Source of the DNA: Niastella sp.
Lineage (GTDB): Bacteria; Bacteroidota; Bacteroidia; Chitinophagales; Chitinophagaceae
Assembly (NCBI GenBank): GCA_017744515.1
Contig: JAGIBF010000041.1
Span: forward strand, 1-64,000
Length of the DNA stretch: 64,000 nt
Direction of reading: 5' to 3'
Shown here: positions 1 to 64,000 of the stretch, one piece after another
Layout: the number at the start of each line of letters is the position of its first letter
Position numbering within the stretch: position 1 is the first letter of the stretch
The notes under the pieces: generated by a model
What the model was told of the DNA's origin: nothing
Database searches by the model: none
The model's input: the letters and a program-made list of their open reading frames with translations, nothing else
Program-made: the position numbers and the translations under genes

Positions 1-37
1 CCTCAACGCCCTAAACTAAACTGACAAAGTAATCAAA

Positions 38-58
38 AAGCCACCTAATATGGTGACC
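38..58 (-). terminator. weak terminator-like hairpin
   Basis: Read on the minus strand, a short CACC/GGTG stem with a six-base AT loop is followed by five T residues. It lies about 25 bases past the stop of the 54-residue gene and could end the two-gene minus-strand unit. The stem is only four to five pairs, so this is a weak call. Confidence 0.3.
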
Positions 59-80
59 TGTTATCAAGGTATTAGTTGTA

Positions 81-245
81 TTATTTTATATAGCTAAACC
101 TGGCGTTGGATAGGATCTTGTTTGCCTGCTCCAACTTCTCCGGAAAATACACCTTTTCAGACTTCTCTTTACTCACTTTCAGGTTAAGCCCTAAAGCAGC
201 AGCCTTTTTAGCCGCTTGTTGTTTATTATTTTCCTTTGGTTTCAT
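81..245 (-). CDS. small basic protein, partner of the DUF6934-like gene
   Basis: A 54-codon frame starting at ATG (243-245) and ending in TAA (81-83). The product begins MKPKENNKQQAAKKAAALGL and is Lys/Ala/Gln-rich at the N-terminus; the second half (VYFPEKLEQANKIL) looks helical. No signal peptide or membrane segment is visible and no family is recognised. It starts only 9 bases after the stop of the 152-residue gene on the same strand, so the two are almost certainly co-transcribed. The tight pairing of a small Lys-rich protein with a compact cytoplasmic partner resembles toxin-antitoxin or protein-partner pairs, but that is inference from layout only. Confidence 0.6.
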   Translation of the reverse strand: MKPKENNKQQAAKKAAALGLNLKVSKEKSEKVYFPEKLEQANKILSNARFSYIK

Positions 246-254
246 ATTACAAAT

Positions 255-713
255 TTAAGCTTTTTTATGGCGTACAAGAAATCCCAAATAATCAATTCCT
301 TTTCCGAAAGGAACATCTATATAAGCATCCATATCCTTCAGCAATCCAACTATCTCAAAATCAATAGCTAACTCTTCATAGTTGAGTGTAATAGCCATCC
401 TGTAAAGTCGCGTCCTTTCAGGAGTGCTACCCGTAAACAATACCCATTTCTCCGGATATACTTTGCAGAAAACGATAACGACAGACACTACGGTGGCCAG
501 TATTTTATTCCTGTCGTTGTTATTGTCTCTTGTCAGATCATCTATACTACCATCTTCTTTCTTATTTCCAAAGGCAAGGTTTACTATTGATTCATCTTCT
601 GTAACTGTAAACTGAATGATTTTAGGGATTTCCCCTTTAGGACCGATGCTGGTAAACTCGTACTGATGATAATCATTTGTAACCAGTAAGTCAACATACT
701 TTTCATGCTTCAT
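255..713 (-). CDS. DUF6934-like protein
   Basis: A 152-residue soluble protein. It carries the pattern I associate with the Bacteroidota DUF6934 family: a Y-E-F-T-S-I-G-P-K-G segment near residue 20, an N-N-N-D segment near residue 64, a hydrophobic LATVVSVVIVF stretch, then FTGSTPERTRLYRM (about residues 93-106), and a C-terminal PFGKGIDYLGFLV. The conserved GST-x-x-RTRLY block is the best marker. Function of the family is not known to me. A 54-residue gene follows after 9 bases on the same strand, which suggests a two-gene module. The assignment is from memory of the motif pattern, so a profile search is needed to confirm it. Confidence 0.75.
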   Translation of the reverse strand: MKHEKYVDLLVTNDYHQYEFTSIGPKGEIPKIIQFTVTEDESIVNLAFGNKKEDGSIDDLTRDNNNDRNKILATVVSVVIVFCKVYPEKWVLFTGSTPERTRLYRMAITLNYEELAIDFEIVGLLKDMDAYIDVPFGKGIDYLGFLVRHKKA

Positions 714-819
714 GTAGCAAACAGTTTTTTTCTTTGTGGCAAGTACAATCGCTGTTGTTTCCAGTGTCGCTAATGCGAAAGAACATACGAAAATGGTTTT
801 CCACAGGATTTATCTTTTC

Positions 820-1231
820 ATGAAAATGTTCAAAAAAGGGCCCGGAGGCCCCTGATAGATGACGAAAGAAACACCGGGAAGCGAGAAGCGCTCCTCAGAC
901 ACGAGGAGCACGCGGCCCGCGAACTCCTTTTCAAAAGCGGCACGAAGGGACTTGCAAACGATAAAACCACGGCACTGCTCAATGCCTACCAGGCAACAAG
1001 CGGAACGAGCAACAAGACAAAACTTCATACTAAAAAATTTAAAACGACAGCAAAAACGCTGCGATCCAGCGGCATGGCGGCATACGCGCAAGGCCAAAAG
1101 GAACGCGGCCGCAAATGCGCGGATTGCTTCTGCCTGATGGCTTGATGAAGCTGGTGCGGGATGAGGCGGTGAAATTAGCACTATTGCTTTCGGCCGAACC
1201 TTTTGGCGGCATTATGGGCGAGGAACTGTGA
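820..1231 (+). pseudogene. possible decayed gene in a GC-rich patch
   Basis: This stretch is clearly richer in G+C than the AT-rich sequence on both sides. One frame stays open from before 852 to a TGA at 1143-1145 and translates into a soluble, helix-like product (for example REALLRHEEHAARELLFKSG) with no usable ATG. A second frame continues as LMKLVRDEAVKLALLLSAEP and stops at 1229-1231. An ATG at 820 is in yet another frame and hits a stop after 11 codons. The picture fits a gene remnant broken by frameshifts, perhaps from a mobile element. No family was recognised. The long open frame on the opposite strand (810-1181) is Cys/Arg/Ala-rich and looks like an artefact. Confidence 0.3.
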
Positions 1232-1545
1232 GCGGGGTGGGCTGGCATGCCGCCATATCTTTGAGGAGCAGCCGTTTGCTGTTTTTTAGTATGAAGTATT
1301 GTGCTACGGTTGTTTGTTGTTGGGAGGTGACGCAGTTCGTTGGCCAGGGCACTTTTGCCGTTAAGGGGTTGTCTGCGGCGGGCCTCCGCTTGGGTTATCG
1401 AGCACCCTTAGCCCATGACATGGTTGATCAAGATCAAAGAATATCGGTTTCTTCGAAAAAATTATAAAATAGACCGGGACAATTTTCGATTTGACCGTTA
1501 TCACTGCAAGGGATAAGGTTTAATGGTTAATTTTTTTGATTAGTT

Positions 1546-1580
1546 AAGCCCTGCATGTCGATGTGGGGCTTGTTTGTTTT
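1546..1580 (+). terminator. hairpin followed by T-rich run
   Basis: AAGCCC (1546-1551) pairs with GGGCTT (1566-1571) across a 14-base loop, and is followed by a T-rich run. It lies between the GC-rich remnant and the HEPN-like gene. The stretch 1232-1545 holds no gene that I can support. Confidence 0.4.
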
Positions 1581-1617
1581 TAGTAACTTAAGGAACCTAA
1601 ACGACACAAGTACGCCA

Positions 1618-1636
1618 GGCTGCATACTTGCGCCAG
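1618..1636 (+). repeat. 19-bp dispersed repeat, copy 1
   Basis: The 19-base string GGCTGCATACTTGCGCCAG occurs here and again, identical, at 21121-21139. In both places a partly complementary AAGTACGC lies just upstream, so the unit may fold into a hairpin. Its role is unknown. Confidence 0.7.
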
Positions 1637-1721
1637 GTAAAGGGAAGATAATGAGTATTTTGAACATAATTATTATTGTGAAATATCTCAACTTAGACAA
1701 GCGTACAAAACAAATGACAAA

Positions 1722-2231
1722 ATGAACGGGCTTCACGATTTGGTCTTTATAGGTGAAATTGTGCTACAGGCAAAAATTGCAAAAAGAGCTGCTGAACGTT
1801 TACAGGCTACTAATGAAAGTCTTGACAAGCTCGAAGTATGGACTTCAATTCAAGCTATTCTTGTTTCTGCCGCAAATGTTTCCAAAATTCTATGGCCAGC
1901 TAAGCAGTATAGGAAACGTGGTGAAAGATTGCGTCAAATACTCCAAGTAGAAAACAATAATCTTCTTTCTGATCGTAAATTTCGAAACCATTTCGAGCAT
2001 TACGATGAAAGAATAGAAGAGTGGTTTAATAAGCAACCAAATGGTGCTTATGTTGACCTGGCCATGAATCCCTCTTTTCAGCGGAATTCGTTTACGAATT
2101 GTCACCGTGGGTACGATTCATTTAATAACACGTTGATATTTCGTGGGGAAATACTGGATTTAGACGAAATATTAATGGCACTTGAAGAGATATATAATAG
2201 GTGCAAGCCTCATGCATTGGATTACCCTTAA
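1722..2231 (+). CDS. HEPN-like hypothetical protein
   Basis: A 169-residue soluble protein, largely helical. The key motif is DRKFRNHFEHYDERIEEW, with R88-x4-H93 (RNHFEH), which matches the R-x(4-6)-H signature of HEPN ribonucleases; the following DERIEEW is also typical of this group. An upstream VSKILWPAKQYRKRGERLRQ segment (about residues 53-72) fits the same hypothetical family. HEPN proteins often act in toxin-antitoxin, abortive infection or other defence systems. No nucleotidyltransferase partner is visible next to it. The region is AT-rich, unlike the rest of the window. The HEPN call is by motif, the role in defence is inference. Confidence 0.7.
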   Translation: MNGLHDLVFIGEIVLQAKIAKRAAERLQATNESLDKLEVWTSIQAILVSAANVSKILWPAKQYRKRGERLRQILQVENNNLLSDRKFRNHFEHYDERIEEWFNKQPNGAYVDLAMNPSFQRNSFTNCHRGYDSFNNTLIFRGEILDLDEILMALEEIYNRCKPHALDYP

Positions 2232-2292
2232 CCAAGTGGCGAGCAAATCCTGAAACCGTTGGAGTAACAAACTCGACACTCATCATTATACT

Positions 2293-2946
2293 ATGGACAA
2301 AAAAGATAGACAATATGTAATTGAAAGCTCCCTTAAAGCATTAATTACATTTATCCCGGGGATTGGCGGTGCAATCGGCTCAATATTAAGTGATGCTTTA
2401 GCTGACAGGAAGGAGGAAAGGCTTAACATTTTTCTACAAGACTTAAAATCCGAAATTGACAATAATAGAGAGGCAGTTAATAAAACGTTCGTTTCCAAAA
2501 CTGATTTTCTCGATGTATTTGACGCGACAGCAAATAAAATTGCAAATGAAAGATCAGCTGAAAAACGAAACGCCTATAAAAATATTCTTCTTAATGGTAT
2601 TTTATCCCCTTCGTACACCTACGATGACTTAGAAAATCAAATGAGAACTTTATCTGTCTTAAATGAAGACCATATTTTACTATTGAAGTTTTTCAATTCA
2701 CCTCAAGCTTTCAGCGAAAAATCTAAAAGTTTAAAAACTGGAACATTTCTACAATTTTTTAAACAAATTCTACCCCATTGGGAGAATGATTACTTGAAAG
2801 ACATTTTGAACGATTTAGAGGTTAATAGACTTATTAATAACATTAGTAACAACCTACAAACAATGATAATGAACGTAAGTGCAGATCATTTTACTGATAC
2901 CTTGACATCAAAGGGTAAAACATTTGTATCATTTATTCTAAGGTAA
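2293..2946 (+). CDS. hypothetical protein with N-terminal glycine-rich hydrophobic segment
   Basis: A 217-residue protein that I cannot assign. After a short charged start it has a glycine-rich hydrophobic stretch (ALITFIPGIGGAIGSILSDA, about residues 16-35) that could insert in or lie on a membrane. A long charged helical region follows (RKEERLNIFLQDLKSEIDNN) and a C-terminal mixed domain. Proteins with this layout occur near defence and conflict genes in other genomes, but no catalytic motif is visible here. It starts 61 bases after the HEPN-like gene on the same strand and may share its transcript. Low G+C content suggests an acquired gene. Confidence 0.65.
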   Translation: MDKKDRQYVIESSLKALITFIPGIGGAIGSILSDALADRKEERLNIFLQDLKSEIDNNREAVNKTFVSKTDFLDVFDATANKIANERSAEKRNAYKNILLNGILSPSYTYDDLENQMRTLSVLNEDHILLLKFFNSPQAFSEKSKSLKTGTFLQFFKQILPHWENDYLKDILNDLEVNRLINNISNNLQTMIMNVSADHFTDTLTSKGKTFVSFILR

Positions 2947-3115
2947 AGTTTATTCAAAAATAGAGTCCGAGCAGAAACAAGAAGACAAGACCAACAAGTG
3001 CGGTGTAAACTTGTGCTTGTTATGGCAACAATTTCCATTTAGTCAATCTACCGGTTTCAATCTATTTAATGCTCGTACTCATACATGACTATACATAAAT
3101 TAAACGACTTTATCT

Positions 3116-3877
3116 ATGGCAATATCTAAGCGTTTTCTTCATTGGATGTGTCTAACTTTCATTACCATCTTGCTTACAATTCTTATCTTTCAATGGTTTA
3201 TCCATGATGTACTTTTAAAATCGATTATTGTCGCTATTATATTTAATGCTTCATGCTACTATTTTTTAATTTTCCAACAAAATCGTTTGAATGCGTTTGC
3301 AACTCATAGTCGAAATCTTCAAGAAGAAAAGCTAATTCTTGAAATAAATAAGCTAAGCTATCCACCAATCAACTCGTTCGTTAGCATTGTTGTTTCGATT
3401 GCTACATTACTTCTATTATATCTGAACGGCGCTTTCGATTTAAAAGAAAAAATCCTTAAGAATGAGACCTCAAAATTGGAATTGGACAAAGCGCAACTTA
3501 CTATCGAAAAGAATAAAATTAGTCATCAAATTGACAGCATGCAAAAGGCATTCGACTCTGTAAGCAAAGCATATTTTATTGCTCGAAAAGATAAAGAAAG
3601 AGTCGAATTTGTAATTAAAGATTTGAAAAACAAAAAGAATATTGACAGCAACGAAATTGCGCTCTTGAAAATAGAGCGCCTGAGAATTAGCGATCGATTA
3701 GATTCGCTTAAAGAAGAGGTAAATAGGAGATCTTATCCATACTATAGCAAAACTCCGGAAGAACTAAATCGACTATTTAGGCAGGCGCTTAATGAAAAAG
3801 ACGAACAAATTAGTAAACTAAATAGAGAACTTTCTCTTAGCAAAGATTCGATTAGTAAAAAGATTTCTCGTTTTTGA
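3116..3877 (+). CDS. membrane protein with long cytoplasmic or periplasmic coiled coil
   Basis: A 253-residue protein. Two hydrophobic helices lie near the N-terminus (about residues 10-30 and 33-53) and a third at about residues 86-105 (FVSIVVSIATLLLLYLNGAF). The remaining 145 residues are very rich in Lys, Glu, Asp, Leu and Ile with heptad-like spacing and form an extended coiled coil (for example KNKISHQIDSMQKAFDSV). No enzymatic motif is visible. Function unknown; it might be a scaffold or tether. It lies 169 bases after the previous gene, on the same strand, in the same AT-rich block. Confidence 0.65.
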   Translation: MAISKRFLHWMCLTFITILLTILIFQWFIHDVLLKSIIVAIIFNASCYYFLIFQQNRLNAFATHSRNLQEEKLILEINKLSYPPINSFVSIVVSIATLLLLYLNGAFDLKEKILKNETSKLELDKAQLTIEKNKISHQIDSMQKAFDSVSKAYFIARKDKERVEFVIKDLKNKKNIDSNEIALLKIERLRISDRLDSLKEEVNRRSYPYYSKTPEELNRLFRQALNEKDEQISKLNRELSLSKDSISKKISRF

Positions 3878-4041
3878 TCTGCAAGATGACAGGCATTGAA
3901 CTTATGCTTTTTTGTTCTTCGGGCTATTGGTATTATACTCACACTACTTAGTTAATTTCAATTAAGAATCCAAGAATACGATGGCAAAATAATTATAAAC
4001 AGCCGGGGCCATCCTTATTTTTGCAAAAATTTGACGTACCC

Positions 4042-4320
4042 ATGAGTGAGATCAGGACGAGCCCGAGGAATTTTAGCCAGGATTTTGTTGTTGGAGGAGA
4101 AAAAGTGACTGTTGAGTTTCTAACGATGAACATTAAAGAGAAAAGAACATGTCAGGTCTATTTCCGTGGCAGGGAAAAAAGTAGCGGATTCACATGCAGA
4201 CAAATGAGAAAGGCAAGTTTTACATTGCTATGCTGCCCCTTTGCTTACACTACATTTTGCTTTCAGGATTTTCTATATTACTTTAGTATAATACTAACCC
4301 CTTGTAATCTATGGAACTGA
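4042..4320 (+). CDS. doubtful small ORF
   Basis: A 92-codon frame from ATG 4042. The first 55 codons translate into a plausible soluble peptide (starting MSEIRTSPRNFSQDFVVGGE), whereas the last 35 are Cys/Phe/Thr-rich and look non-coding. A TATTTTTG sequence (4016-4023), which matches the Bacteroidota -7 element, lies just upstream, but no good -33 element is seen. It may be a truncated or frameshifted small gene or not a gene at all. Confidence 0.25.
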   Translation: MSEIRTSPRNFSQDFVVGGEKVTVEFLTMNIKEKRTCQVYFRGREKSSGFTCRQMRKASFTLLCCPFAYTTFCFQDFLYYFSIILTPCNLWN

Positions 4321-4415
4321 ACGTGCCGGTTTTTAACCTCCGTCTACTCAAAAGACACTTCTATACCTTTCTCATTATTTCTGTATGATTCGCATTCGTA
4401 TCCATATTGATTCAC

Positions 4416-4772
4416 ATGTATATTCAAGTACAGGTACCGGAGACTGTTGTAAAAGCTGTTAAATCATGGGGATTATTTCTACTATTGCTCATCCTGTCTT
4501 TTTTATACAGTCGACTTCAAAAAAAGGAATTGGAAAGGATCCTGCAGACCGAAGATTCCGACCAGAGGTTTCCTTTGTATGAACGTTTTTATAAAAAAAA
4601 GTTGATATGGGCTATCTTTTGCCAGTGTCTATTGAGCGCATGCTGGCTAATTATGCACTCCAAATTCTTATTCTATTTTATCTTGATCCAATTGATCCTT
4701 GGACTAGTGTTTTACCCGAGCAGAAGGGTCATTACCAAAGAATTGAAGGACATGGAAATTGTTTTTGTTTAG
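4416..4772 (+). CDS. small membrane protein
   Basis: A 118-residue protein from the ATG at 4416; an in-frame TTG three codons earlier is a less likely start. It has a first membrane helix at about residues 17-36 (WGLFLLLLILSFLYSRL), a charged middle part with a KKELERIL segment, and two further hydrophobic helices at about residues 65-80 and 83-100. The tail is basic then acidic (SRRVITKELKDMEIVFV). No family is recognised. It stands alone at the end of the AT-rich block. Confidence 0.5.
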   Translation: MYIQVQVPETVVKAVKSWGLFLLLLILSFLYSRLQKKELERILQTEDSDQRFPLYERFYKKKLIWAIFCQCLLSACWLIMHSKFLFYFILIQLILGLVFYPSRRVITKELKDMEIVFV

Positions 4773-4927
4773 AGATCGTTCAGACCTCTAAAACGTGACA
4801 CTAAATAATAAAACCTGATTTCCTTTTACGAAGACAGATCATTCGTACAAATTAGAATCACCTCGTGGTATCTATAGTCTACCCTGAATTCGCAGAATAA
4901 CTGAATTGATTATCATAGAGTAGAGAG

Positions 4928-4995
4928 GGTACCTAAAGACACACAAAACATTTTGATACATTCTTCTACAAAGTTTTAACCCTTAAAGGGACATG
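4928..4995 (+). repeat. dispersed repeat family B, copy 1
   Basis: About 68 bases that match 21148-21218 at roughly three quarters of positions, including CACACAAAAC, TTTTGATACATT and TTCTACAAAG, and ending in a short inverted repeat (CCCTTAAAGGG here). It is in the same orientation as the other copy. No coding function is evident. The surrounding intergenic stretch 4773-5269 otherwise holds only inverted repeats. Confidence 0.65.
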
Positions 4996-5070
4996 CAGCT
5001 ACAATCACCCTCCACCACTTGTCTAACCTTCATATTATCACCATTTGTTTGTCAGTTTAGCTTTTATAAC

Positions 5071-5096
5071 ATTGCCGGACTCTTACACCCGGCAAT
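5071..5096. terminator. 8-bp perfect hairpin, possible terminator
   Basis: ATTGCCGG (5071-5078) and CCGGCAAT (5089-5096) are perfect inverted repeats around a 10-base loop. The hairpin lies about 175 bases past the stop of the minus-strand GH51 gene and could help end the susCD operon transcript. There is no strong T run on either strand, so the function is uncertain. Confidence 0.4.
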
Positions 5097-5161
5097 ATGC
5101 GTGACGCTAACTGTATGGAAACACATATGTATTATCAATACCGTTACATTAAGTTGTTACA

Positions 5162-5225
5162 CTGAGGTTGTCGAATGGTTTTGTGAAGGAAACAGTACCT
5201 TTTTAAAAGACTTCGACAACCTCAG
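5162..5225. repeat. REP-like inverted pair
   Basis: CTGAGGTTGTCGAA (5162-5175) is perfectly inverted at 5212-5225 with a 36-base spacer. Each arm resembles the CTGAGCCTGTCGAAG core seen at 16813, 54096 and 54256, the widespread REP sequence. The arrangement as two opposed units downstream of a gene is typical of bacterial interspersed palindromes. It could also act as a 3' end stem for the GH51 transcript. Confidence 0.6.
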
Positions 5226-5269
5226 TCTGACATTGTTACCTGATTCAACGACATTGATAGTTTATTCTT

Positions 5270-6808
5270 CTATTTCTCTTTTACGCTGACTTTTATTTGG
5301 GTAAATGAGTGCGCAGGAAAACTATACGTGATCTTATTATTGCTTACGGACACTTCTTTTGTAACCGGTACATACTGGTCTTTTTTATCGAATGAAAAGG
5401 GTGTCGTCAAAGAAGCGCTGTTCACTTCACTGGCCTGTGCTTTGCCGGTAAAGTCGCCGGCGGTGCTGACGATATCCGTGGTGATGGCTTTGTCCTGGTG
5501 CCTGTTGACCACATTGATGTATACGGTATGTGATTCTTTGGCATAAACAGTTGAAACATCGAGGTAAGGAACGCCTTTGTATTTCTCCGTATTAAACGTG
5601 TCGCAAGCCACATAGGTGTCGATGGCATTGCCGCGGCAGTTGTTGGAGAATAGCTTGAACGTATAAAACAAGGGTGATTTGTAAGTGCCTTTCTTAGGGT
5701 CAGATGACAGCAGGCTGGTCATGAGGGTAAAGTTGGCCATCTTAACTTTGTCTGCCAGGCGTATAAACGTGTTGAGCGATTGTGCAATGGGCAGCACAGA
5801 CCGGAAGTTGTTGCCAAAGCTCCCCCACTCATCCACCGAGAGATGTATAGGGTTTTTAAAACCATTCTTAATCTTTTCGGTTTCTATGTCATTGGCCGCC
5901 ACCCTGATCTTTTCCTCAAAGTCGATGGCGCTCTGCCCCATAAAGTCGTAATAGCCGGCAGCATTTTCCCAATACCGGTGTATGGAGAGGTAGCTGACCA
6001 TATCGCCCAGCTTTGCGAGGACCTTGCGGTTCCAGTCGACCCAACTTCCTTTGTTGCTGTACCAGGATGAGCCGCATGCCACGAGTTGTATACTGCTGTC
6101 GACGGCTTTCATCGCTTTGGCAGCCTCCCTTGCGATGCTACCGTATTCTTCTGCACTTTTATGGCCCAGCTCCCATGGGGCTCCATCTACTTCATTGCCG
6201 AGGTCCCAGATCTTTACGTTGTAGGGTGCAGGGTGTCCATTTTTGGCGCGCAGGTCGGAATAGTAGGTGCCGCCTTTGTAATTGCAATACTCCAACCAGT
6301 ATACCGCATCCATGATATTGGCCAGACCGAGGTTGACGCATACGATGTTTTCACTGCCGATGGATCTGTTCAATTGAAACCATTCATCGGTACCTACCTG
6401 GTTACTTTCCAAGCCTCCCCATGCGAGGTTGATGCGGGTGGGGCGCTGGTTTTTCGGGCCGATGCCATCCTGCCAATCGTACCCCATCAAAAAGTTGCCA
6501 CCGGGCCAGCGGATGTTGGTCACTTTCAATTCCTTCATGGCATCGATGTAATCTTTCCTGAACCCGTTCTCATCGGCGAGTGGCGATGCGGGATCGTAGA
6601 GGGTGCCGTAGAGTGTATTGAACTCCACGGAATCGGGCAGGCCCAATCGCCTGCCGTTGAAATGGATGGGCTCCATGAACACGCCATAGATCTTAGGATC
6701 GATTTCCCCGATGGTCCTTTCTATGTCAATTTTAATTTTCGCCGTTTGCGCCTGTAGTACACAGGGAAACAGGTATAATAAACCGATCAATATTTTTCGC
6801 ATACCCAT
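5270..6808 (-). CDS. alpha-L-arabinofuranosidase, GH51
   Basis: A 512-residue secreted enzyme expected to remove alpha-L-arabinofuranosyl side chains from arabinoxylan, arabinan or their oligosaccharides. The N-terminus (RKILIGLLYLFPCVLQAQ) is a signal peptide. The (beta/alpha)8 barrel carries NIRWPGGNF (about residues 98-106), the general acid in WDLGNEVDG (E206) and the nucleophile in SVDEWGSF (E327), which are the two glutamates of GH51 retaining enzymes. A C-terminal beta-sandwich follows to residue 512. It is the last gene of the minus-strand susCD operon; its start lies 4 bases after the GH43 stop. Family call is firm, substrate is inferred from context. Confidence 0.92.
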   Translation of the reverse strand: MGMRKILIGLLYLFPCVLQAQTAKIKIDIERTIGEIDPKIYGVFMEPIHFNGRRLGLPDSVEFNTLYGTLYDPASPLADENGFRKDYIDAMKELKVTNIRWPGGNFLMGYDWQDGIGPKNQRPTRINLAWGGLESNQVGTDEWFQLNRSIGSENIVCVNLGLANIMDAVYWLEYCNYKGGTYYSDLRAKNGHPAPYNVKIWDLGNEVDGAPWELGHKSAEEYGSIAREAAKAMKAVDSSIQLVACGSSWYSNKGSWVDWNRKVLAKLGDMVSYLSIHRYWENAAGYYDFMGQSAIDFEEKIRVAANDIETEKIKNGFKNPIHLSVDEWGSFGNNFRSVLPIAQSLNTFIRLADKVKMANFTLMTSLLSSDPKKGTYKSPLFYTFKLFSNNCRGNAIDTYVACDTFNTEKYKGVPYLDVSTVYAKESHTVYINVVNRHQDKAITTDIVSTAGDFTGKAQASEVNSASLTTPFSFDKKDQYVPVTKEVSVSNNKITYSFPAHSFTQIKVSVKEK

Positions 6809-6812
6809 CTTT

Positions 6813-8165
6813 TTATTGCATGAACTTTATCCAGTCTACCGATACTGGTGTATTGTTCTTCGAAACCACCACCACGTTTTGTGTGCCGGATGCGGCTTTC
6901 GATACGGGTGTTTTTATGGTTTTCCATTCACCGCCTGCTGTGATCTTAACAGTGGCGATAACAGGACCGGTGATGCTTCCGCTGTGGATCTCGAGTGTGT
7001 TGGCGCCCTCTCCCATGCCTCTTACTTCTACCGATCTGAGTGGCTTCTTTCCAAAGTCAACAGTGTTGTACTGTACCCATGCACCGGCTTCGGTAAAGTC
7101 TGTTTTCCAGCCTTTGAACCTGTCGGCGGTATCTATGAAAGCGACGGAAGCACCACTATTGCTGATGGCAGAATACCGGTCTATTTGTATTTCGCCGGCG
7201 GCGCTGGTGACGCCGATGCCTCTTAATGTGGGGATCACTTTTTTGATGGTGCCATCTTCATTGAAGGAGAGGCTATCTGCTCTGATCGACCTTGCTTTAT
7301 CGAACCTGGGCGAAAGGTCTTTGTCGTGATAGAACAGGTACCACTGGTTGTTGCGCTGAATGACGGAGTGGTGGTTTGTCCAGCAGCCGGAAGCGGATTC
7401 ATCCATGATAACGCCTGTCATTTTGAAAGGGCCTAAGGGATTATCACCAATGGCATACTCCAGTCTTTCGGTTTTGTTCTCCACGTGCGGGAAGGTGAGG
7501 TAATACAGGCCGTTGCGTTCAAAGACATACGGCCCTTCTTTCAGTCCTTTTTCCGGCAAGCCCTGGAATATAACGGGCTCGGATGCCAGCTCCAGCATGT
7601 TGTCCTGGAGCTTAGCGCCGTAAATGTTTCCCTGCGACCAATAGAGATAGGCCTGACCATCTTTGTCGATAAATACATTGGGATCGATGCCGTGTACTTT
7701 TTTAATGGGTGTAGGCTGTGGTACGTATGGCCCGGAAGGCTTATCGGCTACGGCTACCCCAATGGCAAATCCTCTTCCATACAGTGCGGAATCGGGCGTG
7801 GCGGGAAAATAAAAATAATACTTCCCATTCCTGTAGATGCAATCGGGCGCCCACATGGCGTATCCATCGGGCTTGGCCCAGGGTACGGCTGTCTGGGTAA
7901 CGATGACGCCATTGTCTTTCCATTCGATCAGGTCTTTTGACGCATAGACATGGTAGTCTTCCATGCAAAACCAACCGACGCGGCCGCGGCCGGGTGTGGC
8001 GAGTATATCATGTGAGGGGAATACATACACGCTGTCTCCGAATACGCGGGCCGAAGGGTCTGCCGAATACATATTCCTGATGAGCGGGTTCTGGGCGATG
8101 GCGCCGTGCACGCATGCTATCAATATGCTTAATGCCAATGCTTTTTTAAAAAGGATATTTTTCAT
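6813..8165 (-). CDS. GH43 glycosidase with C-terminal CBM6-like domain
   Basis: A 450-residue secreted enzyme, probably a xylosidase or arabinofuranosidase. It has a signal peptide (ends near AIAQ, residue 25), then a five-bladed propeller with the GH43 residues: base Asp in YSADPSARV (D36), the pKa-modulating Asp in GIDPNVFID (D161) and the acid Glu in LKEGPYVF (E210). From about residue 320 a beta-sandwich of CBM6 type follows (for example EVRGMGEGANTLEIHSG and a terminal VSVDWIKFMQ). It sits 14 bases after the CE1 esterase stop and 4 bases before GH51, in one operon. The exact linkage specificity cannot be read from sequence. Confidence 0.9.
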   Translation of the reverse strand: MKNILFKKALALSILIACVHGAIAQNPLIRNMYSADPSARVFGDSVYVFPSHDILATPGRGRVGWFCMEDYHVYASKDLIEWKDNGVIVTQTAVPWAKPDGYAMWAPDCIYRNGKYYFYFPATPDSALYGRGFAIGVAVADKPSGPYVPQPTPIKKVHGIDPNVFIDKDGQAYLYWSQGNIYGAKLQDNMLELASEPVIFQGLPEKGLKEGPYVFERNGLYYLTFPHVENKTERLEYAIGDNPLGPFKMTGVIMDESASGCWTNHHSVIQRNNQWYLFYHDKDLSPRFDKARSIRADSLSFNEDGTIKKVIPTLRGIGVTSAAGEIQIDRYSAISNSGASVAFIDTADRFKGWKTDFTEAGAWVQYNTVDFGKKPLRSVEVRGMGEGANTLEIHSGSITGPVIATVKITAGGEWKTIKTPVSKAASGTQNVVVVSKNNTPVSVDWIKFMQ

Positions 8166-8179
8166 AAGGAATCAATGTA

Positions 8180-9400
<1,221 letters not shown>

Positions 9401-9412
9401 TTAAAGGTGCTA

Positions 9413-10966
9413 TCATTTTGCCCATGCCTCACCTTCCTGGGTCCGGCGCCACTTGAAATAAGCATCCAGCACTTTCAATGATTCCTCACTGGGCACCTTT
9501 CCTGTATAGGCCTTTTGATCAAAGTACATCACTACCGGGTTGGCATCGCTGAAAGCTGGCCATTCCGGCATCCCTGCACTGTTGGGGTTTCCATATTTGG
9601 CAAAGTTCGTCCAGTAGGTGGCCATGGCCTCCGATACCTGCTGATCTGTGCCGGTGGCCTGTTGACTGTTGGGATTGAGGTGCTGAAAAACAAAGGCGAC
9701 TTCCTGCCCATGCGGTGAGCCATAACCAAAGCGTGGTGAATCTGCAGCATACTGGGGATGCTGATCAAAATAGTAATAATAGGCTTTGGTTTTCCCTGTC
9801 CTGGTATGCAATCTTGCCCAACTCCAGGTATGCCATCCAAAAGCGGCATCACGGGAAAGATCCCTGGCAGTTTTGGGGACGGTGGTTGTACCGGCAGGAT
9901 AGGCTTTTATAAGACTATCGGCAAACCTGCCATAGCGATTATTTACGGCTTTGACATAATCTTCGGGCGTTTTAGGCGGTGAAAAGCTGGCGCCTTCATC
10001 TGAATTATAACCCACAAGGATCGGTACATCGTTGTATTTTTTGGCTTCATATAGTTTGTATTGATCATCAGGTATTACCCATCCGTCAATAACCGGCCAC
10101 GCGAGTCCACGAACCGGGGGCAGTTTGTCTGCATCGATCTTTCGAAGATCAGCGATCGATGAAAATCCAGCGCTCTTTACATAGGCTTCTCCGTCGCTTT
10201 CGGCATCAGGAAGCCGTTTTAAATTTTCACCGGGATAGGTCGTAGGCCGGGGAGGTCCAAATGAGCCGCCGCTCTGTGAAATAGCACCCTGGAATAATCC
10301 TTTGGCAAGTGGCGAAGCGCATAACATGCTGACTGCAATGCCCCCGGCAGATTCTCCAAAGATGGTTACCTTTTTAGGATCGCCGCCGAAAGCAGTGATA
10401 TTCTTTTGTATCCAGGCCAGGCCAGCGATCATGTCGAGCAGACCATAATTTCCCGAAACATGATTGTTGTTTTCAGCACTTAATGCCGGATGTGCTAAAA
10501 AACCAAGCTGACCAACACGATAGGCAATGCTGACCAATACCACACCTTTCTTTGCCAGTTTCTCACCACTATAAGTCGTTTCAGCGGTAGAGCCGAAATT
10601 GAACCCTCCGCCATAGATCCATACGAGCACGGGAATGCGATCATTGGCAGACTTTGCAGGCGTCCAAACATTCAGGTACAAACAATCTTCGCTTTTTCCT
10701 GATGGTGGATTGCCTCCTTGCATGGGACCGGGAGCAAACTGAGTCGCCTGCCGTACGCCATCCCATTTCCTGGCAGGCCTGGGGGCTCTCCAGCGAAGAT
10801 CACCAACAGGCGGCTCAGCAAACGGAATACCTTTATACACCATTAATCCTTCCTCCGGTGTTCCCTGTAATAATCCCTGTTCTACTTTAACGGGTACAGG
10901 CTGTTGGGCCATCAAAGTTCCGGCGGCCAGTAATGTGCATATCAGGAATACAGATTTCTTCATCAT
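9413..10966 (-). CDS. type B carboxylesterase
   Basis: A 517-residue secreted carboxylesterase of the cholinesterase-like family (COesterase). Signal peptide MMKKSVFLICTLLAAGTLMA, then the family blocks YKGIPFAEPPVGDLRW (about residues 44-59), SEDCLYLNVWTP (92-103), the oxyanion hole in WIYGGGFNFGS, and the nucleophile elbow FGESAGG (S206). The other triad residues are in YNSDEGASF (E324) and SPHGQEV (H419). In the PUL it probably removes acyl groups from the glycan. Spacing: 37 bases after the small secreted protein gene and 51 bases before the CE1 gene. The family is firm and the natural substrate is not known. Confidence 0.9.
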   Translation of the reverse strand: MMKKSVFLICTLLAAGTLMAQQPVPVKVEQGLLQGTPEEGLMVYKGIPFAEPPVGDLRWRAPRPARKWDGVRQATQFAPGPMQGGNPPSGKSEDCLYLNVWTPAKSANDRIPVLVWIYGGGFNFGSTAETTYSGEKLAKKGVVLVSIAYRVGQLGFLAHPALSAENNNHVSGNYGLLDMIAGLAWIQKNITAFGGDPKKVTIFGESAGGIAVSMLCASPLAKGLFQGAISQSGGSFGPPRPTTYPGENLKRLPDAESDGEAYVKSAGFSSIADLRKIDADKLPPVRGLAWPVIDGWVIPDDQYKLYEAKKYNDVPILVGYNSDEGASFSPPKTPEDYVKAVNNRYGRFADSLIKAYPAGTTTVPKTARDLSRDAAFGWHTWSWARLHTRTGKTKAYYYYFDQHPQYAADSPRFGYGSPHGQEVAFVFQHLNPNSQQATGTDQQVSEAMATYWTNFAKYGNPNSAGMPEWPAFSDANPVVMYFDQKAYTGKVPSEESLKVLDAYFKWRRTQEGEAWAK

Positions 10967-11003
10967 ACCTGTTGATTACATAGTTTAGAAAAAAGGATAC
11001 TAC

Positions 11004-11504
11004 TTAGTGTGTGTAAATAGCCTTTGTCGTAGTTTCTCCGCGTGGTGAGTTGGAATGTGTTACTATTGACAACGTACCGTCTTTGATCGTCCAGGTTTCG
11101 GTTGATTTAAATTCATTCGTTTGTCCGTCCATGTCAAATTTTATTGTATTATCAACGATCAATGCTGCACCATCGTCCGACCATTTGGACGTTGTTTTTC
11201 TCTTTGATCCGCCAAATCCTTCAGACTCGGTGATTTTGCCATCATAACTCAGGGTCAATGTGCTGGTAACCGGATCGCCTCCATTAAAACCAGGGGTTGT
11301 TCTGGTGATGGTAATTACGTTCTCTTTTTGATCCACTTTCAGCGAGCGGGGTACAAAGCCGCTAAAATCGCCGAGCTCACTTTTGGATTCATTTAGTTTC
11401 CAGTCTCCGGAAAAATTAACACGATCTCTGATTGTTGTAAAAGAGAGTAGCATCACAGCCGAGATCAATAAGGAATAGCCTGTTTTTCCAAGAAGCTTTT
11501 TCAT
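11004..11504 (-). CDS. small secreted beta-barrel-like protein
   Basis: A 166-residue secreted protein. I use the ATG at 11504, which begins a signal peptide (MKKLLGKTGYSLLISAVMLL); an upstream in-frame start would add 26 residues without signal character. The mature part is rich in Thr, Ser and Gly and alternates as beta strands, opening with FSGDWKLNESKSELG and continuing with ITITRTTPGF and TSTLTLSYDGKITESEG. This fits a lipocalin-like single-domain barrel of a type common in Bacteroidota. No enzymatic residues are evident. It lies in the PUL operon between susD and the carboxylesterase and may bind glycan breakdown products or aromatic groups, but that is speculation. Confidence 0.7.
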   Translation of the reverse strand: MKKLLGKTGYSLLISAVMLLSFTTIRDRVNFSGDWKLNESKSELGDFSGFVPRSLKVDQKENVITITRTTPGFNGGDPVTSTLTLSYDGKITESEGFGGSKRKTTSKWSDDGAALIVDNTIKFDMDGQTNEFKSTETWTIKDGTLSIVTHSNSPRGETTTKAIYTH

Positions 11505-11564
11505 AACCGATAATTGTTTATAGGATGAATGTAAAATGGTGACTGTTTTGTTGTGACAAATAAG

Positions 11565-11599
11565 GAAAGCCCACCGGGCCATCGGCCTGATGGGCTTTC
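11565..11599 (-). terminator. intra-operon terminator-like hairpin after susD
   Basis: GAAAGCCCA (11565-11573) pairs perfectly with TGGGCTTTC (11591-11599), with further GGCC pairing inside. On the minus strand it lies 8 bases past the susD stop and is followed by a moderately T-rich stretch. It could be a partial terminator or an RNA end-protecting stem that gives susCD more transcript than the enzyme genes downstream. Confidence 0.65.
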
Positions 11600-11606
11600 G
11601 TGTTGG

Positions 11607-13394
11607 TTAATACCCTGGCGTTTGCACCAGCTTAGGATTCTGTGCAAGGGCCGACTGCGGAATGGGGTGCATGTACTGCCTTAGTTTGAACGCATGTGGA
11701 TGGTTCAAACCTACGGGCGTATATACCCATGTGCCGCTGTTATTGGGGTTTGTGTTTTCGATCTTCATTCCATGCAGGTCAACTGTCAGTACCTGGTCTG
11801 CAATTTTCCAGCGGATGATGTCCTGGAAGCGTTTGTTCTCGAAGCAGAGCTCTACCCTTCTTTCCTGGCGGATGGCATCGCGCATCTGGCTTTGGCTTAA
11901 GCCTGCGGGCAAATCTGGCAGGTTTACCCGGGCCCTGATCGCATTCATGGCAGCATATACAGAAGCATCGGGGCCAACTGCCTCATTTTGTGCTTCTGCA
12001 TATCCCAACAGTACTTCGGCATAGCGGAAATAGATGTAGTTGGCTCCACTCAGCCCTTGTGCAGGACGATTCTTTGGGTTCAATTTCTTCTTGAAGTAAT
12101 ATCCTGTGTTGCTCACATCGGTACTCGCGAAATCTATCTGATTCAACGATGGCCGTACTTTATCGATGCGGGTGTAGATGGTATCCTGTGCAGACATCCA
12201 GTCCATTTTATAGGGTGCTCCATCGTACACGATCCATTTGTAAAACCTGCGTTCACGGCCTACATAGGGTTTTTGGGGATCATAGCCGGAGGTAGGATCG
12301 GTGATGGGTTTGCCATTGGCCATGAAGAATTGATCTACCAGTTCCTGTGTTGGATTATAGTTGCCCCATGTGTAATATGAGCTGAGCACATATACAGGGC
12401 CGCCATATTGTTCATAGTTGGAGCCTTTGACATTGGCAACGTACTGTCTGTCCCAGATCACTTCCGTGCCATACTCATTTTCCTCATACCATAATGTAGA
12501 ATCTTCGGCAAAAAGCCCATATGGTTTTCCTGCTCCCCAATCGTCCATGAACTTTTTGAAGGAAGCTGCGGCCGTTGCCCAACGGGACACGTCTGCATTG
12601 CCAAAGCCGGCAATCTTATTAGGATCGGAACCTCCTATATAGGTGGCGGAATTGTAGGTGGGGCTTGCGGCCACCAATTGCAAATAGGCTTTTAGCATCT
12701 GAGCAGCTCCCAGTGTAGCCCTGCCTGCATCCACATTGCCTTTGTTGTATTTAACAGCAAGGTATTTATTGGTGAGGATGGTATCGAGGGTCTTTGTGAG
12801 GAAGTCGAGTGTTTCGGCATAGGTGCTTCTTTTTACAAACAAATTGGCCGTGTCTGCCCGGACCTGCGGGTCGAGGATAATGGGCACGCCTCCCCAATTG
12901 AGGAAGAGGATGCTGTAGTGAAAGGCCCTGTGGAAGCGGGCTTCATCAATGCGTTTATTATACCAGGCTGACGAGTAATTAGCTTTATGTGCATTGACCT
13001 GTTGAATGAACGTATTGCATTTGCGGATGGAAGTATACAGGGCAGGCCAGTTGTGTCTACTAACGGTTTGAATGCCGGTAGCTCCCCCACCAAAGAGTGT
13101 GTAATTGGTAGAAGCAGGATCGAGGTTGCCGTCTTTAAACTTCCAGGAGTTGTAATAAAAGCCGGCGTCATTGTCGTCGGTAAAATTGTCCAGGTTTTCC
13201 GGCTGACCATACATGTCAGGCAGCTGGTCGTACACGTCGTTCAGAAAGATATCTGCGTTTGATTCGGTGGCCCATTGTGTGTTGTCGTCGAGGCTTACTT
13301 TCTGCTGGTTGTCGAGGTCTTTATCGCAAGCCGTCAAACCCAGCAAGCCTGTAATGATGCAACTGTATAGTATATATGTTTTTACTGGTCTCAT
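11607..13394 (-). CDS. susD: SusD/RagB-type glycan-binding lipoprotein
   Basis: A 595-residue outer-surface lipoprotein that binds glycan and delivers it to the SusC channel. The N-terminus is a lipoprotein signal with the lipobox LTAC (Cys at residue 23) followed by DKDLD. The family body shows the N-terminal TPR-like helices (NADIFLNDVYDQLPDMYG), an aromatic- and Asn-rich ligand region, and the C-terminal RagB/SusD block with GYAEAQNEAVG, RARVNLPDLPAGLSQSQM and IRQERRVELCFENKRFQDI. Length is typical (500-650). It starts 19 bases after the susC stop. The gene symbol denotes the family; specificity is likely xylan-type as judged by neighbours. Confidence 0.95.
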   Translation of the reverse strand: MRPVKTYILYSCIITGLLGLTACDKDLDNQQKVSLDDNTQWATESNADIFLNDVYDQLPDMYGQPENLDNFTDDNDAGFYYNSWKFKDGNLDPASTNYTLFGGGATGIQTVSRHNWPALYTSIRKCNTFIQQVNAHKANYSSAWYNKRIDEARFHRAFHYSILFLNWGGVPIILDPQVRADTANLFVKRSTYAETLDFLTKTLDTILTNKYLAVKYNKGNVDAGRATLGAAQMLKAYLQLVAASPTYNSATYIGGSDPNKIAGFGNADVSRWATAAASFKKFMDDWGAGKPYGLFAEDSTLWYEENEYGTEVIWDRQYVANVKGSNYEQYGGPVYVLSSYYTWGNYNPTQELVDQFFMANGKPITDPTSGYDPQKPYVGRERRFYKWIVYDGAPYKMDWMSAQDTIYTRIDKVRPSLNQIDFASTDVSNTGYYFKKKLNPKNRPAQGLSGANYIYFRYAEVLLGYAEAQNEAVGPDASVYAAMNAIRARVNLPDLPAGLSQSQMRDAIRQERRVELCFENKRFQDIIRWKIADQVLTVDLHGMKIENTNPNNSGTWVYTPVGLNHPHAFKLRQYMHPIPQSALAQNPKLVQTPGY

Positions 13395-13413
13395 CTTTTT
13401 TAATTTTTAATGG

Positions 13414-16400
13414 TTAGAAAGTAGTGCTAAAGCCAACCAGGAATGTTTTCTGGATAGGATATCCCTGTTCGCCGGTTGTTTCGGGATCGGTGAATTTCAG
13501 TTTCCCGAATGTGACTACATTCTGACCAGTGACGTATATGCGCAGGTTTTTCATCCTGACCTTCGAGCTGATGTTTGCGGGGACCGTATAACCTAATGAC
13601 AGTGTTTTCAACCTTAAGTAGGAACTGTTAATAAACCAGAAATCAGAGGTTTGTCCATTGTTGTTGGTAGGTGCGGAATAGGCTCTTGGGTATTTCGCGT
13701 TCTGGTTCTCGGGCGTCCACCTGTTGTTGTAATACTCGTAAGAGGAGTTACTGTTGTTGTTGAAGTGGGCTACTGTCATGAAGCCATACACGTTGAAGCT
13801 CGACAGGCCTGAACCCTGGAATAGTGCGGAGAGATCGAATCCTTTCCAGCTGGCGGCTACATTGATACCGTAAATGATGGCCGGTGTTTGCGGCCGGGCG
13901 ATCACTGTTTCGTCGTAGGAGTCGATCTTGCCGTCGGGCGTACCATTGGGGCCACCGAGGTCTGCATATTTAATATCGCCGGGACGCAGGGTACCGAATT
14001 GGGCGATCGTATATCCATCGGTGGCATTGATAATGCCATCACCGTTCTTATCATCGGCGGTGGTGAACAAGCCCAGTGATTTATAGCCGAACACGGTATT
14101 GAACTGGCGGCCTGTTCTGCTGCGCCTTGGATCGTTTTTGGTTACAGGCGACTCATATAACTGTATTACTTTGTTTTGTGCATAGGTAAAGTTTGCATCA
14201 ACTGCTACCTGCAGGCCATTGTTGAATTTTTTGGTAGTTCCCAGTGACAGTTCAATGCCACGGTTGTCCATGATGCCTGCATTTTCCTGTGCCAGCTGGA
14301 GACCGTATTCCTGTGGCACCACGATGTTGGGGGCCAACAGCATGCCTGTTCTTCTTTCATAGAAGTAGTCGGCTTCCAATCTCAACAGTCCTTTCCACAG
14401 TGTTGCCTCGACAGCGAGGTCTGTCTTTTTGCTTATTTCCCAGGTAATGTTGGGGTTGTTTTCTATCGACACATAGGAGCCTTGCACCAGGGCGCCATCG
14501 CCAAAGGCGTAAGCATTTCCTCTCAGGGGGTAGCTGCTCAGGAACTGGAAACCGGTACTGGTAAGGTTTCCGGATTTGCCCCATGATCCCCTGACTTTGA
14601 GGAAGTCGATAAAGGTGGCTGTTTGCAGGAAGCTCTCATTGGACAGTATCCAGCCTACAGAGAATGCCGGGAGGTAGACCCATCTTTTGCCGGGCGCAAA
14701 ATAGTAGTGGCCGTCGTACCTGCCGGATGCTTCGAGCAGGTAGCGCCTGTCGTAAGCATAGCTGGCACGGTAAACATAGCCTACCTGGCTACCGGTACCT
14801 GATCCGCCGGCAATATCGAAGTCGTTTTTATTGGAGCTGCCTAATGACAGCTCATCGATGTTGACTGCGTAGTTGTTTATTCTGGCTCTGAAATCATTCT
14901 GTTTGTTGTTTCTCTTTTCTGCCACTACGAGGCCGGTGATATCATGTTTGCCGAAGGTGTTGTGGTAGTTCAGGTAGCCTTGCCAGGTGATGGTATTGTT
15001 TGTCCAGTATTGCTGGTTGAGCCATGCAAAGGTGGCGGCGCTGGTTTCCTGTGTAGAGAAAGCGGGGGTGTAAGTATAAGGGGGCGCTGAGCCGGCCTGG
15101 GTCCAGTAGATGAATGGCCTGTGCCATTGTTTCTGGGTATAGTAGTAAGGGTCATAGCTAAATGCTCCTTTGATGCTCAATCCTTTTATGAAGGGCAGTT
15201 TTTGTTCGAGGGTAACGGTGCTCAGCAGGTTGTTGGTGTTCTGCCGGAAGTAACCTTCGGAGTTTATGACGCCGAGGGGGGCATTGCCTGAGCTTTCGCC
15301 CCAGAGGCCATTGCTGAACCTGAGGGGAGCCACGGGAATGAACTTGTAAACGCCTCTGAACAACTGGCCTGTGCCGCCATCGACGTCGGTGGTCTTCTGT
15401 ATGGCGCCATTCAACGTAACGGATGCTGAGGTGGTGGGTGTTATGTTGATATCGAGGTTGACACTATAGTTGTATCGCTCATAACCTGACCTGTCGAACA
15501 TGCCTTCCTGTTTGAAGTAGCCGAGGCCGGCATAATACCTTATGGTGGAGGAGCCGCCACGTACAGAGAAATTGCCCTGGTAAATGGGTGAATGTTTTCT
15601 TACTACATCGTTCAAGGCGTCTGATACCGGGTACAGGTCCGGATCTTTGGCGTGATTGGCAAGATAGGAATCGATATAGGCCTGGCTATAGGTGGGGTTG
15701 GTGCCTGTTGGGTTTTCGGTTTTGTAGGCTTCGAGTTTCAGCTTCATATAATCTACCGCACTGAGCATTTTGGGCAGGTAGGTGGGTTGCTGATCGCCAT
15801 AATAGCCTCCGAGGGTCAATACCGGCGCCCCGGAAACGCCTCTCTTTGTGGTGATGAGGACTACCCCATTGGCACCGCCCAATCCGTAGGCAGCTACCGC
15901 AGCGGCATCTTTCAACACGGATACGCTTTCGATGTTGTTTGGGTCTACTTCATTGATGTTGTTACGGATGACACCATCTACCACAATCAGCGGGGTTGTA
16001 TTATAAGTAACGCCATTGACCGTAGTACCGGTGGTGGCGATGCCCCTGACATATATAGTGGCATTGTCGGCACCGGGCCGTCCACCGTTTGCACGGGTGA
16101 TAACGCCGGTAGCTCTGCCTGCCAGTGAGTTGGAAATGTTGGCGGCCGGCACTACAGCCAGTTGTTCTCCTTTAACCCGGGCTACGGATGCTGTGGAGAG
16201 TTGCTTTTTTTGCGTACCGTATCCTATTACAATGACGTCGTCCAGTGAATTGATACCGGGGGTTAGCGATATCGTCATATCAGTGGTGGCGTTCCTGACC
16301 GCGACTTCTTTTAACTGGAAACCCACATAAGAAATAACGAGGGTGGCTGATCTTTCCTGGATGGTGATGGTAAAGCTTCCGTCTGCCGCCGTGGTGGTGG

Positions 16401-16584
16401 CATTGTTGGTGGAGCCTTTTTGGGTAATGGAAGCGCCTGCGAGGGCGTTGCCTTTGTCGTCCAACACTTTTCCGCTCACCGTGAATGCCCTGGGTGATGG
16501 CGGATGGTTGGCCCATGCGGTTGCCTGAAACATTATTAGGGCAAGAAAAAGCCATAGTCTGGCAAAGCAATCGATCCTTTTCAT
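13414..16584 (-). CDS. susC: SusC/RagA-type TonB-dependent outer-membrane transporter
   Basis: A 1056-residue importer that, with SusD, takes up oligosaccharides across the outer membrane. Order: signal peptide (ends near ATAWA), carboxypeptidase-like regulatory domain (VSGKVLDDKGNALAGASI to about residue 112), the TonB-box-like DDVIVIGYGTQKK, the plug domain with ANGGRPGADNATIYVRG and the SusC signature PNNIESVSVLKDAAAVAAYG, then a long beta-barrel ending in an aromatic residue (LVGFSTTF). It is the first gene of the minus-strand PUL operon, divergent from the HTCS regulator. Regulation is expected through that HTCS. There is no extra N-terminal anti-sigma (STN) domain. Confidence 0.96.
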   Translation of the reverse strand: MKRIDCFARLWLFLALIMFQATAWANHPPSPRAFTVSGKVLDDKGNALAGASITQKGSTNNATTTAADGSFTITIQERSATLVISYVGFQLKEVAVRNATTDMTISLTPGINSLDDVIVIGYGTQKKQLSTASVARVKGEQLAVVPAANISNSLAGRATGVITRANGGRPGADNATIYVRGIATTGTTVNGVTYNTTPLIVVDGVIRNNINEVDPNNIESVSVLKDAAAVAAYGLGGANGVVLITTKRGVSGAPVLTLGGYYGDQQPTYLPKMLSAVDYMKLKLEAYKTENPTGTNPTYSQAYIDSYLANHAKDPDLYPVSDALNDVVRKHSPIYQGNFSVRGGSSTIRYYAGLGYFKQEGMFDRSGYERYNYSVNLDINITPTTSASVTLNGAIQKTTDVDGGTGQLFRGVYKFIPVAPLRFSNGLWGESSGNAPLGVINSEGYFRQNTNNLLSTVTLEQKLPFIKGLSIKGAFSYDPYYYTQKQWHRPFIYWTQAGSAPPYTYTPAFSTQETSAATFAWLNQQYWTNNTITWQGYLNYHNTFGKHDITGLVVAEKRNNKQNDFRARINNYAVNIDELSLGSSNKNDFDIAGGSGTGSQVGYVYRASYAYDRRYLLEASGRYDGHYYFAPGKRWVYLPAFSVGWILSNESFLQTATFIDFLKVRGSWGKSGNLTSTGFQFLSSYPLRGNAYAFGDGALVQGSYVSIENNPNITWEISKKTDLAVEATLWKGLLRLEADYFYERRTGMLLAPNIVVPQEYGLQLAQENAGIMDNRGIELSLGTTKKFNNGLQVAVDANFTYAQNKVIQLYESPVTKNDPRRSRTGRQFNTVFGYKSLGLFTTADDKNGDGIINATDGYTIAQFGTLRPGDIKYADLGGPNGTPDGKIDSYDETVIARPQTPAIIYGINVAASWKGFDLSALFQGSGLSSFNVYGFMTVAHFNNNSNSSYEYYNNRWTPENQNAKYPRAYSAPTNNNGQTSDFWFINSSYLRLKTLSLGYTVPANISSKVRMKNLRIYVTGQNVVTFGKLKFTDPETTGEQGYPIQKTFLVGFSTTF

Positions 16585-17011
16585 ACAATTAGCAATTTTT
16601 GGTTAATAATGAAGCATTCTCACCAGGTACGGAGGTTGTAACTGATTGTGCAGATGTGCTTTAAGATAGCTGCATGGCAATAAATAGTGGAGTACAAATG
16701 TGGGCGGGGAAGCCGGGCAGGATGCCGGGCGGGTAAAATTGTTCATAATGGCAGCAGTTTGTTGAAACCGTGTAATGCAATCAGTTAGTAAACGAATAGC
16801 CTGGAATATGGTCCCTTCGACAGGCTCAGGGTGACAGTGCTTAATCCCGCAGCCCGGGTGATAAGTGGCCTGGCACGTGTATAAAATTCGATAAATTGAG
16901 TATCGAAGTGTGGGACGAATGTTGGATATAATGTCAATAATGTTCGGAATTGTGGTCAAACTGACAATTAATCGCAAATTGCACATGCGTGCTATCTTTA
17001 TATTGCTTGTC
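16585..17011. promoter_or_regulatory. divergent susC / HTCS intergenic region
   Basis: About 430 bases between the divergent susC and regulator starts. It must hold both promoters, but I cannot point to a convincing -33/-7 pair. It contains a REP unit (16813-16836) and a 7-bp inverted repeat TTCGATA/TATCGAA (16887-16893, 16901-16907), which could be a regulator site. The minus-strand frame through 16603-17034 reads through the REP element and is not a gene. Confidence 0.5.
16813..16836. repeat. REP unit
   Basis: Contains CCCTTCGACAGGCTCAGGG followed by TGACA, the well-known REP core that reads HPEPVEG when translated. It matches, in inverse orientation, the units at 54096-54118 and 54256-54270. 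Single copy here, between divergent genes. Confidence 0.8.
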
Positions 17012-20000
17012 ATGAAGTATCTACCAATACTCATTGTTTCCCTTTTTGCCCTAACCGGCTATGCGCAGCCTGCGCATATCAATTTTACCTCCATCACCGT
17101 CAAAGACGGGTTGTTGTCGAATTCAATTTTTGCCATTTTGAAGGACCGGCATGGTCTGATGTGGATTGCCACCACGGACGGGCTGAATAAATATGACGGC
17201 ACCAATTTTACTGTTTACCGGAACATCCCGGACGACAGCACCAGCCTGCGGGCGAATGAAGTGTTGGCCTTACACGAAGACAAGGCGGGCAATTTGTGGA
17301 TAGGCACCGGTGGCGGTGGTTTGAGCCTTTATAACCGTCAAAAGAACAGTTTCGAGCATTTTACATTTAATAATACGGGATTGGCGTCGGATGCTGTTGT
17401 CAAGAGCATCTGCAGTGATAACCGGGGTAAGCTATGGATAACAGCCTACGCCAGGTTGTATGTAATGGACATCGCCTCCCGGTCCATTTCGGAGGTGTTT
17501 CTTCCGGATGGGAATGGCAATCCTGTGAAAACAGTGATGGAATGTGTTTTTGAAGACAGCAGGCACCGGGTATGGATCGGCACTTATCATGGGCTGTTCC
17601 GGTATACTGCGGAAACCAATTCGTTCAGGCGTTTTTTATACCAGCCGGGTGATTCGAGCATCGGCGACAATCATATACGTACTATAACGGAGGATAAATC
17701 AGGGAGTATCTGGGTGGGTACGATCAACGGCCTGAGCAAACTGCAGGCGGACGAACAGCATTTCATCACTTACCGGCATATACCCGGCAACGAAGCATCG
17801 CTTAGTGACAATGGGGTGAATTGTATGGCGGTGGATAATGACGGGCTTTTGTGGGTGGGCACCCGGAACGGGGTGACTGCTATTCATATCGCCTCCGGAA
17901 GGGTGACTACTTATAGAACCGAGGACGGGAATATTTTCAGTTTGACCGGCAAATCGATCAGCTGTGTGTGGTACGACGCGGCGGGGATTTACTGGTTTGG
18001 CACTTTCATGCGGGGTATCAATAAGTATGATAAGAATATCAACTTGTTTGGCCTGAAGCTTTCGAGCACCTTCAATAAAAACGGGCGGGCGTCGCTTATC
18101 GTCACCAGTTTCGCTGAAAACGCCCGGGGCCATGCGTATGTGTCCACGTATGATGGCGGACTGTATGAATTCGACCACCGGACCAGTGAGGTGTGGCCGG
18201 TCGCTATCGGACTGAATGGACAACCTGTGCAACCTATCACCATCATGGCGCTGCATATGAGTCATGCGAGCAGGTTATATATCGGCACTTATGGAAAGGG
18301 TGTGATCGCGTTGAATACGCTTACCGGCAAAACGGGGCAAATAACAGCTCCCAACACTTCCGGCAACGTGTACAGTAATGATATTCATTGTATCGGGGAA
18401 GATAGTAAAGGCAATATCTGGGCAGGCACCAATGGCGCGGGCATACATATTATCCGTGACGATAAAGTGGTGGTTACTTACAGCCCTAATCCTTCCGGCC
18501 CGCATGAACGTCTTTTGCCGATCAATGGTTATATCCGGGCTATCGTAGAGGATAGGGATAAGAATATCTGGATCGGTACGCATGGTGGCGGCCTGGCCGT
18601 GTACCAGCCCGTTAGTGATACCTGGACGATCTATACGCAAAGTAACAGCCAGCTGCCCAGCAACAAAATACAGTCGCTGCTGTGTGACAGCCGCGGCATG
18701 CTATGGGTAGGAACGGATGGCGGCGGGTTATCGCTGTTCAACAAAGCGCAAAAGCGGTTTACGCGCTTCACGGAAAAGGATGGGTTGCAAAACACGACGA
18801 TCTACCAGATCGTGGAAGACCTGCGTGGGCAGCTGTGGCTCAGCACCAATACCGGCATCAGCAGTATGGATCCTGCTTCCCGTAAGTTCAGGAATTTCAC
18901 CAGTTATAATGGTGTGCAGAACAGCAACTTCTTTCATGGATCGGGCATGCGGTTGTCGGGTGGAGAGATACTGTTTGGCGGGCTGGAGGGGATCAACTAT
19001 TTCAACCCTGCCGGTCTTACGATCAACCACCATGTTCCAAAGGTGCTTTTAACCGATCTGAAGATATCGAACAAGTCGGTGATCGCCGGCAACGATGCGC
19101 CTATTCAGGAGCATATTTCAATCGCCAAAGAGATCAGGCTGGATTACAAACAGAATTTTGCGCTGAGCTTTGTGGCGCTGAATTATACGCTGGCTAAACA
19201 AAACCTGTATGCTTATCGCCTCGAAGGGTTGGAAAAGGACTGGAATTACACCGGGACCAATAATACTGCTTCGTATACCAACCTCGATCCGGGTAGTTAT
19301 GTATTTCATGTAAAGGCCAGTAATAATGACGGTGTGTGGAGTGCTGCTGAATCGCAGATCACCATCTACGTACGGCCTCCCTGGTGGCGTACTACGGCTG
19401 CTTATATCTTTTACCTCGTGGCCATCGTTGGCGGGGTATTGTACAGTCGCTACCGGGTGCTGTCCGGGCTTCGAAAGAAGCTTGCACGGGAGCAGGAGCA
19501 GCAACAGGTGAAACGCCTGCAGGAGCTGGACCGCCTGAAGCTGAAGTTCCTCACGAACCTGAGCCATGATTTCAGAACGCCTATTTCGCTGATCTCGGGC
19601 CCTATCGATCAGTTGATCGATGGAGAGAAAACGAATGCCAAACTGGATAAGCTTTACATCGTGCGGCGCAATGCCAAAAGGCTGCTCAACCTCGTGAACC
19701 AGTTGCTCGATTTCCGGAAGCTCGAGGAGCAGGAATTGAAATTGCAGCTTTCGAGGGGTGAGTTCGTTTCTTTTATCAGGGATGTATCGGAATCTTTCAG
19801 GGACCTCTCTGAAAGAAAGCATATCAATTTTTCTTTCAGCAGTACTGTACAACACCTCGAAGCGTTTTTCGATGCCGACAAAATAGAGCGTATATTATTC
19901 AATTTATTGTCGAATGCTTTTAAGTTTACGCTGGAAGGGGGCCATATCAGCGTAGTGCTGGAAAATGCGCCGGAGCGGAATGATGGCCAGCATACCTGGG

Positions 20001-21091
20001 TAACGCTGAAGGTGATGGATTCCGGCATCGGCATGCCGAAAGAAACGCTTGACCGGATCTATGACCGCTTTTTTCAAAATGACGGTTCAGCGGCTATTCT
20101 CAATTATGGTACGGGTATTGGCTTGTCCATCACCAAGGAGTTTGTGCAAATGCACGGCGGCACGATCGACGTGGAGAGTGAGCCGGATCATGGTAGCTCT
20201 TTTATCATTCATCTTCCGCTTGTTGCAGTCGCGGAATCTGTTGTTGACCTACAACCAGTGGCACCCGTGTTGGAAAAAGCGGCGCCTTCCAAAAGCGTGA
20301 ACGGGTCATCCAATCAAAAAGGGTTGCCTATCATTCTGCTGGTAGAAGATAACGATGATTTCAGGTTTTATTTAAAGGACAATCTGCGGCATCACTATAT
20401 GGTGGTTGAAGCTGGTAATGGAAGAGAGGGCTGGCAAAAAGCGCTGGCGCATCATCCGCAGCTGATCATCAGTGATATCAGTATGCCTGAAGTGAATGGT
20501 ATCGACATGGTGAATAAATTGAAGTCGGATAAAAGGACGAGTCATATACCGGTGATCCTCCTTACGGCGCTCAACGATCAGCAACAGCAGATCAAGGGGC
20601 TTGCTACCGGGGCCAATGATTATATTACAAAGCCGTTCGACTTCGAAGTGCTGAATGCCAAAATAAAGAACTTACTTGAATTGAACAGTGCTATGAAGAG
20701 CACTTACGTGAAACAAATATCGCTTGCTGCTCCGGATGTGCGGATCGATTCGTCGGACGAAATACTGCTACAGAAAATCGTCCTTTATCTTGAGCAAAAC
20801 ATTACCAATCCGCAGCTTTCCGTAGAAGGTTTAAGTAAAGAGTTTGGCATGAGCAGGAGCACTTTGTATACCAAATTGCTTCAGATCACCGGTCAGACAC
20901 CGGTAGAATATATCCGTTCTTTCCGGCTGGAGAAGGCGACCGTATTGATGGCGAAAAGTAATATGACGATTGCGGAGATCGCCTACCACGTAGGTTTTAC
21001 AACGCCCAATTATTTTGCCCGGTCATTCAAACAGAAGTTCGGTATCCTGCCGTCGGAATATGTTGCCGGTCATAGAAAAGAAAGTTCTTAG
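17012..21091 (+). CDS. hybrid two-component sensor/regulator (HTCS) of the PUL
   Basis: A 1359-residue single-chain sensor, kinase and transcription factor. I chose the ATG at 17012, which begins the signal peptide MKYLPILIVSLFALTGYAQ; in-frame ATGs upstream (16985 and earlier) are possible. Order: periplasmic two-component propeller repeats (about residues 25-680, many W-I-G-T units), Y_Y_Y domain (712-787), membrane helix (794-812), HisKA with NLSHDFRTP (H852), ATPase with N-box (ILFNLLSNAFKFT) and GTGIGLS, receiver with ISDISMP (D1155), and AraC-type HTH (1268-1350). It should bind an oligosaccharide and activate the adjacent operons. Divergent from susC. Confidence 0.96.
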   Translation: MKYLPILIVSLFALTGYAQPAHINFTSITVKDGLLSNSIFAILKDRHGLMWIATTDGLNKYDGTNFTVYRNIPDDSTSLRANEVLALHEDKAGNLWIGTGGGGLSLYNRQKNSFEHFTFNNTGLASDAVVKSICSDNRGKLWITAYARLYVMDIASRSISEVFLPDGNGNPVKTVMECVFEDSRHRVWIGTYHGLFRYTAETNSFRRFLYQPGDSSIGDNHIRTITEDKSGSIWVGTINGLSKLQADEQHFITYRHIPGNEASLSDNGVNCMAVDNDGLLWVGTRNGVTAIHIASGRVTTYRTEDGNIFSLTGKSISCVWYDAAGIYWFGTFMRGINKYDKNINLFGLKLSSTFNKNGRASLIVTSFAENARGHAYVSTYDGGLYEFDHRTSEVWPVAIGLNGQPVQPITIMALHMSHASRLYIGTYGKGVIALNTLTGKTGQITAPNTSGNVYSNDIHCIGEDSKGNIWAGTNGAGIHIIRDDKVVVTYSPNPSGPHERLLPINGYIRAIVEDRDKNIWIGTHGGGLAVYQPVSDTWTIYTQSNSQLPSNKIQSLLCDSRGMLWVGTDGGGLSLFNKAQKRFTRFTEKDGLQNTTIYQIVEDLRGQLWLSTNTGISSMDPASRKFRNFTSYNGVQNSNFFHGSGMRLSGGEILFGGLEGINYFNPAGLTINHHVPKVLLTDLKISNKSVIAGNDAPIQEHISIAKEIRLDYKQNFALSFVALNYTLAKQNLYAYRLEGLEKDWNYTGTNNTASYTNLDPGSYVFHVKASNNDGVWSAAESQITIYVRPPWWRTTAAYIFYLVAIVGGVLYSRYRVLSGLRKKLAREQEQQQVKRLQELDRLKLKFLTNLSHDFRTPISLISGPIDQLIDGEKTNAKLDKLYIVRRNAKRLLNLVNQLLDFRKLEEQELKLQLSRGEFVSFIRDVSESFRDLSERKHINFSFSSTVQHLEAFFDADKIERILFNLLSNAFKFTLEGGHISVVLENAPERNDGQHTWVTLKVMDSGIGMPKETLDRIYDRFFQNDGSAAILNYGTGIGLSITKEFVQMHGGTIDVESEPDHGSSFIIHLPLVAVAESVVDLQPVAPVLEKAAPSKSVNGSSNQKGLPIILLVEDNDDFRFYLKDNLRHHYMVVEAGNGREGWQKALAHHPQLIISDISMPEVNGIDMVNKLKSDKRTSHIPVILLTALNDQQQQIKGLATGANDYITKPFDFEVLNAKIKNLLELNSAMKSTYVKQISLAAPDVRIDSSDEILLQKIVLYLEQNITNPQLSVEGLSKEFGMSRSTLYTKLLQITGQTPVEYIRSFRLEKATVLMAKSNMTIAEIAYHVGFTTPNYFARSFKQKFGILPSEYVAGHRKESS

Positions 21092-21120
21092 CAGGCAGAA
21101 GTACGCTATGCACGGGGCCG

Positions 21121-21139
21121 GGCTGCATACTTGCGCCAG
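21121..21139 (+). repeat. 19-bp dispersed repeat, copy 2
   Basis: Identical to 1618-1636 (GGCTGCATACTTGCGCCAG), again with AAGTACGC a short way upstream. It lies 30 bases past the HTCS stop and just before the family B repeat. Confidence 0.7.
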
Positions 21140-21147
21140 TTGAGAGT

Positions 21148-21218
21148 GGTGTACCTACGGCACACAAAACCTTTTGATACATTTTTCTACAAAGCTGTAG
21201 CCTCTAACGGGGCTTGTA
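21148..21218 (+). repeat. dispersed repeat family B, copy 2
   Basis: Second copy of the element at 4928-4995, with shared blocks GTACCTA, CACACAAAAC, TTTTGATACATT and TTCTACAAAG, then an inverted GCCTCTAACGGGGC end. It fills the space between the convergent HTCS and GH95 genes. It might give a transcript-end hairpin, but it does not look like an ordinary terminator. The 192-base open frame over it is not a gene. Confidence 0.65.
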
Positions 21219-21239
21219 GTGACAAGTACCAAGCAGTAC

Positions 21240-23699
21240 TTACCTGCTCTGTATGGTGTATAGTTTTCCTTTTTGCGTGGGGATATCATAGAGCCAGGTT
21301 TTCTTCAATTCGGGTAAGGTAATGGTTGCGTCCTGCGCAACTATGGGGGCTGGCGTCGTTTCTGTTTTATAAAAGGGATTGGGATTTTCTCCTGTGGCGG
21401 CAGTCAATGGTTTTCCATCTGCTGCTGTCAATGGATTGGGGGTCCGTAACCGGAGGTTGCCACCAAGGGTCGATCTAACGACCAGTTTTACCAGTTTTGC
21501 TTTTTTCCATTCCATGTTTACTATTTCAAAGCCTCCCCAGGTTAAGAGTCCGCTTACTTTTCCATCGGGCCAGGCATCGGGCAGGGCGGGCAGCAGGGAT
21601 ACCGCGCCATCTGCGCTTTGCAGCAACATTTCAGCAATACCGGACGTGCAACCAAAGTTGCCATCGATCTGGAATGGCGGGTGTGCATCGAAGAGGTTGT
21701 TGTAGGTGCCACCTCCACCGGGGTTGGCGCCTACCGGTGACAGCTGGTTGCGGATGAGTTGGTAGGCATGGTTTCCATCCAACATACGGGCCCACCAGTT
21801 TACTTTCCATCCCATGCTCCAGCCGGTGGATATATCTCCCCGCTGGAGGAGGGTGTTGCGGGCGGCGCTGTACAACTGTGGTGTGCGGTAGGGTGATAAC
21901 TGGTTGGAGGGGAATAGTCCATAGAGGTGGGATATGTGGCGATGGTTGTCTTTCGGGTCGTCGATGTCATCCAACCACTCCTGTAGCTGCCCATGTTTGC
22001 CGATGTGCATAGGGGCCAACTTGTGGCGCAATTGTTTCAATGTATCGGCAAAAGGGGCATCCTTTCCGAGAATGGCTGCTGCTTTTATGGTGGAGCTGAA
22101 GATGTCGAAAACGATCTGGTTGCTCATGGTGGTTCCTGCATCGAGTGAAGATCCCTGGTGGGCGGCGGGTGCATTTTCCGGCGACATATCGGGACAGAGT
22201 ACCAGCCAGTGGTACTTCGGGTGTTCTACCAGGTAATCGATGTAGTAGGTAGCTGCTCCTTTCATGGCCGGGTAAATGGAAGCGAGGTAGTTTTTGTCGC
22301 CCGTGTAGAGGTAATGTTCCCATGCCTGCTGGCTCATCCATCCGCCTCCGTTGTTCCATGCTCCCCAAAAGGCGCCGTCGACGGCTCCTGTAGCGCGCCA
22401 TATGTCGGTGTTGTGGTGCGCCATCCACCCGCGGGCGCCATACATGTCTCTGGCTGTTTGCTGTCCGGTCACCGAAAGTTCTTTGACCATTGTTGAAAAG
22501 GGTTCAAACAATTCGGTGAGGTTGGTTCTTTCTGCCGGCCAGTAGTTCATTTCTGCGTTTATGTTGATCGTGTACTTGCTGTCCCATGGTGGATAGAGCC
22601 TGTTGTTCCAGATGCCTTGCAGGTTGGCAGGCTGGCCTCCCGGTTGTGAAGCGGAGATGAGCAAGTAACGGCCATACTGAAAGTAAAGTGTCACCAGCTG
22701 TGGATCATTGGCTGTATTGAAGTTTTTCAGCCGTTCATCTGTTGGCAATGTTGCTGCTGCCGTTTGACCGATATCGAGCTTAACGCGGTTGAAGTATCGC
22801 TGATAGGCGGCCACATGGGTTTGCCGGATAGCAGCAAATGTTTTTGCTGCTGCTTTTTCCATTGTGCTTTGTGCTCTTTCCTGTTCGTTGCCGCCAAGGT
22901 CTTTGTAGCTGTTGAAGTTGGTAGCTACGGAGATATAAATGGTAACAGCATTTGCTGCTTTTACTGTCAGGGATGTGTCGCCTGCCATGAGGCTGCCTCC
23001 TTCCTGTTTTATGCGCACGAGGCCTTTGTATTTCACTTTGCCTGGTACTGATTCATGGTCGATGGTGGTGCCTGTGATGGTCAGTTCTTTGGCTGCAGTA
23101 GTTTTGATCACTGCTTTTGGCTGGGGCGTAGCAAAGGCCGCATTGAAACTGATGCTGCCGGGTTTGCTGGCTGTTAAGCGGATAACAACGACCCGATCGG
23201 GCAAAGATGCCAATGCCTGGCGGGTATAGGTGACGCCGCCAACGGTGTAGGTAGTGGTGGCGACAGCGCGCTCAATGTCCAATTCGCGGTAATACTGTTC
23301 GTAGGCTCCATGGCCATCGAACGACAGGAGCAGGTTGCCCAACGGTTCAAACATTTGTCCGTGGGATGTTTTGGAAATGATCGTTTTGCCTGCCAGTTTC
23401 TCCGCATCTTTTTGACGGCCTTCGAAGATGAGTTTTCTTATTTCGGGTAATGATGCCAATGCTTCCGGGTTGTCGTTACGGTTTGGTCCCCCACTCCACA
23501 GGGTGTGTTCGTTCAGCTGTATGGTTTCTGTTTCTACGTTTCCATATATCATGGCTCCAAGCCTTCCATTGCCAACCGGCAGGGCATTTTCCCAGGTTTT
23601 TCCGGCGGGTTGTTTATACCAGAGTTTTAAACCTGGTTGTTGCTGTGCATAACCAGTAAGTACTGTTAACAGTAATAAAACGAATGGAACCTGTTTCAT
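21240..23699 (-). CDS. GH95 alpha-L-fucosidase or alpha-L-galactosidase
   Basis: An 819-residue secreted enzyme of family GH95, known for alpha-1,2-L-fucosidases and for alpha-L-galactosidases acting on complex heteroxylan. Signal peptide [19 protein letters not shown]. The N-terminal beta domain carries [14 protein letters not shown] and [11 protein letters not shown]. The (alpha/alpha)6 barrel has [12 protein letters not shown] (N379, N381), [10 protein letters not shown] (E574) and PFQIDGNFG (D679), which by motif match the catalytic Asn pair, general acid and Asp of the characterised Bifidobacterium enzyme. It is the third gene of the GH8-GH97-GH95 operon, 25 bases after GH97. A paralogue lies at 36412. 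The exact sugar is undecided. Confidence 0.92.
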
Positions 23700-23724
23700 A
23701 ATTATGGGTTGTCGTTATGTTCTT

Positions 23725-25662
23725 CTATTGCAGCGGCACCAGTGATGCTGCAAAACCTCCACGGCGGAGTAGTTGTACCTCTATCGTGGTGGATTGATCC
23801 ACTACGTGTTGTTGTATGTCGAATGCTTTGTCGTGTTGTCCATCGGCCATCAACGTCATTTTGTATTTAACGCCCTGCTTCAAAAATCCAAAGGTGATCT
23901 TTTTTTTCTTTGGCCGTATTTCGCCGTTGATGCCGGCCATGTACCAGTCGTTGCCTTTGCGACGGGCCATAATGACTTCCTTACCGGGATACCCATCCAC
24001 GAATTGGGTTTGTTCCCAGATTACCGGCACCGTTTTAAGAAAGCTTTTGGCGGCATCGGGCAATGCATCGTATCCTTCCGGGCGATCGGCAAAGTGTTGC
24101 AGGGCCGATTCGAAGATAACGCTTAATGCGAGTTCATGGCCATAGGAAGTGAGGTGTGGAAACTGGGAGTTGGTAAATGTGACGGGCGTATAATCCATCG
24201 CTCCTACCACATTGCGTGTAAAGGGCAGGATGCAATTGTGTTCCGGCGCTGTGTTGGTAAATTCCGGTCCGTTGTTGTACCACTCTGCTCCGCGTACTGC
24301 TTCATTGGTCATCATGTTTGGGTAAGTCCTCGCCCACCCTCTCGGCACCATGCAGCCGTGGAAGTAAACCATCATCTCAAAGCTGGCAGCATCTTCCAAT
24401 ATATCGAGGTAATATCTGATCATGTCCTGTTTCTCGCTTTCAAAGAAATCTACTTTCACGCCTGCAAATCCAAGTTTCTTCAGTTTGGTAAATTCCGCTA
24501 CCCTGCTTTCATGGGTCAGCATACGGTCGCGGGGAGTGGCCGGCACATAGGTGTGTTTGCCTCCGGAGTTGTACCAGATGAGCGGGCGAACGCCTTTCGA
24601 CAGGATGTATTTTGCCGCATCTTCCAATGTGCCGCCATTGCCCATGGCATCCCATTCCCAATCGAGCAGGGTGTAGGGCCAGTTCATTCTTGCTGCGAGG
24701 TCGGCAAAAGTGGTTACGATCTTATAGTCTTTGGTGCCGTGGTTGTTTGACCAATAGTTCCATGATACTGCGCCGGGCCTGATCCAATCTGTATTTTTAA
24801 TAACAGATGGCGCAGACGCATCTTCTACCAATGTGGAGGCGACTATATCGGTCAAACTGCCGGCAATGATCACGCGCCAGGGAGATTTCCAGGGCAGCTT
24901 AATGGATGGTAGCGAATCTCCCTGTCCGGCGCCATCTTTGGGGTTGGGAAAGGTAAGTTTATAAGCATTTTTGTCGGCTGTATTCCGCAATTTGGTGCCG
25001 CAGTAATCGCGGTTCACATCGGCTTCATGCAACAGGAACCAGCAGGCTTTACCGGGGGTATTGAATAGTGCCGGGTAGCACCAGTCCTGCTGTTGAATCT
25101 TTTCGTCGCTCATGGCTGTATAGAGTCCTTCATTGGCCGGATTCCATTTCTCCATCCACCGCATGGTTTGCTGCGGGATGGAAAAGGTAGTGCGTTCATC
25201 TTTTATGATAAAGCTGCCTTGCTTCTCAGGGAATTCATAGCGAAAGGTTACTCCATCGTTCCAGGCTCTTATGATGACATTCATTTTTGCTTTGCCTGGT
25301 GTTTCAAAATAAGCTGTCAGTTCATTGGCTGTGTTGGCACGGTTGAGCTGCTTGCCATGCAAGGCGGTGTATTGCTCATTGATCAACACTGGTTTGCCCG
25401 TCTTCAGCAAAACAAGGTTGCCGCTAAAGTCCTGGTCATTGCGCACCAGCCCCAGATCGATACGCGGCACTGCCTCTGTTACCTTGCCATCTGTCTGGTA
25501 CTTTATGGTCAGGTGCCAGGCGCCGGCTTTGGCTGCATGCTCATTGACCAGGTCTACTATGATCTTCCGGTTGGGCGATTCAAGGGTTGTCTGTTGTGCC
25601 TGGCTTGTAACAGCACACGTTATAAGGAACAGGATTGTTGTGCGTATTGTATTGGTGCGCAT
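23725..25662 (-). CDS. GH97 glycosidase, retaining type (probable alpha-galactosidase)
   Basis: A 645-residue secreted enzyme. Signal peptide to about residue 22 (AVTSQAQ). Three parts: N-terminal beta-supersandwich (about 24-290), catalytic barrel (290-560) and C-terminal beta domain. The barrel has DWEWDAMGNGG, the likely nucleophile in GVKVDFFES (D405) and the likely acid/base in MTNEAVRGAEWY (E454). Asp in the nucleophile position is the mark of the retaining GH97 branch, as in the Bacteroides thetaiotaomicron alpha-galactosidase, rather than SusB-type inverting enzymes. It begins only 4 bases after the GH8 stop, so the two are co-transcribed. The substrate is inferred from the branch, not proven. 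Confidence 0.9.
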   Translation of the reverse strand: MRTNTIRTTILFLITCAVTSQAQQTTLESPNRKIIVDLVNEHAAKAGAWHLTIKYQTDGKVTEAVPRIDLGLVRNDQDFSGNLVLLKTGKPVLINEQYTALHGKQLNRANTANELTAYFETPGKAKMNVIIRAWNDGVTFRYEFPEKQGSFIIKDERTTFSIPQQTMRWMEKWNPANEGLYTAMSDEKIQQQDWCYPALFNTPGKACWFLLHEADVNRDYCGTKLRNTADKNAYKLTFPNPKDGAGQGDSLPSIKLPWKSPWRVIIAGSLTDIVASTLVEDASAPSVIKNTDWIRPGAVSWNYWSNNHGTKDYKIVTTFADLAARMNWPYTLLDWEWDAMGNGGTLEDAAKYILSKGVRPLIWYNSGGKHTYVPATPRDRMLTHESRVAEFTKLKKLGFAGVKVDFFESEKQDMIRYYLDILEDAASFEMMVYFHGCMVPRGWARTYPNMMTNEAVRGAEWYNNGPEFTNTAPEHNCILPFTRNVVGAMDYTPVTFTNSQFPHLTSYGHELALSVIFESALQHFADRPEGYDALPDAAKSFLKTVPVIWEQTQFVDGYPGKEVIMARRKGNDWYMAGINGEIRPKKKKITFGFLKQGVKYKMTLMADGQHDKAFDIQQHVVDQSTTIEVQLLRRGGFAASLVPLQ

Positions 25663-25666
25663 ATTT

Positions 25667-26977
25667 TCAGCGGGCGGGTTTAATGAGCTGGTATTTTCCG
25701 CTGAGGTGCATCAGGCTGAACAGGTACAGTAATCCATCGTAATATGGATCGAAATAGCCATCTTCGTATGGTTCCAGTTTTGCATTCCAGATGGCCTCTA
25801 CAAAGTCTTTGCTGTTTTTCTCTTTATTGATAAGGGAAGTGGTTGCAGCGGTGGATACCAGGCCTATGGAGTGGCGTAGCTTTTTTACACTACCGGCCTG
25901 TAGAATGAAATCGGGTTTTGTGCCGTCCATGTTGAACTGGTCTTCGTAGGTGTCGAGTCCTTTTGACCGGAGGAATGCCTGGAACCTCCGGGCATAGTCT
26001 TCCTGCCACTGCCTGTCTTTGCCAAACCAGGTATAATCCATCGTAATGTTCATGGGCACGCGCCAGGAATCGTAGCGAAAGCCCGGGGGCATCCAACGGG
26101 TTGGGTGTGGCTGTCCGCTAAATTCCGTATAGTCGGAATTGAGGCCCGTTACCGGATGGCAGGCCCGGTGTAAAAAAGCGCGGGAAGTATCGGCGCAATC
26201 TTTGTAAAACTGTTCATGCCCGTCTTTGGCATACAGGGCCCATACTTCATAGAAGGCTGGCAGGTGGTAAGAAGGGTCTGTCCATTTGTAATTGTCGCCT
26301 TCGGGTACAAAAGTGATCTGTTTGTGTTCGGTATTGATGAGGTTGTAAATATTGCCTGTTCCGTCTTTTTTCCACATAGCATCGAGTATCCTTCGAGCTT
26401 CCTGGTAGTAGTCGATGCCGGTATTGTTGCCCCAACGGTTGGCTGCAAACAGGAGGCTGGTAATGTAATAAAGCTCCCCATCTGAAGCTGAGCCTTCTGA
26501 ATTTTTTTTCAGGGTTTGGGGATTGATGCTCCAGGCAAAATATGCTTCTCTTGGTCCGCTTTGGTGTTGCAAGTACTTCTTCGACCATCTCCATATACGA
26601 TCGAAGACATCTTTTTTGTTGAGCTGAACGGCGATCATCATGCCGTAAGAGAGACCTTCGGTCCTTGCGTCGTGGTTTTTAACATCGGATACATAGGCCA
26701 TCGAGTCGCCTACCTCGAAGTATACGCGTTGGGGGCCTTCAAATATATCGTACCAGGCTTTTTCTATTTTCCGGTCGATGGCTGTTTGTTCATATCCTGC
26801 CTCGCGGAAGAGATTCCGGTAAACACCCGATTGGGCTGCCGGTTTATTTGCGCCAGCGGGGTTGCGTTTTTTAGTTTGACCTGATGTGATCAAGGATGAT
26901 AATACAAAAGTGACAAGCATCACCCCAACGTATAGCTGGTTTCGGTGTGTGGCGGTTGATAAACGTATGGCTTTCAT
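25667..26977 (-). CDS. GH8 reducing-end xylose-releasing exo-oligoxylanase-like enzyme
   Basis: A 436-residue enzyme of GH8, best matched to Rex enzymes (EC 3.2.1.156), which remove xylose from the reducing end of xylo-oligosaccharides. I chose ATG 26977; an upstream in-frame codon adds 13 residues before the hydrophobic signal segment (about residues 16-33). Catalytic landmarks: HDARTEGLSYGMM (acid E107), EGSASDGELYY (D166) and FRYDSWRVPMN (base D303); these spacings resemble those of the Bacillus halodurans Rex. It is the first gene of the minus-strand GH8-GH97-GH95 operon, divergent from the tandem esterase. It supports xylan or xylo-oligosaccharide as the PUL target. Endo-activity of other GH8 members is the alternative. 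Confidence 0.88.
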   Translation of the reverse strand: MKAIRLSTATHRNQLYVGVMLVTFVLSSLITSGQTKKRNPAGANKPAAQSGVYRNLFREAGYEQTAIDRKIEKAWYDIFEGPQRVYFEVGDSMAYVSDVKNHDARTEGLSYGMMIAVQLNKKDVFDRIWRWSKKYLQHQSGPREAYFAWSINPQTLKKNSEGSASDGELYYITSLLFAANRWGNNTGIDYYQEARRILDAMWKKDGTGNIYNLINTEHKQITFVPEGDNYKWTDPSYHLPAFYEVWALYAKDGHEQFYKDCADTSRAFLHRACHPVTGLNSDYTEFSGQPHPTRWMPPGFRYDSWRVPMNITMDYTWFGKDRQWQEDYARRFQAFLRSKGLDTYEDQFNMDGTKPDFILQAGSVKKLRHSIGLVSTAATTSLINKEKNSKDFVEAIWNAKLEPYEDGYFDPYYDGLLYLFSLMHLSGKYQLIKPAR

Positions 26978-27053
26978 CGTGCTGTAAAAATCGAAAAATA
27001 CTTGTATGCAGGGCACGAATGGGTTGGTTAATTTGTATCATTCTGTAATGTAC

Positions 27054-29020
<1,967 letters not shown>

Positions 29021-29102
29021 TGCTTATGTTTTAAAAGCCATTTCTTCAACGTAAACCAATATGCAAAGAGTAAGGCGCAACCAGATATCGTACTTTTAAT
29101 GC

Positions 29103-29525
29103 ATGAAATTGTTTCAGCAAACACTGCAGCTAAGAGCCAGAGCAAGGGGCTTTCACCTGATTACTGAAGAAGTGGAAAGAGCCATACCGCAAATAAGTCA
29201 GCTGAAGGCAGGGCTCTGCCAGGTATTTATTCAGCATACTTCTGCATCGCTCACCATCAATGAGAATGCAGACCCTACCGTGCGCAAAGATTTCGAGACC
29301 TGGTTCAACAAAGCTGTTCCGGAAAACGATCCCGACTACGTCCACAACGATGAAGGCCCCGATGATATGCCCGCGCACCTCAAAGCGGCTTTGTTGGGAA
29401 ACTCGGTGCTCATTCCCATTCACAATGGCGAGCTGGCCCTTGGCATCTGGCAGGGAATTTATCTATGTGAGCACCGCAACTTTGGCGGCAGCAGGCGATT
29501 AATGATCACCGCCTGGGGCGAATGA
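29103..29525 (+). CDS. yjbQ: YjbQ family protein (UPF0047)
   Basis: A 140-residue cytoplasmic protein of the YjbQ/UPF0047 family; the E. coli member has thiamine phosphate synthase activity in vitro. The family hallmark is clear: VFIQHTSASLTINENADP (about residues 41-58), then DMPAHLKAALLGNSVLIPI (about 87-105), LALGIWQGIYLCEHRNFGG, with conserved His and Glu/Asp residues that form the metal and active site region. Full length. It is 82 bases after the tandem esterase on the same strand but is not functionally tied to it. The in vivo role of the family is uncertain. Confidence 0.93.
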   Translation: MKLFQQTLQLRARARGFHLITEEVERAIPQISQLKAGLCQVFIQHTSASLTINENADPTVRKDFETWFNKAVPENDPDYVHNDEGPDDMPAHLKAALLGNSVLIPIHNGELALGIWQGIYLCEHRNFGGSRRLMITAWGE

Positions 29526-29585
29526 TCGTTTGGCCAGAAAAGGGTGCCTTTATGTTGGCAGCATTTTTTTCAGAAATCTTATTTT

Positions 29586-29619
29586 TTTGTTGGTTCGAAT
29601 CAAAAAACTGCTATCTTTG
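29586..29619 (+). promoter_or_regulatory. promoter of the tRNA-Asp gene
   Basis: TTTG at 29586-29589 (or TTG 29590-29592, with 19 bases between) followed by TATCTTTG at 29612-29619, a full match to the Bacteroidota -7 element. Transcription would start near 29625, giving about 130 bases before the mature tRNA. Confidence 0.7.
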
Positions 29620-29690
29620 CCATCCCAAAAACGACAAAACGGTTGATAGAATAGGTTGAAAGAGAGTGATTTGCAAGTTTTGGGAGGTGT

Positions 29691-29707
29691 GCTGGTTAGA
29701 GTCCAGC
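29691..29707 (+). other. tRNA T-arm-like hairpin in the tRNA leader
   Basis: GCTGG - TTAGAGT - CCAGC forms a perfect 5-bp stem with a 7-base loop that differs from the universal TTCGANT T-loop at one position (C to A). No matching acceptor or anticodon stems are seen, so it may be a remnant of a lost upstream tRNA gene, or chance. Confidence 0.3.
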
Positions 29708-29753
29708 CCTGAGTACAAAAAAGTTCTTAAGCGATCGATTCGCTCAACATATT

Positions 29754-29827
29754 GGATCGGTAGTTCAGTCGGTTAGAATGCCGCCCTGTCACGGCGGAGG
29801 TCGCGGGTTCGAGTCCCGTCCGGTCCG
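29754..29827 (+). tRNA. tRNA-Asp (GTC)
   Basis: A 74-base tRNA. Acceptor GGATCGG pairs with CCGGTCC (one G-T pair), D-arm GTTC/GAAT with the AGTCGGTTA loop, anticodon stem CCGCC/GGCGG with loop CTGTCAC (anticodon GTC at 29788-29790), T-arm GCGGG-TTCGAGT-CCCGT, discriminator G. The CCA end is not encoded. It is flanked by its own promoter and terminator. Confidence 0.98.
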
Positions 29828-29832
29828 CATCT

Positions 29833-29864
29833 AAGGTTCATCAGCAATGATGGACCTTTTTTGT
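29833..29864 (+). terminator. intrinsic terminator of tRNA-Asp
   Basis: AAGGTTCATCA (29833-29843) pairs with TGATGGACCTT (29848-29858), with one G-T pair, across a GCAA tetraloop, followed by a run of six T and more T after one G. It lies 5 bases past the tRNA. A textbook intrinsic terminator. Confidence 0.92.
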
Positions 29865-29969
29865 TTTTACTTCACTTTACTTTTAAGCCATTGACTTTCC
29901 GTTTTTAGCAACACTGCAACGGCATTTTCGCGTTGTAACTTTACTTGGTGAGCGAGGTCGTTAGATAAA

Positions 29970-32561
29970 CTAATCATAGGGCGACAGCGATCTTACAGCA
30001 AATTCGATTTTATCGGGATAGGCAACGTGTCCTAAAATATCTTTTACCCATACACTCGTTCCCCCAAGCATTGCACCTTCTTCCTGGAGGTAACTGAAAA
30101 TGTCCTCCCGGTCAGATAGAAAACCCACGCTGTATCCAAACCACCCATTTCCCAAAGGTTCAACCGCGGTTATATTTTCTATTACCCCCTGCCAGTATAT
30201 TTTGACACCGGGATTGAGCCAGCCGGGTGGAAGTTCCGGCCCGGGAAATACAACACCCAGGCAGATATCGCTGATATGCCTGCGAACAGAATCAAGGTTA
30301 TTATTGCACTCCAGGTAGATGATATAGCGATAAGTGATGGATTGTCTGTCCTCGCTCATCGCAAGATCATTAGTGATCTTACAGTATCTGATACAAGGCA
30401 GGTAATCTATTCTTTCATGACTTGTAAATGTTACCTCTATTGAGCCTGCAGAGGAAGCCAGTTTTGCACGTTTACCGTGGTAATCCGTGAACTCGACAAT
30501 ATCGTCGTCGCGTTTGTCTGCAAGTATGGCCATGTAACCAAGCCCATATGGTTTTCGAAAAATTGTAAAGGCCAGATAAGGTTCAAAAAGTGAGGGTGGA
30601 TGGTATGAGTGTTCGTTAGTAGCCATATTCAGGATATCCAGTGGCGTTCGGATGGGAGGAAAATCATCCATATCGATGAACGGAAAATAAATGCCATTGA
30701 TAAAAAATACTGCACCCTGGTCTTCCCATCGGAGTTGCTTTTGCTCTTCATCGGTTAAATTGCAGATCGTTTCCAACCCGTCGTTGATCGTGACAGTGTA
30801 GTACTGACATCTTGTATTTACATTTTTTTCGTAAGCCCACATATGGCTGTATCGCGGGTTTACAAAATCAAATATGTCTTCGGGCATGAATCTCCAGTCA
30901 TGTATATATCCGGATCCTGGCTTTTGGCCATTCAAATGGTTACCATGTGGCACATGCTGATTAGTACAAGGCAGGTAACGCTGTATCCAAAACCCGCGAA
31001 TGGTTCTTTTATCCGTTGTAATAATTGTTCCTTCAATGCAGATGGTCATGTCTTCTCTTAAACGAACTGTCTGCGGGTCAATGGTACCGCGGTACTCCCC
31101 ATCCGATGGCAAATATTTTTTTCCCACATAAAGGTCTACGGGGTATCTTCTCCATCGCCAGGTACGATCAGCAGTTCCCCAACTCCAGTTGATTGAATAC
31201 AGTTCGGGCACTTCATCATGGCCGGTCACCAGGATGATCTGCCGCGATACGGCCATCCTGGAGTCCATATTTATTTTCCCCGTTTCGAAAGGACACCAAT
31301 GATCAGATTTTGAATAGTTCCATTCAGCCGGACCCGGACGGTCGTTCATCAGTTTAGACACAGGATTAGCGATGGAGCCCGCCGCTGAAAAATGTCCGTC
31401 ATCGGGATGCACAAGCCTCCAGCGGTCGGAAGGTCCCGACTGTTCGTCAAGCCAAAGCACCGCGTATCGGTCGCCTCTTAACCTGCAAAGCATATAAAAT
31501 GTTACGGTGCCATCGATGAATCCTCCTTTATCCTTGACGGGACCATTAAAATAACGGTAAATATTCCTCGCTCTCAGCAGGCCCAGTGGACTGGTTTCAA
31601 GATTGTCCAGTTCTCCTCCATGTTGCCGCTCACCGATAAGATGATAGTCTGTATGGCCAACGCCGATATCCAATACATGATCGAAATCGATCGCCGATCT
31701 GCGTTTGATGAGTACTGTCAATTCACGGTAGGTTACTGCATTGTATAATGGTATGTTTAATTGTTGCAGCGCCGACTCATCGGAAGACCTTAACGGACGT
31801 GCATCTATCTTATGCCAGTAGCGGACCTTCTTTTTTACAAACATGGTCTCCGGGAACAAGGTCATCCACTTGTAAAAAGGTAACCGTTCGGCACAGGGAT
31901 GATCATTATATATTCCCTCCAGGTGGGCTAATTTATCGCTGAAACCCTCCGAGTAAAAATAGCGTTGTTGCGGATCGAGTTTGTTGTAGAAGCCCGGAAC
32001 AAACAGGTATTCTTTTTCACCGGACGAACCATTGCGGAACTGCCAATGCAAAAATTGTTCATCCATCAGTGTAAAAAAGAAATTATCCTTTCCTTCCTGT
32101 TTCGCAATAATTCTTCCGCTGTTGGCAGCAATGATCTCAAAACGCGGGGCATCATATATTTCACCTTTACACTTTTTATCATAGCTGACCACTTTCGCAC
32201 CCGTTTCTCCGGGGGGCTTAATGATCTGCCACGCTGTAAAACCGCCTGCTTCGTGATCATAAGACCGGTACATAACTTGTCCATCTGTGATCCGGAAATC
32301 ATAATGTTTGCCCGAATCTTGGTAATTGAGGCGATCTTCCAGTTTCGGTTCATCGAAAGGGGTAACGGCAGCCATGTTGTTGGCGAAGCAATGAAGCTTT
32401 GCGCTGCCATCAACCGGCCGGCCATCATCATAAGGCCCGGGCAGGATGCCGTTCATGCCCATCAATTCACCGGCAGCAACAACAGCAACAACAACAGCAG
32501 CAACCACCGCGACAATTACAAGTACGGCAGTTACTGTTGCTATAAATAGAAGGAATATCAT
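29970..32561 (-). CDS. 863-residue orphan protein with N-terminal membrane anchor
   Basis: I do not recognise this protein. It opens with one long hydrophobic segment of Ile/Val/Ala/Thr (residues 2-30), encoded by a GTT/GCT triplet-rich stretch (about 32474-32505). The other 830 residues are hydrophilic, rich in Tyr, Trp, Asp and Gly, with strand-like segments such as YAVLWLDEQSGPSDRWRLV and RTIRGFWIQRYLPC. There are about nine scattered cysteines and no known catalytic motif, repeat family or signal cleavage site. The likely shape is a membrane-anchored beta-rich domain. It stands alone between the tRNA and the dehydrogenase operon. Coding use throughout looks genuine, and length without stops makes it a real gene. 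Confidence 0.8.
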   Translation of the reverse strand: MIFLLFIATVTAVLVIVAVVAAVVVAVVAAGELMGMNGILPGPYDDGRPVDGSAKLHCFANNMAAVTPFDEPKLEDRLNYQDSGKHYDFRITDGQVMYRSYDHEAGGFTAWQIIKPPGETGAKVVSYDKKCKGEIYDAPRFEIIAANSGRIIAKQEGKDNFFFTLMDEQFLHWQFRNGSSGEKEYLFVPGFYNKLDPQQRYFYSEGFSDKLAHLEGIYNDHPCAERLPFYKWMTLFPETMFVKKKVRYWHKIDARPLRSSDESALQQLNIPLYNAVTYRELTVLIKRRSAIDFDHVLDIGVGHTDYHLIGERQHGGELDNLETSPLGLLRARNIYRYFNGPVKDKGGFIDGTVTFYMLCRLRGDRYAVLWLDEQSGPSDRWRLVHPDDGHFSAAGSIANPVSKLMNDRPGPAEWNYSKSDHWCPFETGKINMDSRMAVSRQIILVTGHDEVPELYSINWSWGTADRTWRWRRYPVDLYVGKKYLPSDGEYRGTIDPQTVRLREDMTICIEGTIITTDKRTIRGFWIQRYLPCTNQHVPHGNHLNGQKPGSGYIHDWRFMPEDIFDFVNPRYSHMWAYEKNVNTRCQYYTVTINDGLETICNLTDEEQKQLRWEDQGAVFFINGIYFPFIDMDDFPPIRTPLDILNMATNEHSYHPPSLFEPYLAFTIFRKPYGLGYMAILADKRDDDIVEFTDYHGKRAKLASSAGSIEVTFTSHERIDYLPCIRYCKITNDLAMSEDRQSITYRYIIYLECNNNLDSVRRHISDICLGVVFPGPELPPGWLNPGVKIYWQGVIENITAVEPLGNGWFGYSVGFLSDREDIFSYLQEEGAMLGGTSVWVKDILGHVAYPDKIEFAVRSLSPYD

Positions 32562-32820
32562 TGAAGGTTAGATTTAAAAAAATGTTTTAGCCTCGACCAT
32601 AAAAATGGACAGTAGACCGGATATGATTTTACTTCTCCTAACCCAAATAAATTTACATCTGATTCCAGTTGTATGGGGAAGTTACGCCGAATTACTGCGA
32701 TTACACTCATTATACGAAAAGGGGATCACAGGTCAACATTCAAAGTCAAATCGACAATAGCTCCTGTCAAAAGGCTTTTGAAACATAATACGGGGGAAAC
32801 CATCAGCACCTGCCAATGGA
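32562..32820. other. intergenic stretch without recognisable gene
   Basis: The 260 bases upstream of the 863-residue gene and before the next hairpin must hold that gene's minus-strand promoter. I see no clear promoter pair, RNA or conserved small gene. A plus-strand frame from 32673 runs into the dehydrogenase 3' end and is probably spurious. Confidence 0.4.
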
Positions 32821-32859
32821 ACGGGCAGTGCATTTCCAGACTGGATATACACTGCCCGT
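32821..32859. terminator. 10-bp hairpin downstream of the dehydrogenase operon
   Basis: ACGGGCAGTG (32821-32830) and CACTGCCCGT (32850-32859) are perfect inverted repeats with a 19-base loop, 27 bases past the stop of the minus-strand dehydrogenase gene. No strong T run follows on the minus strand, so it may be a processed 3' stem or a rho-assisted end. Confidence 0.55.
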
Positions 32860-32886
32860 TTCATTTGTTGCATGGCTACGCCTGTT

Positions 32887-35145
32887 TTACTTCGGCGCTT
32901 TGGCCAGTTCTTCAAGCGTCCACATCGCGGTGCTGGTACGTGTTTTCGCTCTTTCCTGCTTCACAGCGTCTACTGGTACGATGGGCGTCCACCTTCTTCG
33001 GAAGTTGCTATTCTTTGCAAAGTTGTAGCGGATAAAGCTCAGCACAGAAGCCACCCACTGGTCGTCGTTGGTAGCTCCAAAGGGCGCCATCACGTCGGGA
33101 TATGTTTTTCCGTCGATGGGTCCGGACAATCCATGTAATAATATCCGGATGAGTGTGAGGCTGTCACCACCCATACGGTCAGAGTTGGCCAGTGGCGGTG
33201 CTGAAGTTGTACTACTGCCTACAGCTAATCCTTTGCCATCTGCCCCGTGACAGGTAGCGCAAAGTTGTTTATAGATCTCCTGGCCTGCAAGAATGGTATT
33301 CCTGTCGCCGGCAGACATATTGGCCAACCTTGAACCAAACAGTTTGGTATTCTTATTCACTTCAATACTATTGGCCACGCCTTTGAGTAAAGCAGTATTG
33401 GAAGAACCAGCTACCACCTCGTTGGCCAACTGCGCTGCAGCAGGCGATGTGCTCAGGGACAGAGATGACGCCAGTTGTGCCTGCACTTCTGCCGAAGCAT
33501 CATTCTTCAGAGCTGCCAGCTTCGCAATCACTTCTTCATCGTTCTTACGCAGGTAGTTTTCACTGATCCATACAGCAGTTTTCCGCACCTGTGCATCTGC
33601 ATCGGCCAGCGCGACATACAAGTCAGACTTATCGAGCGCCTGCAATCCTTCCAGTGTCCACAACGCATGTATACGGGCCAGTGCACCTGTTTTGCTTCCG
33701 ATGGTGCTTTCTTTACCGAGTGCTATGTTCTTCAACAGCGGTACTACCGTTTTATCTCCACGCACGATCAATTCTTTTTGTGCATTCTCGCGCCACCAGC
33801 CATTGGGATGATCGAGATAGCCTGCCAGCCGGGCAGCGGTTGCATCCAATAGACGGGGGCGTTCTCCGCTTTTATTTCCATCATGTACCACGCGGTAAAT
33901 ACGTCCGCGACCGATATTCTTGTCCAATCCTTTCTTCAGGATACGGGGACGCAGAAAGCTTCCTTCGGCTGTCCACGTAGCTTCCTGTATGATGCCACGG
34001 TACATATCTACAATATACAGATTGCCATCAGGACCAGTGATGCTGTTCACCGGCCTGAAGTTCATATCGGCAGAAGCGATGAACTCCGACTTATCGTAAG
34101 CATTCTTCAAAGAGATACGGCCATTGTCGTTGGTCACTTTTGCCCGGCGCACCAATCTTCCTACCGGCTCACAGATGAACAGGTCACCACGCACATCGGC
34201 CGGCAACGCATCGCCCCGGAAAATAGATTGTCCGCAGCTGGCAGTAAAATGATTTAAGGTAGTATCGGGTCTCAGCCTGTTCATGCCGCCCTGTACATCG
34301 GGAGTTGCAATGATGGGCCATACGGCCTGGAATTCATTGTCGTATTGGTTGGGCATATTCAGCAGGCCGTATACAGGATTGATCTGAAAATGCATAGCAG
34401 GCACTTCACCACCTGCGTTGGAGAAGTAAAGCCTGCCGTAATCATCGTTGCCGATACCCCATTGTCCGCCGGGTGAATTCACCATTGTATCTGCCACCAG
34501 CTTGCCTGCCTGATAACGGTAGCGTACGGGATCGCAGCTTACATAGATATTGTTATCGAGGTTCCACAACAGACCACTTTTCTGGTGTTCGAGGTTGCGG
34601 GTATCTTCTTTATCGTTTTTGTAGACAAGTGTTTTTTCATCGGCCACGCCATCTCCGTTCTTATCTCCGTAGCTCCAGATATTATAACTCCATGTTTCAT
34701 TCACCAGCAGCTTGTCGCCTACACACAGCATCATGCGGGGCAGCACCAGGCTATCGATATAAACAGTTTGTTTGTCCATTACACCATCCCAGTTCTCGTC
34801 TTCAAGGCGTGAGATGCGGCAAATGGGTCTTCGCTGACCGGTGCCATTGATATCCTGCATATAAGTGCGCATCTCCGCCACGTACATTCTGCCATTGCCA
34901 TCCCACACGATCGCCACAGGCTCTTTGATCATAGGCTCGCTCGCCACCAATTGCAGCTTGTATCCCTTGGGCAACAGCATGGTCTTCATGCTTTCTTTGG
35001 GCGACAGGAAAAGTGGTGAAGGCGTTGGATTGACAATCACATTACCGGAGGCATCGCGTTTAATGACCTGTTTTGAAGTGGTACAGTTCCAGGCAAAGCC
35101 CAGCAGCATCAACGTTCCAATTGTACAAGCAATCTTTTTATTCAT
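32887..35145 (-). CDS. PVC-type membrane-bound dehydrogenase with HEAT repeats and cytochrome c domain
   Basis: A 752-residue lipoprotein (Cys21 after LGFAWN). Residues 50-420 are a beta-propeller of the PVC-type dehydrogenase/sorbosone-dehydrogenase group (PVAIVWDGNGRMYVAEMRTY, later NSITGPDGNLYIVDMYRGI). Residues about 430-600 are alpha-helical HEAT-like repeats. The C-terminal domain is a c-type cytochrome with CATCHG (C629, C632, H633). Known members of this group are thought to oxidise sugars or polyols in the periplasm and pass electrons to the attached haem. It is the last gene of the operon GH95-cytochrome c-ThuA-dehydrogenase. The substrate is not known. Confidence 0.9.
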   Translation of the reverse strand: MNKKIACTIGTLMLLGFAWNCTTSKQVIKRDASGNVIVNPTPSPLFLSPKESMKTMLLPKGYKLQLVASEPMIKEPVAIVWDGNGRMYVAEMRTYMQDINGTGQRRPICRISRLEDENWDGVMDKQTVYIDSLVLPRMMLCVGDKLLVNETWSYNIWSYGDKNGDGVADEKTLVYKNDKEDTRNLEHQKSGLLWNLDNNIYVSCDPVRYRYQAGKLVADTMVNSPGGQWGIGNDDYGRLYFSNAGGEVPAMHFQINPVYGLLNMPNQYDNEFQAVWPIIATPDVQGGMNRLRPDTTLNHFTASCGQSIFRGDALPADVRGDLFICEPVGRLVRRAKVTNDNGRISLKNAYDKSEFIASADMNFRPVNSITGPDGNLYIVDMYRGIIQEATWTAEGSFLRPRILKKGLDKNIGRGRIYRVVHDGNKSGERPRLLDATAARLAGYLDHPNGWWRENAQKELIVRGDKTVVPLLKNIALGKESTIGSKTGALARIHALWTLEGLQALDKSDLYVALADADAQVRKTAVWISENYLRKNDEEVIAKLAALKNDASAEVQAQLASSLSLSTSPAAAQLANEVVAGSSNTALLKGVANSIEVNKNTKLFGSRLANMSAGDRNTILAGQEIYKQLCATCHGADGKGLAVGSSTTSAPPLANSDRMGGDSLTLIRILLHGLSGPIDGKTYPDVMAPFGATNDDQWVASVLSFIRYNFAKNSNFRRRWTPIVPVDAVKQERAKTRTSTAMWTLEELAKAPK

Positions 35146-35172
35146 GTTGTAGTCTATTTCGGGTAATCAATT

Positions 35173-35904
35173 TCATTTTTTGCCGATGGCATATTTTATG
35201 CCGCCCAGCAGGTGCTTCATGAATATGGGGTCTGAAAAGTTTTCATTGGTATGCCCCATAGCGGTATAGAAAGACCTTCCACCATCGTAGGCATGGTACC
35301 ATGAAATGGGATGGTTATCGCCATTGGTGCCTCCCTTATAGCTTTTTTCATCGATACTTACGAGTACTTTGATGTCATCGGCTATCCATTTAAAATTGTA
35401 CCATTCATCTTTATGGCTGAATGTGGTAGCCATGGATGTGGTGGAAGGATGCCGCTTATCTTTTACAGTTAAAGTGGCTTCCTGCACAGCAGGATGCCCA
35501 CCGAAATAGGCGCCTACGAGGTTGCCATACCACTGCCATCCATATTCGCAATCGGTGGCAGCATGGATACCTACAAATCCTCCACCCGAACGGATAAACT
35601 GCTCCAATGCGGACTGCTGATCAGCATTCAGGATATCGCCGGTCGTGTTCAGGAAAATAACGGCCTTATACTCCCGCAACACTTCAGGGGTGATCTGGCT
35701 GGCATCGCGGGTCGTATCAACGATAAATTTATTTTCTGCACCCAGCTGCATAATGGCTGGTACGCCTGGCTTGATGGAGCCGTGGTAAAAACCGGCTGTC
35801 TTATAAAACAGCAGTACTTTCTTATTTTTCTTACCGGGATTGCTCCATGCCGGCAGGGTAAATATGGCGAGTGTCAACAACAGTAATACAGGCAATCGTT
35901 TCAT
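35173..35904 (-). CDS. ThuA domain protein
   Basis: A 243-residue secreted protein of the ThuA family (trehalose utilisation-like, related to type 1 glutamine amidotransferase folds). Signal peptide ends near LPAWS (residue 21). The body has KKVLLFYKTAGFYHGSI, YKAVIFLNTTGDIL, GGGFVGIHAATDCEYGWQWY and a C-terminal HPISWYHAYDGGRSFYTAMGHTNE, all typical of the family. It starts 19 bases after the cytochrome c gene stop and ends 27 bases before the dehydrogenase gene. ThuA-like proteins are linked to keto-sugar handling in some bacteria, which suits the dehydrogenase next to it; the reaction here is not known. Confidence 0.92.
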   Translation of the reverse strand: MKRLPVLLLLTLAIFTLPAWSNPGKKNKKVLLFYKTAGFYHGSIKPGVPAIMQLGAENKFIVDTTRDASQITPEVLREYKAVIFLNTTGDILNADQQSALEQFIRSGGGFVGIHAATDCEYGWQWYGNLVGAYFGGHPAVQEATLTVKDKRHPSTTSMATTFSHKDEWYNFKWIADDIKVLVSIDEKSYKGGTNGDNHPISWYHAYDGGRSFYTAMGHTNENFSDPIFMKHLLGGIKYAIGKK

Positions 35905-35923
35905 ATCATTTGTTTACGGGTGA

Positions 35924-36361
35924 TCATTTCGTAGCCGATAATGAAAGTATGTACTTGACGAGCTTTTCGGCATCCGTTTTAGAAAGGGTGGCATGCGGCG
36001 CCATGGGCACCTGACCCCAGTTGCCCGATCCGCCATTGATCACCTTGCCCGAGAGTATCGACACGGTAGAATCTGTATGGGGATATTTCTTCGACACATC
36101 TATATATGCGGGGCCTATAGATTTTTCATTCACTTTGTGGCAAACCATGCAGTCGAGCCTGGTAATAAGCACTTTTCCTTCTTCTATTTCCTGCGGCGTA
36201 GCCAAAGGGGCCGGCGGTGGTGGCGGCTTCTGTGTGGGTTTAACGGAGGTTGCCGGTTTTGCCGGTGCGGCCTTTTTGGTGGTTTGGCTGTAACCGTCAT
36301 TAACTGCCAACAACTGCAACGCCACAAGGGCACAGGCGGCAAGGGTGATTTTTTTAACCAT
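35924..36361 (-). CDS. class I c-type cytochrome
   Basis: A 145-residue exported monohaem cytochrome. I chose ATG 36361, which begins the signal segment (MVKKITLAACALVALQLLAV); an earlier in-frame ATG adds 7 residues. A Lys/Pro-rich linker (about residues 29-53, with PPPPP) leads to the cytochrome domain: haem motif CMVCH (C71, C74, H75), KSIGPAYIDVSKKY, and a likely Met ligand in VPMAPHATLS (M120). It should pass electrons from the dehydrogenase encoded in the same operon. It lies between GH95 (50 bases) and ThuA (19 bases). Confidence 0.92.
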   Translation of the reverse strand: MVKKITLAACALVALQLLAVNDGYSQTTKKAAPAKPATSVKPTQKPPPPPAPLATPQEIEEGKVLITRLDCMVCHKVNEKSIGPAYIDVSKKYPHTDSTVSILSGKVINGGSGNWGQVPMAPHATLSKTDAEKLVKYILSLSATK

Positions 36362-36411
36362 AATCGAATTATTAATAAACAATCTATAGTGAATTATATA
36401 GTTGATCGATC

Positions 36412-38934
36412 CTATCGCGCCACGAGGGTGTACACTTCTCCTGCGCGCGTGTTCATATCGTATAGCAGGCCCTCCTGCGCATTCAACTGCTCTGTACCAG
36501 TCCCATGTATCAATGGCGCCGGCGTTTCATCGATGGCGTAATAGGGATTCGTATTCTTTCCGGCAGCGGGGCGCAAGGTTGCTTTTCCGGCAGGGCTTAC
36601 CGCATTCGGCAGCCGCAGCCGGCAATTGCCACCCAGCAATGATTTGATGACGAGCTTCTTTACCTGTCCCTGCTCCCATGTCAGTTCTACGATCTCGAAC
36701 CCACCCAATGCGCGCAATCCTTTCACGGTGCCTTTCTTCCATGCATCGGGCAGGGCCGGCAGCACATGGATATTGCCATCATAAGATTGCAGCAGCATCT
36801 CTGCTATACCAGCAGCACAACCGAAGTTACCATCTATCTGGAAAGGTGGATGAGCGTCAAACAAATTGGTGTAGGTACCGCCGCCGCTGTTCTCGCCCCC
36901 CTTGTTTACACCTGCAGGCGTAAGCTGATCGCGGATCATCTTGAAGGCATGGTTGCCATCGAGCAATCTGGCCCAGCAGTTTACTTTCCAACCCATAGAC
37001 CAGCCGGTAGAAACATCACCACGCTGTACGAGCGTAGTTTTGGCGGCCATGGTGAGTTCGGGTGTACGGAAAGGTGATAGCTGGCCGCCGGGATAGAGGC
37101 CAAACAAATGAGAGATATGACGATGTTTGTCTTTGGGATTATCAATATCCTGCAGCCATTCCTGCAACTGGCCATGTTGTCCGATCTGCATAGGCGGCAA
37201 GCGATCGCGGGCAGCTTTTACCTGTGTGGCAAATGCGGCATCGACGCCCAGTATGTCTGCTGCACGAATGACATTGGAAAATAACTCGAACAGCAGCTGA
37301 TTATCCATCGTAACGCCGGCGGCAATAGATTTGCCGCGGGCAATGCCGGGCGCATTTTCCGGCGACATGGAAGGCGATACCACCAGCCAGTTGTGCGTGG
37401 GCTCCGGTATCAGGAAATCGAGGTAAAACTGCGCAGCGCTTTGTAATACGGGATATACAGAAGCAAGGAATTTCTTATCACCGCTGTACTGGTACTTTAC
37501 CCACAGGTGCCTGCTCAGCCACACCCCTCCCATTGGCCACATGGCAGAATAAATGCCATCCACCGGACCAGTAATGCGCCAGAGATCGGTATTGTGGTGG
37601 GCCACCCATCCGCGTGCACCATACATCACTTTGGCTGTTTCGCGGCCGGTCTGTGAAATGTCTTTCACCATTTCTACCAATGGCTCGTGCATCTCGGTGA
37701 GGTTGGTAATTTCTGCCGGCCAGTAGTTCATTTCCGTATTGATGTTGATGGTGTACTTGCTGCCCCAGGGCGGGCTCATCTTATCATTCCATATACCTTG
37801 CAGATTGGCAGGCTGTCCGCCGGGCTGGGAAGAGGAGATCAGCAGGTAACGCCCAAACTGAAAATACAGCGCCACCATCTGGGGATCATCACCGCTGGCA
37901 AACTCTTTCAGGCGTTCATCAGTAGGTTTCTGTACGGCATCCGTCACACCAAGATCGAGCGATACCCTGTTGAAATAGTGTTGAAAGGTACTGATGTGGT
38001 TTTGCAGCAGTGCGCTGTATTTCTTTTGCAGGGCTTTGGTGAGGTACTGCCTGGCACGCTGGCCTTCATCGGCACTGACATCATGGTAATTAATATAATT
38101 GGTAGCCATGGACAGGTACACGGTGGCCTCATCTGCCCCTTCTACTTTGATGCTTTGGCTTTCGCTTACCTGTTTGCCGCCTTTGGTAATGATCTGACCG
38201 ATGGCCGCAAACTCTACTTTACCGGCCACGCCATCTTTTTTACCGGAAATACCAGACACGATGATCTTGTTGCCTTCGATGGTAACGGCGGATTTCTGCT
38301 TGCTGGCCAGCGAGGCAGTAAAATGTAAGCTGCCCGGTCGATCGGCTGCCAGGTGCAGCACCATCACCTGGTCGGGGATGGAGGCAAAAGCGGTACGCGT
38401 ATACCTGACGCCGTTCACGGTGTAGGTAGTGGTGGCCACTGCGCGCTGCACATCCAGTTCACGGTAATAATCCGCATAACCGGCATGGCCGGGAAAAGCG
38501 ATCGTGAGATCACCGACCGGTTGGAAATCCATGCCATTGATGCTATCGGATTGAATAGTCTTAGCCGCCAGATCGGAGGCTTCTTTGTACTTGCCTTCAA
38601 AGATCAGCTTCTGCACTTCAGGCAGAGCAGCCAGCGCCCGGGGGTTATCGTTCCGGTTGGGACCTCCCCGCCAGAAAGTGGATTCATTCAGCTTGATCAC
38701 CTCCGCCTCCGGGTTGCCATAGACCATGCCGGCGATGCGGCCATTGCCGATGGGCAGGGCAGCTTCCCATACCGTGCCGGCGGGCGCCTTGTACCATAAC
38801 TTCATGTGCTTATCCTGCCCCCGGACAGCCTGGGCAGACAGGAAAGAAAAAACAACAAATAGAAAAAAGGAAAATCTTTGCGCCAGGGTAAACAGAAAAG
38901 ACCGGACCGGGCAAGAGGAAAGGAAAAAATTCAT
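36412..38934 (-). CDS. GH95 glycosidase, second copy
   Basis: An 840-residue secreted GH95 enzyme, paralogous to the one at 21240. ATG 38934 precedes a long signal region (SFFLFVVFSFLSAQAVRGQ); an upstream TTG is less likely. It keeps all family blocks: LPIGNGRIAGMVYG, LNESTFWRGGP, ININTEMNYWP, QLQEWLQDIDNP and [13 protein letters not shown]. The second-block residues differ (HTLWSG in the other copy against STFWRG here), and the His-to-Ser change near the active site may shift sugar specificity between fucose and L-galactose. It heads the operon with cytochrome c, ThuA and the dehydrogenase, so its released sugar may be the substrate that is oxidised. Confidence 0.92.
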   Translation of the reverse strand: MNFFLSSCPVRSFLFTLAQRFSFFLFVVFSFLSAQAVRGQDKHMKLWYKAPAGTVWEAALPIGNGRIAGMVYGNPEAEVIKLNESTFWRGGPNRNDNPRALAALPEVQKLIFEGKYKEASDLAAKTIQSDSINGMDFQPVGDLTIAFPGHAGYADYYRELDVQRAVATTTYTVNGVRYTRTAFASIPDQVMVLHLAADRPGSLHFTASLASKQKSAVTIEGNKIIVSGISGKKDGVAGKVEFAAIGQIITKGGKQVSESQSIKVEGADEATVYLSMATNYINYHDVSADEGQRARQYLTKALQKKYSALLQNHISTFQHYFNRVSLDLGVTDAVQKPTDERLKEFASGDDPQMVALYFQFGRYLLISSSQPGGQPANLQGIWNDKMSPPWGSKYTININTEMNYWPAEITNLTEMHEPLVEMVKDISQTGRETAKVMYGARGWVAHHNTDLWRITGPVDGIYSAMWPMGGVWLSRHLWVKYQYSGDKKFLASVYPVLQSAAQFYLDFLIPEPTHNWLVVSPSMSPENAPGIARGKSIAAGVTMDNQLLFELFSNVIRAADILGVDAAFATQVKAARDRLPPMQIGQHGQLQEWLQDIDNPKDKHRHISHLFGLYPGGQLSPFRTPELTMAAKTTLVQRGDVSTGWSMGWKVNCWARLLDGNHAFKMIRDQLTPAGVNKGGENSGGGTYTNLFDAHPPFQIDGNFGCAAGIAEMLLQSYDGNIHVLPALPDAWKKGTVKGLRALGGFEIVELTWEQGQVKKLVIKSLLGGNCRLRLPNAVSPAGKATLRPAAGKNTNPYYAIDETPAPLIHGTGTEQLNAQEGLLYDMNTRAGEVYTLVAR

Positions 38935-39027
38935 ATGGGTTTGCAATTGCTAATACTAAAGATGCAATTAAACACTCTGCACCTTAATTTTTACCTAATT
39001 AGTGCTTAACAAGACATTAATCCTATA

Positions 39028-39043
39028 AATTAATCGATTAATT
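39028..39043. promoter_or_regulatory. 16-bp perfect palindrome upstream of the GH95 operon
   Basis: AATTAATCGATTAATT is a perfect palindrome with a central CG, lying 94 bases upstream of the GH95 start in an AT-rich stretch. It is a good candidate operator for a dimeric repressor such as a LacI-type protein, though no regulator gene is adjacent. The rest of 38947-39482 shows a small doubtful frame only. Confidence 0.45.
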
Positions 39044-39118
39044 ACCTGTTTCGCTGGTTTCGGGAGCACGAAACACAGGGAAAACAGTGGGCAACCACCA
39101 GCTGTCTCATCCGGAATT

Positions 39119-39319
39119 ATGGTTAAATCAGATGCTCAACATACCACCTTGAAACCAATCTGCCTCGTATTAATATTAACCTATTTTCTTATTTGCTGCG
39201 GGAAAGATGGAAATGACCCACACCTCTGCCAGGTCCCGGCAAAGAAGGTGTGCCTAAAAAAGATCATCTACGACGAACGAATATGGCAGGCACACCGCCG
39301 TTTGGCGGGAGCAATATGA
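39119..39319 (+). CDS. doubtful small lipoprotein ORF
   Basis: A 66-codon frame. A hydrophobic segment (CLVLILTYFLICCGKDG) ends in Cys residues followed by GKD, which resembles a lipoprotein signal. The rest is short and basic with no family likeness. A hairpin CACACCT/AGGTGTG lies inside the frame. Composition alone does not decide whether it is expressed. Confidence 0.3.
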   Translation: MVKSDAQHTTLKPICLVLILTYFLICCGKDGNDPHLCQVPAKKVCLKKIIYDERIWQAHRRLAGAI

Positions 39320-39482
39320 GCATGTGGAGAAATAAGCGCCGCGGGCGATTACCGCCAGAACCTTCAGATTGAACAAAATGGATTCTGTCCAACGTTAATC
39401 AGCATTGATATACGTATCAGTGCTTGTAGTATCTACTGGTAAGAATTTTGTAGCAGCAAAGTAGTCACCCAAATGATGGTCT

Positions 39483-40244
39483 ATGAAATTCCTATATGAA
39501 TTAAGCAGGCGAAATGCGATCCTCTATTACTATGGCTGGCTGTATTTTATTGGTGGTATCCTGTGTGCCATCATGACGCAAACCACTACCAATACAGTAC
39601 TGGGTATCAACGCATGGATTAAACCCATGAAGTTTGCTTTCTCCATCTGGATCTTTTGCTGGACAATGGCCTGGTTCCTAACATATCTCGATGACAAGCG
39701 CCGCGTAAAGGTATATACGTGGATGGTCGTGGTTGTTATGCTCATCGAGCAGGCCATCATCACCTGGCAGGCAGCCAATGGCCGGTTATCACATTTCAAT
39801 ATCACCACACCTTTTCACCGGTCGCTTTTTATAGTGATGGGAGTTGCCATTGCTACGCTGACAACGTGGACAGGCGTAATCGGTTATAACTTTTTCAAAC
39901 AACAACAATTCACTGTACCGATGCCTTATGTATGGGGCATCCGGCTGGGTATTGTGCTGTTTGTTATTTTTTCTTTCGAGGGCGGCATCATGGCTTCACG
40001 ACTTGCCCACACGGTGGGCACTCCTGATGGCGGTCCGGGCATACCGGTTCTCAACTGGAGTACAGTATACGGCGACCTGCGGGTGGCACACTTCATCGGC
40101 ATTCATTCCTTGCAGCTCCTCCCTTTATTCGGTTATTATATTGCGAGGAACAACCGGCAGGTACAATGGGTGGCCGCAGCTTATTTCTTCTTTACGATGT
40201 TCCTTTTTGTACAGGCTTTTCAAAAGATACCCTTTCTCCATTAG
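39483..40244 (+). CDS. seven-helix membrane protein of unknown function
   Basis: A 253-residue integral membrane protein with seven hydrophobic helices (near residues 16-33, 47-67, 76-93, 113-133, 150-170, 204-220 and 229-248). Conserved-looking polar sites lie at the helix ends: NAWIKPMKFAFSIW, TPFHRSLFIVMG, SFEGGIMASRLAHTVG and VAHFIGIHSLQLLPLFGYY. The His and Arg residues there might bind haem or a small ligand. I know this type as hypothetical proteins of Bacteroidota and soil bacteria, without assigned role. It precedes the AhpD-like gene by 114 bases on the same strand. Confidence 0.75.
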   Translation: MKFLYELSRRNAILYYYGWLYFIGGILCAIMTQTTTNTVLGINAWIKPMKFAFSIWIFCWTMAWFLTYLDDKRRVKVYTWMVVVVMLIEQAIITWQAANGRLSHFNITTPFHRSLFIVMGVAIATLTTWTGVIGYNFFKQQQFTVPMPYVWGIRLGIVLFVIFSFEGGIMASRLAHTVGTPDGGPGIPVLNWSTVYGDLRVAHFIGIHSLQLLPLFGYYIARNNRQVQWVAAAYFFFTMFLFVQAFQKIPFLH

Positions 40245-40358
40245 CCCCCGGGAAGAATCCACAAGGCTTCGGGAAGTATGCCCATTTTTAGTGAACGGTA
40301 TTGGTTGCAATTTTACATCGTCAATAACGACAAAGCAATCAATAAAAAAACAAATACA

Positions 40359-40907
40359 ATGAAAACGTTCACAGTCCCCACCAGAGAAGAAGTATCACCC
40401 GCTAACCAGGTATTGTTTGATAACCTGAAAAAAGGAATCGGCAAAGTGCCTAACCTGTTTGCTACCATGGCGCTCTCACAAAACGGTCTGGCTAATTACC
40501 TTGCTTTATCAAGCGGTAAATCATCCCTCAAAGCCAAAGAAAAAGAAGTAGTGAATCTGGCAGTAAGCCAGGCCAATGAATGTGACTACTGTTTAGCTGC
40601 CCACACCGCTATTGCCAAGCTGAATGGCTTTACAGATGATCAGATCCTTGAAATACGTAGCGGTGCAGCTGCCTTCGATAGCAAGGTTAATGCGCTGGCT
40701 GCCCTTGCCAAAAGCTTCGTGGTAAACCGTGGCAAACCCTCAACTGAATCCATAGATGCTTTTTATGCAGCGGGTTATACCGATGAAAACCTGGTAGATA
40801 CCATCATGCTGATCGGTGATAAGATGATCACCAACTACCTGTATGCTGTTACCAAAATACCAGTAGACTTCCCCGCTGCTCCAGCCCTGCAATCTGCAGA
40901 AGCTTAA
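40359..40907 (+). CDS. carboxymuconolactone decarboxylase/AhpD-like protein
   Basis: A 182-residue cytoplasmic protein of the CMD/AhpD superfamily. I chose ATG 40359 since it begins the family N-terminus (MKTFTVPTREEVSPANQVLF); an upstream in-frame start adds 27 unlikely residues. The active-site motif is NECDYCLAAH (C75, C78, H82), which is the thiol pair and His of alkylhydroperoxidase-like members, with IGKVPNLFATMALS upstream. It probably acts in peroxide defence as a thiol reductase. The gene ends before a hairpin at 40937. Confidence 0.93.
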   Translation: MKTFTVPTREEVSPANQVLFDNLKKGIGKVPNLFATMALSQNGLANYLALSSGKSSLKAKEKEVVNLAVSQANECDYCLAAHTAIAKLNGFTDDQILEIRSGAAAFDSKVNALAALAKSFVVNRGKPSTESIDAFYAAGYTDENLVDTIMLIGDKMITNYLYAVTKIPVDFPAAPALQSAEA

Positions 40908-40936
40908 TCAGTTTTTTCATGGCTATGCATATGCAA

Positions 40937-40965
40937 CAAGTTCCTCTCCGGAGGGGCTTGTTTGC
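40937..40965 (+). terminator. terminator after the AhpD-like gene
   Basis: CAAGTTCCTC (40937-40946) and GAGGGGCTTG (40951-40960) pair over a short loop with a small internal mismatch, followed by TTTG. It lies 30 bases past the AhpD-like stop. Confidence 0.6.
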
Positions 40966-41086
40966 CTTTGGGGAAACAGGTGCAAATACGCCCATAGCTG
41001 GTTAATATCCCTTAAAGGGCTTTGTGCTGAAGCCTGTAAATTGGCGGCTTAATTAAACTGGAATGGGAAATATCAACGTGGTGTTC

Positions 41087-43051
41087 ATGAAGCAGTTCTT
41101 GTGTGTGTTAGTAGTATGCCTTTTTAGTGTTACTGCCCGCGCAGCCGATCATGAGCTTCGCTCTCCTGATGGCAATATTGTGATCAAGATCAGCACGGGT
41201 GCTACTATTGAATGGAGCGTCGCTTTTAAAAGTGAAACAGTTCTTTTCCCTTCCGGTATTTCCATCACTACCAACGGTGAAAAATTTCCCGGCCCCAGGA
41301 GCAAGCTGCTAAAGCAATTGAAGTCGGATCACCGGGATTCTATTTTCTCCATTGTACCTGTAAAGAATTCCATCATTCCCGACGTATATAAAGAACTGAA
41401 GCTGGTATTTGCCGGCGGTGTTACCCTCTGTTTCCGTGCTTATAACAATGGCGTTGCCTACCGGTTTGAACTGGATAAAAAGGTGCCCTCACTGAAGGTA
41501 GATGCAGAAGAAGTGAGCTTTGCCCTGGACAAACAAAACAAAGCGTGGTGGCCCGAAGAAAGCAACCCCGAGTTTATTTCTCACTACGAAGGACTGTTCA
41601 GCACCAAGATGCTGGACACCATCCCTGCGCACAAGTATGCTTATCTCCCACTCTACCAAACGACGCCCGGAGGCACCAAACTGGTGATCACTGAAAGTGA
41701 CTTGTACGACTATCCCAACCTGTTTTTGTTTCCCCACGAAGGCGGCAAGCTGGAAGGCAAATTTCCTCCTGCTGTGTTGAAGAGTTATGTGGCACCACGT
41801 ACCGATCGTCGCGAAGTGCTGGCTGAAAAAGCGCCCTACATTGCCGACACCAGGGGCAGCAGAACACTCCCCTGGCGCTTGCTGATGATTGCCCCCGACG
41901 ATGTATCACTGCTCTCCAATGAACTGGTGTTTCAACTTGGCACGCCCGTTACACAAGGAGATTTTAGCTGGGTAAAACCAGGCAAAGTAGCCTGGGATTG
42001 GTACAATGCCAATAACGTCTTTGGTGTAGACTTTGAATCGGGTATCAACAACGCCACCTATAAATATTACATAGACTTTGCTGCGCGATTTGGATTGGAT
42101 TATGTGATTCTCGATGAAGGATGGTCGCGTACGACTACCGATGTAAGCGCTCCCCGCAAAGAGATCAATGTGCCGGAGCTGGTACAATACGGCGCCTCCA
42201 AAGGCGTAGGCATTATTCTATGGAGCCTGTGGCGCCCCATCGATGAAAAGATGGATTCTGTACTGGACAGATTTGTACAGTGGGGTGTGAAGGGCATAAA
42301 AGTTGACTTTATTCAAAGAGCCGATCAATACACGGTGAATTGGTATGAGCGCGTGGCCAAAGCCTGTGCAGACAGGAAGCTGTTGGTAGATTATCACGGC
42401 GCTTACAAGCCCGTGGGCCTCAACCGCAAGTACCCAAACGTGATCAACTATGAAGGCGTGAAGGGATTGGAAAACAACAAGTGGGCTGATTATATAACGC
42501 CTGAGCATAACCTCACGTTGCCATTTACACGCATGATGGCTGGTCCACTGGACTATACGCCGGGTGCCATGCGTAATTCCAATAAGAAAGGATTTACAGT
42601 TTCTTTCAATGAGCCGGTAAGCCGCGGCACCCGCGCTCACCAGGCTGCCATGTACGTAATGTATGAAGCACCACTGCAGATGCTGGCGGAGACGCCTTCG
42701 CTGTATTTGCAGGACACTGCCTTTACCCGCTTCATTGCCGGCATTCCAACTACCTGGAATAAAACGGTTCCACTGGCTGGAAAGATCGGCACCTATGCCG
42801 CTGTAGCCAGGCAGCACGGCAACAAGTGGTACATTGGCGCTATGACAGATTGGGATGAAAGAACACTGGAAGCCAAACTGGATTTTCTTCCTGAAGGCAA
42901 TTACAAAATAGATATCCTCACCGATGGCATCAACGCCGCTAAATATGCCACCGATTATAAGATCAGCACATTACAAGTGAAAAGCGGTGATGTATTGAAA
43001 ATGAAAATGGCCGCCGGCGGCGGATGGGTCGCAGTGATCTCCCGTCAATAG
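41087..43051 (+). CDS. GH97 glycosidase, retaining type, second copy
   Basis: A 654-residue secreted enzyme. ATG 41087 opens the signal peptide MKQFLCVLVVCLFSVTARA; an ATG 8 codons upstream is a weaker start. It keeps the family layout: N-terminal beta domain (SPDGNIVIKIS), barrel with YVILDEGWSRTTTD, likely nucleophile in GIKVDFIQRADQ (D407) and likely acid/base in INYEGVKGLE (E456), then PEHNLTLPFTRMMAGPLDYTPGAM and a C-terminal beta domain. The Asp nucleophile again marks the retaining branch. It stands alone, about 12 kb from the PUL, and is clearly diverged from the copy at 23725. Substrate unknown, alpha-galactosidase likely. Confidence 0.92.
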   Translation: MKQFLCVLVVCLFSVTARAADHELRSPDGNIVIKISTGATIEWSVAFKSETVLFPSGISITTNGEKFPGPRSKLLKQLKSDHRDSIFSIVPVKNSIIPDVYKELKLVFAGGVTLCFRAYNNGVAYRFELDKKVPSLKVDAEEVSFALDKQNKAWWPEESNPEFISHYEGLFSTKMLDTIPAHKYAYLPLYQTTPGGTKLVITESDLYDYPNLFLFPHEGGKLEGKFPPAVLKSYVAPRTDRREVLAEKAPYIADTRGSRTLPWRLLMIAPDDVSLLSNELVFQLGTPVTQGDFSWVKPGKVAWDWYNANNVFGVDFESGINNATYKYYIDFAARFGLDYVILDEGWSRTTTDVSAPRKEINVPELVQYGASKGVGIILWSLWRPIDEKMDSVLDRFVQWGVKGIKVDFIQRADQYTVNWYERVAKACADRKLLVDYHGAYKPVGLNRKYPNVINYEGVKGLENNKWADYITPEHNLTLPFTRMMAGPLDYTPGAMRNSNKKGFTVSFNEPVSRGTRAHQAAMYVMYEAPLQMLAETPSLYLQDTAFTRFIAGIPTTWNKTVPLAGKIGTYAAVARQHGNKWYIGAMTDWDERTLEAKLDFLPEGNYKIDILTDGINAAKYATDYKISTLQVKSGDVLKMKMAAGGGWVAVISRQ

Positions 43052-43103
43052 CCAACTTTTTATTTCACGCGGGTCATAATACATTTACAGTCTAAAATGT
43101 AAA

Positions 43104-43907
43104 ATGGTTATGACCCGGCAACACCCAACCTGCAGTAGTTATTTGCTCACGGCGATGGTAGCAAGTTTCCTGCTTTGCTCCTGTAGCGATCCTACGCCAG
43201 AAGCAAAGCAGGAAACCCCGGCTGCCCAAAGCAAGTCCGACAGTGCTGCTATTTTTACCTGGGCTACCGAGTTATGCGAAAACAAAGGCTCCTACGATCC
43301 TGAATTATATAATGCCAGCCAGCTGCAAAACACTTATGACCTATGGTTTGCACTTGCCAGCCTGCAACTCGACAATGGCCAAACGGTTTATGAGCCCAAA
43401 GACATAGCCACCATAAACCTGCAAACACTCACTACTGAATACGAAAAGAAAAAAGAACATTTACAGCAGGCTGAGGTTATCCATGCACCCTTCTGGCAGC
43501 AGTTGAAAAAACAACGATTGAAAGAACTGGATGATGAGTATGCATTAAAAAAAGCTACGCTGCAGGCATTTCTTGATCCGGCCACACTCAAAACAAGCCG
43601 GTTTGCGAAAGATTGCCCACAAGTGGTTGCTGCATTGACGGCTGATACTGCTACCATGCTGGCCGCCTGGAAAAGTTTTACGGAAGAACAAAAAGCTAAG
43701 AACGGCGCACCGGAAGTTTACATGGCTAAGTTTTATGAGAAGTATAATTCGCCACAACGCATTACTTACGCCATGATCGACCTGATCACTTTCAGCTTTG
43801 GCAACTGCGCCAACAATACCCTTGTCCATACCAGCCGCGACTCTACTATGGAAAACGAATTCAATAAACTGTTTACCGATATTAAAACCGTGTGTGATGA
43901 GCCATAG
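43104..43907 (+). CDS. hypothetical lipoprotein
   Basis: A 267-residue lipoprotein with the signal AMVASFLLCSC ending in a lipobox Cys (about residue 27) and a linker DPTPEAKQETPAAQ. The mature part is helical and charged, with four other Cys (for example ELCENKG and FGNCANN) and no enzymatic motif that I recognise. An ATG two codons downstream (43110) is an equal start candidate. TACATTTA (43080-43087) with TTTT 19 bases upstream may be its promoter. Its 3' end overlaps the acetyltransferase start by 11 bases, so the two form an operon. Confidence 0.75.
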   Translation: MVMTRQHPTCSSYLLTAMVASFLLCSCSDPTPEAKQETPAAQSKSDSAAIFTWATELCENKGSYDPELYNASQLQNTYDLWFALASLQLDNGQTVYEPKDIATINLQTLTTEYEKKKEHLQQAEVIHAPFWQQLKKQRLKELDDEYALKKATLQAFLDPATLKTSRFAKDCPQVVAALTADTATMLAAWKSFTEEQKAKNGAPEVYMAKFYEKYNSPQRITYAMIDLITFSFGNCANNTLVHTSRDSTMENEFNKLFTDIKTVCDEP

Positions 43908-44412
43908 TGAATTTATCATATTACCCGTTACCGATGCAGACGTGCCTGCCGTAACGAAAGTTGTCAATAGTGCCTATGAAGGAGAACCCGGTAAAAGCTG
44001 GACATCAGAAAGTCACCTGGTAGCTGGTCAGCGAACCACAGAACCTGATTTGCAGAAGCTTATCGATCAGCCGGCCGTTACCATGTTCAAGTGCAGTACT
44101 GCAGCAGGAGAAATAGTGGGTTGCGTATTACTGGAGAAAAAGGAAACTACTTTATACCTGGGCATGCTGTCTGTGCTACCGGGCATGCAAGCCGCCGGCA
44201 TTGGCAAGCGCCTGCTACAATTCAGTGAAGGATATGCCAAAGAGCATGGATATGATTCCGTCACGATCACCGTTATCAACCTCCGCCATGAGTTGATGGA
44301 CTGGTACCGGCGCAAAGGCTTTGTGCCTACCGGCAAGCTGGAGCCTTTCGCCAATAAGTCTTCTGCAGCCCGCGCCGATTTCAGCTTTATGGAAATGAAA
44401 AAGTCTCTGTAA
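43897..44412 (+). CDS. GNAT family N-acetyltransferase
   Basis: A 171-residue GNAT acetyltransferase. ATG 43897 gives MSHSEFIILPVTDADVPAV, a normal GNAT N-terminus with beta1; an upstream frame would run through the lipoprotein gene. Acetyl-CoA-binding motif A is LGMLSVLPGMQAAGIGKRLLQ with Q-x-x-G-I-G-K, followed by motif B (YDSVTITVINLRHELMDWYRRKGFVPTG). Substrate is not predictable. It overlaps the lipoprotein gene by 11 bases, which points to translational coupling. Confidence 0.92.
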   Translation: MSHSEFIILPVTDADVPAVTKVVNSAYEGEPGKSWTSESHLVAGQRTTEPDLQKLIDQPAVTMFKCSTAAGEIVGCVLLEKKETTLYLGMLSVLPGMQAAGIGKRLLQFSEGYAKEHGYDSVTITVINLRHELMDWYRRKGFVPTGKLEPFANKSSAARADFSFMEMKKSL

Positions 44413-44522
44413 GTCTCAAATCACCCTTTTTGCTGTAAGCAACCCATCCTACTGTCGGTGAATGGCCGCAAATTGCCTGTAAATGGTCGTATTTACCCTC
44501 CCTGTTATTAAACTTTGTAGTC

Positions 44523-44530
44523 TAAGTTTG
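44523..44530 (+). promoter_or_regulatory. -7 element of the MFS transporter gene
   Basis: TAAGTTTG fits the Bacteroidota -7 consensus TAnnTTTG and lies 25 bases before the MFS start. I see no -33 box at the usual distance, so the call is provisional. Confidence 0.4.
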
Positions 44531-44555
44531 CATTACCCGAATAACAACAGAATAT

Positions 44556-45836
44556 ATGCAAGTAAACAGGAAGTCAGCCATTGGATTTATATTCGTTACA
44601 CTCCTGATCGACATCATGGGATGGGGATTGATCATTCCCGTAATGGCCGATCTGATTGCCCAGCTAAAAGGTATCCCTGTTAACGAAGCCAGTACTTATG
44701 GCGCCCTTTTGCTATCTGTTTTTGCCATCACCCAGTTTTTATTTTCACCGGTAATTGGTAACCTGAGCGACCGCTATGGCCGCCGGCCTGTTTTGCTGTT
44801 TTCCTTATTGGGTTTCGGAATAGACTATATTATCCTGGCATTGGCGCCTTCCTACGGATGGCTGTTTGTGGGCCGCGTTATCGCAGGAATTACCGGCGCC
44901 AGTTTTACCACTGCCACCGCCTACATAGCAGATATCAGTACAGATGAAACATCGAGGGCCAAGAACTTCGGTCTCATTGGTGCCGCATTCGGATTAGGCT
45001 TTGTACTGGGGCCAGCACTTGGCGCTTTACTGGCCATCTGGGGCATCAGAGCGCCCTTCTATGCGGCCGCTGCACTTTGCCTGCTCAACTGTTTATATGG
45101 ATACTTTTTCTTACCCGAATCATTAAGCAAAGAGAAGCGTCGCCCATTTGAATGGAAGCGCGCCAACCCGATTGGGTCATTGCGATTTTTAACCGATCAC
45201 CCCGAGATCGGTGGACTGGCATTCGGCTTTTTCCTGATCTACCTTGGCGCCCAATCCGTACAGGGCAACTGGAACTTCTTCACCATTTACCGGTTTGGCT
45301 GGAGTGAGAAAATGGTAGGCATATCACTGGCCGTGGTGGGTGTACTGGTAGGCGCTGTACAAGCCGGATTAACGAGGGTGATCGTTCCTAAGATCGGCAA
45401 TGAAAAAAGCATTTATGTTGGGCTCTCGTTATATACCCTGGGCCTCGTGTTATTTGCTTTTGCTACACAAAGCTGGATGATGTTTGCCTTCCTGATACCC
45501 TATTGTCTCGGCGGTATATGCGGGCCTTCCCTGCAGTCAGTAATATCAGTTCACGTACCCGCCAATCAGCAAGGAGAGCTGCAGGGAGCGCTAACCAGTC
45601 TGATGAGCCTCACCACTATCTTCGGACCATTGATCATGAACAGCACGTTTACTTATTTCACTACCGATAAAGCGCCATTTCATTTCCCGGGCATACACTT
45701 CCTGATCGGTGCTGTATGCATGCTGCTAAGTATTATCATCATACACAAAGTGATATCAAGGGAAAAGAAAGAAAATCAACAATTGGCAGACGCCATTGCC
45801 CATGCAGGCAGTACTACCGATGCGCCTGTGCATTAA
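44556..45836 (+). CDS. MFS transporter of the TetA-like drug efflux group
   Basis: A 426-residue inner-membrane transporter with 12 predicted helices. The N-terminal half matches TetA/TCR-type efflux pumps: IDIMGWGLIIPVMADLI in helix 1, motif A as GNLSDRYGRRPVLL (about residues 68-81), GRVIAGITGASFTTATAYIADIS and GLGFVLGPALGALL. It likely exports small hydrophobic compounds by proton antiport; tetracycline itself is not implied. It has its own promoter signal and is convergent with the beta-lactamase-fold gene; the two stop codons overlap (45833-45836). Confidence 0.92.
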   Translation: MQVNRKSAIGFIFVTLLIDIMGWGLIIPVMADLIAQLKGIPVNEASTYGALLLSVFAITQFLFSPVIGNLSDRYGRRPVLLFSLLGFGIDYIILALAPSYGWLFVGRVIAGITGASFTTATAYIADISTDETSRAKNFGLIGAAFGLGFVLGPALGALLAIWGIRAPFYAAAALCLLNCLYGYFFLPESLSKEKRRPFEWKRANPIGSLRFLTDHPEIGGLAFGFFLIYLGAQSVQGNWNFFTIYRFGWSEKMVGISLAVVGVLVGAVQAGLTRVIVPKIGNEKSIYVGLSLYTLGLVLFAFATQSWMMFAFLIPYCLGGICGPSLQSVISVHVPANQQGELQGALTSLMSLTTIFGPLIMNSTFTYFTTDKAPFHFPGIHFLIGAVCMLLSIIIIHKVISREKKENQQLADAIAHAGSTTDAPVH

Positions 45837-46705
45837 AACAGTGACAGTTGTTGCTGGCGGGGCGTTGGAGGTGTTTTCGCCGCCGCCACTGTGACCAGTC
45901 TTTCTACAGGTCGGGTAATTTCAGACAACTCTTCGCCGGAAGACCTGATATGATACAATTCCGTTTCTGCAAAACGGGAAGCTACAATAATAGAAGTGCT
46001 GCTGGTATGCTGCTCAAAAAGATCTCGCACCAACTGCGGATTGTTGTTATCCTTCGACAGGTGTGACAACAACAAATGGCTCATAAACGTAGGGCGGTAT
46101 TTCTTAAACAATTCCAGCGCTTGTATATTGGATAAATGCCCATGACCACCACGGATACGGTTCTTCAGCATTGGTGGATACCTGCCATTCATCAGCATAT
46201 CCTCATCATAATTCGTTTCCAGGAAAGCCGCATGACAATGTTGAAAATGCGTGATGAGGTGATCGCAAGGTTTGCCGATATCTGTAAACACCCCCACCCT
46301 TACAGAAGGAGAAGATACCACGAAGCTATGCGGATCAGCTGCATCATGGAATTTAGGAAAAGCTGTAACCGACAATCCGCCTATCTGAATAGGTTTGTAT
46401 GCTTCGAAAGCAATAACCTGCTCTGCACTCAGCTGTAACCTTCCTTCTTCGAGCGTGCCGGCTGTTATATAAACCGGCAGTTGGTATTTTTTGGCCAGCA
46501 CGGGAAGGCCGGCAATATGATCACCATGCTCGTGCGATATAAAAATGGCTTTTACCTTCTTCATCTGCAAACCCAGGCGTGCCATTCGCTTCTCGGTTTC
46601 GCGGCACGAAATACCCGCATCCACAAAAATGGCCTCCTCATCGTTGCCGATGTAGTAACAATTGCCATTGCTGCCGGAATTCAGAGAGGTAATATATAAC
46701 GACAT
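45833..46705 (-). CDS. beta-lactamase-fold metallohydrolase, YycJ/WalJ-like
   Basis: A 290-residue cytoplasmic metallo-beta-lactamase-fold hydrolase. ATG 46705 gives MSLYITSLNSGSNGNCYYIG, the usual N-terminus of the YycJ group; an upstream TTG is unlikely. Metal site: SHEHGDH (H58, H60, D62, H63), with further ligand regions DIGKPCD (about residue 145) and a C-terminal LLSHLSKDNNNP. Related proteins are exonucleases tied to DNA repair or cell-wall signalling in Firmicutes; the Bacteroidota role is not established. Confidence 0.9.
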   Translation of the reverse strand: MSLYITSLNSGSNGNCYYIGNDEEAIFVDAGISCRETEKRMARLGLQMKKVKAIFISHEHGDHIAGLPVLAKKYQLPVYITAGTLEEGRLQLSAEQVIAFEAYKPIQIGGLSVTAFPKFHDAADPHSFVVSSPSVRVGVFTDIGKPCDHLITHFQHCHAAFLETNYDEDMLMNGRYPPMLKNRIRGGHGHLSNIQALELFKKYRPTFMSHLLLSHLSKDNNNPQLVRDLFEQHTSSTSIIVASRFAETELYHIRSSGEELSEITRPVERLVTVAAAKTPPTPRQQQLSLF

Positions 46706-46882
46706 GTGCTGCAAATTAATAACAAATCCCCAGAGTCAGCCCCCTGAAGCAGGTGGAAGAAAAGCACAACCCATCACTCCCGGTTACATTAAAAAAATTG
46801 CGCTATTTGATTAATGGCAACCCGTAAGCCCTCCATTTGCTTACTTTTAGGCTTTCTTTTCATTAAAACAACGTTTTTCATC

Positions 46883-48850
46883 ATGAGTTTTACGACAAAA
46901 AGGCTCCTGAGTAGCTGTTTGGTAGTATTGAGTCTACAAGCTGCTGCCCAAACCAATTCCGTGTATGACCAGCATGAAGCATTTTCCCCTTTTTTCTACC
47001 CTGCCTACGGCGATGACATCAGGTCAGCCGACGGTACCCCCGGCCCTAAGTACTGGCAAAACAAGGCCGATTACAAGATCGAAGCTGCACTGGATGACGC
47101 ACAACACCAGGTGGCCGGCAGTGTGCAGATCACCTACACCAATAACAGTCCGCAGTCATTATCATTCCTGTGGCTCCAGCTGGACCAGAATATCTACAAC
47201 CAACAGTCGCGCGGCGTAGCCTCCACTGCCGTCTCCGGCGGTCGATGGGCTAATCGCAACGCCTTCGACGGAGGCTATACCATTAAATCCGTAACCCTCA
47301 TCGAAAATGGCAAAGCGACCGAAGTAAACTACAACATTACAGATACCCGCATGAAGATCACGCTGCCCAAAGCCCTTAAAAGCAATGGTGGCAGCACCCA
47401 GATAAAAGTTACCTACGAGTTTACGATACCTGAATATGGTACCGACCGTATGGGCCGGCTGCAAACGAAAAACGGCTGGATCTATGAAATAGCACAATGG
47501 TTCCCCCGCCTCTGCGTATATGACAATGTACTGGGATGGAACACACAACCCTACCTCGGACAAGGTGAGTTCTACCTGGAGTATGGCGACATCACTTACA
47601 ACATTACTGCACCCGTCAATCACATCGTAGTAGGTTCCGGAGAATTACTGAACCCACAGGAAGTGTTGACAACCGAACAACTGAAACGTTGGAACGCTGC
47701 CAAGAGCAGCGATAAGACGGTGCTGCTGCGCTCTGCTGCAGAAGTGACCGATCCTGCCTCACGACCTGCCGGCAAAAAAACACTTACCTGGAAGTTCAAA
47801 TGCCTTAACACCCGCGACGTGGCCTGGGCCAGCTCTACCGCTTTCGTATGGGATGCAGCACGCATCAACCTGCCCGGTGGTAAAAAATCACTGGCCATGA
47901 GCGCCTACCCTGCAGAATCAGCGCAGGATACCGCCTGGAGCCGCTCTACTGAATATGTAAAGGGCGCCATCGAGTTTTATTCCGATTACCTGTATCCATA
48001 CACCTATCCCATGGCGGTGAACGTGGCCGGCATTGTAGGTGGCATGGAATATCCCGGTATCGTGTTCTGCAGTGCGCGCGCCAGGAAAGGCGGCTTGTGG
48101 GGAGTTACTTCACATGAGTTTGGCCACAACTGGTTTCCCATGATCGTGGGCAGCAATGAAAGGAAATTCCCGTGGATGGATGAAGGTTTCAACACCTTTA
48201 TCAATACACTGGCCGAAAAACAATTCAACAATGGAGAATATGCCGGCAACCGCGCTATGAATGCGAAGAATTTCGTGCAATCATTCTTTGGACCTACTGC
48301 CGAAGGTATTTCCACCATCCCCGATGTTACCAGCCCGGCCAACCTGGGCACAGTAGCCTACCGCAAACCCGGATTTGGATTGCAGCTGCTGCGTGAGAAT
48401 GTATTAGGCCCTGCCCGTTTCGACAGCGCGTTCCGTTATTATGTACACCAGTGGGCATTCAAACATCCTACACCTTATGACTTTTTCCATTGCATAGAAA
48501 ACAATGCGGGAGAAACACTGGACTGGTTCTGGAGAGGCTGGTTCCTGAACAACTGGAAGATAGATCAATCCGTACAAGAGGTCGCGTATGTAAAAGATGA
48601 CCCTGCACAAGGCAGTATCATTACCATCGCCAATATGGAAAAACTGCCCATGCCGGTAGTAGTAGAAATAACAGAAGAGAATGGAAAGAAAGACCGTGTA
48701 AAACTTCCGGTGGAAATATGGCAACATGGCGCTGTATGGCAGTTTGTTTACAAGTCGACTTCCAAACTGAAAAAAGTAACCCTCGATCCCGACAACACCT
48801 TACCAGACGTAAACAACAAAAACAATAGCTGGCCACTGCAAGGATTCTAA
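46883..48850 (+). CDS. M1 family metallopeptidase
   Basis: A 655-residue exported zinc aminopeptidase-type protein. I chose ATG 46883, which begins the signal peptide ([19 protein letters not shown]); an upstream ATG at 46814 is possible. Domains: N-terminal beta saddle (about residues 60-260), then the thermolysin-like domain with GGMEYPGI (substrate motif) and SHEFGHNWF (H411, E412, H415) plus the third ligand E434 in WMDEGFNTF, exactly 18 residues after the second His. A helical part and a beta C-terminus follow. The short form without the long ARM domain is usual in Bacteroidota. Monocistronic, ending at a bidirectional hairpin. Confidence 0.94.
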
Positions 48851-48921
48851 GAAAGTTCAGAGTCAAGAGTCCAGAGCCTGGAGTTAAGAATACGACATAG
48901 TAAAATCAAAACAGATACAAA

Positions 48922-48950
48922 AAAGGCGAGTCCCTAAAAGACTCGCCTTT
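48922..48950. terminator. bidirectional terminator between M1 peptidase and esterase
   Basis: AAAGGCGAGTC (48922-48932) pairs perfectly with GACTCGCCTTT (48940-48950) over a 7-base loop, with A-rich and T-rich flanks. It serves the convergent M1 peptidase and esterase genes. Confidence 0.9.
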
Positions 48951-48971
48951 ACATTTCTATAAATAAGAAAA

Positions 48972-49784
48972 TTACTTCTTGAAGAACTTACTCATAAACA
49001 TCAACTGATAAGTAACCGCATTATCCCAATAATCCCAGTTATGCACGCCCGGCCGCGTAATAAAATCATGATTGATATTCCTTTCCAGTAACTTCTCGTG
49101 CAGGTTCACATTCACACGGAAAAAGAAATCACCCGTACCACAATCGATGATAATGGCCAGTGAATTGTTGACGAGCAGGTGCGTAAGATTGATCACACTA
49201 TTCTTCTCCCACTGATCGGGATTATCCTTATAAGAACCAATACGCTTAGCAATATCCCAGTTGAGCGGAAAAGGACGAATATCTACACCACCACTCATGC
49301 TGCCGGCAGCGCCAAAAACATCCTGGTGACGGAAAGCAAGATATAAGGCACCGTGCCCACCCATGCTCAGTCCGGTAATGGCCCTGCCCGTTTTGTCCTT
49401 AACAGTACTATAATGATTGTCCACCCAGCTTACCAGCTCTTTAGATACATACGTTTCATATCGCCAGGAACTATCTATAGGGCTATCGAAATACCAGCTA
49501 CCCACATTACCATCCGGGCAAACGATGATAAGATTAAACTGATCCGCATAAGCAGGAAGCGCTTTCACCTTTTTGATCCAGTCACCATAATTGCCACCAT
49601 AGCCATGCAGCAAATAAACTACCGGGTAAGTTTTACTCTTGTCATACGTCGAAGGCCTGACCACCACAGCCTTGATATCTTTTTTCATAGAGGGACTGAA
49701 AGTGGTAACCGTATCCACAGTACCGGCAAACAGGTTGAATACAGTTATTAAAAGGAGGCAGGTAAAGATTACTTTTTTACACAT
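48972..49784 (-). CDS. secreted CE1/esterase D-like hydrolase
   Basis: A 270-residue secreted alpha/beta-hydrolase. Signal peptide (KVIFTCLLLITVFNLFAG), then YPVVYLLHGYGGNYGDW with the oxyanion region, the nucleophile in ITGLSMGGHGALY, an acid near CGTGDFFF and the His in RPGVHNWDYW. This matches the esterase D/CE1 type common in Bacteroidota, with acyl or short ester substrates. It stands alone, away from the PUL, so a role in glycan de-esterification is only possible. It is divergent from the blaI-type gene. Confidence 0.9.
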   Translation of the reverse strand: MCKKVIFTCLLLITVFNLFAGTVDTVTTFSPSMKKDIKAVVVRPSTYDKSKTYPVVYLLHGYGGNYGDWIKKVKALPAYADQFNLIIVCPDGNVGSWYFDSPIDSSWRYETYVSKELVSWVDNHYSTVKDKTGRAITGLSMGGHGALYLAFRHQDVFGAAGSMSGGVDIRPFPLNWDIAKRIGSYKDNPDQWEKNSVINLTHLLVNNSLAIIIDCGTGDFFFRVNVNLHEKLLERNINHDFITRPGVHNWDYWDNAVTYQLMFMSKFFKK

Positions 49785-49877
49785 GCTGCAAAAATTGTTA
49801 TGAATTGAAAAATAGGCAGTAGAGTGTAAATATAATCACTCAGTGTTGTTAACGCTACCCCTCCCGTCAAAAAAATA

Positions 49878-49911
49878 TTTGACAATACAGGCCTTTATTC
49901 TACATTTGTAG
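49878..49911 (+). promoter_or_regulatory. blaI promoter with overlapping operator
   Basis: TTTG (49878-49881), 19 bases, TACATTTG (49901-49908): a perfect Bacteroidota promoter. The -7 box is contained in the palindrome CTACATTTGTAG (49900-49911), which matches the TACA-x2-TGTA dyad bound by BlaI/MecI proteins. The repressor would therefore block its own promoter. Confidence 0.8.
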
Positions 49912-49934
49912 AGCAACATCTAAACATGTAGAGC

Positions 49935-50306
49935 ATGCAACTATCCAAAGCAGAAGAACAATTGATGGAATACCTATGGCAGCTGGACAAGGCATTCCTC
50001 AAAGACCTGATAGAATGTTTCCCGGAGCCCAGGCCCGCTACCACTACCGTGGTCACGCTGCTCAAAAGAATGCAGGAAAAAGGATTTGTAGACCACAAGG
50101 TATTCGGCAACTCCCGGCAATATTTTCCCAGGGTCAAAAAGGCCGACTATTTCTCGAAACATGTTAATGGCATGATCAAGAATTTTTTCAACGACTCAGC
50201 CCTGCAGTTTGCTTCCTTCTTCACCAAATCCACCAAACTCACGGCTAAGGAATTGGAAGAGTTAAGAAAGATCATCGACCAGGAAATCGAAAAAAAGAAA
50301 AAATGA
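49935..50306 (+). CDS. blaI: BlaI/MecI/CopY family repressor
   Basis: A 123-residue dimeric winged-helix repressor. It starts MQLSKAEEQLMEYLWQLDKA, the usual first helix, followed by PATTTVVTLLKRMQEKGFV (recognition helix and wing) and a helical dimer tail ending in a Lys-rich stretch (EKKKK). It sits 24 bases behind a promoter whose -7 box lies in a BlaI-type dyad, so it is autoregulated. Its 3' end overlaps the M56 gene by 4 bases (ATGA), the standard two-gene unit. The regulon beyond itself is unknown; a beta-lactamase gene is not in this window. Confidence 0.95.
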   Translation: MQLSKAEEQLMEYLWQLDKAFLKDLIECFPEPRPATTTVVTLLKRMQEKGFVDHKVFGNSRQYFPRVKKADYFSKHVNGMIKNFFNDSALQFASFFTKSTKLTAKELEELRKIIDQEIEKKKK

Positions 50307-51766
50307 TCACCTACATCATTAAACTAACAGTTTGCTCAGCCTTGTTACTGCTGGTATACAGGCTGTTGCTGCAACGTGAAAAAATGTATGCCTTCAACAG
50401 AGGCTACCTGTTGTTTAGCATCCTGTTTTCATTGCTGATCCCCTTCATCACTTTTGAAGTACAGGTGGCTGGTGCAACACCCGAAGAAATATTATTGCCA
50501 CTCAATATTCCTTTTGATACACCTGATCCTGCACAAGCAGCAGTGACAAAAACAAACAGCCTTACCCTGGAGCAGGCAGCCATCACCATTTATCTCCTGG
50601 TCACAATGCTGCTGTTGGCCCGCTTTCTGCGTAACCTATACCGTATTCGCCGGGCAATTGCCGGCAACAATATCCTGCACTATAATGGCGCAAAACTTAT
50701 ACTGACCAACCGGAATATACCTGCACATACATTCCTGTCCTACATTTTTATTAGTCAGGAAGATTATGACAACCCTGCCACACGCACCATCCTATTGACC
50801 CATGAGCTATCACACGTGCGCCAAAAACATTCCCTGGATGTACTGTTTATAGAACTGCTATTAGTGATTTGCTGGTTCAACCCTTCACTGGTCTTTTATA
50901 AAAGATCGATGCAACTGAACCATGAACTGCAGGCCGATGACGCAGTGATCAAAACACATGATGATATTCCCGGCTATCAGCATTTATTGCTGGATAAAAT
51001 AGAACAACAATCAGCTACGCCGCTTACCTCACCCTTCAATTATTTTATCACCAAAAAAAGATTGACCATGATGACAAAATCCCCCAACAGCAGGCGGATC
51101 GCCTGCCTGCAACTGGCCTTGCTGCCTTTATTCATCGCAGGAATATTCCTGTTTAGCGGCAGAACGTATGCTCAGGAAAAAGCACCTGAAAAGAAAAAAA
51201 CGGAGAATACAACACCCATAAAGGAACCCCGGGACACCGTAAGACGGGTAGGCACCATCATGTTTGAAAAACAGTATCCTTCCGGTCCGGGTGTATCCGC
51301 CGAAGAACTGAAAGAGTTCAATGCCATCCTTGACAGAAGTACTACCGATGGCCAAAAACACCTGAGCTATAAGTTTTCCAAAGAAGATAAGATAAGACTC
51401 AAAACTTTGTACACTACCATGAGCACAGAGCAAAGAAAAGATTTCCCTGCCCTGATGTTCAGCAAGCGACCTGCCCGCAAGTCGCCCACAGCCCAACAAC
51501 TACAGAATTGGCAGGACCCGAAGATGTATGGCGTTTGGATCGATAACAAACGAGTAAGCAACGAAGTCCTGGCCAACTACAAACCTGCAGACTTTGCCTT
51601 GTTCTATGTGAGCAAGCTTTCCAAAAACGCAGTCAATTATGGTAAACACTATGTACAAATTGATCTACATACCCCAGCCGATTACGACAAAACGTACAAA
51701 GACGATGAACTCCTGGTGTTTGTATTCAAAAGAGTGACAGTCAAGGAGACCATAAAAGAACAATAG
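50303..51766 (+). CDS. M56 family peptidase, BlaR1-like sensor with non-penicillin-binding C-terminus
   Basis: A 487-residue membrane protein. It has N-terminal helices (about residues 4-22, 35-50 and 94-110), then a gluzincin core with LTHELSHVRQKHSLD (H167, E168, H171) and QLNHELQADDAV, and a further helix near residue 275-290 (LALLPLFIAGIFLFSG). The C-terminal part (about 200 residues) does not contain the penicillin-binding SxxK domain of true BlaR1; instead it has MYGVWIDNKRVSNEVLANY and YGKHYVQIDLHT, a block I associate with Bacteroidota M56 proteins. It should cleave the BlaI-type repressor on sensing a signal that is not a beta-lactam. It overlaps blaI by 4 bases. Confidence 0.92.
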   Translation: MITYIIKLTVCSALLLLVYRLLLQREKMYAFNRGYLLFSILFSLLIPFITFEVQVAGATPEEILLPLNIPFDTPDPAQAAVTKTNSLTLEQAAITIYLLVTMLLLARFLRNLYRIRRAIAGNNILHYNGAKLILTNRNIPAHTFLSYIFISQEDYDNPATRTILLTHELSHVRQKHSLDVLFIELLLVICWFNPSLVFYKRSMQLNHELQADDAVIKTHDDIPGYQHLLLDKIEQQSATPLTSPFNYFITKKRLTMMTKSPNSRRIACLQLALLPLFIAGIFLFSGRTYAQEKAPEKKKTENTTPIKEPRDTVRRVGTIMFEKQYPSGPGVSAEELKEFNAILDRSTTDGQKHLSYKFSKEDKIRLKTLYTTMSTEQRKDFPALMFSKRPARKSPTAQQLQNWQDPKMYGVWIDNKRVSNEVLANYKPADFALFYVSKLSKNAVNYGKHYVQIDLHTPADYDKTYKDDELLVFVFKRVTVKETIKEQ

Positions 51767-51816
51767 AGATACTCATTATCAATAACTTATAGTCTTCAAC
51801 CGGTAATCCGGTCTTC

Positions 51817-51851
51817 AGCCCGTCCGTTTTTTCCTCCGGATGGGCTTTTTT
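51817..51851 (+). terminator. terminator of the blaI-M56 operon
   Basis: AGCCCGTCCG (51817-51826) pairs with CGGATGGGCT (51837-51846), one G-T pair, followed by a run of six T. Clear intrinsic terminator 51 bases past the M56 stop. Confidence 0.92.
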
Positions 51852-51936
51852 ATGCCCACCCCTCACCCGCCATTAAGAAAACATTAGAAAGAAAAGGTCT
51901 CAACCCTTAATTTTGGAGCTTTATATTTTGTGAACT

Positions 51937-52908
51937 ATGCCGCAAGACAAAAACCGCCAATTTCTTGAATTTGAGAAACCCATTAAAGAACTGTTCGATG
52001 ACATTGAAGGGCTGAAGCAGAAGCAAGAGAAGAGCAAGATTGACCTGAGCGACCCCATCAGAAAACTGGAAGAAAGGGTAATAGAGACCCGCAGGGCCAT
52101 TACCCAAAACCTGACCCCCTGGCAAAAAGTACAGCTGAGCCGCCACCCGGACCGCCCCTATACACTCAAATACATCGATAAACTTACCACTGATTTTGTA
52201 GAACTGTTTGGCGACCGTAATGTACGCGACGACAAAGCCATGGTAGGAGGCTTTGCCTCACTCGACGGCAAAACCGTCATGATCATCGGGCAGCAAAAAG
52301 GCATCAACACCAAAGCACGCCAGCTTCGCAACTTTGGAATGGCCAACCCCGAAGGCTATCGCAAGGCCCTGCGCCTGATGAAGCTGGCCGAGAAGTTCAA
52401 CAAACCAGTCATTACCTTAATAGATACACCCGGCGCCTACCCCGGCCTGGAAGCTGAAGAAAGAGGACAAGGCGAGGCCATTGCCCGCAACATCTATGAA
52501 ATGATGCGCCTCAAAGTACCGGTGATCTGCGTGGTGATCGGTGAGGGAGCATCAGGTGGAGCCCTGGGCATTGGTGTAGGCGACAAAGTATTCATGCTGG
52601 AAAACACCTGGTACACGGTGATCTCCCCCGAAAGTTGCAGCTCTATCCTATGGCGCAGCTGGGACCAGAAAGAAAAAGCTGCCGAGCAGTTGAAACTCAC
52701 ACCCGATTATATGCACCAGTTTGGTATCATCGACGAGATCATTCCGGAACCTGTAGGTGGCGCCCACTGGGATTATGCAGAAGCAGCCAATCTGCTGAAA
52801 CCCTACCTGATCAACACAATCAATGAGCTGAACCAGTTGACACCCGAACAACGCATACAAAAACGCATTGAGAAGTTCAGCAAGATGGGCTTCTATGATG
52901 AAGTATAA
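51937..52908 (+). CDS. accA: acetyl-CoA carboxylase carboxyltransferase subunit alpha
   Basis: A 323-residue cytoplasmic enzyme subunit for the first step of fatty acid synthesis; with AccD it transfers CO2 from biotin to acetyl-CoA to give malonyl-CoA. Start [20 protein letters not shown] is the usual AccA opening with a coiled-coil segment ([13 protein letters not shown]), followed by the crotonase-fold core with [25 protein letters not shown] (in parts: about residues 166-190), [16 protein letters not shown] and [21 protein letters not shown]. Length is typical. It stands alone, and a -7-like sequence (TATATTTTG) lies close before its start. The next gene, dapA, has its own promoter. Confidence 0.98.
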
Positions 52909-52984
52909 GCATGCTACTTTCTGCTTGCAGCTGTATATTTAACAGCAATAGATAACAATCAGCAGGCAGTTTCTTACATAAAAA

Positions 52985-53016
52985 TTTGGGTGGAATACAT
53001 TTGCTGATTATTTTTG
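52985..53016 (+). promoter_or_regulatory. promoter of the dapA leader
   Basis: TTTG (52985-52988), 20 bases, TATTTTTG (53009-53016): both boxes match the Bacteroidota consensus exactly. Transcription should start near 53021-53023, just in front of the ATG of the leader frame (53025). A second possible -7 box, TACATTTG at 52996-53003, lies just upstream. Confidence 0.8.
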
Positions 53017-53024
53017 GACCCATC

Positions 53025-53087
53025 ATGCAAAACATAAAGAAGCATACAAAGCAAGTCAAGAAACACTCCACGTACGGGGAAGGTTAA
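53025..53087 (+). CDS. lysine-rich leader peptide of dapA
   Basis: A 20-codon frame, product MQNIKKHTKQ-VKKHSTYGEG, beginning 2-4 bases after the predicted start of transcription. Five of 20 codons are Lys (codons 5, 6, 9, 12, 13). The final four codons (TAC GGG GAA GGT, then TAA) form the 5' arm of a possible antiterminator with the terminator just before dapA. The next gene makes a committed step of lysine synthesis. Together this suggests a leader peptide that senses charged tRNA-Lys. No such leader for dapA in Bacteroidota is known to me. The peptide might instead be a small functional protein; conservation would decide. Confidence 0.6.
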   Translation: MQNIKKHTKQVKKHSTYGEG

Positions 53088-53147
53088 AGACAGATTTGTA
53101 TGTCTGAAATATATCGAAGCCTTCCCGTAGCGGGAAGGTTTTTTTTT
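53074..53147 (+). promoter_or_regulatory. probable attenuator of dapA
   Basis: ACGGGGAAGG (53074-53083), inside the last leader codons, is complementary to CCTTCCCGT (53120-53128) with one bulged G, so it can form an antiterminator that destroys the terminator hairpin. A small hairpin AGACA/TGTCT (53088-53092, 53101-53105) lies between. A ribosome at the leader stop codon would cover the first arm and let the terminator form; a ribosome held at an early Lys codon would leave it free. This is structural inference. Confidence 0.6.
53120..53147 (+). terminator. intrinsic terminator in the dapA leader
   Basis: CCTTCCCG (53120-53127) and CGGGAAGG (53131-53138) form a perfect 8-bp GC-rich stem with a TAG loop, followed by nine T residues. 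It lies only 46 bases before the dapA start and about 100 bases after the promoter, so it cannot be the normal end of accA alone; it is placed as a regulatory terminator. Confidence 0.92.
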
Positions 53148-53193
53148 GCAGCTATACCAATCACGACACCATCAATTTAAAACCAACAATAGA

Positions 53194-54075
53194 ATGTCGC
53201 TCAGGCAAACATTACAAGGCACAGGCGTAGCACTCGTTACCCCCTTCAAAACAAACACCCAGGTCGATTTCGATGCATTAGGCAAACTCATCGACTTCGT
53301 GATCAAGGGAGGCATAGAATACATCGTAACGCTGGGAACCACCGGCGAGACCCCTACCCTCAGCAAGGATGAAAAGAAGGACATCATACTATACACGTAT
53401 GAAAAGGTAAACGGCCGTGTACCTGTAGTAGTAGGCATTGGCGGCAATGACACACAAGAGCTATTGAAAGACCTGCAATACTTCCCGCTCGATAAAGCAA
53501 CAGCCGTACTGAGCGCCAGCCCCTATTACAACAAGCCATCACAGGAAGGCATCTTCCAGCACTATAAAATGCTGGCGGCAGCTTCCCCTAAACCAATATT
53601 ACTGTACAATGTACCGGGCCGCACAGGCAGGAACATGACTGCCGCCACAACCCTTCGCCTGGCCAATGAAGTACCGAACATCGCAGGTATCAAAGAAGCC
53701 AGCGGTGACATGGCACAATGCAGTCTGATACTCCGCGACCGCCCCGAAAACTTCCTGGTAGTAAGCGGCGATGATGCCCTGACCTTTGCTCAGACAACCA
53801 CTGGCATGGATGGCGTCATCAGCGTAGCAGCCAACGCATTCCCCCAACAATTTACCGATATGGTACGTAATAGCTTAAAGGCCGACCTGAAAGGAGCTAA
53901 GAAGCTAAACGATCAATTGATAGAAGCCTATGACCTGATGTTTGCAGAAAACAACCCGGCTGGCGTGAAAGCATTCTTAACCGAACTGGGACTCATTGAA
54001 AATAACCTGCGCCTGCCGATGACACCTTTGAGCGAAGGATTATACAAACAAGTAAAAACGTATTTGAAGAAATAA
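53194..54075 (+). CDS. dapA: 4-hydroxy-tetrahydrodipicolinate synthase
   Basis: A 293-residue cytoplasmic TIM-barrel enzyme that condenses pyruvate with aspartate semialdehyde in the lysine/diaminopimelate pathway. I chose ATG 53194 (MSLRQTLQGTGVALVTPF); an upstream in-frame start falls inside the leader terminator. Active-site features: GTTGETPTLS (about residues 48-57), Y111, Y138 in LLYNVPGRTGRN, and the Schiff-base lysine in AGIKEASGD (K167). Length typical. The gene is transcribed from its own promoter at 52985 through a leader with a Lys-rich peptide and terminator, which suggests control by lysine supply. REP units follow it. Confidence 0.98.
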   Translation: MSLRQTLQGTGVALVTPFKTNTQVDFDALGKLIDFVIKGGIEYIVTLGTTGETPTLSKDEKKDIILYTYEKVNGRVPVVVGIGGNDTQELLKDLQYFPLDKATAVLSASPYYNKPSQEGIFQHYKMLAAASPKPILLYNVPGRTGRNMTAATTLRLANEVPNIAGIKEASGDMAQCSLILRDRPENFLVVSGDDALTFAQTTTGMDGVISVAANAFPQQFTDMVRNSLKADLKGAKKLNDQLIEAYDLMFAENNPAGVKAFLTELGLIENNLRLPMTPLSEGLYKQVKTYLKK

Positions 54076-54095
54076 ACCAGTCACCCTGAATCGCT

Positions 54096-54129
54096 GTCAC
54101 CCTGAGCCTGTCGAAGGGCTGTCGAAGGG
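54096..54129. repeat. REP unit with a second partial core
   Basis: GTCACCCTGAGCCTGTCGAA followed by GGG (54096-54118), then a second CTGTCGAAGGG (54119-54129). It is the inverse of the unit at 16813. It lies directly downstream of dapA. Confidence 0.8.
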
Positions 54130-54255
54130 TTGAGAGTATTCATCGGAAGAAATAATTAAAGGAACTGGGTTAGTAAGCGGCGTAAAGTTTCATTCTGTCA
54201 TGGAATGGCTTTGCGCCTTTTTTTATGATGTCAGAGTTTATCCCGCTCTGCGGGA

Positions 54256-54270
54256 CTGAGCCTGTCGAAG
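54256..54270. repeat. REP unit
   Basis: CTGAGCCTGTCGAAG, preceded by a small hairpin TCCCG-CTCTG-CGGGA (54241-54255). It ends six bases before the RNase Z stop. Together with 54096 it frames the convergent dapA and rnz 3' ends. Confidence 0.75.
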
Positions 54271-54275
54271 CCTGT

Positions 54276-55178
54276 TTAAACTTTATACGTCACCCCCTCC
54301 AAAGCAAGATCAGTATTCGGAAACACCCCACAGGCCTCTTCTTTGAAGATATCCAGCTTGTCATATTTGGAGCTGAAATGCCCGATCAGCAAGCGGCCCA
54401 CATTGGCCTTTTTAGCAATACAGGCAGCCTGCTCTGTAGTAGAGTGAAAGCGGCTGGCGGCCCTGTCATTGAGGTCTTTGAGATAAGTAGTCTCATGATA
54501 TAAAATATCCACGCCCCGAACTTTATCGATCAGCTCTTCATCATACAGCGTGTCTGCACTATAAGCATAAGATTGCGGCTTGGGCGCTGCTTCAGTTACC
54601 CATTCATTCCGGATCAGCTCCCCCACCTTGTTCGTATAATCTTCACCCTGCTTAAGCCGGTCATAAAAAGCAGCAGGCACACCATAGCGGATAGCCTTCT
54701 CAGGATTTACCCGGCGCGGAGCCTTTACCTGGTCAAAACGAAAACCCCAGCACGGAATGCGGTGCTTGGTAGCAAAACAGGAAACCTTATACCGGTCAGT
54801 TTTTACCAATACCCCCTCCTCACCCAACGGATGAAAATGCAGCGGGTAAGGCAAAACAGTGGAAGCAGCCTTCAATTGAAGATCAAGGATCGCTTGCAGC
54901 GGCGCAGGCGCATACAGATGCAACTCGTGCTCCCGGTGCAATAAACCCATGCTATTGATGAAACCCGGCAACCCGAAATAATGGTCGCCATGCAGATGTG
55001 AGATGAAGATGTGATTGATACGGCCCCAGCGAATGCGGTACTTCGACAACTGGACCTGGGTACCCTCTCCGCAGTCAACGAGGAATAAATGGTCGTCCAA
55101 CGTCACCAGTTGCGACGTCGGATGCCGGTCGTAAGCCGGTAGCGCCGAATTATTTCCCAGTATAGTAACCGCAAGCAT
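54276..55178 (-). CDS. rnz: ribonuclease Z
   Basis: A 300-residue cytoplasmic zinc endonuclease that matures tRNA 3' ends. Features: N-terminal LAVTILGNNSALPAYDRHPT with FLVDCGEGTQVQL, the metal motif SHLHGDH (H61, H63, D65, H66), HYFGLPGFINSMGLL, the PxKxGxL-like flexible arm region, ADTLYDEELID with a ligand Asp, HETTYL and a final IGHFSSKYD. Length and order match bacterial RNase Z (ElaC). It matters for tRNAs without encoded CCA, such as the tRNA-Asp in this window. Convergent with dapA, with REP units between. Confidence 0.96.
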   Translation of the reverse strand: MLAVTILGNNSALPAYDRHPTSQLVTLDDHLFLVDCGEGTQVQLSKYRIRWGRINHIFISHLHGDHYFGLPGFINSMGLLHREHELHLYAPAPLQAILDLQLKAASTVLPYPLHFHPLGEEGVLVKTDRYKVSCFATKHRIPCWGFRFDQVKAPRRVNPEKAIRYGVPAAFYDRLKQGEDYTNKVGELIRNEWVTEAAPKPQSYAYSADTLYDEELIDKVRGVDILYHETTYLKDLNDRAASRFHSTTEQAACIAKKANVGRLLIGHFSSKYDKLDIFKEEACGVFPNTDLALEGVTYKV

Positions 55179-55276
55179 CCCGTAAAAAGAGGTTTAAACT
55201 GCCAGTAAGACGTCCACACAGCCAGTAAAGCTGCTTAACATCGCTAAATTAACTGATTACCATATAATAACGCAAA

Positions 55277-56158
55277 TCAATAACGTTCAATTGTACGTAA
55301 AATGTCAGGCAGGTAACCTTTTCCAAATAAATTGAGGTGAATTAATAGCGGATAGAGATTACAAACCTCCCATTGTTCGCGATAATTAGGTGCTGGCGGG
55401 GCATAATAAAAATAGCTGTCATAAAAAGCCTGGTCAAAACCACCAAACAAAGTGGTCATAGCCATATCCACAGCAGGGTAGCCATAATACACAGCAGGGT
55501 CTATTAAAACAGGTTGCTGGTTATCATCACATAAAAAGTTACCACTCCACAAGTCACCATGCAATAAGCCGGGCACTTGGACAGGGAAAATAGAAGGAAG
55601 AATCTTATACAAACCTTCAAACAGCCTCACCTGCCCAGAAGCCAGCAATTGCTTGTCCAAAGCCAGTTTGAGTTGTGGCTCCAGACGACGCTGAATAAAG
55701 AAATTACACCAATTGGCCATCGGCTCATTATACTGCGGCAAGGCGCCCATATAATTATTGGAATCAAAACCAAACCCCTCCTGCGAAGTTCCATGCAGAG
55801 CCGCCAGCTGCCTGCCAAAGGATTCCCAGAAGTCAGTTGACTTGAGCCCCTGCTCAATCCATTCCAATACCAACACCTGGTAGGAGCCTGCTACCCCGGT
55901 GGCTATCACGCCGGGCGTACGGATCAGCCTGGCAGCCGCCAAAGCTTCCAGCCCCTGCTGCTCAAACACAAACAGAGAAGGATAATCAACAGCAGAATTG
56001 ATCTTGACAAAAAAACGATTACCGGAGTTGGTAACCACCTGATAAGTATCATTAATAGAACCACCGCCTACAGCACTAAAGCGGATGGAAGTAATAGCTG
56101 TACCAGCTGCGGCCTGAAGTATTTCCAACACATATTGATGAACAGCAGCAGGAACCAT
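55277..56158 (-). CDS. fructosamine kinase-like protein
   Basis: A 293-residue cytoplasmic kinase of the fructosamine/ketosamine-3-kinase family, which phosphorylates sugar-protein adducts so that they fall off (protein deglycation). Signature: GGGSINDTYQV, FFVKINSA (ATP Lys), VLVLEWIEQG, LHGDLWSGNFL (catalytic loop with Asp) and LIDPAVYYGYPAVDMAMTTLFGGF. Length as in the family (about 290). It starts 48 bases after the stop of the heptose kinase gene on the same strand; an octamer repeat lies in between. The true substrate in bacteria is usually not known. Confidence 0.93.
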   Translation of the reverse strand: MVPAAVHQYVLEILQAAAGTAITSIRFSAVGGGSINDTYQVVTNSGNRFFVKINSAVDYPSLFVFEQQGLEALAAARLIRTPGVIATGVAGSYQVLVLEWIEQGLKSTDFWESFGRQLAALHGTSQEGFGFDSNNYMGALPQYNEPMANWCNFFIQRRLEPQLKLALDKQLLASGQVRLFEGLYKILPSIFPVQVPGLLHGDLWSGNFLCDDNQQPVLIDPAVYYGYPAVDMAMTTLFGGFDQAFYDSYFYYAPPAPNYREQWEVCNLYPLLIHLNLFGKGYLPDILRTIERY

Positions 56159-56171
56159 ATTCGTTGCCTTT

Positions 56172-56205
56172 CCTTTTCAACCTGTTAACACATTAACTTG
56201 TCAAC
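56172..56205 (-). repeat. octamer tandem repeat, copy 1
   Basis: On the minus strand four 8-base units read GTTGACAA, GTTAATGT, GTTAACAG, GTTGAAAA, then GG. A second such block lies at 58909-58942. Both lie immediately behind the stop of a minus-strand gene and share the last 13 bases CAGGTTGAAAAGG. Confidence 0.65.
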
Positions 56206-56206
56206 C

Positions 56207-57202
56207 CTACTTCAACAACAACTTACACTCCTCCAGCAGTTTCTCCTTGTCTATCGCCACAGTACCCACCTCTTCACATACAAGGCCGCCGGCAATATTG
56301 GCCACCTCAGCCATCAGATCAATACTTTTGGTAGCCGTATACACAAGAGAAGCTACGGCAATAACAGTATCACCGGCGCCCGATACATCGGCAATATTGC
56401 GCAAATGAGAAGGAATAATGCGGGAAGCGTCGTGATTATGATAGAATACCCCCTTTTCAGAGAGCGTAATAAACGAAATATGATGCCCGAGCCTTTCCTG
56501 CAGCTGATTATGAATGTCAGTGAGCGTATCTATGTTCACATCCTCTACCAGCAGGTTCAGGCCATCCTTTACCTCTTTCATATTGGGTTTGAAAATGTCC
56601 ACACCGGCATAAGCAAAGAAGTTCTTGCGCTTAGGGTCCACCGTGGTGATTACTTTATGCTTTTTGCACAATGCAATCACTTCTCTGATCACCTTTTCAG
56701 TAAGCACCCCTTTATTATAATCTTCCAGTACAATGGCCTGCGGCTTTTCAGTAACGATATACTTTTCCACCATTTGCAACACGGCCAGTTCATCCTCCGC
56801 GGAAAGGTCCCTGGTAGTTTCCGAGTCGAGGCGCATCATCTGCTGATTGCGGCTGATGATACGCACCTTATTAGTAGTGATACGGGAAGCAGAAGACAAT
56901 AAGAAGCTGGTATTGATACCGGCCTGATCAAACAGTCCTTTCAGCAAAACACTGTCATCATCCCGCCCGGTTACCGATAAAGCCGTTACCTGCGCACCCA
57001 GCGATACGAGGTTCAGGGCAACGTTACCCGCCCCGCCAATACGGTGCTCCTTTTTGTCCAATGCCACCACGGGCACAGGAGCTTCAGGAGAAATACGGTC
57101 TACATGCCCCCACCAATATGTGTCCAGCATCACGTCACCGATAACCCCAACCTTAATACCTTCGAACTGAGCAAATAATTTGTCGAAATCAAAGACAGCC
57201 AT
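56207..57202 (-). CDS. rfaE1: D-glycero-beta-D-manno-heptose-7-phosphate kinase
   Basis: A 331-residue PfkB-type sugar kinase, matching the kinase half of the heptose enzyme (HldE/RfaE) used for lipopolysaccharide core synthesis. Marks: VGVIGDVMLDTYWWGHVDRISPEAPVPV (in parts, about residues 18-45), RIGGAGNVALNLVSLGA, YNKGVLTEKVIREVI, DPKRKNF, and the PfkB C-terminal signature DVSGAGDTVIAVASL with the catalytic Asp. There is no nucleotidyltransferase half, so the adenylyltransferase should be separate. Minus strand, upstream of the fructosamine-kinase-like gene. Confidence 0.93.
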   Translation of the reverse strand: MAVFDFDKLFAQFEGIKVGVIGDVMLDTYWWGHVDRISPEAPVPVVALDKKEHRIGGAGNVALNLVSLGAQVTALSVTGRDDDSVLLKGLFDQAGINTSFLLSSASRITTNKVRIISRNQQMMRLDSETTRDLSAEDELAVLQMVEKYIVTEKPQAIVLEDYNKGVLTEKVIREVIALCKKHKVITTVDPKRKNFFAYAGVDIFKPNMKEVKDGLNLLVEDVNIDTLTDIHNQLQERLGHHISFITLSEKGVFYHNHDASRIIPSHLRNIADVSGAGDTVIAVASLVYTATKSIDLMAEVANIAGGLVCEEVGTVAIDKEKLLEECKLLLK

Positions 57203-57294
57203 ATTGCAACATTCTTTTATAATACCTAAGCAATTTGCAAGGTATTATATTTTGCCGAAAGCAATGCAATATTGATGCAAGATCCGGGAGTGAC

Positions 57295-58728
57295 CTACGC
57301 CGCCGCCTTTTTCCTCGAAACAGCTATGTAGTACAGCGGAATACCCACCAGCACGATGCCTAAACCAGCACCTGCATATACAGGCTTCATCATGATCAGG
57401 AACACACAAAAAGTGAGCGCCATGATAACATAAATAGCAGGCAAAACGGGGTAGCCAAAAGCTTTATAAGGACGTTCGATATCGGGTCTTTTCTTACGCA
57501 AAACAGCGATACCGACAATAGTGAGCGCATAGAACAATACCACCACAAAAGAGATCATATCCAGCAGATCGCCATAACTACCGCTAAGGCACATGATAGA
57601 AGCCACGATACATTGCAGCCACAAAGCATACTCAGGAACAGCATGCTTGTTCAGCGTTCCTGTTTTCTTGAAGAACAAACCATCATTAGCCATGGTATAA
57701 TATACACGGGCGCCCGCGAGGATCAGGCCGTTATTACAACCAAAAGTAGAGATCATGATCATCACCGCGATCACGATAGAACCATTACTGCCAAAAATGG
57801 AATTAGACACCGCCACGGCTACCCGCTCACCCTCGGGGAAAGCGATCTCCTGCAAGGGCAACACGTGCAGGTACATGAGGTTGGCAGTAACATAGATCAC
57901 AGTTACGATCAACGTACCCAGGAAAAGACTCAACCCGATATTCTTCTTGGGATTTTTGATCTCGCCCGCAATGAAAGTCACGTTGTTCCAGGAGTCACTG
58001 CTGAAAATAGAGCCTACCATCGCTGCAGCAATAGCGCCAATCAGCACCGTACCACTGATGGGGGACCACTGGCCACCCTTTACAAAAGCGCCATCCTGCT
58101 TTTCCAGTTGCATCGCATTCAATCCCGTTTGCCAGTTCTCATCCCAAAAACTATGCTTCGCCAGCAAAAAACCCAACACGATCAATCCAAATAAGGACAG
58201 CAACTTTACAGTAGTAAAAGTAGTTTGAATGATCTTACCACCCTTTACCCCCTTCGTATTCGTATAAGTAAGAAAAATGATCAGCGCAATACCCAGTAAC
58301 TGGGCTGCCGACACATTCAGCGAGCCTAACTTAAATATGATATTCCCTTCCCCAAGCTCAGGCACGAGATAAGCCGTAAAACGACTGAAAGCCACGGCCA
58401 CGGCAGCAATAGTAGCCGTTTGGATCACCGCAAAAAAGCTCCAGCCATACAGGAATCCGGCCAGCGGATTAAAAGCCTCTTTCAGATATACATACTGGCC
58501 GCCCGCCTTTGGATACATACCACTCAACTCACCATAACTTACCGCCGCAGTAATGGTCATAAAGCCCGTTATAAGCCAAACCATGATCAGCCAGCCGGAA
58601 CTGCCTACGTGACGAGTGATATCAGAACTTACAATGAAAATACCGGAACCGATCATTGAGCCAGCCACCACCATGGTAGCATCTACGAGGCCCAGAGAGG
58701 GTTTAAAAGCAGGTGTTGATTCAGCCAT
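57295..58728 (-). CDS. APC family amino acid permease
   Basis: A 477-residue inner-membrane transporter of the amino acid-polyamine-organocation family, of the LAT-like type common in Bacteroidota. About 12 hydrophobic helices. Conserved first helix VDATMVVAGSMIGSGIFIVSSD with the unwound GSGIF, SYGELSGMYPKAGGQYVYLKEAF in helix 2-3 and ERPYKAFGYPVLPAIYV near the end. It imports or exchanges neutral or basic amino acids; the precise substrate cannot be read off. Single gene between the OmpH-like terminator and the heptose kinase. Confidence 0.92.
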   Translation of the reverse strand: MAESTPAFKPSLGLVDATMVVAGSMIGSGIFIVSSDITRHVGSSGWLIMVWLITGFMTITAAVSYGELSGMYPKAGGQYVYLKEAFNPLAGFLYGWSFFAVIQTATIAAVAVAFSRFTAYLVPELGEGNIIFKLGSLNVSAAQLLGIALIIFLTYTNTKGVKGGKIIQTTFTTVKLLSLFGLIVLGFLLAKHSFWDENWQTGLNAMQLEKQDGAFVKGGQWSPISGTVLIGAIAAAMVGSIFSSDSWNNVTFIAGEIKNPKKNIGLSLFLGTLIVTVIYVTANLMYLHVLPLQEIAFPEGERVAVAVSNSIFGSNGSIVIAVMIMISTFGCNNGLILAGARVYYTMANDGLFFKKTGTLNKHAVPEYALWLQCIVASIMCLSGSYGDLLDMISFVVVLFYALTIVGIAVLRKKRPDIERPYKAFGYPVLPAIYVIMALTFCVFLIMMKPVYAGAGLGIVLVGIPLYYIAVSRKKAAA

Positions 58729-58810
58729 AGCAGTTTAAATAAAGGTCAAAGTGTGTTATAAAATAAGTAACCTTGAAGATAAGGAAATCAAAAATACAGA
58801 AGGCACAAAA

Positions 58811-58837
58811 AAACGCAGCTATTGCGTAGCTGCGTTT
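58811..58837 (-). terminator. terminator of the OmpH-like gene
   Basis: AAACGCAGCTA (58811-58821) pairs with TAGCTGCGTTT (58827-58837) over a 5-base loop. On the minus strand the stem is followed by seven T residues. It lies about 105 bases past the OmpH-like stop and 80 bases before the permease start. Confidence 0.9.
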
Positions 58838-58908
58838 ACCTATTTTAACGAATGCTAATCAGTTCTTAAATACTCTTCATTTTCTTGACTATCACTGCTT
58901 AATTCACG

Positions 58909-58942
58909 CCTTTTCAACCTGCCAACTCATCAACCTATCAAC
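58909..58942 (-). repeat. octamer tandem repeat, copy 2
   Basis: On the minus strand four units read GTTGATAG, GTTGATGA, GTTGGCAG, GTTGAAAA, then GG. It begins directly behind the OmpH-like stop codon, as copy 1 does behind the heptose kinase. Confidence 0.65.
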
Positions 58943-58943
58943 A

Positions 58944-59543
58944 CTATTTCTTATTCTTACTCTTGCTGTATTGATCATTCAATCCCCTCAACAGATCAGC
59001 CGTTACATCATACGCAGAGTCCTTGTAATACATAATAAAGCCGGGCTCATAAGAAAAGATATAAGCATACCCTTTATCTTTATTATACACAGCAAGATAA
59101 TCCTCGATCTCTTTACGCATCTGCTTGGTCATGTCCATCTGCTGATTCTGCAGGTTGTCCTGCAATTGAGCCTCGCGCGTGCGGTAATCCTGCTCCATCT
59201 TGGCCACTTCCCGTTGTGCCGCTTCACCTTCGGCCTGCGACATGGTTGGGCCTTTTTGCTGCAATTGCTGTATCCTGCTCTGATAACGGCCTTTCAAAGC
59301 CTGCAATTCGGCATTGGCAGAACTTTCCTTCCCCTTCATCTCTTGCAGCACATCCTTATACTTGGTATAACTCGATTGCAAAGAATCGATGTCGAAATAA
59401 GCAATCTTGAAATTGTTTTGACCATTCTTACCCGCAGCTACAGATACCTGTTTGAGCTGTTCCTTATGAGTAAAATGAAGATAGAAAAGTACACCGGTAA
59501 GCGCCAGTGCAATAATGCTTAAAATAGTAGAGATATTTCTCAT
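58944..59543 (-). CDS. OmpH/Skp family periplasmic chaperone-like protein
   Basis: A 199-residue protein with an N-terminal hydrophobic anchor or signal (about residues 6-24, LSIIALALTGVLFYLHF), a short start of the OmpH beta domain (KIAYFDIDSLQSSYTKYKD), a long charged coiled coil (about residues 70-150, rich in Gln, Lys and Glu) and a C-terminal return strand (KGYAYIFSYEPGFIMYYKDSAYDVT). This tentacle layout is that of Skp/OmpH, which holds unfolded outer-membrane proteins in the periplasm. Bacteroidota usually have several copies. Own terminator at 58811; a 7-bp hairpin GCAAGAT/ATCTTGC lies just before its start (59557-59573). Confidence 0.92.
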   Translation of the reverse strand: MRNISTILSIIALALTGVLFYLHFTHKEQLKQVSVAAGKNGQNNFKIAYFDIDSLQSSYTKYKDVLQEMKGKESSANAELQALKGRYQSRIQQLQQKGPTMSQAEGEAAQREVAKMEQDYRTREAQLQDNLQNQQMDMTKQMRKEIEDYLAVYNKDKGYAYIFSYEPGFIMYYKDSAYDVTADLLRGLNDQYSKSKNKK

Positions 59544-59678
59544 TCACGCCTTTTTTGCAAGATAAAATCTTGCGTTAAAAGAAAATTGTTAAAACTTTTA
59601 ACAGTTCAGAATTAGTTCAAAATCAGGTTGACAAGATATACATAAATTCTATTCTCACAATAGCATTACATACAATAA

Positions 59679-59708
59679 AAAAGCAGGAAGCTTTCACTTC
59701 CTGCTTTT
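59679..59708 (-). terminator. terminator of the rpoBC transcript
   Basis: AAAAGCAGGAAG (59679-59690) and CTTCCTGCTTTT (59697-59708) form a perfect 12-bp stem with a 6-base loop, followed on the minus strand by a run of six T (two outside the stem). It lies 56 bases past the rpoC stop. Confidence 0.93.
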
Positions 59709-59763
59709 AACTTATCTGTTATAAGATTGCTTTCACTCGAAGCTCAAATCTCTAAGCTTTCTT

Positions 59764-62700
59764 TTACTCATCATCATCAAAGCTCATAGCCTCGCGCGTA
59801 GTTTGCAGCAGCTCATACTCTTCCTTGCTACCAACCACCATGTTTTCGAAGTCACGCAAGCCAGTACCAGCCGGGATCGGATGACCTGTAATTACGTTCT
59901 CCTTCAGACCGAGCATATCGTCACTCTTACCCTGGATCGCTGCAGAAGACAACACCTTCGTAGTTTCCTGGAACGAAGCCGCTGAGATCCAGCTTTGAGT
60001 ACCGAGAGACGCTTTGGTGATACCCAACAGAACCGGATGAGAAGTAGCCGGATTGGCATCACGGAACTCCACAGGTTTCTTATCGGAACGACGCAGCAGT
60101 GAGTTCTCTTCGCGGATCTCACGGAGGCTCGCAATCTGACCGGCACGCAGCTTGGTGCTTTCGCCCGGATCACTAACCACCTTCTTATCGAAGATCCAGT
60201 CATTCTCTTCATTGAAGTCGAAACGGTCTTCCAGGTCCTCCTCGAGGAAACGGGTATCACCCGGGTCAACAATTTCAACCTTCTTCATCATCTGCCTTAC
60301 AATTACCTCGATATGCTTATCGTTGATCTTTACACCTTGCAAACGATATACTTCCTGAATTTCATTCACCACATACTCCTGAACAGCGAAAGGTCCTTTG
60401 ATCGCCAGGATATCGCTCGGAGAAACCTGACCATCAGACAGCGCAGCACCAGCTTTGATGAAGTCGCCATCCTGAACCAGGATCTGACGCGTCAACGGCA
60501 CCAGGTATTTCTTCACAACACCATCCTTCGCTTCCACTACGATCTCGCGGTTACCACGTTTGATAGCACCGAAGGCAACAACACCGTCGATCTCACACAC
60601 GATAGCGGGGTTACCCGGGTTACGTGCTTCGAACAACTCAGTTACACGTGGCAGACCACCGGTGATATCACGCTGCATACGCAGAGTACGGGGAATCTTC
60701 ACCAGTACCTGACCAGCCTTTACATCTTCAGCCTGATCAACGATGATGTGAGAACCTACAGGAAGGTTATACAATTTCACATCCTTACCTTCTACAACGA
60801 GGGTCGGGATCTTATTCTTATCCTTGGTTTCGATAACCACTTTCTCGCGGTGACCAGTTTGCTCATCAGCCTCCTCACGGTAAGTGATACCTTCAATTAC
60901 GTTATCAAACTTGATCTGACCAGCGATTTCAGCAACAACTACGTTGTTGAACGGATCCCAGGTACAGATCACATCACCCTTCTTCACATTCTGACCATCC
61001 TTCACCTGCAACGTAGCACCATAAGGCACGTTGTTGGTGATCAGCAGGCGGTCATTCTTGATATCCATGATACGCAACTCACCGGTACGGCCAATTACAA
61101 CCTGGATCTTTTCACCTTCATTATTTTCTGCAGATACAGAACGCAGACCATCGAACTGAACAGTACCATCGAACTTGGCGATCAGTGAAGATTCTACGGA
61201 AGCAGAACCAGCCACACCACCCACGTGGAAGGTACGCAGCGTAAGCTGAGTACCAGGCTCACCGATCGACTGCGCAGCGATGATACCTACAGCATCACCC
61301 TTCTGCGTAATGTTACCGGTAGCAAGGTTCTTACCATAACACTTCACACACACACCACGCTTGCTTTCGCAAGTCAGTACAGAACGGATCTCAACAGTTT
61401 CTATACCAGCCTCTTCAATTTCTTTACCGATATCCTCAGTGATAACAGAACCCGCTTCAATAACGAGCTTGTCATTCTCAGGATTATATACGTTGTGCAG
61501 AGACGTACGGCCGATGATACGGTCATACAGTGGCTCTACAACCTCCTCATTATCTTTCAGCGCACTGATGGCAATACCACGCAGTGTACCACAATCCTCT
61601 TCAGTAATAACTACGTCCTGTGCAACGTCTACGAGACGACGGGTCAGGTAACCGGCATCAGCCGTTTTAAGGGCCGTATCCGCCAGACCTTTACGCGCAC
61701 CGTGCGTAGAGATGAAGTAGTCCAATACGTTCAGACCACCCTTGAAGTTGGAAAGGATCGGGTTTTCGATGATCTCAGAACCGGTAGAACCAGACTTCCT
61801 CGGCTTCGCCATCAGACCCCTGATACCGCAAAGCTGCTTGATCTGCTGTTTGGAACCACGGGCACCGGAGTCAAGCATCATATAAACAGAGTTGAAACCT
61901 TGCTTATCACTGCTCAACTCACGGATGAGCGTTTCAGTGATGCGGGTATCAACACGAGACCAGATGTCAACGATCTGGTTATAACGCTCGTTGTTGGTGA
62001 TAAGACCCATGTTGTAGTTGTCCCAAACCTCGTCTACCTCACCTTTGGCATTATCCAGTACTTCTTCTTTGATAGATGGGATGATAAGGTCATTGATGTT
62101 GAATGACAAACCACCCTGGAAGGCAGTACGGAAACCAAGCTGCTTGATATCATCGAGGAACTTGGCAGTTTTAGGAACATTGGTGATCTTGATGATGTCA
62201 CCAATGATCTCACGCAAGCTCTTCTTGGTCAGCAGCGCATTGATATAACCTACTTCTTTAGGAACAAACTGGTTGAACAATACACGACCTACTGTAGTAT
62301 CGATCAGCTTTCTCTTGATCGTACCATCATTTTCACGCACATCAACTTTTACCTTGATATTCGCATGCAGATCAATACGAGCTTCGTTATAAGCAATGAT
62401 CACTTCCTCAGCACTGTAGAAAGCTTTACCTTCTCCACGTACTACTACATCGCCCATTGTCTTCCTACCCTTGGTAATATAGTACAGACCGAGTACCATG
62501 TCCTGAGAAGGCAGGGTCATCGGAGCACCATTCTGCGGGTTAAGAATGTTATGAGAAGAAAGCATCAACAGTTGGGCTTCCAGAACAGCAGCATTGCTCA
62601 AAGGCACGTGAACCGCCATCTGGTCACCGTCGAAGTCGGCGTTGAACGCAGAACACACGAGCGGGTGCAACTGGATCGCTTTACCCTCGATCAGTTTAGG

Positions 62701-64000
62701 TTGGAAAGCCTGGATAGATAACCTGTGCAGCGTAGGGGCACGGTTAAGCATCACAGGGTGACCCTTCAATATATTTTCAAGGATATCCCAGACCACCGCT
62801 TCCTTGCGGTCTACCAGCTTACGGGCAGATTTAACAGTCTTAACGATACCCCTTTCAATCAGCTTACGGATGATAAACGGCTTGAACAACTCAGCAGCCA
62901 TGTCCTTGGGCAGACCGCACTCATGCAGTTTCAGCTCAGGACCTACCACGATTACAGAACGACCGGAGTAGTCAACACGTTTACCCAACAGGTTTTGACG
63001 GAAACGACCTTGTTTACCTTTCAACACATCACTCAGAGACTTCAGCGCACGACCACCTTCCGCTTTCACGGCGTTAGACTTACGGCTGTTGTCAAACAAA
63101 GAGTCAACCGCTTCCTGCAACATACGCTTTTCGTTACGCAGGATCACCTCAGGCGCCTTGATCTCCAACAACCTCTTCAGACGGTTGTTACGGATGATCA
63201 CGCGACGGTACAGATCGTTCAGGTCAGAAGACGCGAAACGGCCACCATCCAAAGGAACCAGCGGACGTAATTCAGGCGGAATTACAGGAATATATTGCAT
63301 TACCATCCACTCAGGACGGTTGGTGATACGACCATTAGCCTCACGGAAAGCTTCCACTACACTCAAACGCTTCAAGGCGTCAGCCTTACGTTGTTGAGAA
63401 GTTTCGGTAGCAGCAGCATTACGCAGAGAGAAAGACAAGCTGTCCAGCTCGATACGTTGCAGCATGTCATGCACCGCTTCAGCACCCATCTTGGCAATGA
63501 ACTTCTGAGGATCTTCATCAGGCAGATATTGATTCTCCTTAGGCAGACCTTCCAGAATTTCAAGATATTCTTCTTCAGTCAGCAAGTCACCCATCTTCAG
63601 GTTCCGGTCTTCGCGGATACCAGCCTGGATAACGACAAACCTTTCATAATAAACGATAGTCTCCAGCTTCTTCGAACTTACACCTAACAAATAACCAATC
63701 TTGTTAGGCAAGCTCTTGAAGTACCAGATGTGAACAACAGGCACCACCAGTTTGATGTGGCCCATGCGCTCACGACGCACTTTCTTTTCAGTAACTTCTA
63801 CACCACAACGGTCGCACACAATACCCTTATAACGAATACGTTTGTACTTACCGCAGGCACACTCATAATCCTTTACAGGTCCGAAAATACGTTCGCAAAA
63901 CAAACCATCACGCTCAGGCTTGTACGTACGATAGTTAATAGTCTCAGGCTTCAATACCTCACCATAGCTACGCTCCAAAATAGAATCCGGTGAAGCCAGA
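59764..64000 (-). CDS. rpoC: RNA polymerase subunit beta' (5' end beyond window)
   Basis: The first visible codons at the right edge read [20 protein letters not shown], which is the normal early region of Bacteroidota beta', so about 20 N-terminal residues lie outside the window; the TTG at 63978 is not the start. About 1411 residues are visible. Landmarks: N-terminal zinc site ([20 protein letters not shown]), the catalytic [12 protein letters not shown] (Asp triad for Mg), the bridge/trigger region ([19 protein letters not shown]), a second zinc site ([13 protein letters not shown]) and the EDLEDRFDF insertion near the C-terminus. Acidic tail MSFDDDE. It ends at a strong terminator. rpoB should lie upstream, outside the window. 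Confidence 0.98.

Follow-up and report, generated by a model that had tools for sequence, protein, structure and literature searches.

A candidate ribosome-mediated lysine attenuator in front of dapA and its relatives before asd in Chitinophagaceae

We analysed the leader region in front of dapA in a 64,000-nt stretch of contig JAGIBF010000041.1 (hereafter the window) and propose that it is a ribosome-mediated transcription attenuator which measures charged tRNA-Lys and controls dapA, a reading to which we assign a probability of roughly 0.85. At the level of sequence, the leader frame, the conservation of its Lys codons, three covarying helices and the link to asd and dapA are evident. The combination of leader and terminator is more than a chance arrangement, as judged from the fold of the leader RNA (z = -4.9, with none of 200 shuffles folding as well) and from its conservation both in ten dapA genomes and across the family.

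The element lies on the plus strand, downstream of a gene named accA by eye, which ends at 52908 on the same strand, and upstream of the putatively controlled dapA (53194–54075), assigned as 4-hydroxy-tetrahydrodipicolinate synthase by TIGR00674 above cut-off. A putative Bacteroidota-type promoter (52985–53016) is composed of TTTG (52985–52988), 20 nt and TATTTTTG (53009–53016). The leader frame MQNIKKHTKQVKKHSTYGEG (53025–53087) begins with an ATG at 53025, 8 nt past the -7 box, runs for 20 codons with Lys at codons 5, 6, 9, 12 and 13, and closes with TAA at 53085–53087. Between this frame and dapA an intrinsic terminator is present, whose hairpin is built from arm B' (CCTTCCCG, 53120–53127), a TAG loop and arm C (CGGGAAGG, 53131–53138), the latter forming the 3' half (53131–53147) together with nine T (53139–53147). 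The last leader codons provide arm B (GGGGAAGG, 53076–53083), which is complementary to CCTTCCC at 53120–53126 and would act as the 5' arm of an antiterminator, leaving B' common to antiterminator and terminator. A further helix pairs arm A (CATACAAA, 53043–53050, leader codons 7–9) with arm A' (TTTGTATG, 53095–53102) and encloses B in its loop. An earlier note on this DNA had described the TTTG-N20-TATTTTTG promoter, an ATG close to the expected start of transcription, the 20-codon leader with its five Lys positions, the GC-rich terminator with nine T before dapA and the complementarity of the leader end (53074–53083) to the terminator 5' arm (53120–53128). All of these are present as described, the transcription start itself being predicted, and the two-helix design of the note is right for antiterminator and terminator but missed the third helix, A:A'.

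Conservation was assessed on 80 dapA loci from named genomes and on five congeneric genomes, among them that of the window; in the genus set, L005 duplicates L008, Paraflavitalea pollutisoli. Reading of the stretches upstream of dapA gave the same leader in ten genomes, again including the window, with Lys 6, 9 and 12, Thr 8 and Ser 15 identical in all ten and Lys 5 and 13 kept in seven, so that the Lys conservation which the earlier note had proposed to check is borne out most strictly at codons 6, 9 and 12. The leader is present at 6 of the 80 collected loci and absent at 74, and its named carriers in front of dapA belong to Paraflavitalea, Pseudobacter and Pseudoflavitalea. The dapA upstream regions of Niastella and Longitalea (L009–L013, L018, L019) are without the leader. 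By eye, these regions have a CACTCACTTG stretch in common. A covariance model, R1, trained on the ten dapA leaders only, recovered them from 84 sources at E ≤ 1.4e-23, the next match (3e-4) lying antisense to one of them. One weaker R1 match in the window (58806–58912, minus strand, E 0.014), before an amino acid permease gene, was rejected as a terminator-like hairpin after the upstream gene; positions 58811–58837 hold a strong hairpin, a candidate minus-strand terminator between an OmpH/Skp-like gene (named by eye) and the permease.

Across Chitinophagaceae, R1 matches 249 of 394 genomes and 82 of 101 genera at E ≤ 0.001, E-values of such models being rough. We took all places listed down to E 1.7e-7, which amounted to 127 distinct elements (130 fetched, three of them twice), five of which have neither ATG nor GTG at model position 1. 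According to tblastn, the gene downstream of these best-scoring places is asd in 111 cases and dapA in 15, with one contig end, placing a lysine-making gene behind 126 of the 127. The genome of the window itself holds both copies, one before dapA and one before asd. The latter (G000:C120:4442-4566, at 1443–1567 of L118) encodes MQKMMKHTKRTKKQPSNGEG, has Thr codons at positions 8 and 11 besides its Lys codons, and is followed by a gene identified as Asd by TIGR01296.

The three helices A:A', B:B' and B':C covary in the alignment. Unprompted, RNAalifold returned A:A' together with the terminator from the ten dapA leaders. For a larger comparison, 100 of 107 non-redundant elements were aligned, leaving out the five that lack ATG or GTG at the first model position as well as L216 and L217; all covariation counts from this set are counts of sequences, not of independent events. 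The helix A:A', between leader codons 7–9 and TTTGTATG, is paired in 89.8% of cells compared with at most 46% for versions slid against each other, and it shows 27 two-sided cells vs 5.5 in shuffles, though the number of its pairs with any two-sided change is not in excess (4 vs 3.4, reached in 235 of 500 shuffles), and pairing is lost in 16 and 30 of the 100 rows at its two inner pairs. Pairing reaches 92.8% for B:B', with 15 two-sided cells vs 6.3 shuffled and with slid controls of up to 79.8%, reached at slide +1, and 94.7% for the terminator B':C, with 32 vs 11. Since the alignment was fitted to a structure which holds A:A' and B':C but omits B:B', the B:B' count is the freer one, and it is this antiterminator pairing whose covariation had been put forward as a check. 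One genus has CCTTTCC in B', and several of its members show matching changes in both B and C.

The spacing of promoter and leader is conserved as well. In 110 of 127 elements the end of a -7 motif lies 5–10 nt upstream of the leader start (7–9 nt in 98), compared with 2% of letter shuffles, and among the 116 elements with a scanned -7 motif, 110 have a TTTG-like box at a spacing of 18–20. Because the motif ends this close to the frame, transcription probably begins a few bases before the leader ATG, which would leave no room for a Shine-Dalgarno site.

We propose a model in which, with transcription starting a few bases before the leader ATG, the ribosome would trail the polymerase and its position would decide which helix forms. 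With lysine plentiful, the ribosome would arrive at the stop codon and mask B, B':C could pair, and transcription would terminate before dapA. With lysine scarce, the ribosome would wait at Lys codon 9, 12 or 13, thereby breaking A:A' and leaving B free, which could then pair with B' before C is made and permit read-through into dapA. The stalled ribosome would spare B, as the distance of B from codon 13 roughly matches the forward reach of the ribosome. If the leader were not translated at all, A:A' would form first and hold B in its loop, again leading to termination. This places translation of the leader, a kinetic choice between the helices and a response to lysine among the things we infer.

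Folding of 100 RNAs cut before arm C, with the ribosome represented by a mask whose front edge was assumed to lie 13 nt from the first A-site nucleotide, yields the switch that the earlier note had predicted for masked leaders. B:B' exceeds a probability of 0.5 in 100 of 100 RNAs with the ribosome at Lys12 and in 96 with the ribosome at Lys13, compared with 0 of 100 with the ribosome at the stop codon. In these leaders, 10–16 nt separate the start of codon 13 from the start of B, and the stop codon falls anywhere from 6 nt upstream to 15 nt downstream of where B begins, so B is covered by a ribosome at the stop despite differing leader lengths. In RNAs ending after A', A:A' exceeds 0.5 in 96 of 100 (0.98 in the window) compared with 33 of 100 when the letters of A' are shuffled. 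When RNAs cut before arm C are folded without a ribosome, the equilibrium probability of B:B' is above 0.5 for 59 of 100; the window's values are 0.94 for B:B' and 0.0 for A:A'. For the full RNA of the window, A:A' plus terminator and the antiterminator are nearly equal in energy (-33.9 vs -32.9 kcal/mol), and in the full RNAs at equilibrium the terminator persists with the ribosome at Lys12 (mean 0.74; window 0.88) and at Lys13 (mean 0.77; window 1.0). With the terminator thus favoured after synthesis of C, stalled ribosome or not, the switch must be kinetic, which is how attenuators are generally held to work.

Within the leader, codons for the regulated amino acid appear to be under selection. 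Counting rows with letters, Lys occupies codons 6, 9, 12 and 13 in 74 of 78, 79 of 86, 81 of 85 and 73 of 80 asd rows, respectively, and in 13 of 13, 12 of 12, 13 of 13 and 9 of 13 dapA rows. The asd rows use both AAA and AAG at codons 6, 9, 12 and 13, and third codon positions are the most variable ones at codons 6, 8, 9, 11, 12 and 13 of the 87 asd rows. In the 13 dapA rows only AAG occurs at codons 9 and 12, so that selection there could act on the nucleotides alone; variation is too small to reveal a third-position signature at these two codons, and none is seen at codon 11. We compared codon content in 106 asd and 15 dapA leaders (ATG or GTG start, at least 12 residues) with dinucleotide shuffles, the sequences being related and the fractions therefore descriptive rather than probabilities. 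Lys makes up 0.272 of asd leaders (0.157 shuffled) and 0.245 of dapA leaders (0.145 shuffled). Thr stands at 0.129 vs 0.096 shuffled in asd and at 0.067 vs 0.075 in dapA leaders, and Met at 0.046 vs 0.015 and at 0.014 vs 0.008, so that both exceed the shuffles in asd leaders and neither does so clearly in dapA leaders. His is enriched in asd leaders (0.072 vs 0.041 shuffled), mostly at codon 7 in arm A and at codon 14, and Ile in dapA leaders (0.096 vs 0.060). At codon 11, the 87 asd rows have Thr in 53 cases, using all four of its codons, and Ile in 20, and the 13 dapA rows have Val in nine, Ser in three and one gap, leaving no Thr or Ile among 12. Thr 8 is kept in 11 of the 13 dapA rows, yet it lies inside arm A, and the same holds for His 7, which like Thr 8 is as conserved as Lys.

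In a rival reading, the leader peptide itself would arrest the ribosome. TnaC and SpeFL are arrest peptides on which such a sensor could be modelled, with free lysine or a related metabolite in the tunnel arresting the ribosome and the same helices transmitting the signal. The conserved core KHTKxTKK and the conserved helices would serve this mechanism equally well. Codons 10, 14, 16 and 17 vary much in asd rows, however, Lys is kept at four places, and the conserved positions other than Lys are located in an RNA arm (codons 7–9) or form pairs within the loop closed by A:A' (codon 15). If free lysine caused the arrest, induction by lysine would be expected, odd for a biosynthetic gene. The pattern of conservation favours codons over peptide residues, and we consider arrest by the nascent chain improbable compared with attenuation by charged tRNA-Lys.

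A structured, conserved leader in front of a lysine gene would likewise be compatible with a metabolite riboswitch or T-box of a form outside Rfam, to which we give very little weight. In the dapA leader region no Rfam family matches above threshold, the best sub-threshold hit being Phe_leader with 27.6 bits vs 55; the T-box has neither a match above threshold nor one at E ≤ 1, and the lysine riboswitch RF00168 has no match there. RF00168 is also absent from all of the 117 Chitinophagaceae genomes scanned, compared with matches in 4 of 14 control genomes, and the third-position variation of the asd rows points to a translated frame. Least probable of all is an ordinary terminator of accA next to a fortuitous small frame, with dapA expressed from elsewhere: accA, a by-eye assignment, does end on this strand at 52908 and the hairpin by itself is that of an ordinary intrinsic terminator, but promoter-like boxes stand between the two, conservation extends to the frame and two further helices, and at 111 of 127 places the element is found before asd.

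Beyond the family, a model R2 matches 39 of 395 Bacteroidia genomes. Of 28 R2 loci that were read, 4 are asd leaders of Chitinophagaceae, 14 precede asd in four other families (f22, f42, f29 and f38), 4 are by eye other leader attenuators and 6 are likely chance terminators. The asd leaders of the other families (L218, L222–L224, L226–L231, L233–L235, L241) are Lys-rich and often Met-rich with few Thr codons, and the codon mix of asd leaders may differ by lineage. Of the four other leader attenuators, L232 is by eye a His-rich leader before hisG and L244 a Thr/Ile-rich leader before aspartokinase; the remaining two are Cys-rich leaders with a terminator, in other Bacteroidia, before a cysteine synthase gene (L239, gene named by eye) and before a putative sulfite/nitrite reductase gene (L245, by eye). 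The six loci L236, L237, L238, L240, L242 and L243 look like chance terminators by eye and were set aside. In a wider scan of asd covering 58 further genomes (56 from 41 other families and two Chitinophagaceae), a terminator was found within 250 nt upstream of asd in eight and none was seen in 50, the scan being insensitive; the same insensitive scan returned no Lys-rich near-leaderless frame with a terminator from the 58 upstream stretches. Seven of those asd stretches were read by eye, and three of them (G436, G474 and G643) have Lys-containing leaders before the terminator. With these 58 genomes mostly without a leader and three of seven with one by eye, the element is not general in the class, and its true spread is uncertain.

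The attenuator interpretation of the earlier note is supported by these data, with two amendments, one of them the third helix A:A' described above. The other is that the element in front of dapA is not peculiar to this gene, since most copies read precede asd; this related and more widespread element went unmentioned in the note. The asd leaders also carry conserved Thr codons and an excess of Met codons. The best reading is that the dapA element is a relative of the more widespread asd element, which carries the added Thr and Met codons. Besides the main group of dapA leaders there are two further ones (L131; L199 and L209), and a tree of the 100 aligned elements, built on about 125 bases and not to be trusted in its deeper branches, places 10 of 13 dapA leaders in one group with a support of 0.64 and three apart.

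Other genes of the pathway were included in the comparison. The window's genome has a leader MAQQQHHIISSTSTVATTATTTSTITTTR about 193 nt upstream of thrA (L309, G000:C170), which starts with GTG, is rich in Thr and Ile and has no Lys; no clear terminator was seen after it. The Thr/Ile leader of thrA is present in the five genomes of the genus, and a frame of this kind was found at 11 of 14 thrA loci, picking the most Thr-rich upstream frame being biased towards Thr; 10 of 24 genomes gave no thrA match. No lysine leader was recognised upstream of lysA and dapB of the window's genome. A terminator-like hairpin lies immediately upstream of lysA; Lys-rich short frames upstream of this gene were rejected as falling within the apparent end of the preceding gene (by eye). 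The same genome also encodes a His-rich leader MNIFTHIHHHHHTYPSR (L250 position 784, G000:C150) with a near-leaderless start and a terminator. This leader sits about 800 nt upstream of hisG, apparently with the coding sequence of another gene in between (by eye).

With Thr/Ile codons at thrA, Lys, Thr and Met codons at asd and Lys codons at dapA, codon content follows the products that each enzyme feeds. Threonine and methionine are the other products that need Asd, and the asd leader may accordingly answer to several amino acids. We lean, by a modest degree, towards a picture in which the aspartate pathway is read by leader codons matching the products that each step feeds: Thr/Ile at thrA, Lys, Thr and Met at asd as a gauge of several products on a shared step, and Lys alone at dapA, whose leaders would be relatives of asd leaders, in up to four separate lineages, without Thr at codon 11 and with Lys kept.

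Leaders of this general kind are well established: thrL and the his, trp and phe leaders of Proteobacteria are attenuators (Thr_leader, His_leader, Trp_leader and Phe_leader in Rfam), and thrL reads two amino acids. The dapA element shares with them a short frame enriched in codons for the product, an antiterminator as the alternative to a terminator, and a biosynthetic gene downstream. The dapA and asd elements differ from them in their lysine codons, in asd and dapA as targets, in an ATG near the promoter, in A:A' enclosing B and, for the dapA region, in having no Rfam match above threshold. The lysine riboswitch RF00168 binds lysine directly and has no leader frame; the element resembles it as a putative RNA control of lysine genes and departs from it in possessing such a frame. 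The asd RNA motif of lactic acid bacteria sits before asd, and to our knowledge it has no leader peptide; it shares its position with the asd copies of the element, and the Rfam scan, which covered the dapA element, gave no match to it. Comparative attenuator surveys have reportedly been made by Vitreschak (2004) and Lopatovskaya (2010).

In the same phylum, signs of leader-peptide attenuation have been described upstream of amino acid operons in Flavobacterium psychrophilum, where conserved structured 5' elements include those of pheA and hisG (PMC9723704); its main text does not contain the word lysine, and its passage on these elements names no lysine, asd or dapA case. Signs of leader peptides in Bacteroidota are already in print elsewhere (PMC7366714). 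A 2005 survey of Actinobacteria assigns lysine to riboswitches and His, Thr and Phe to attenuators (PMC1262725). Lysine, asd and dapA go unmentioned in the main texts of a 2010 survey of premature terminators (PMC2965389) and of a 2016 paper on leader genes (PMC4833913). Among the titles and abstracts of the matches listed, in a search mostly outside subscription papers, no published lysine attenuator was recognised. The mechanism is of a known kind, and for its lysine specificity, its asd and dapA targets and its near-leaderless start no precedent in print was found among the matches listed.

If the reading is true, this would be the first ribosome-mediated lysine attenuator and a case in which codon changes within a conserved RNA switch have retuned its specificity. 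Lysine is a textbook case of riboswitch control, and a lysine attenuator widespread in the family would fill a gap for an amino acid otherwise assigned to riboswitches, suggesting a route of lysine sensing for a family without a detectable lysine riboswitch. It would further connect leader-peptide control with near-leaderless translation starts in Bacteroidota and would offer a natural experiment: along one pathway, the amino acids read by a single RNA switch would differ from step to step.
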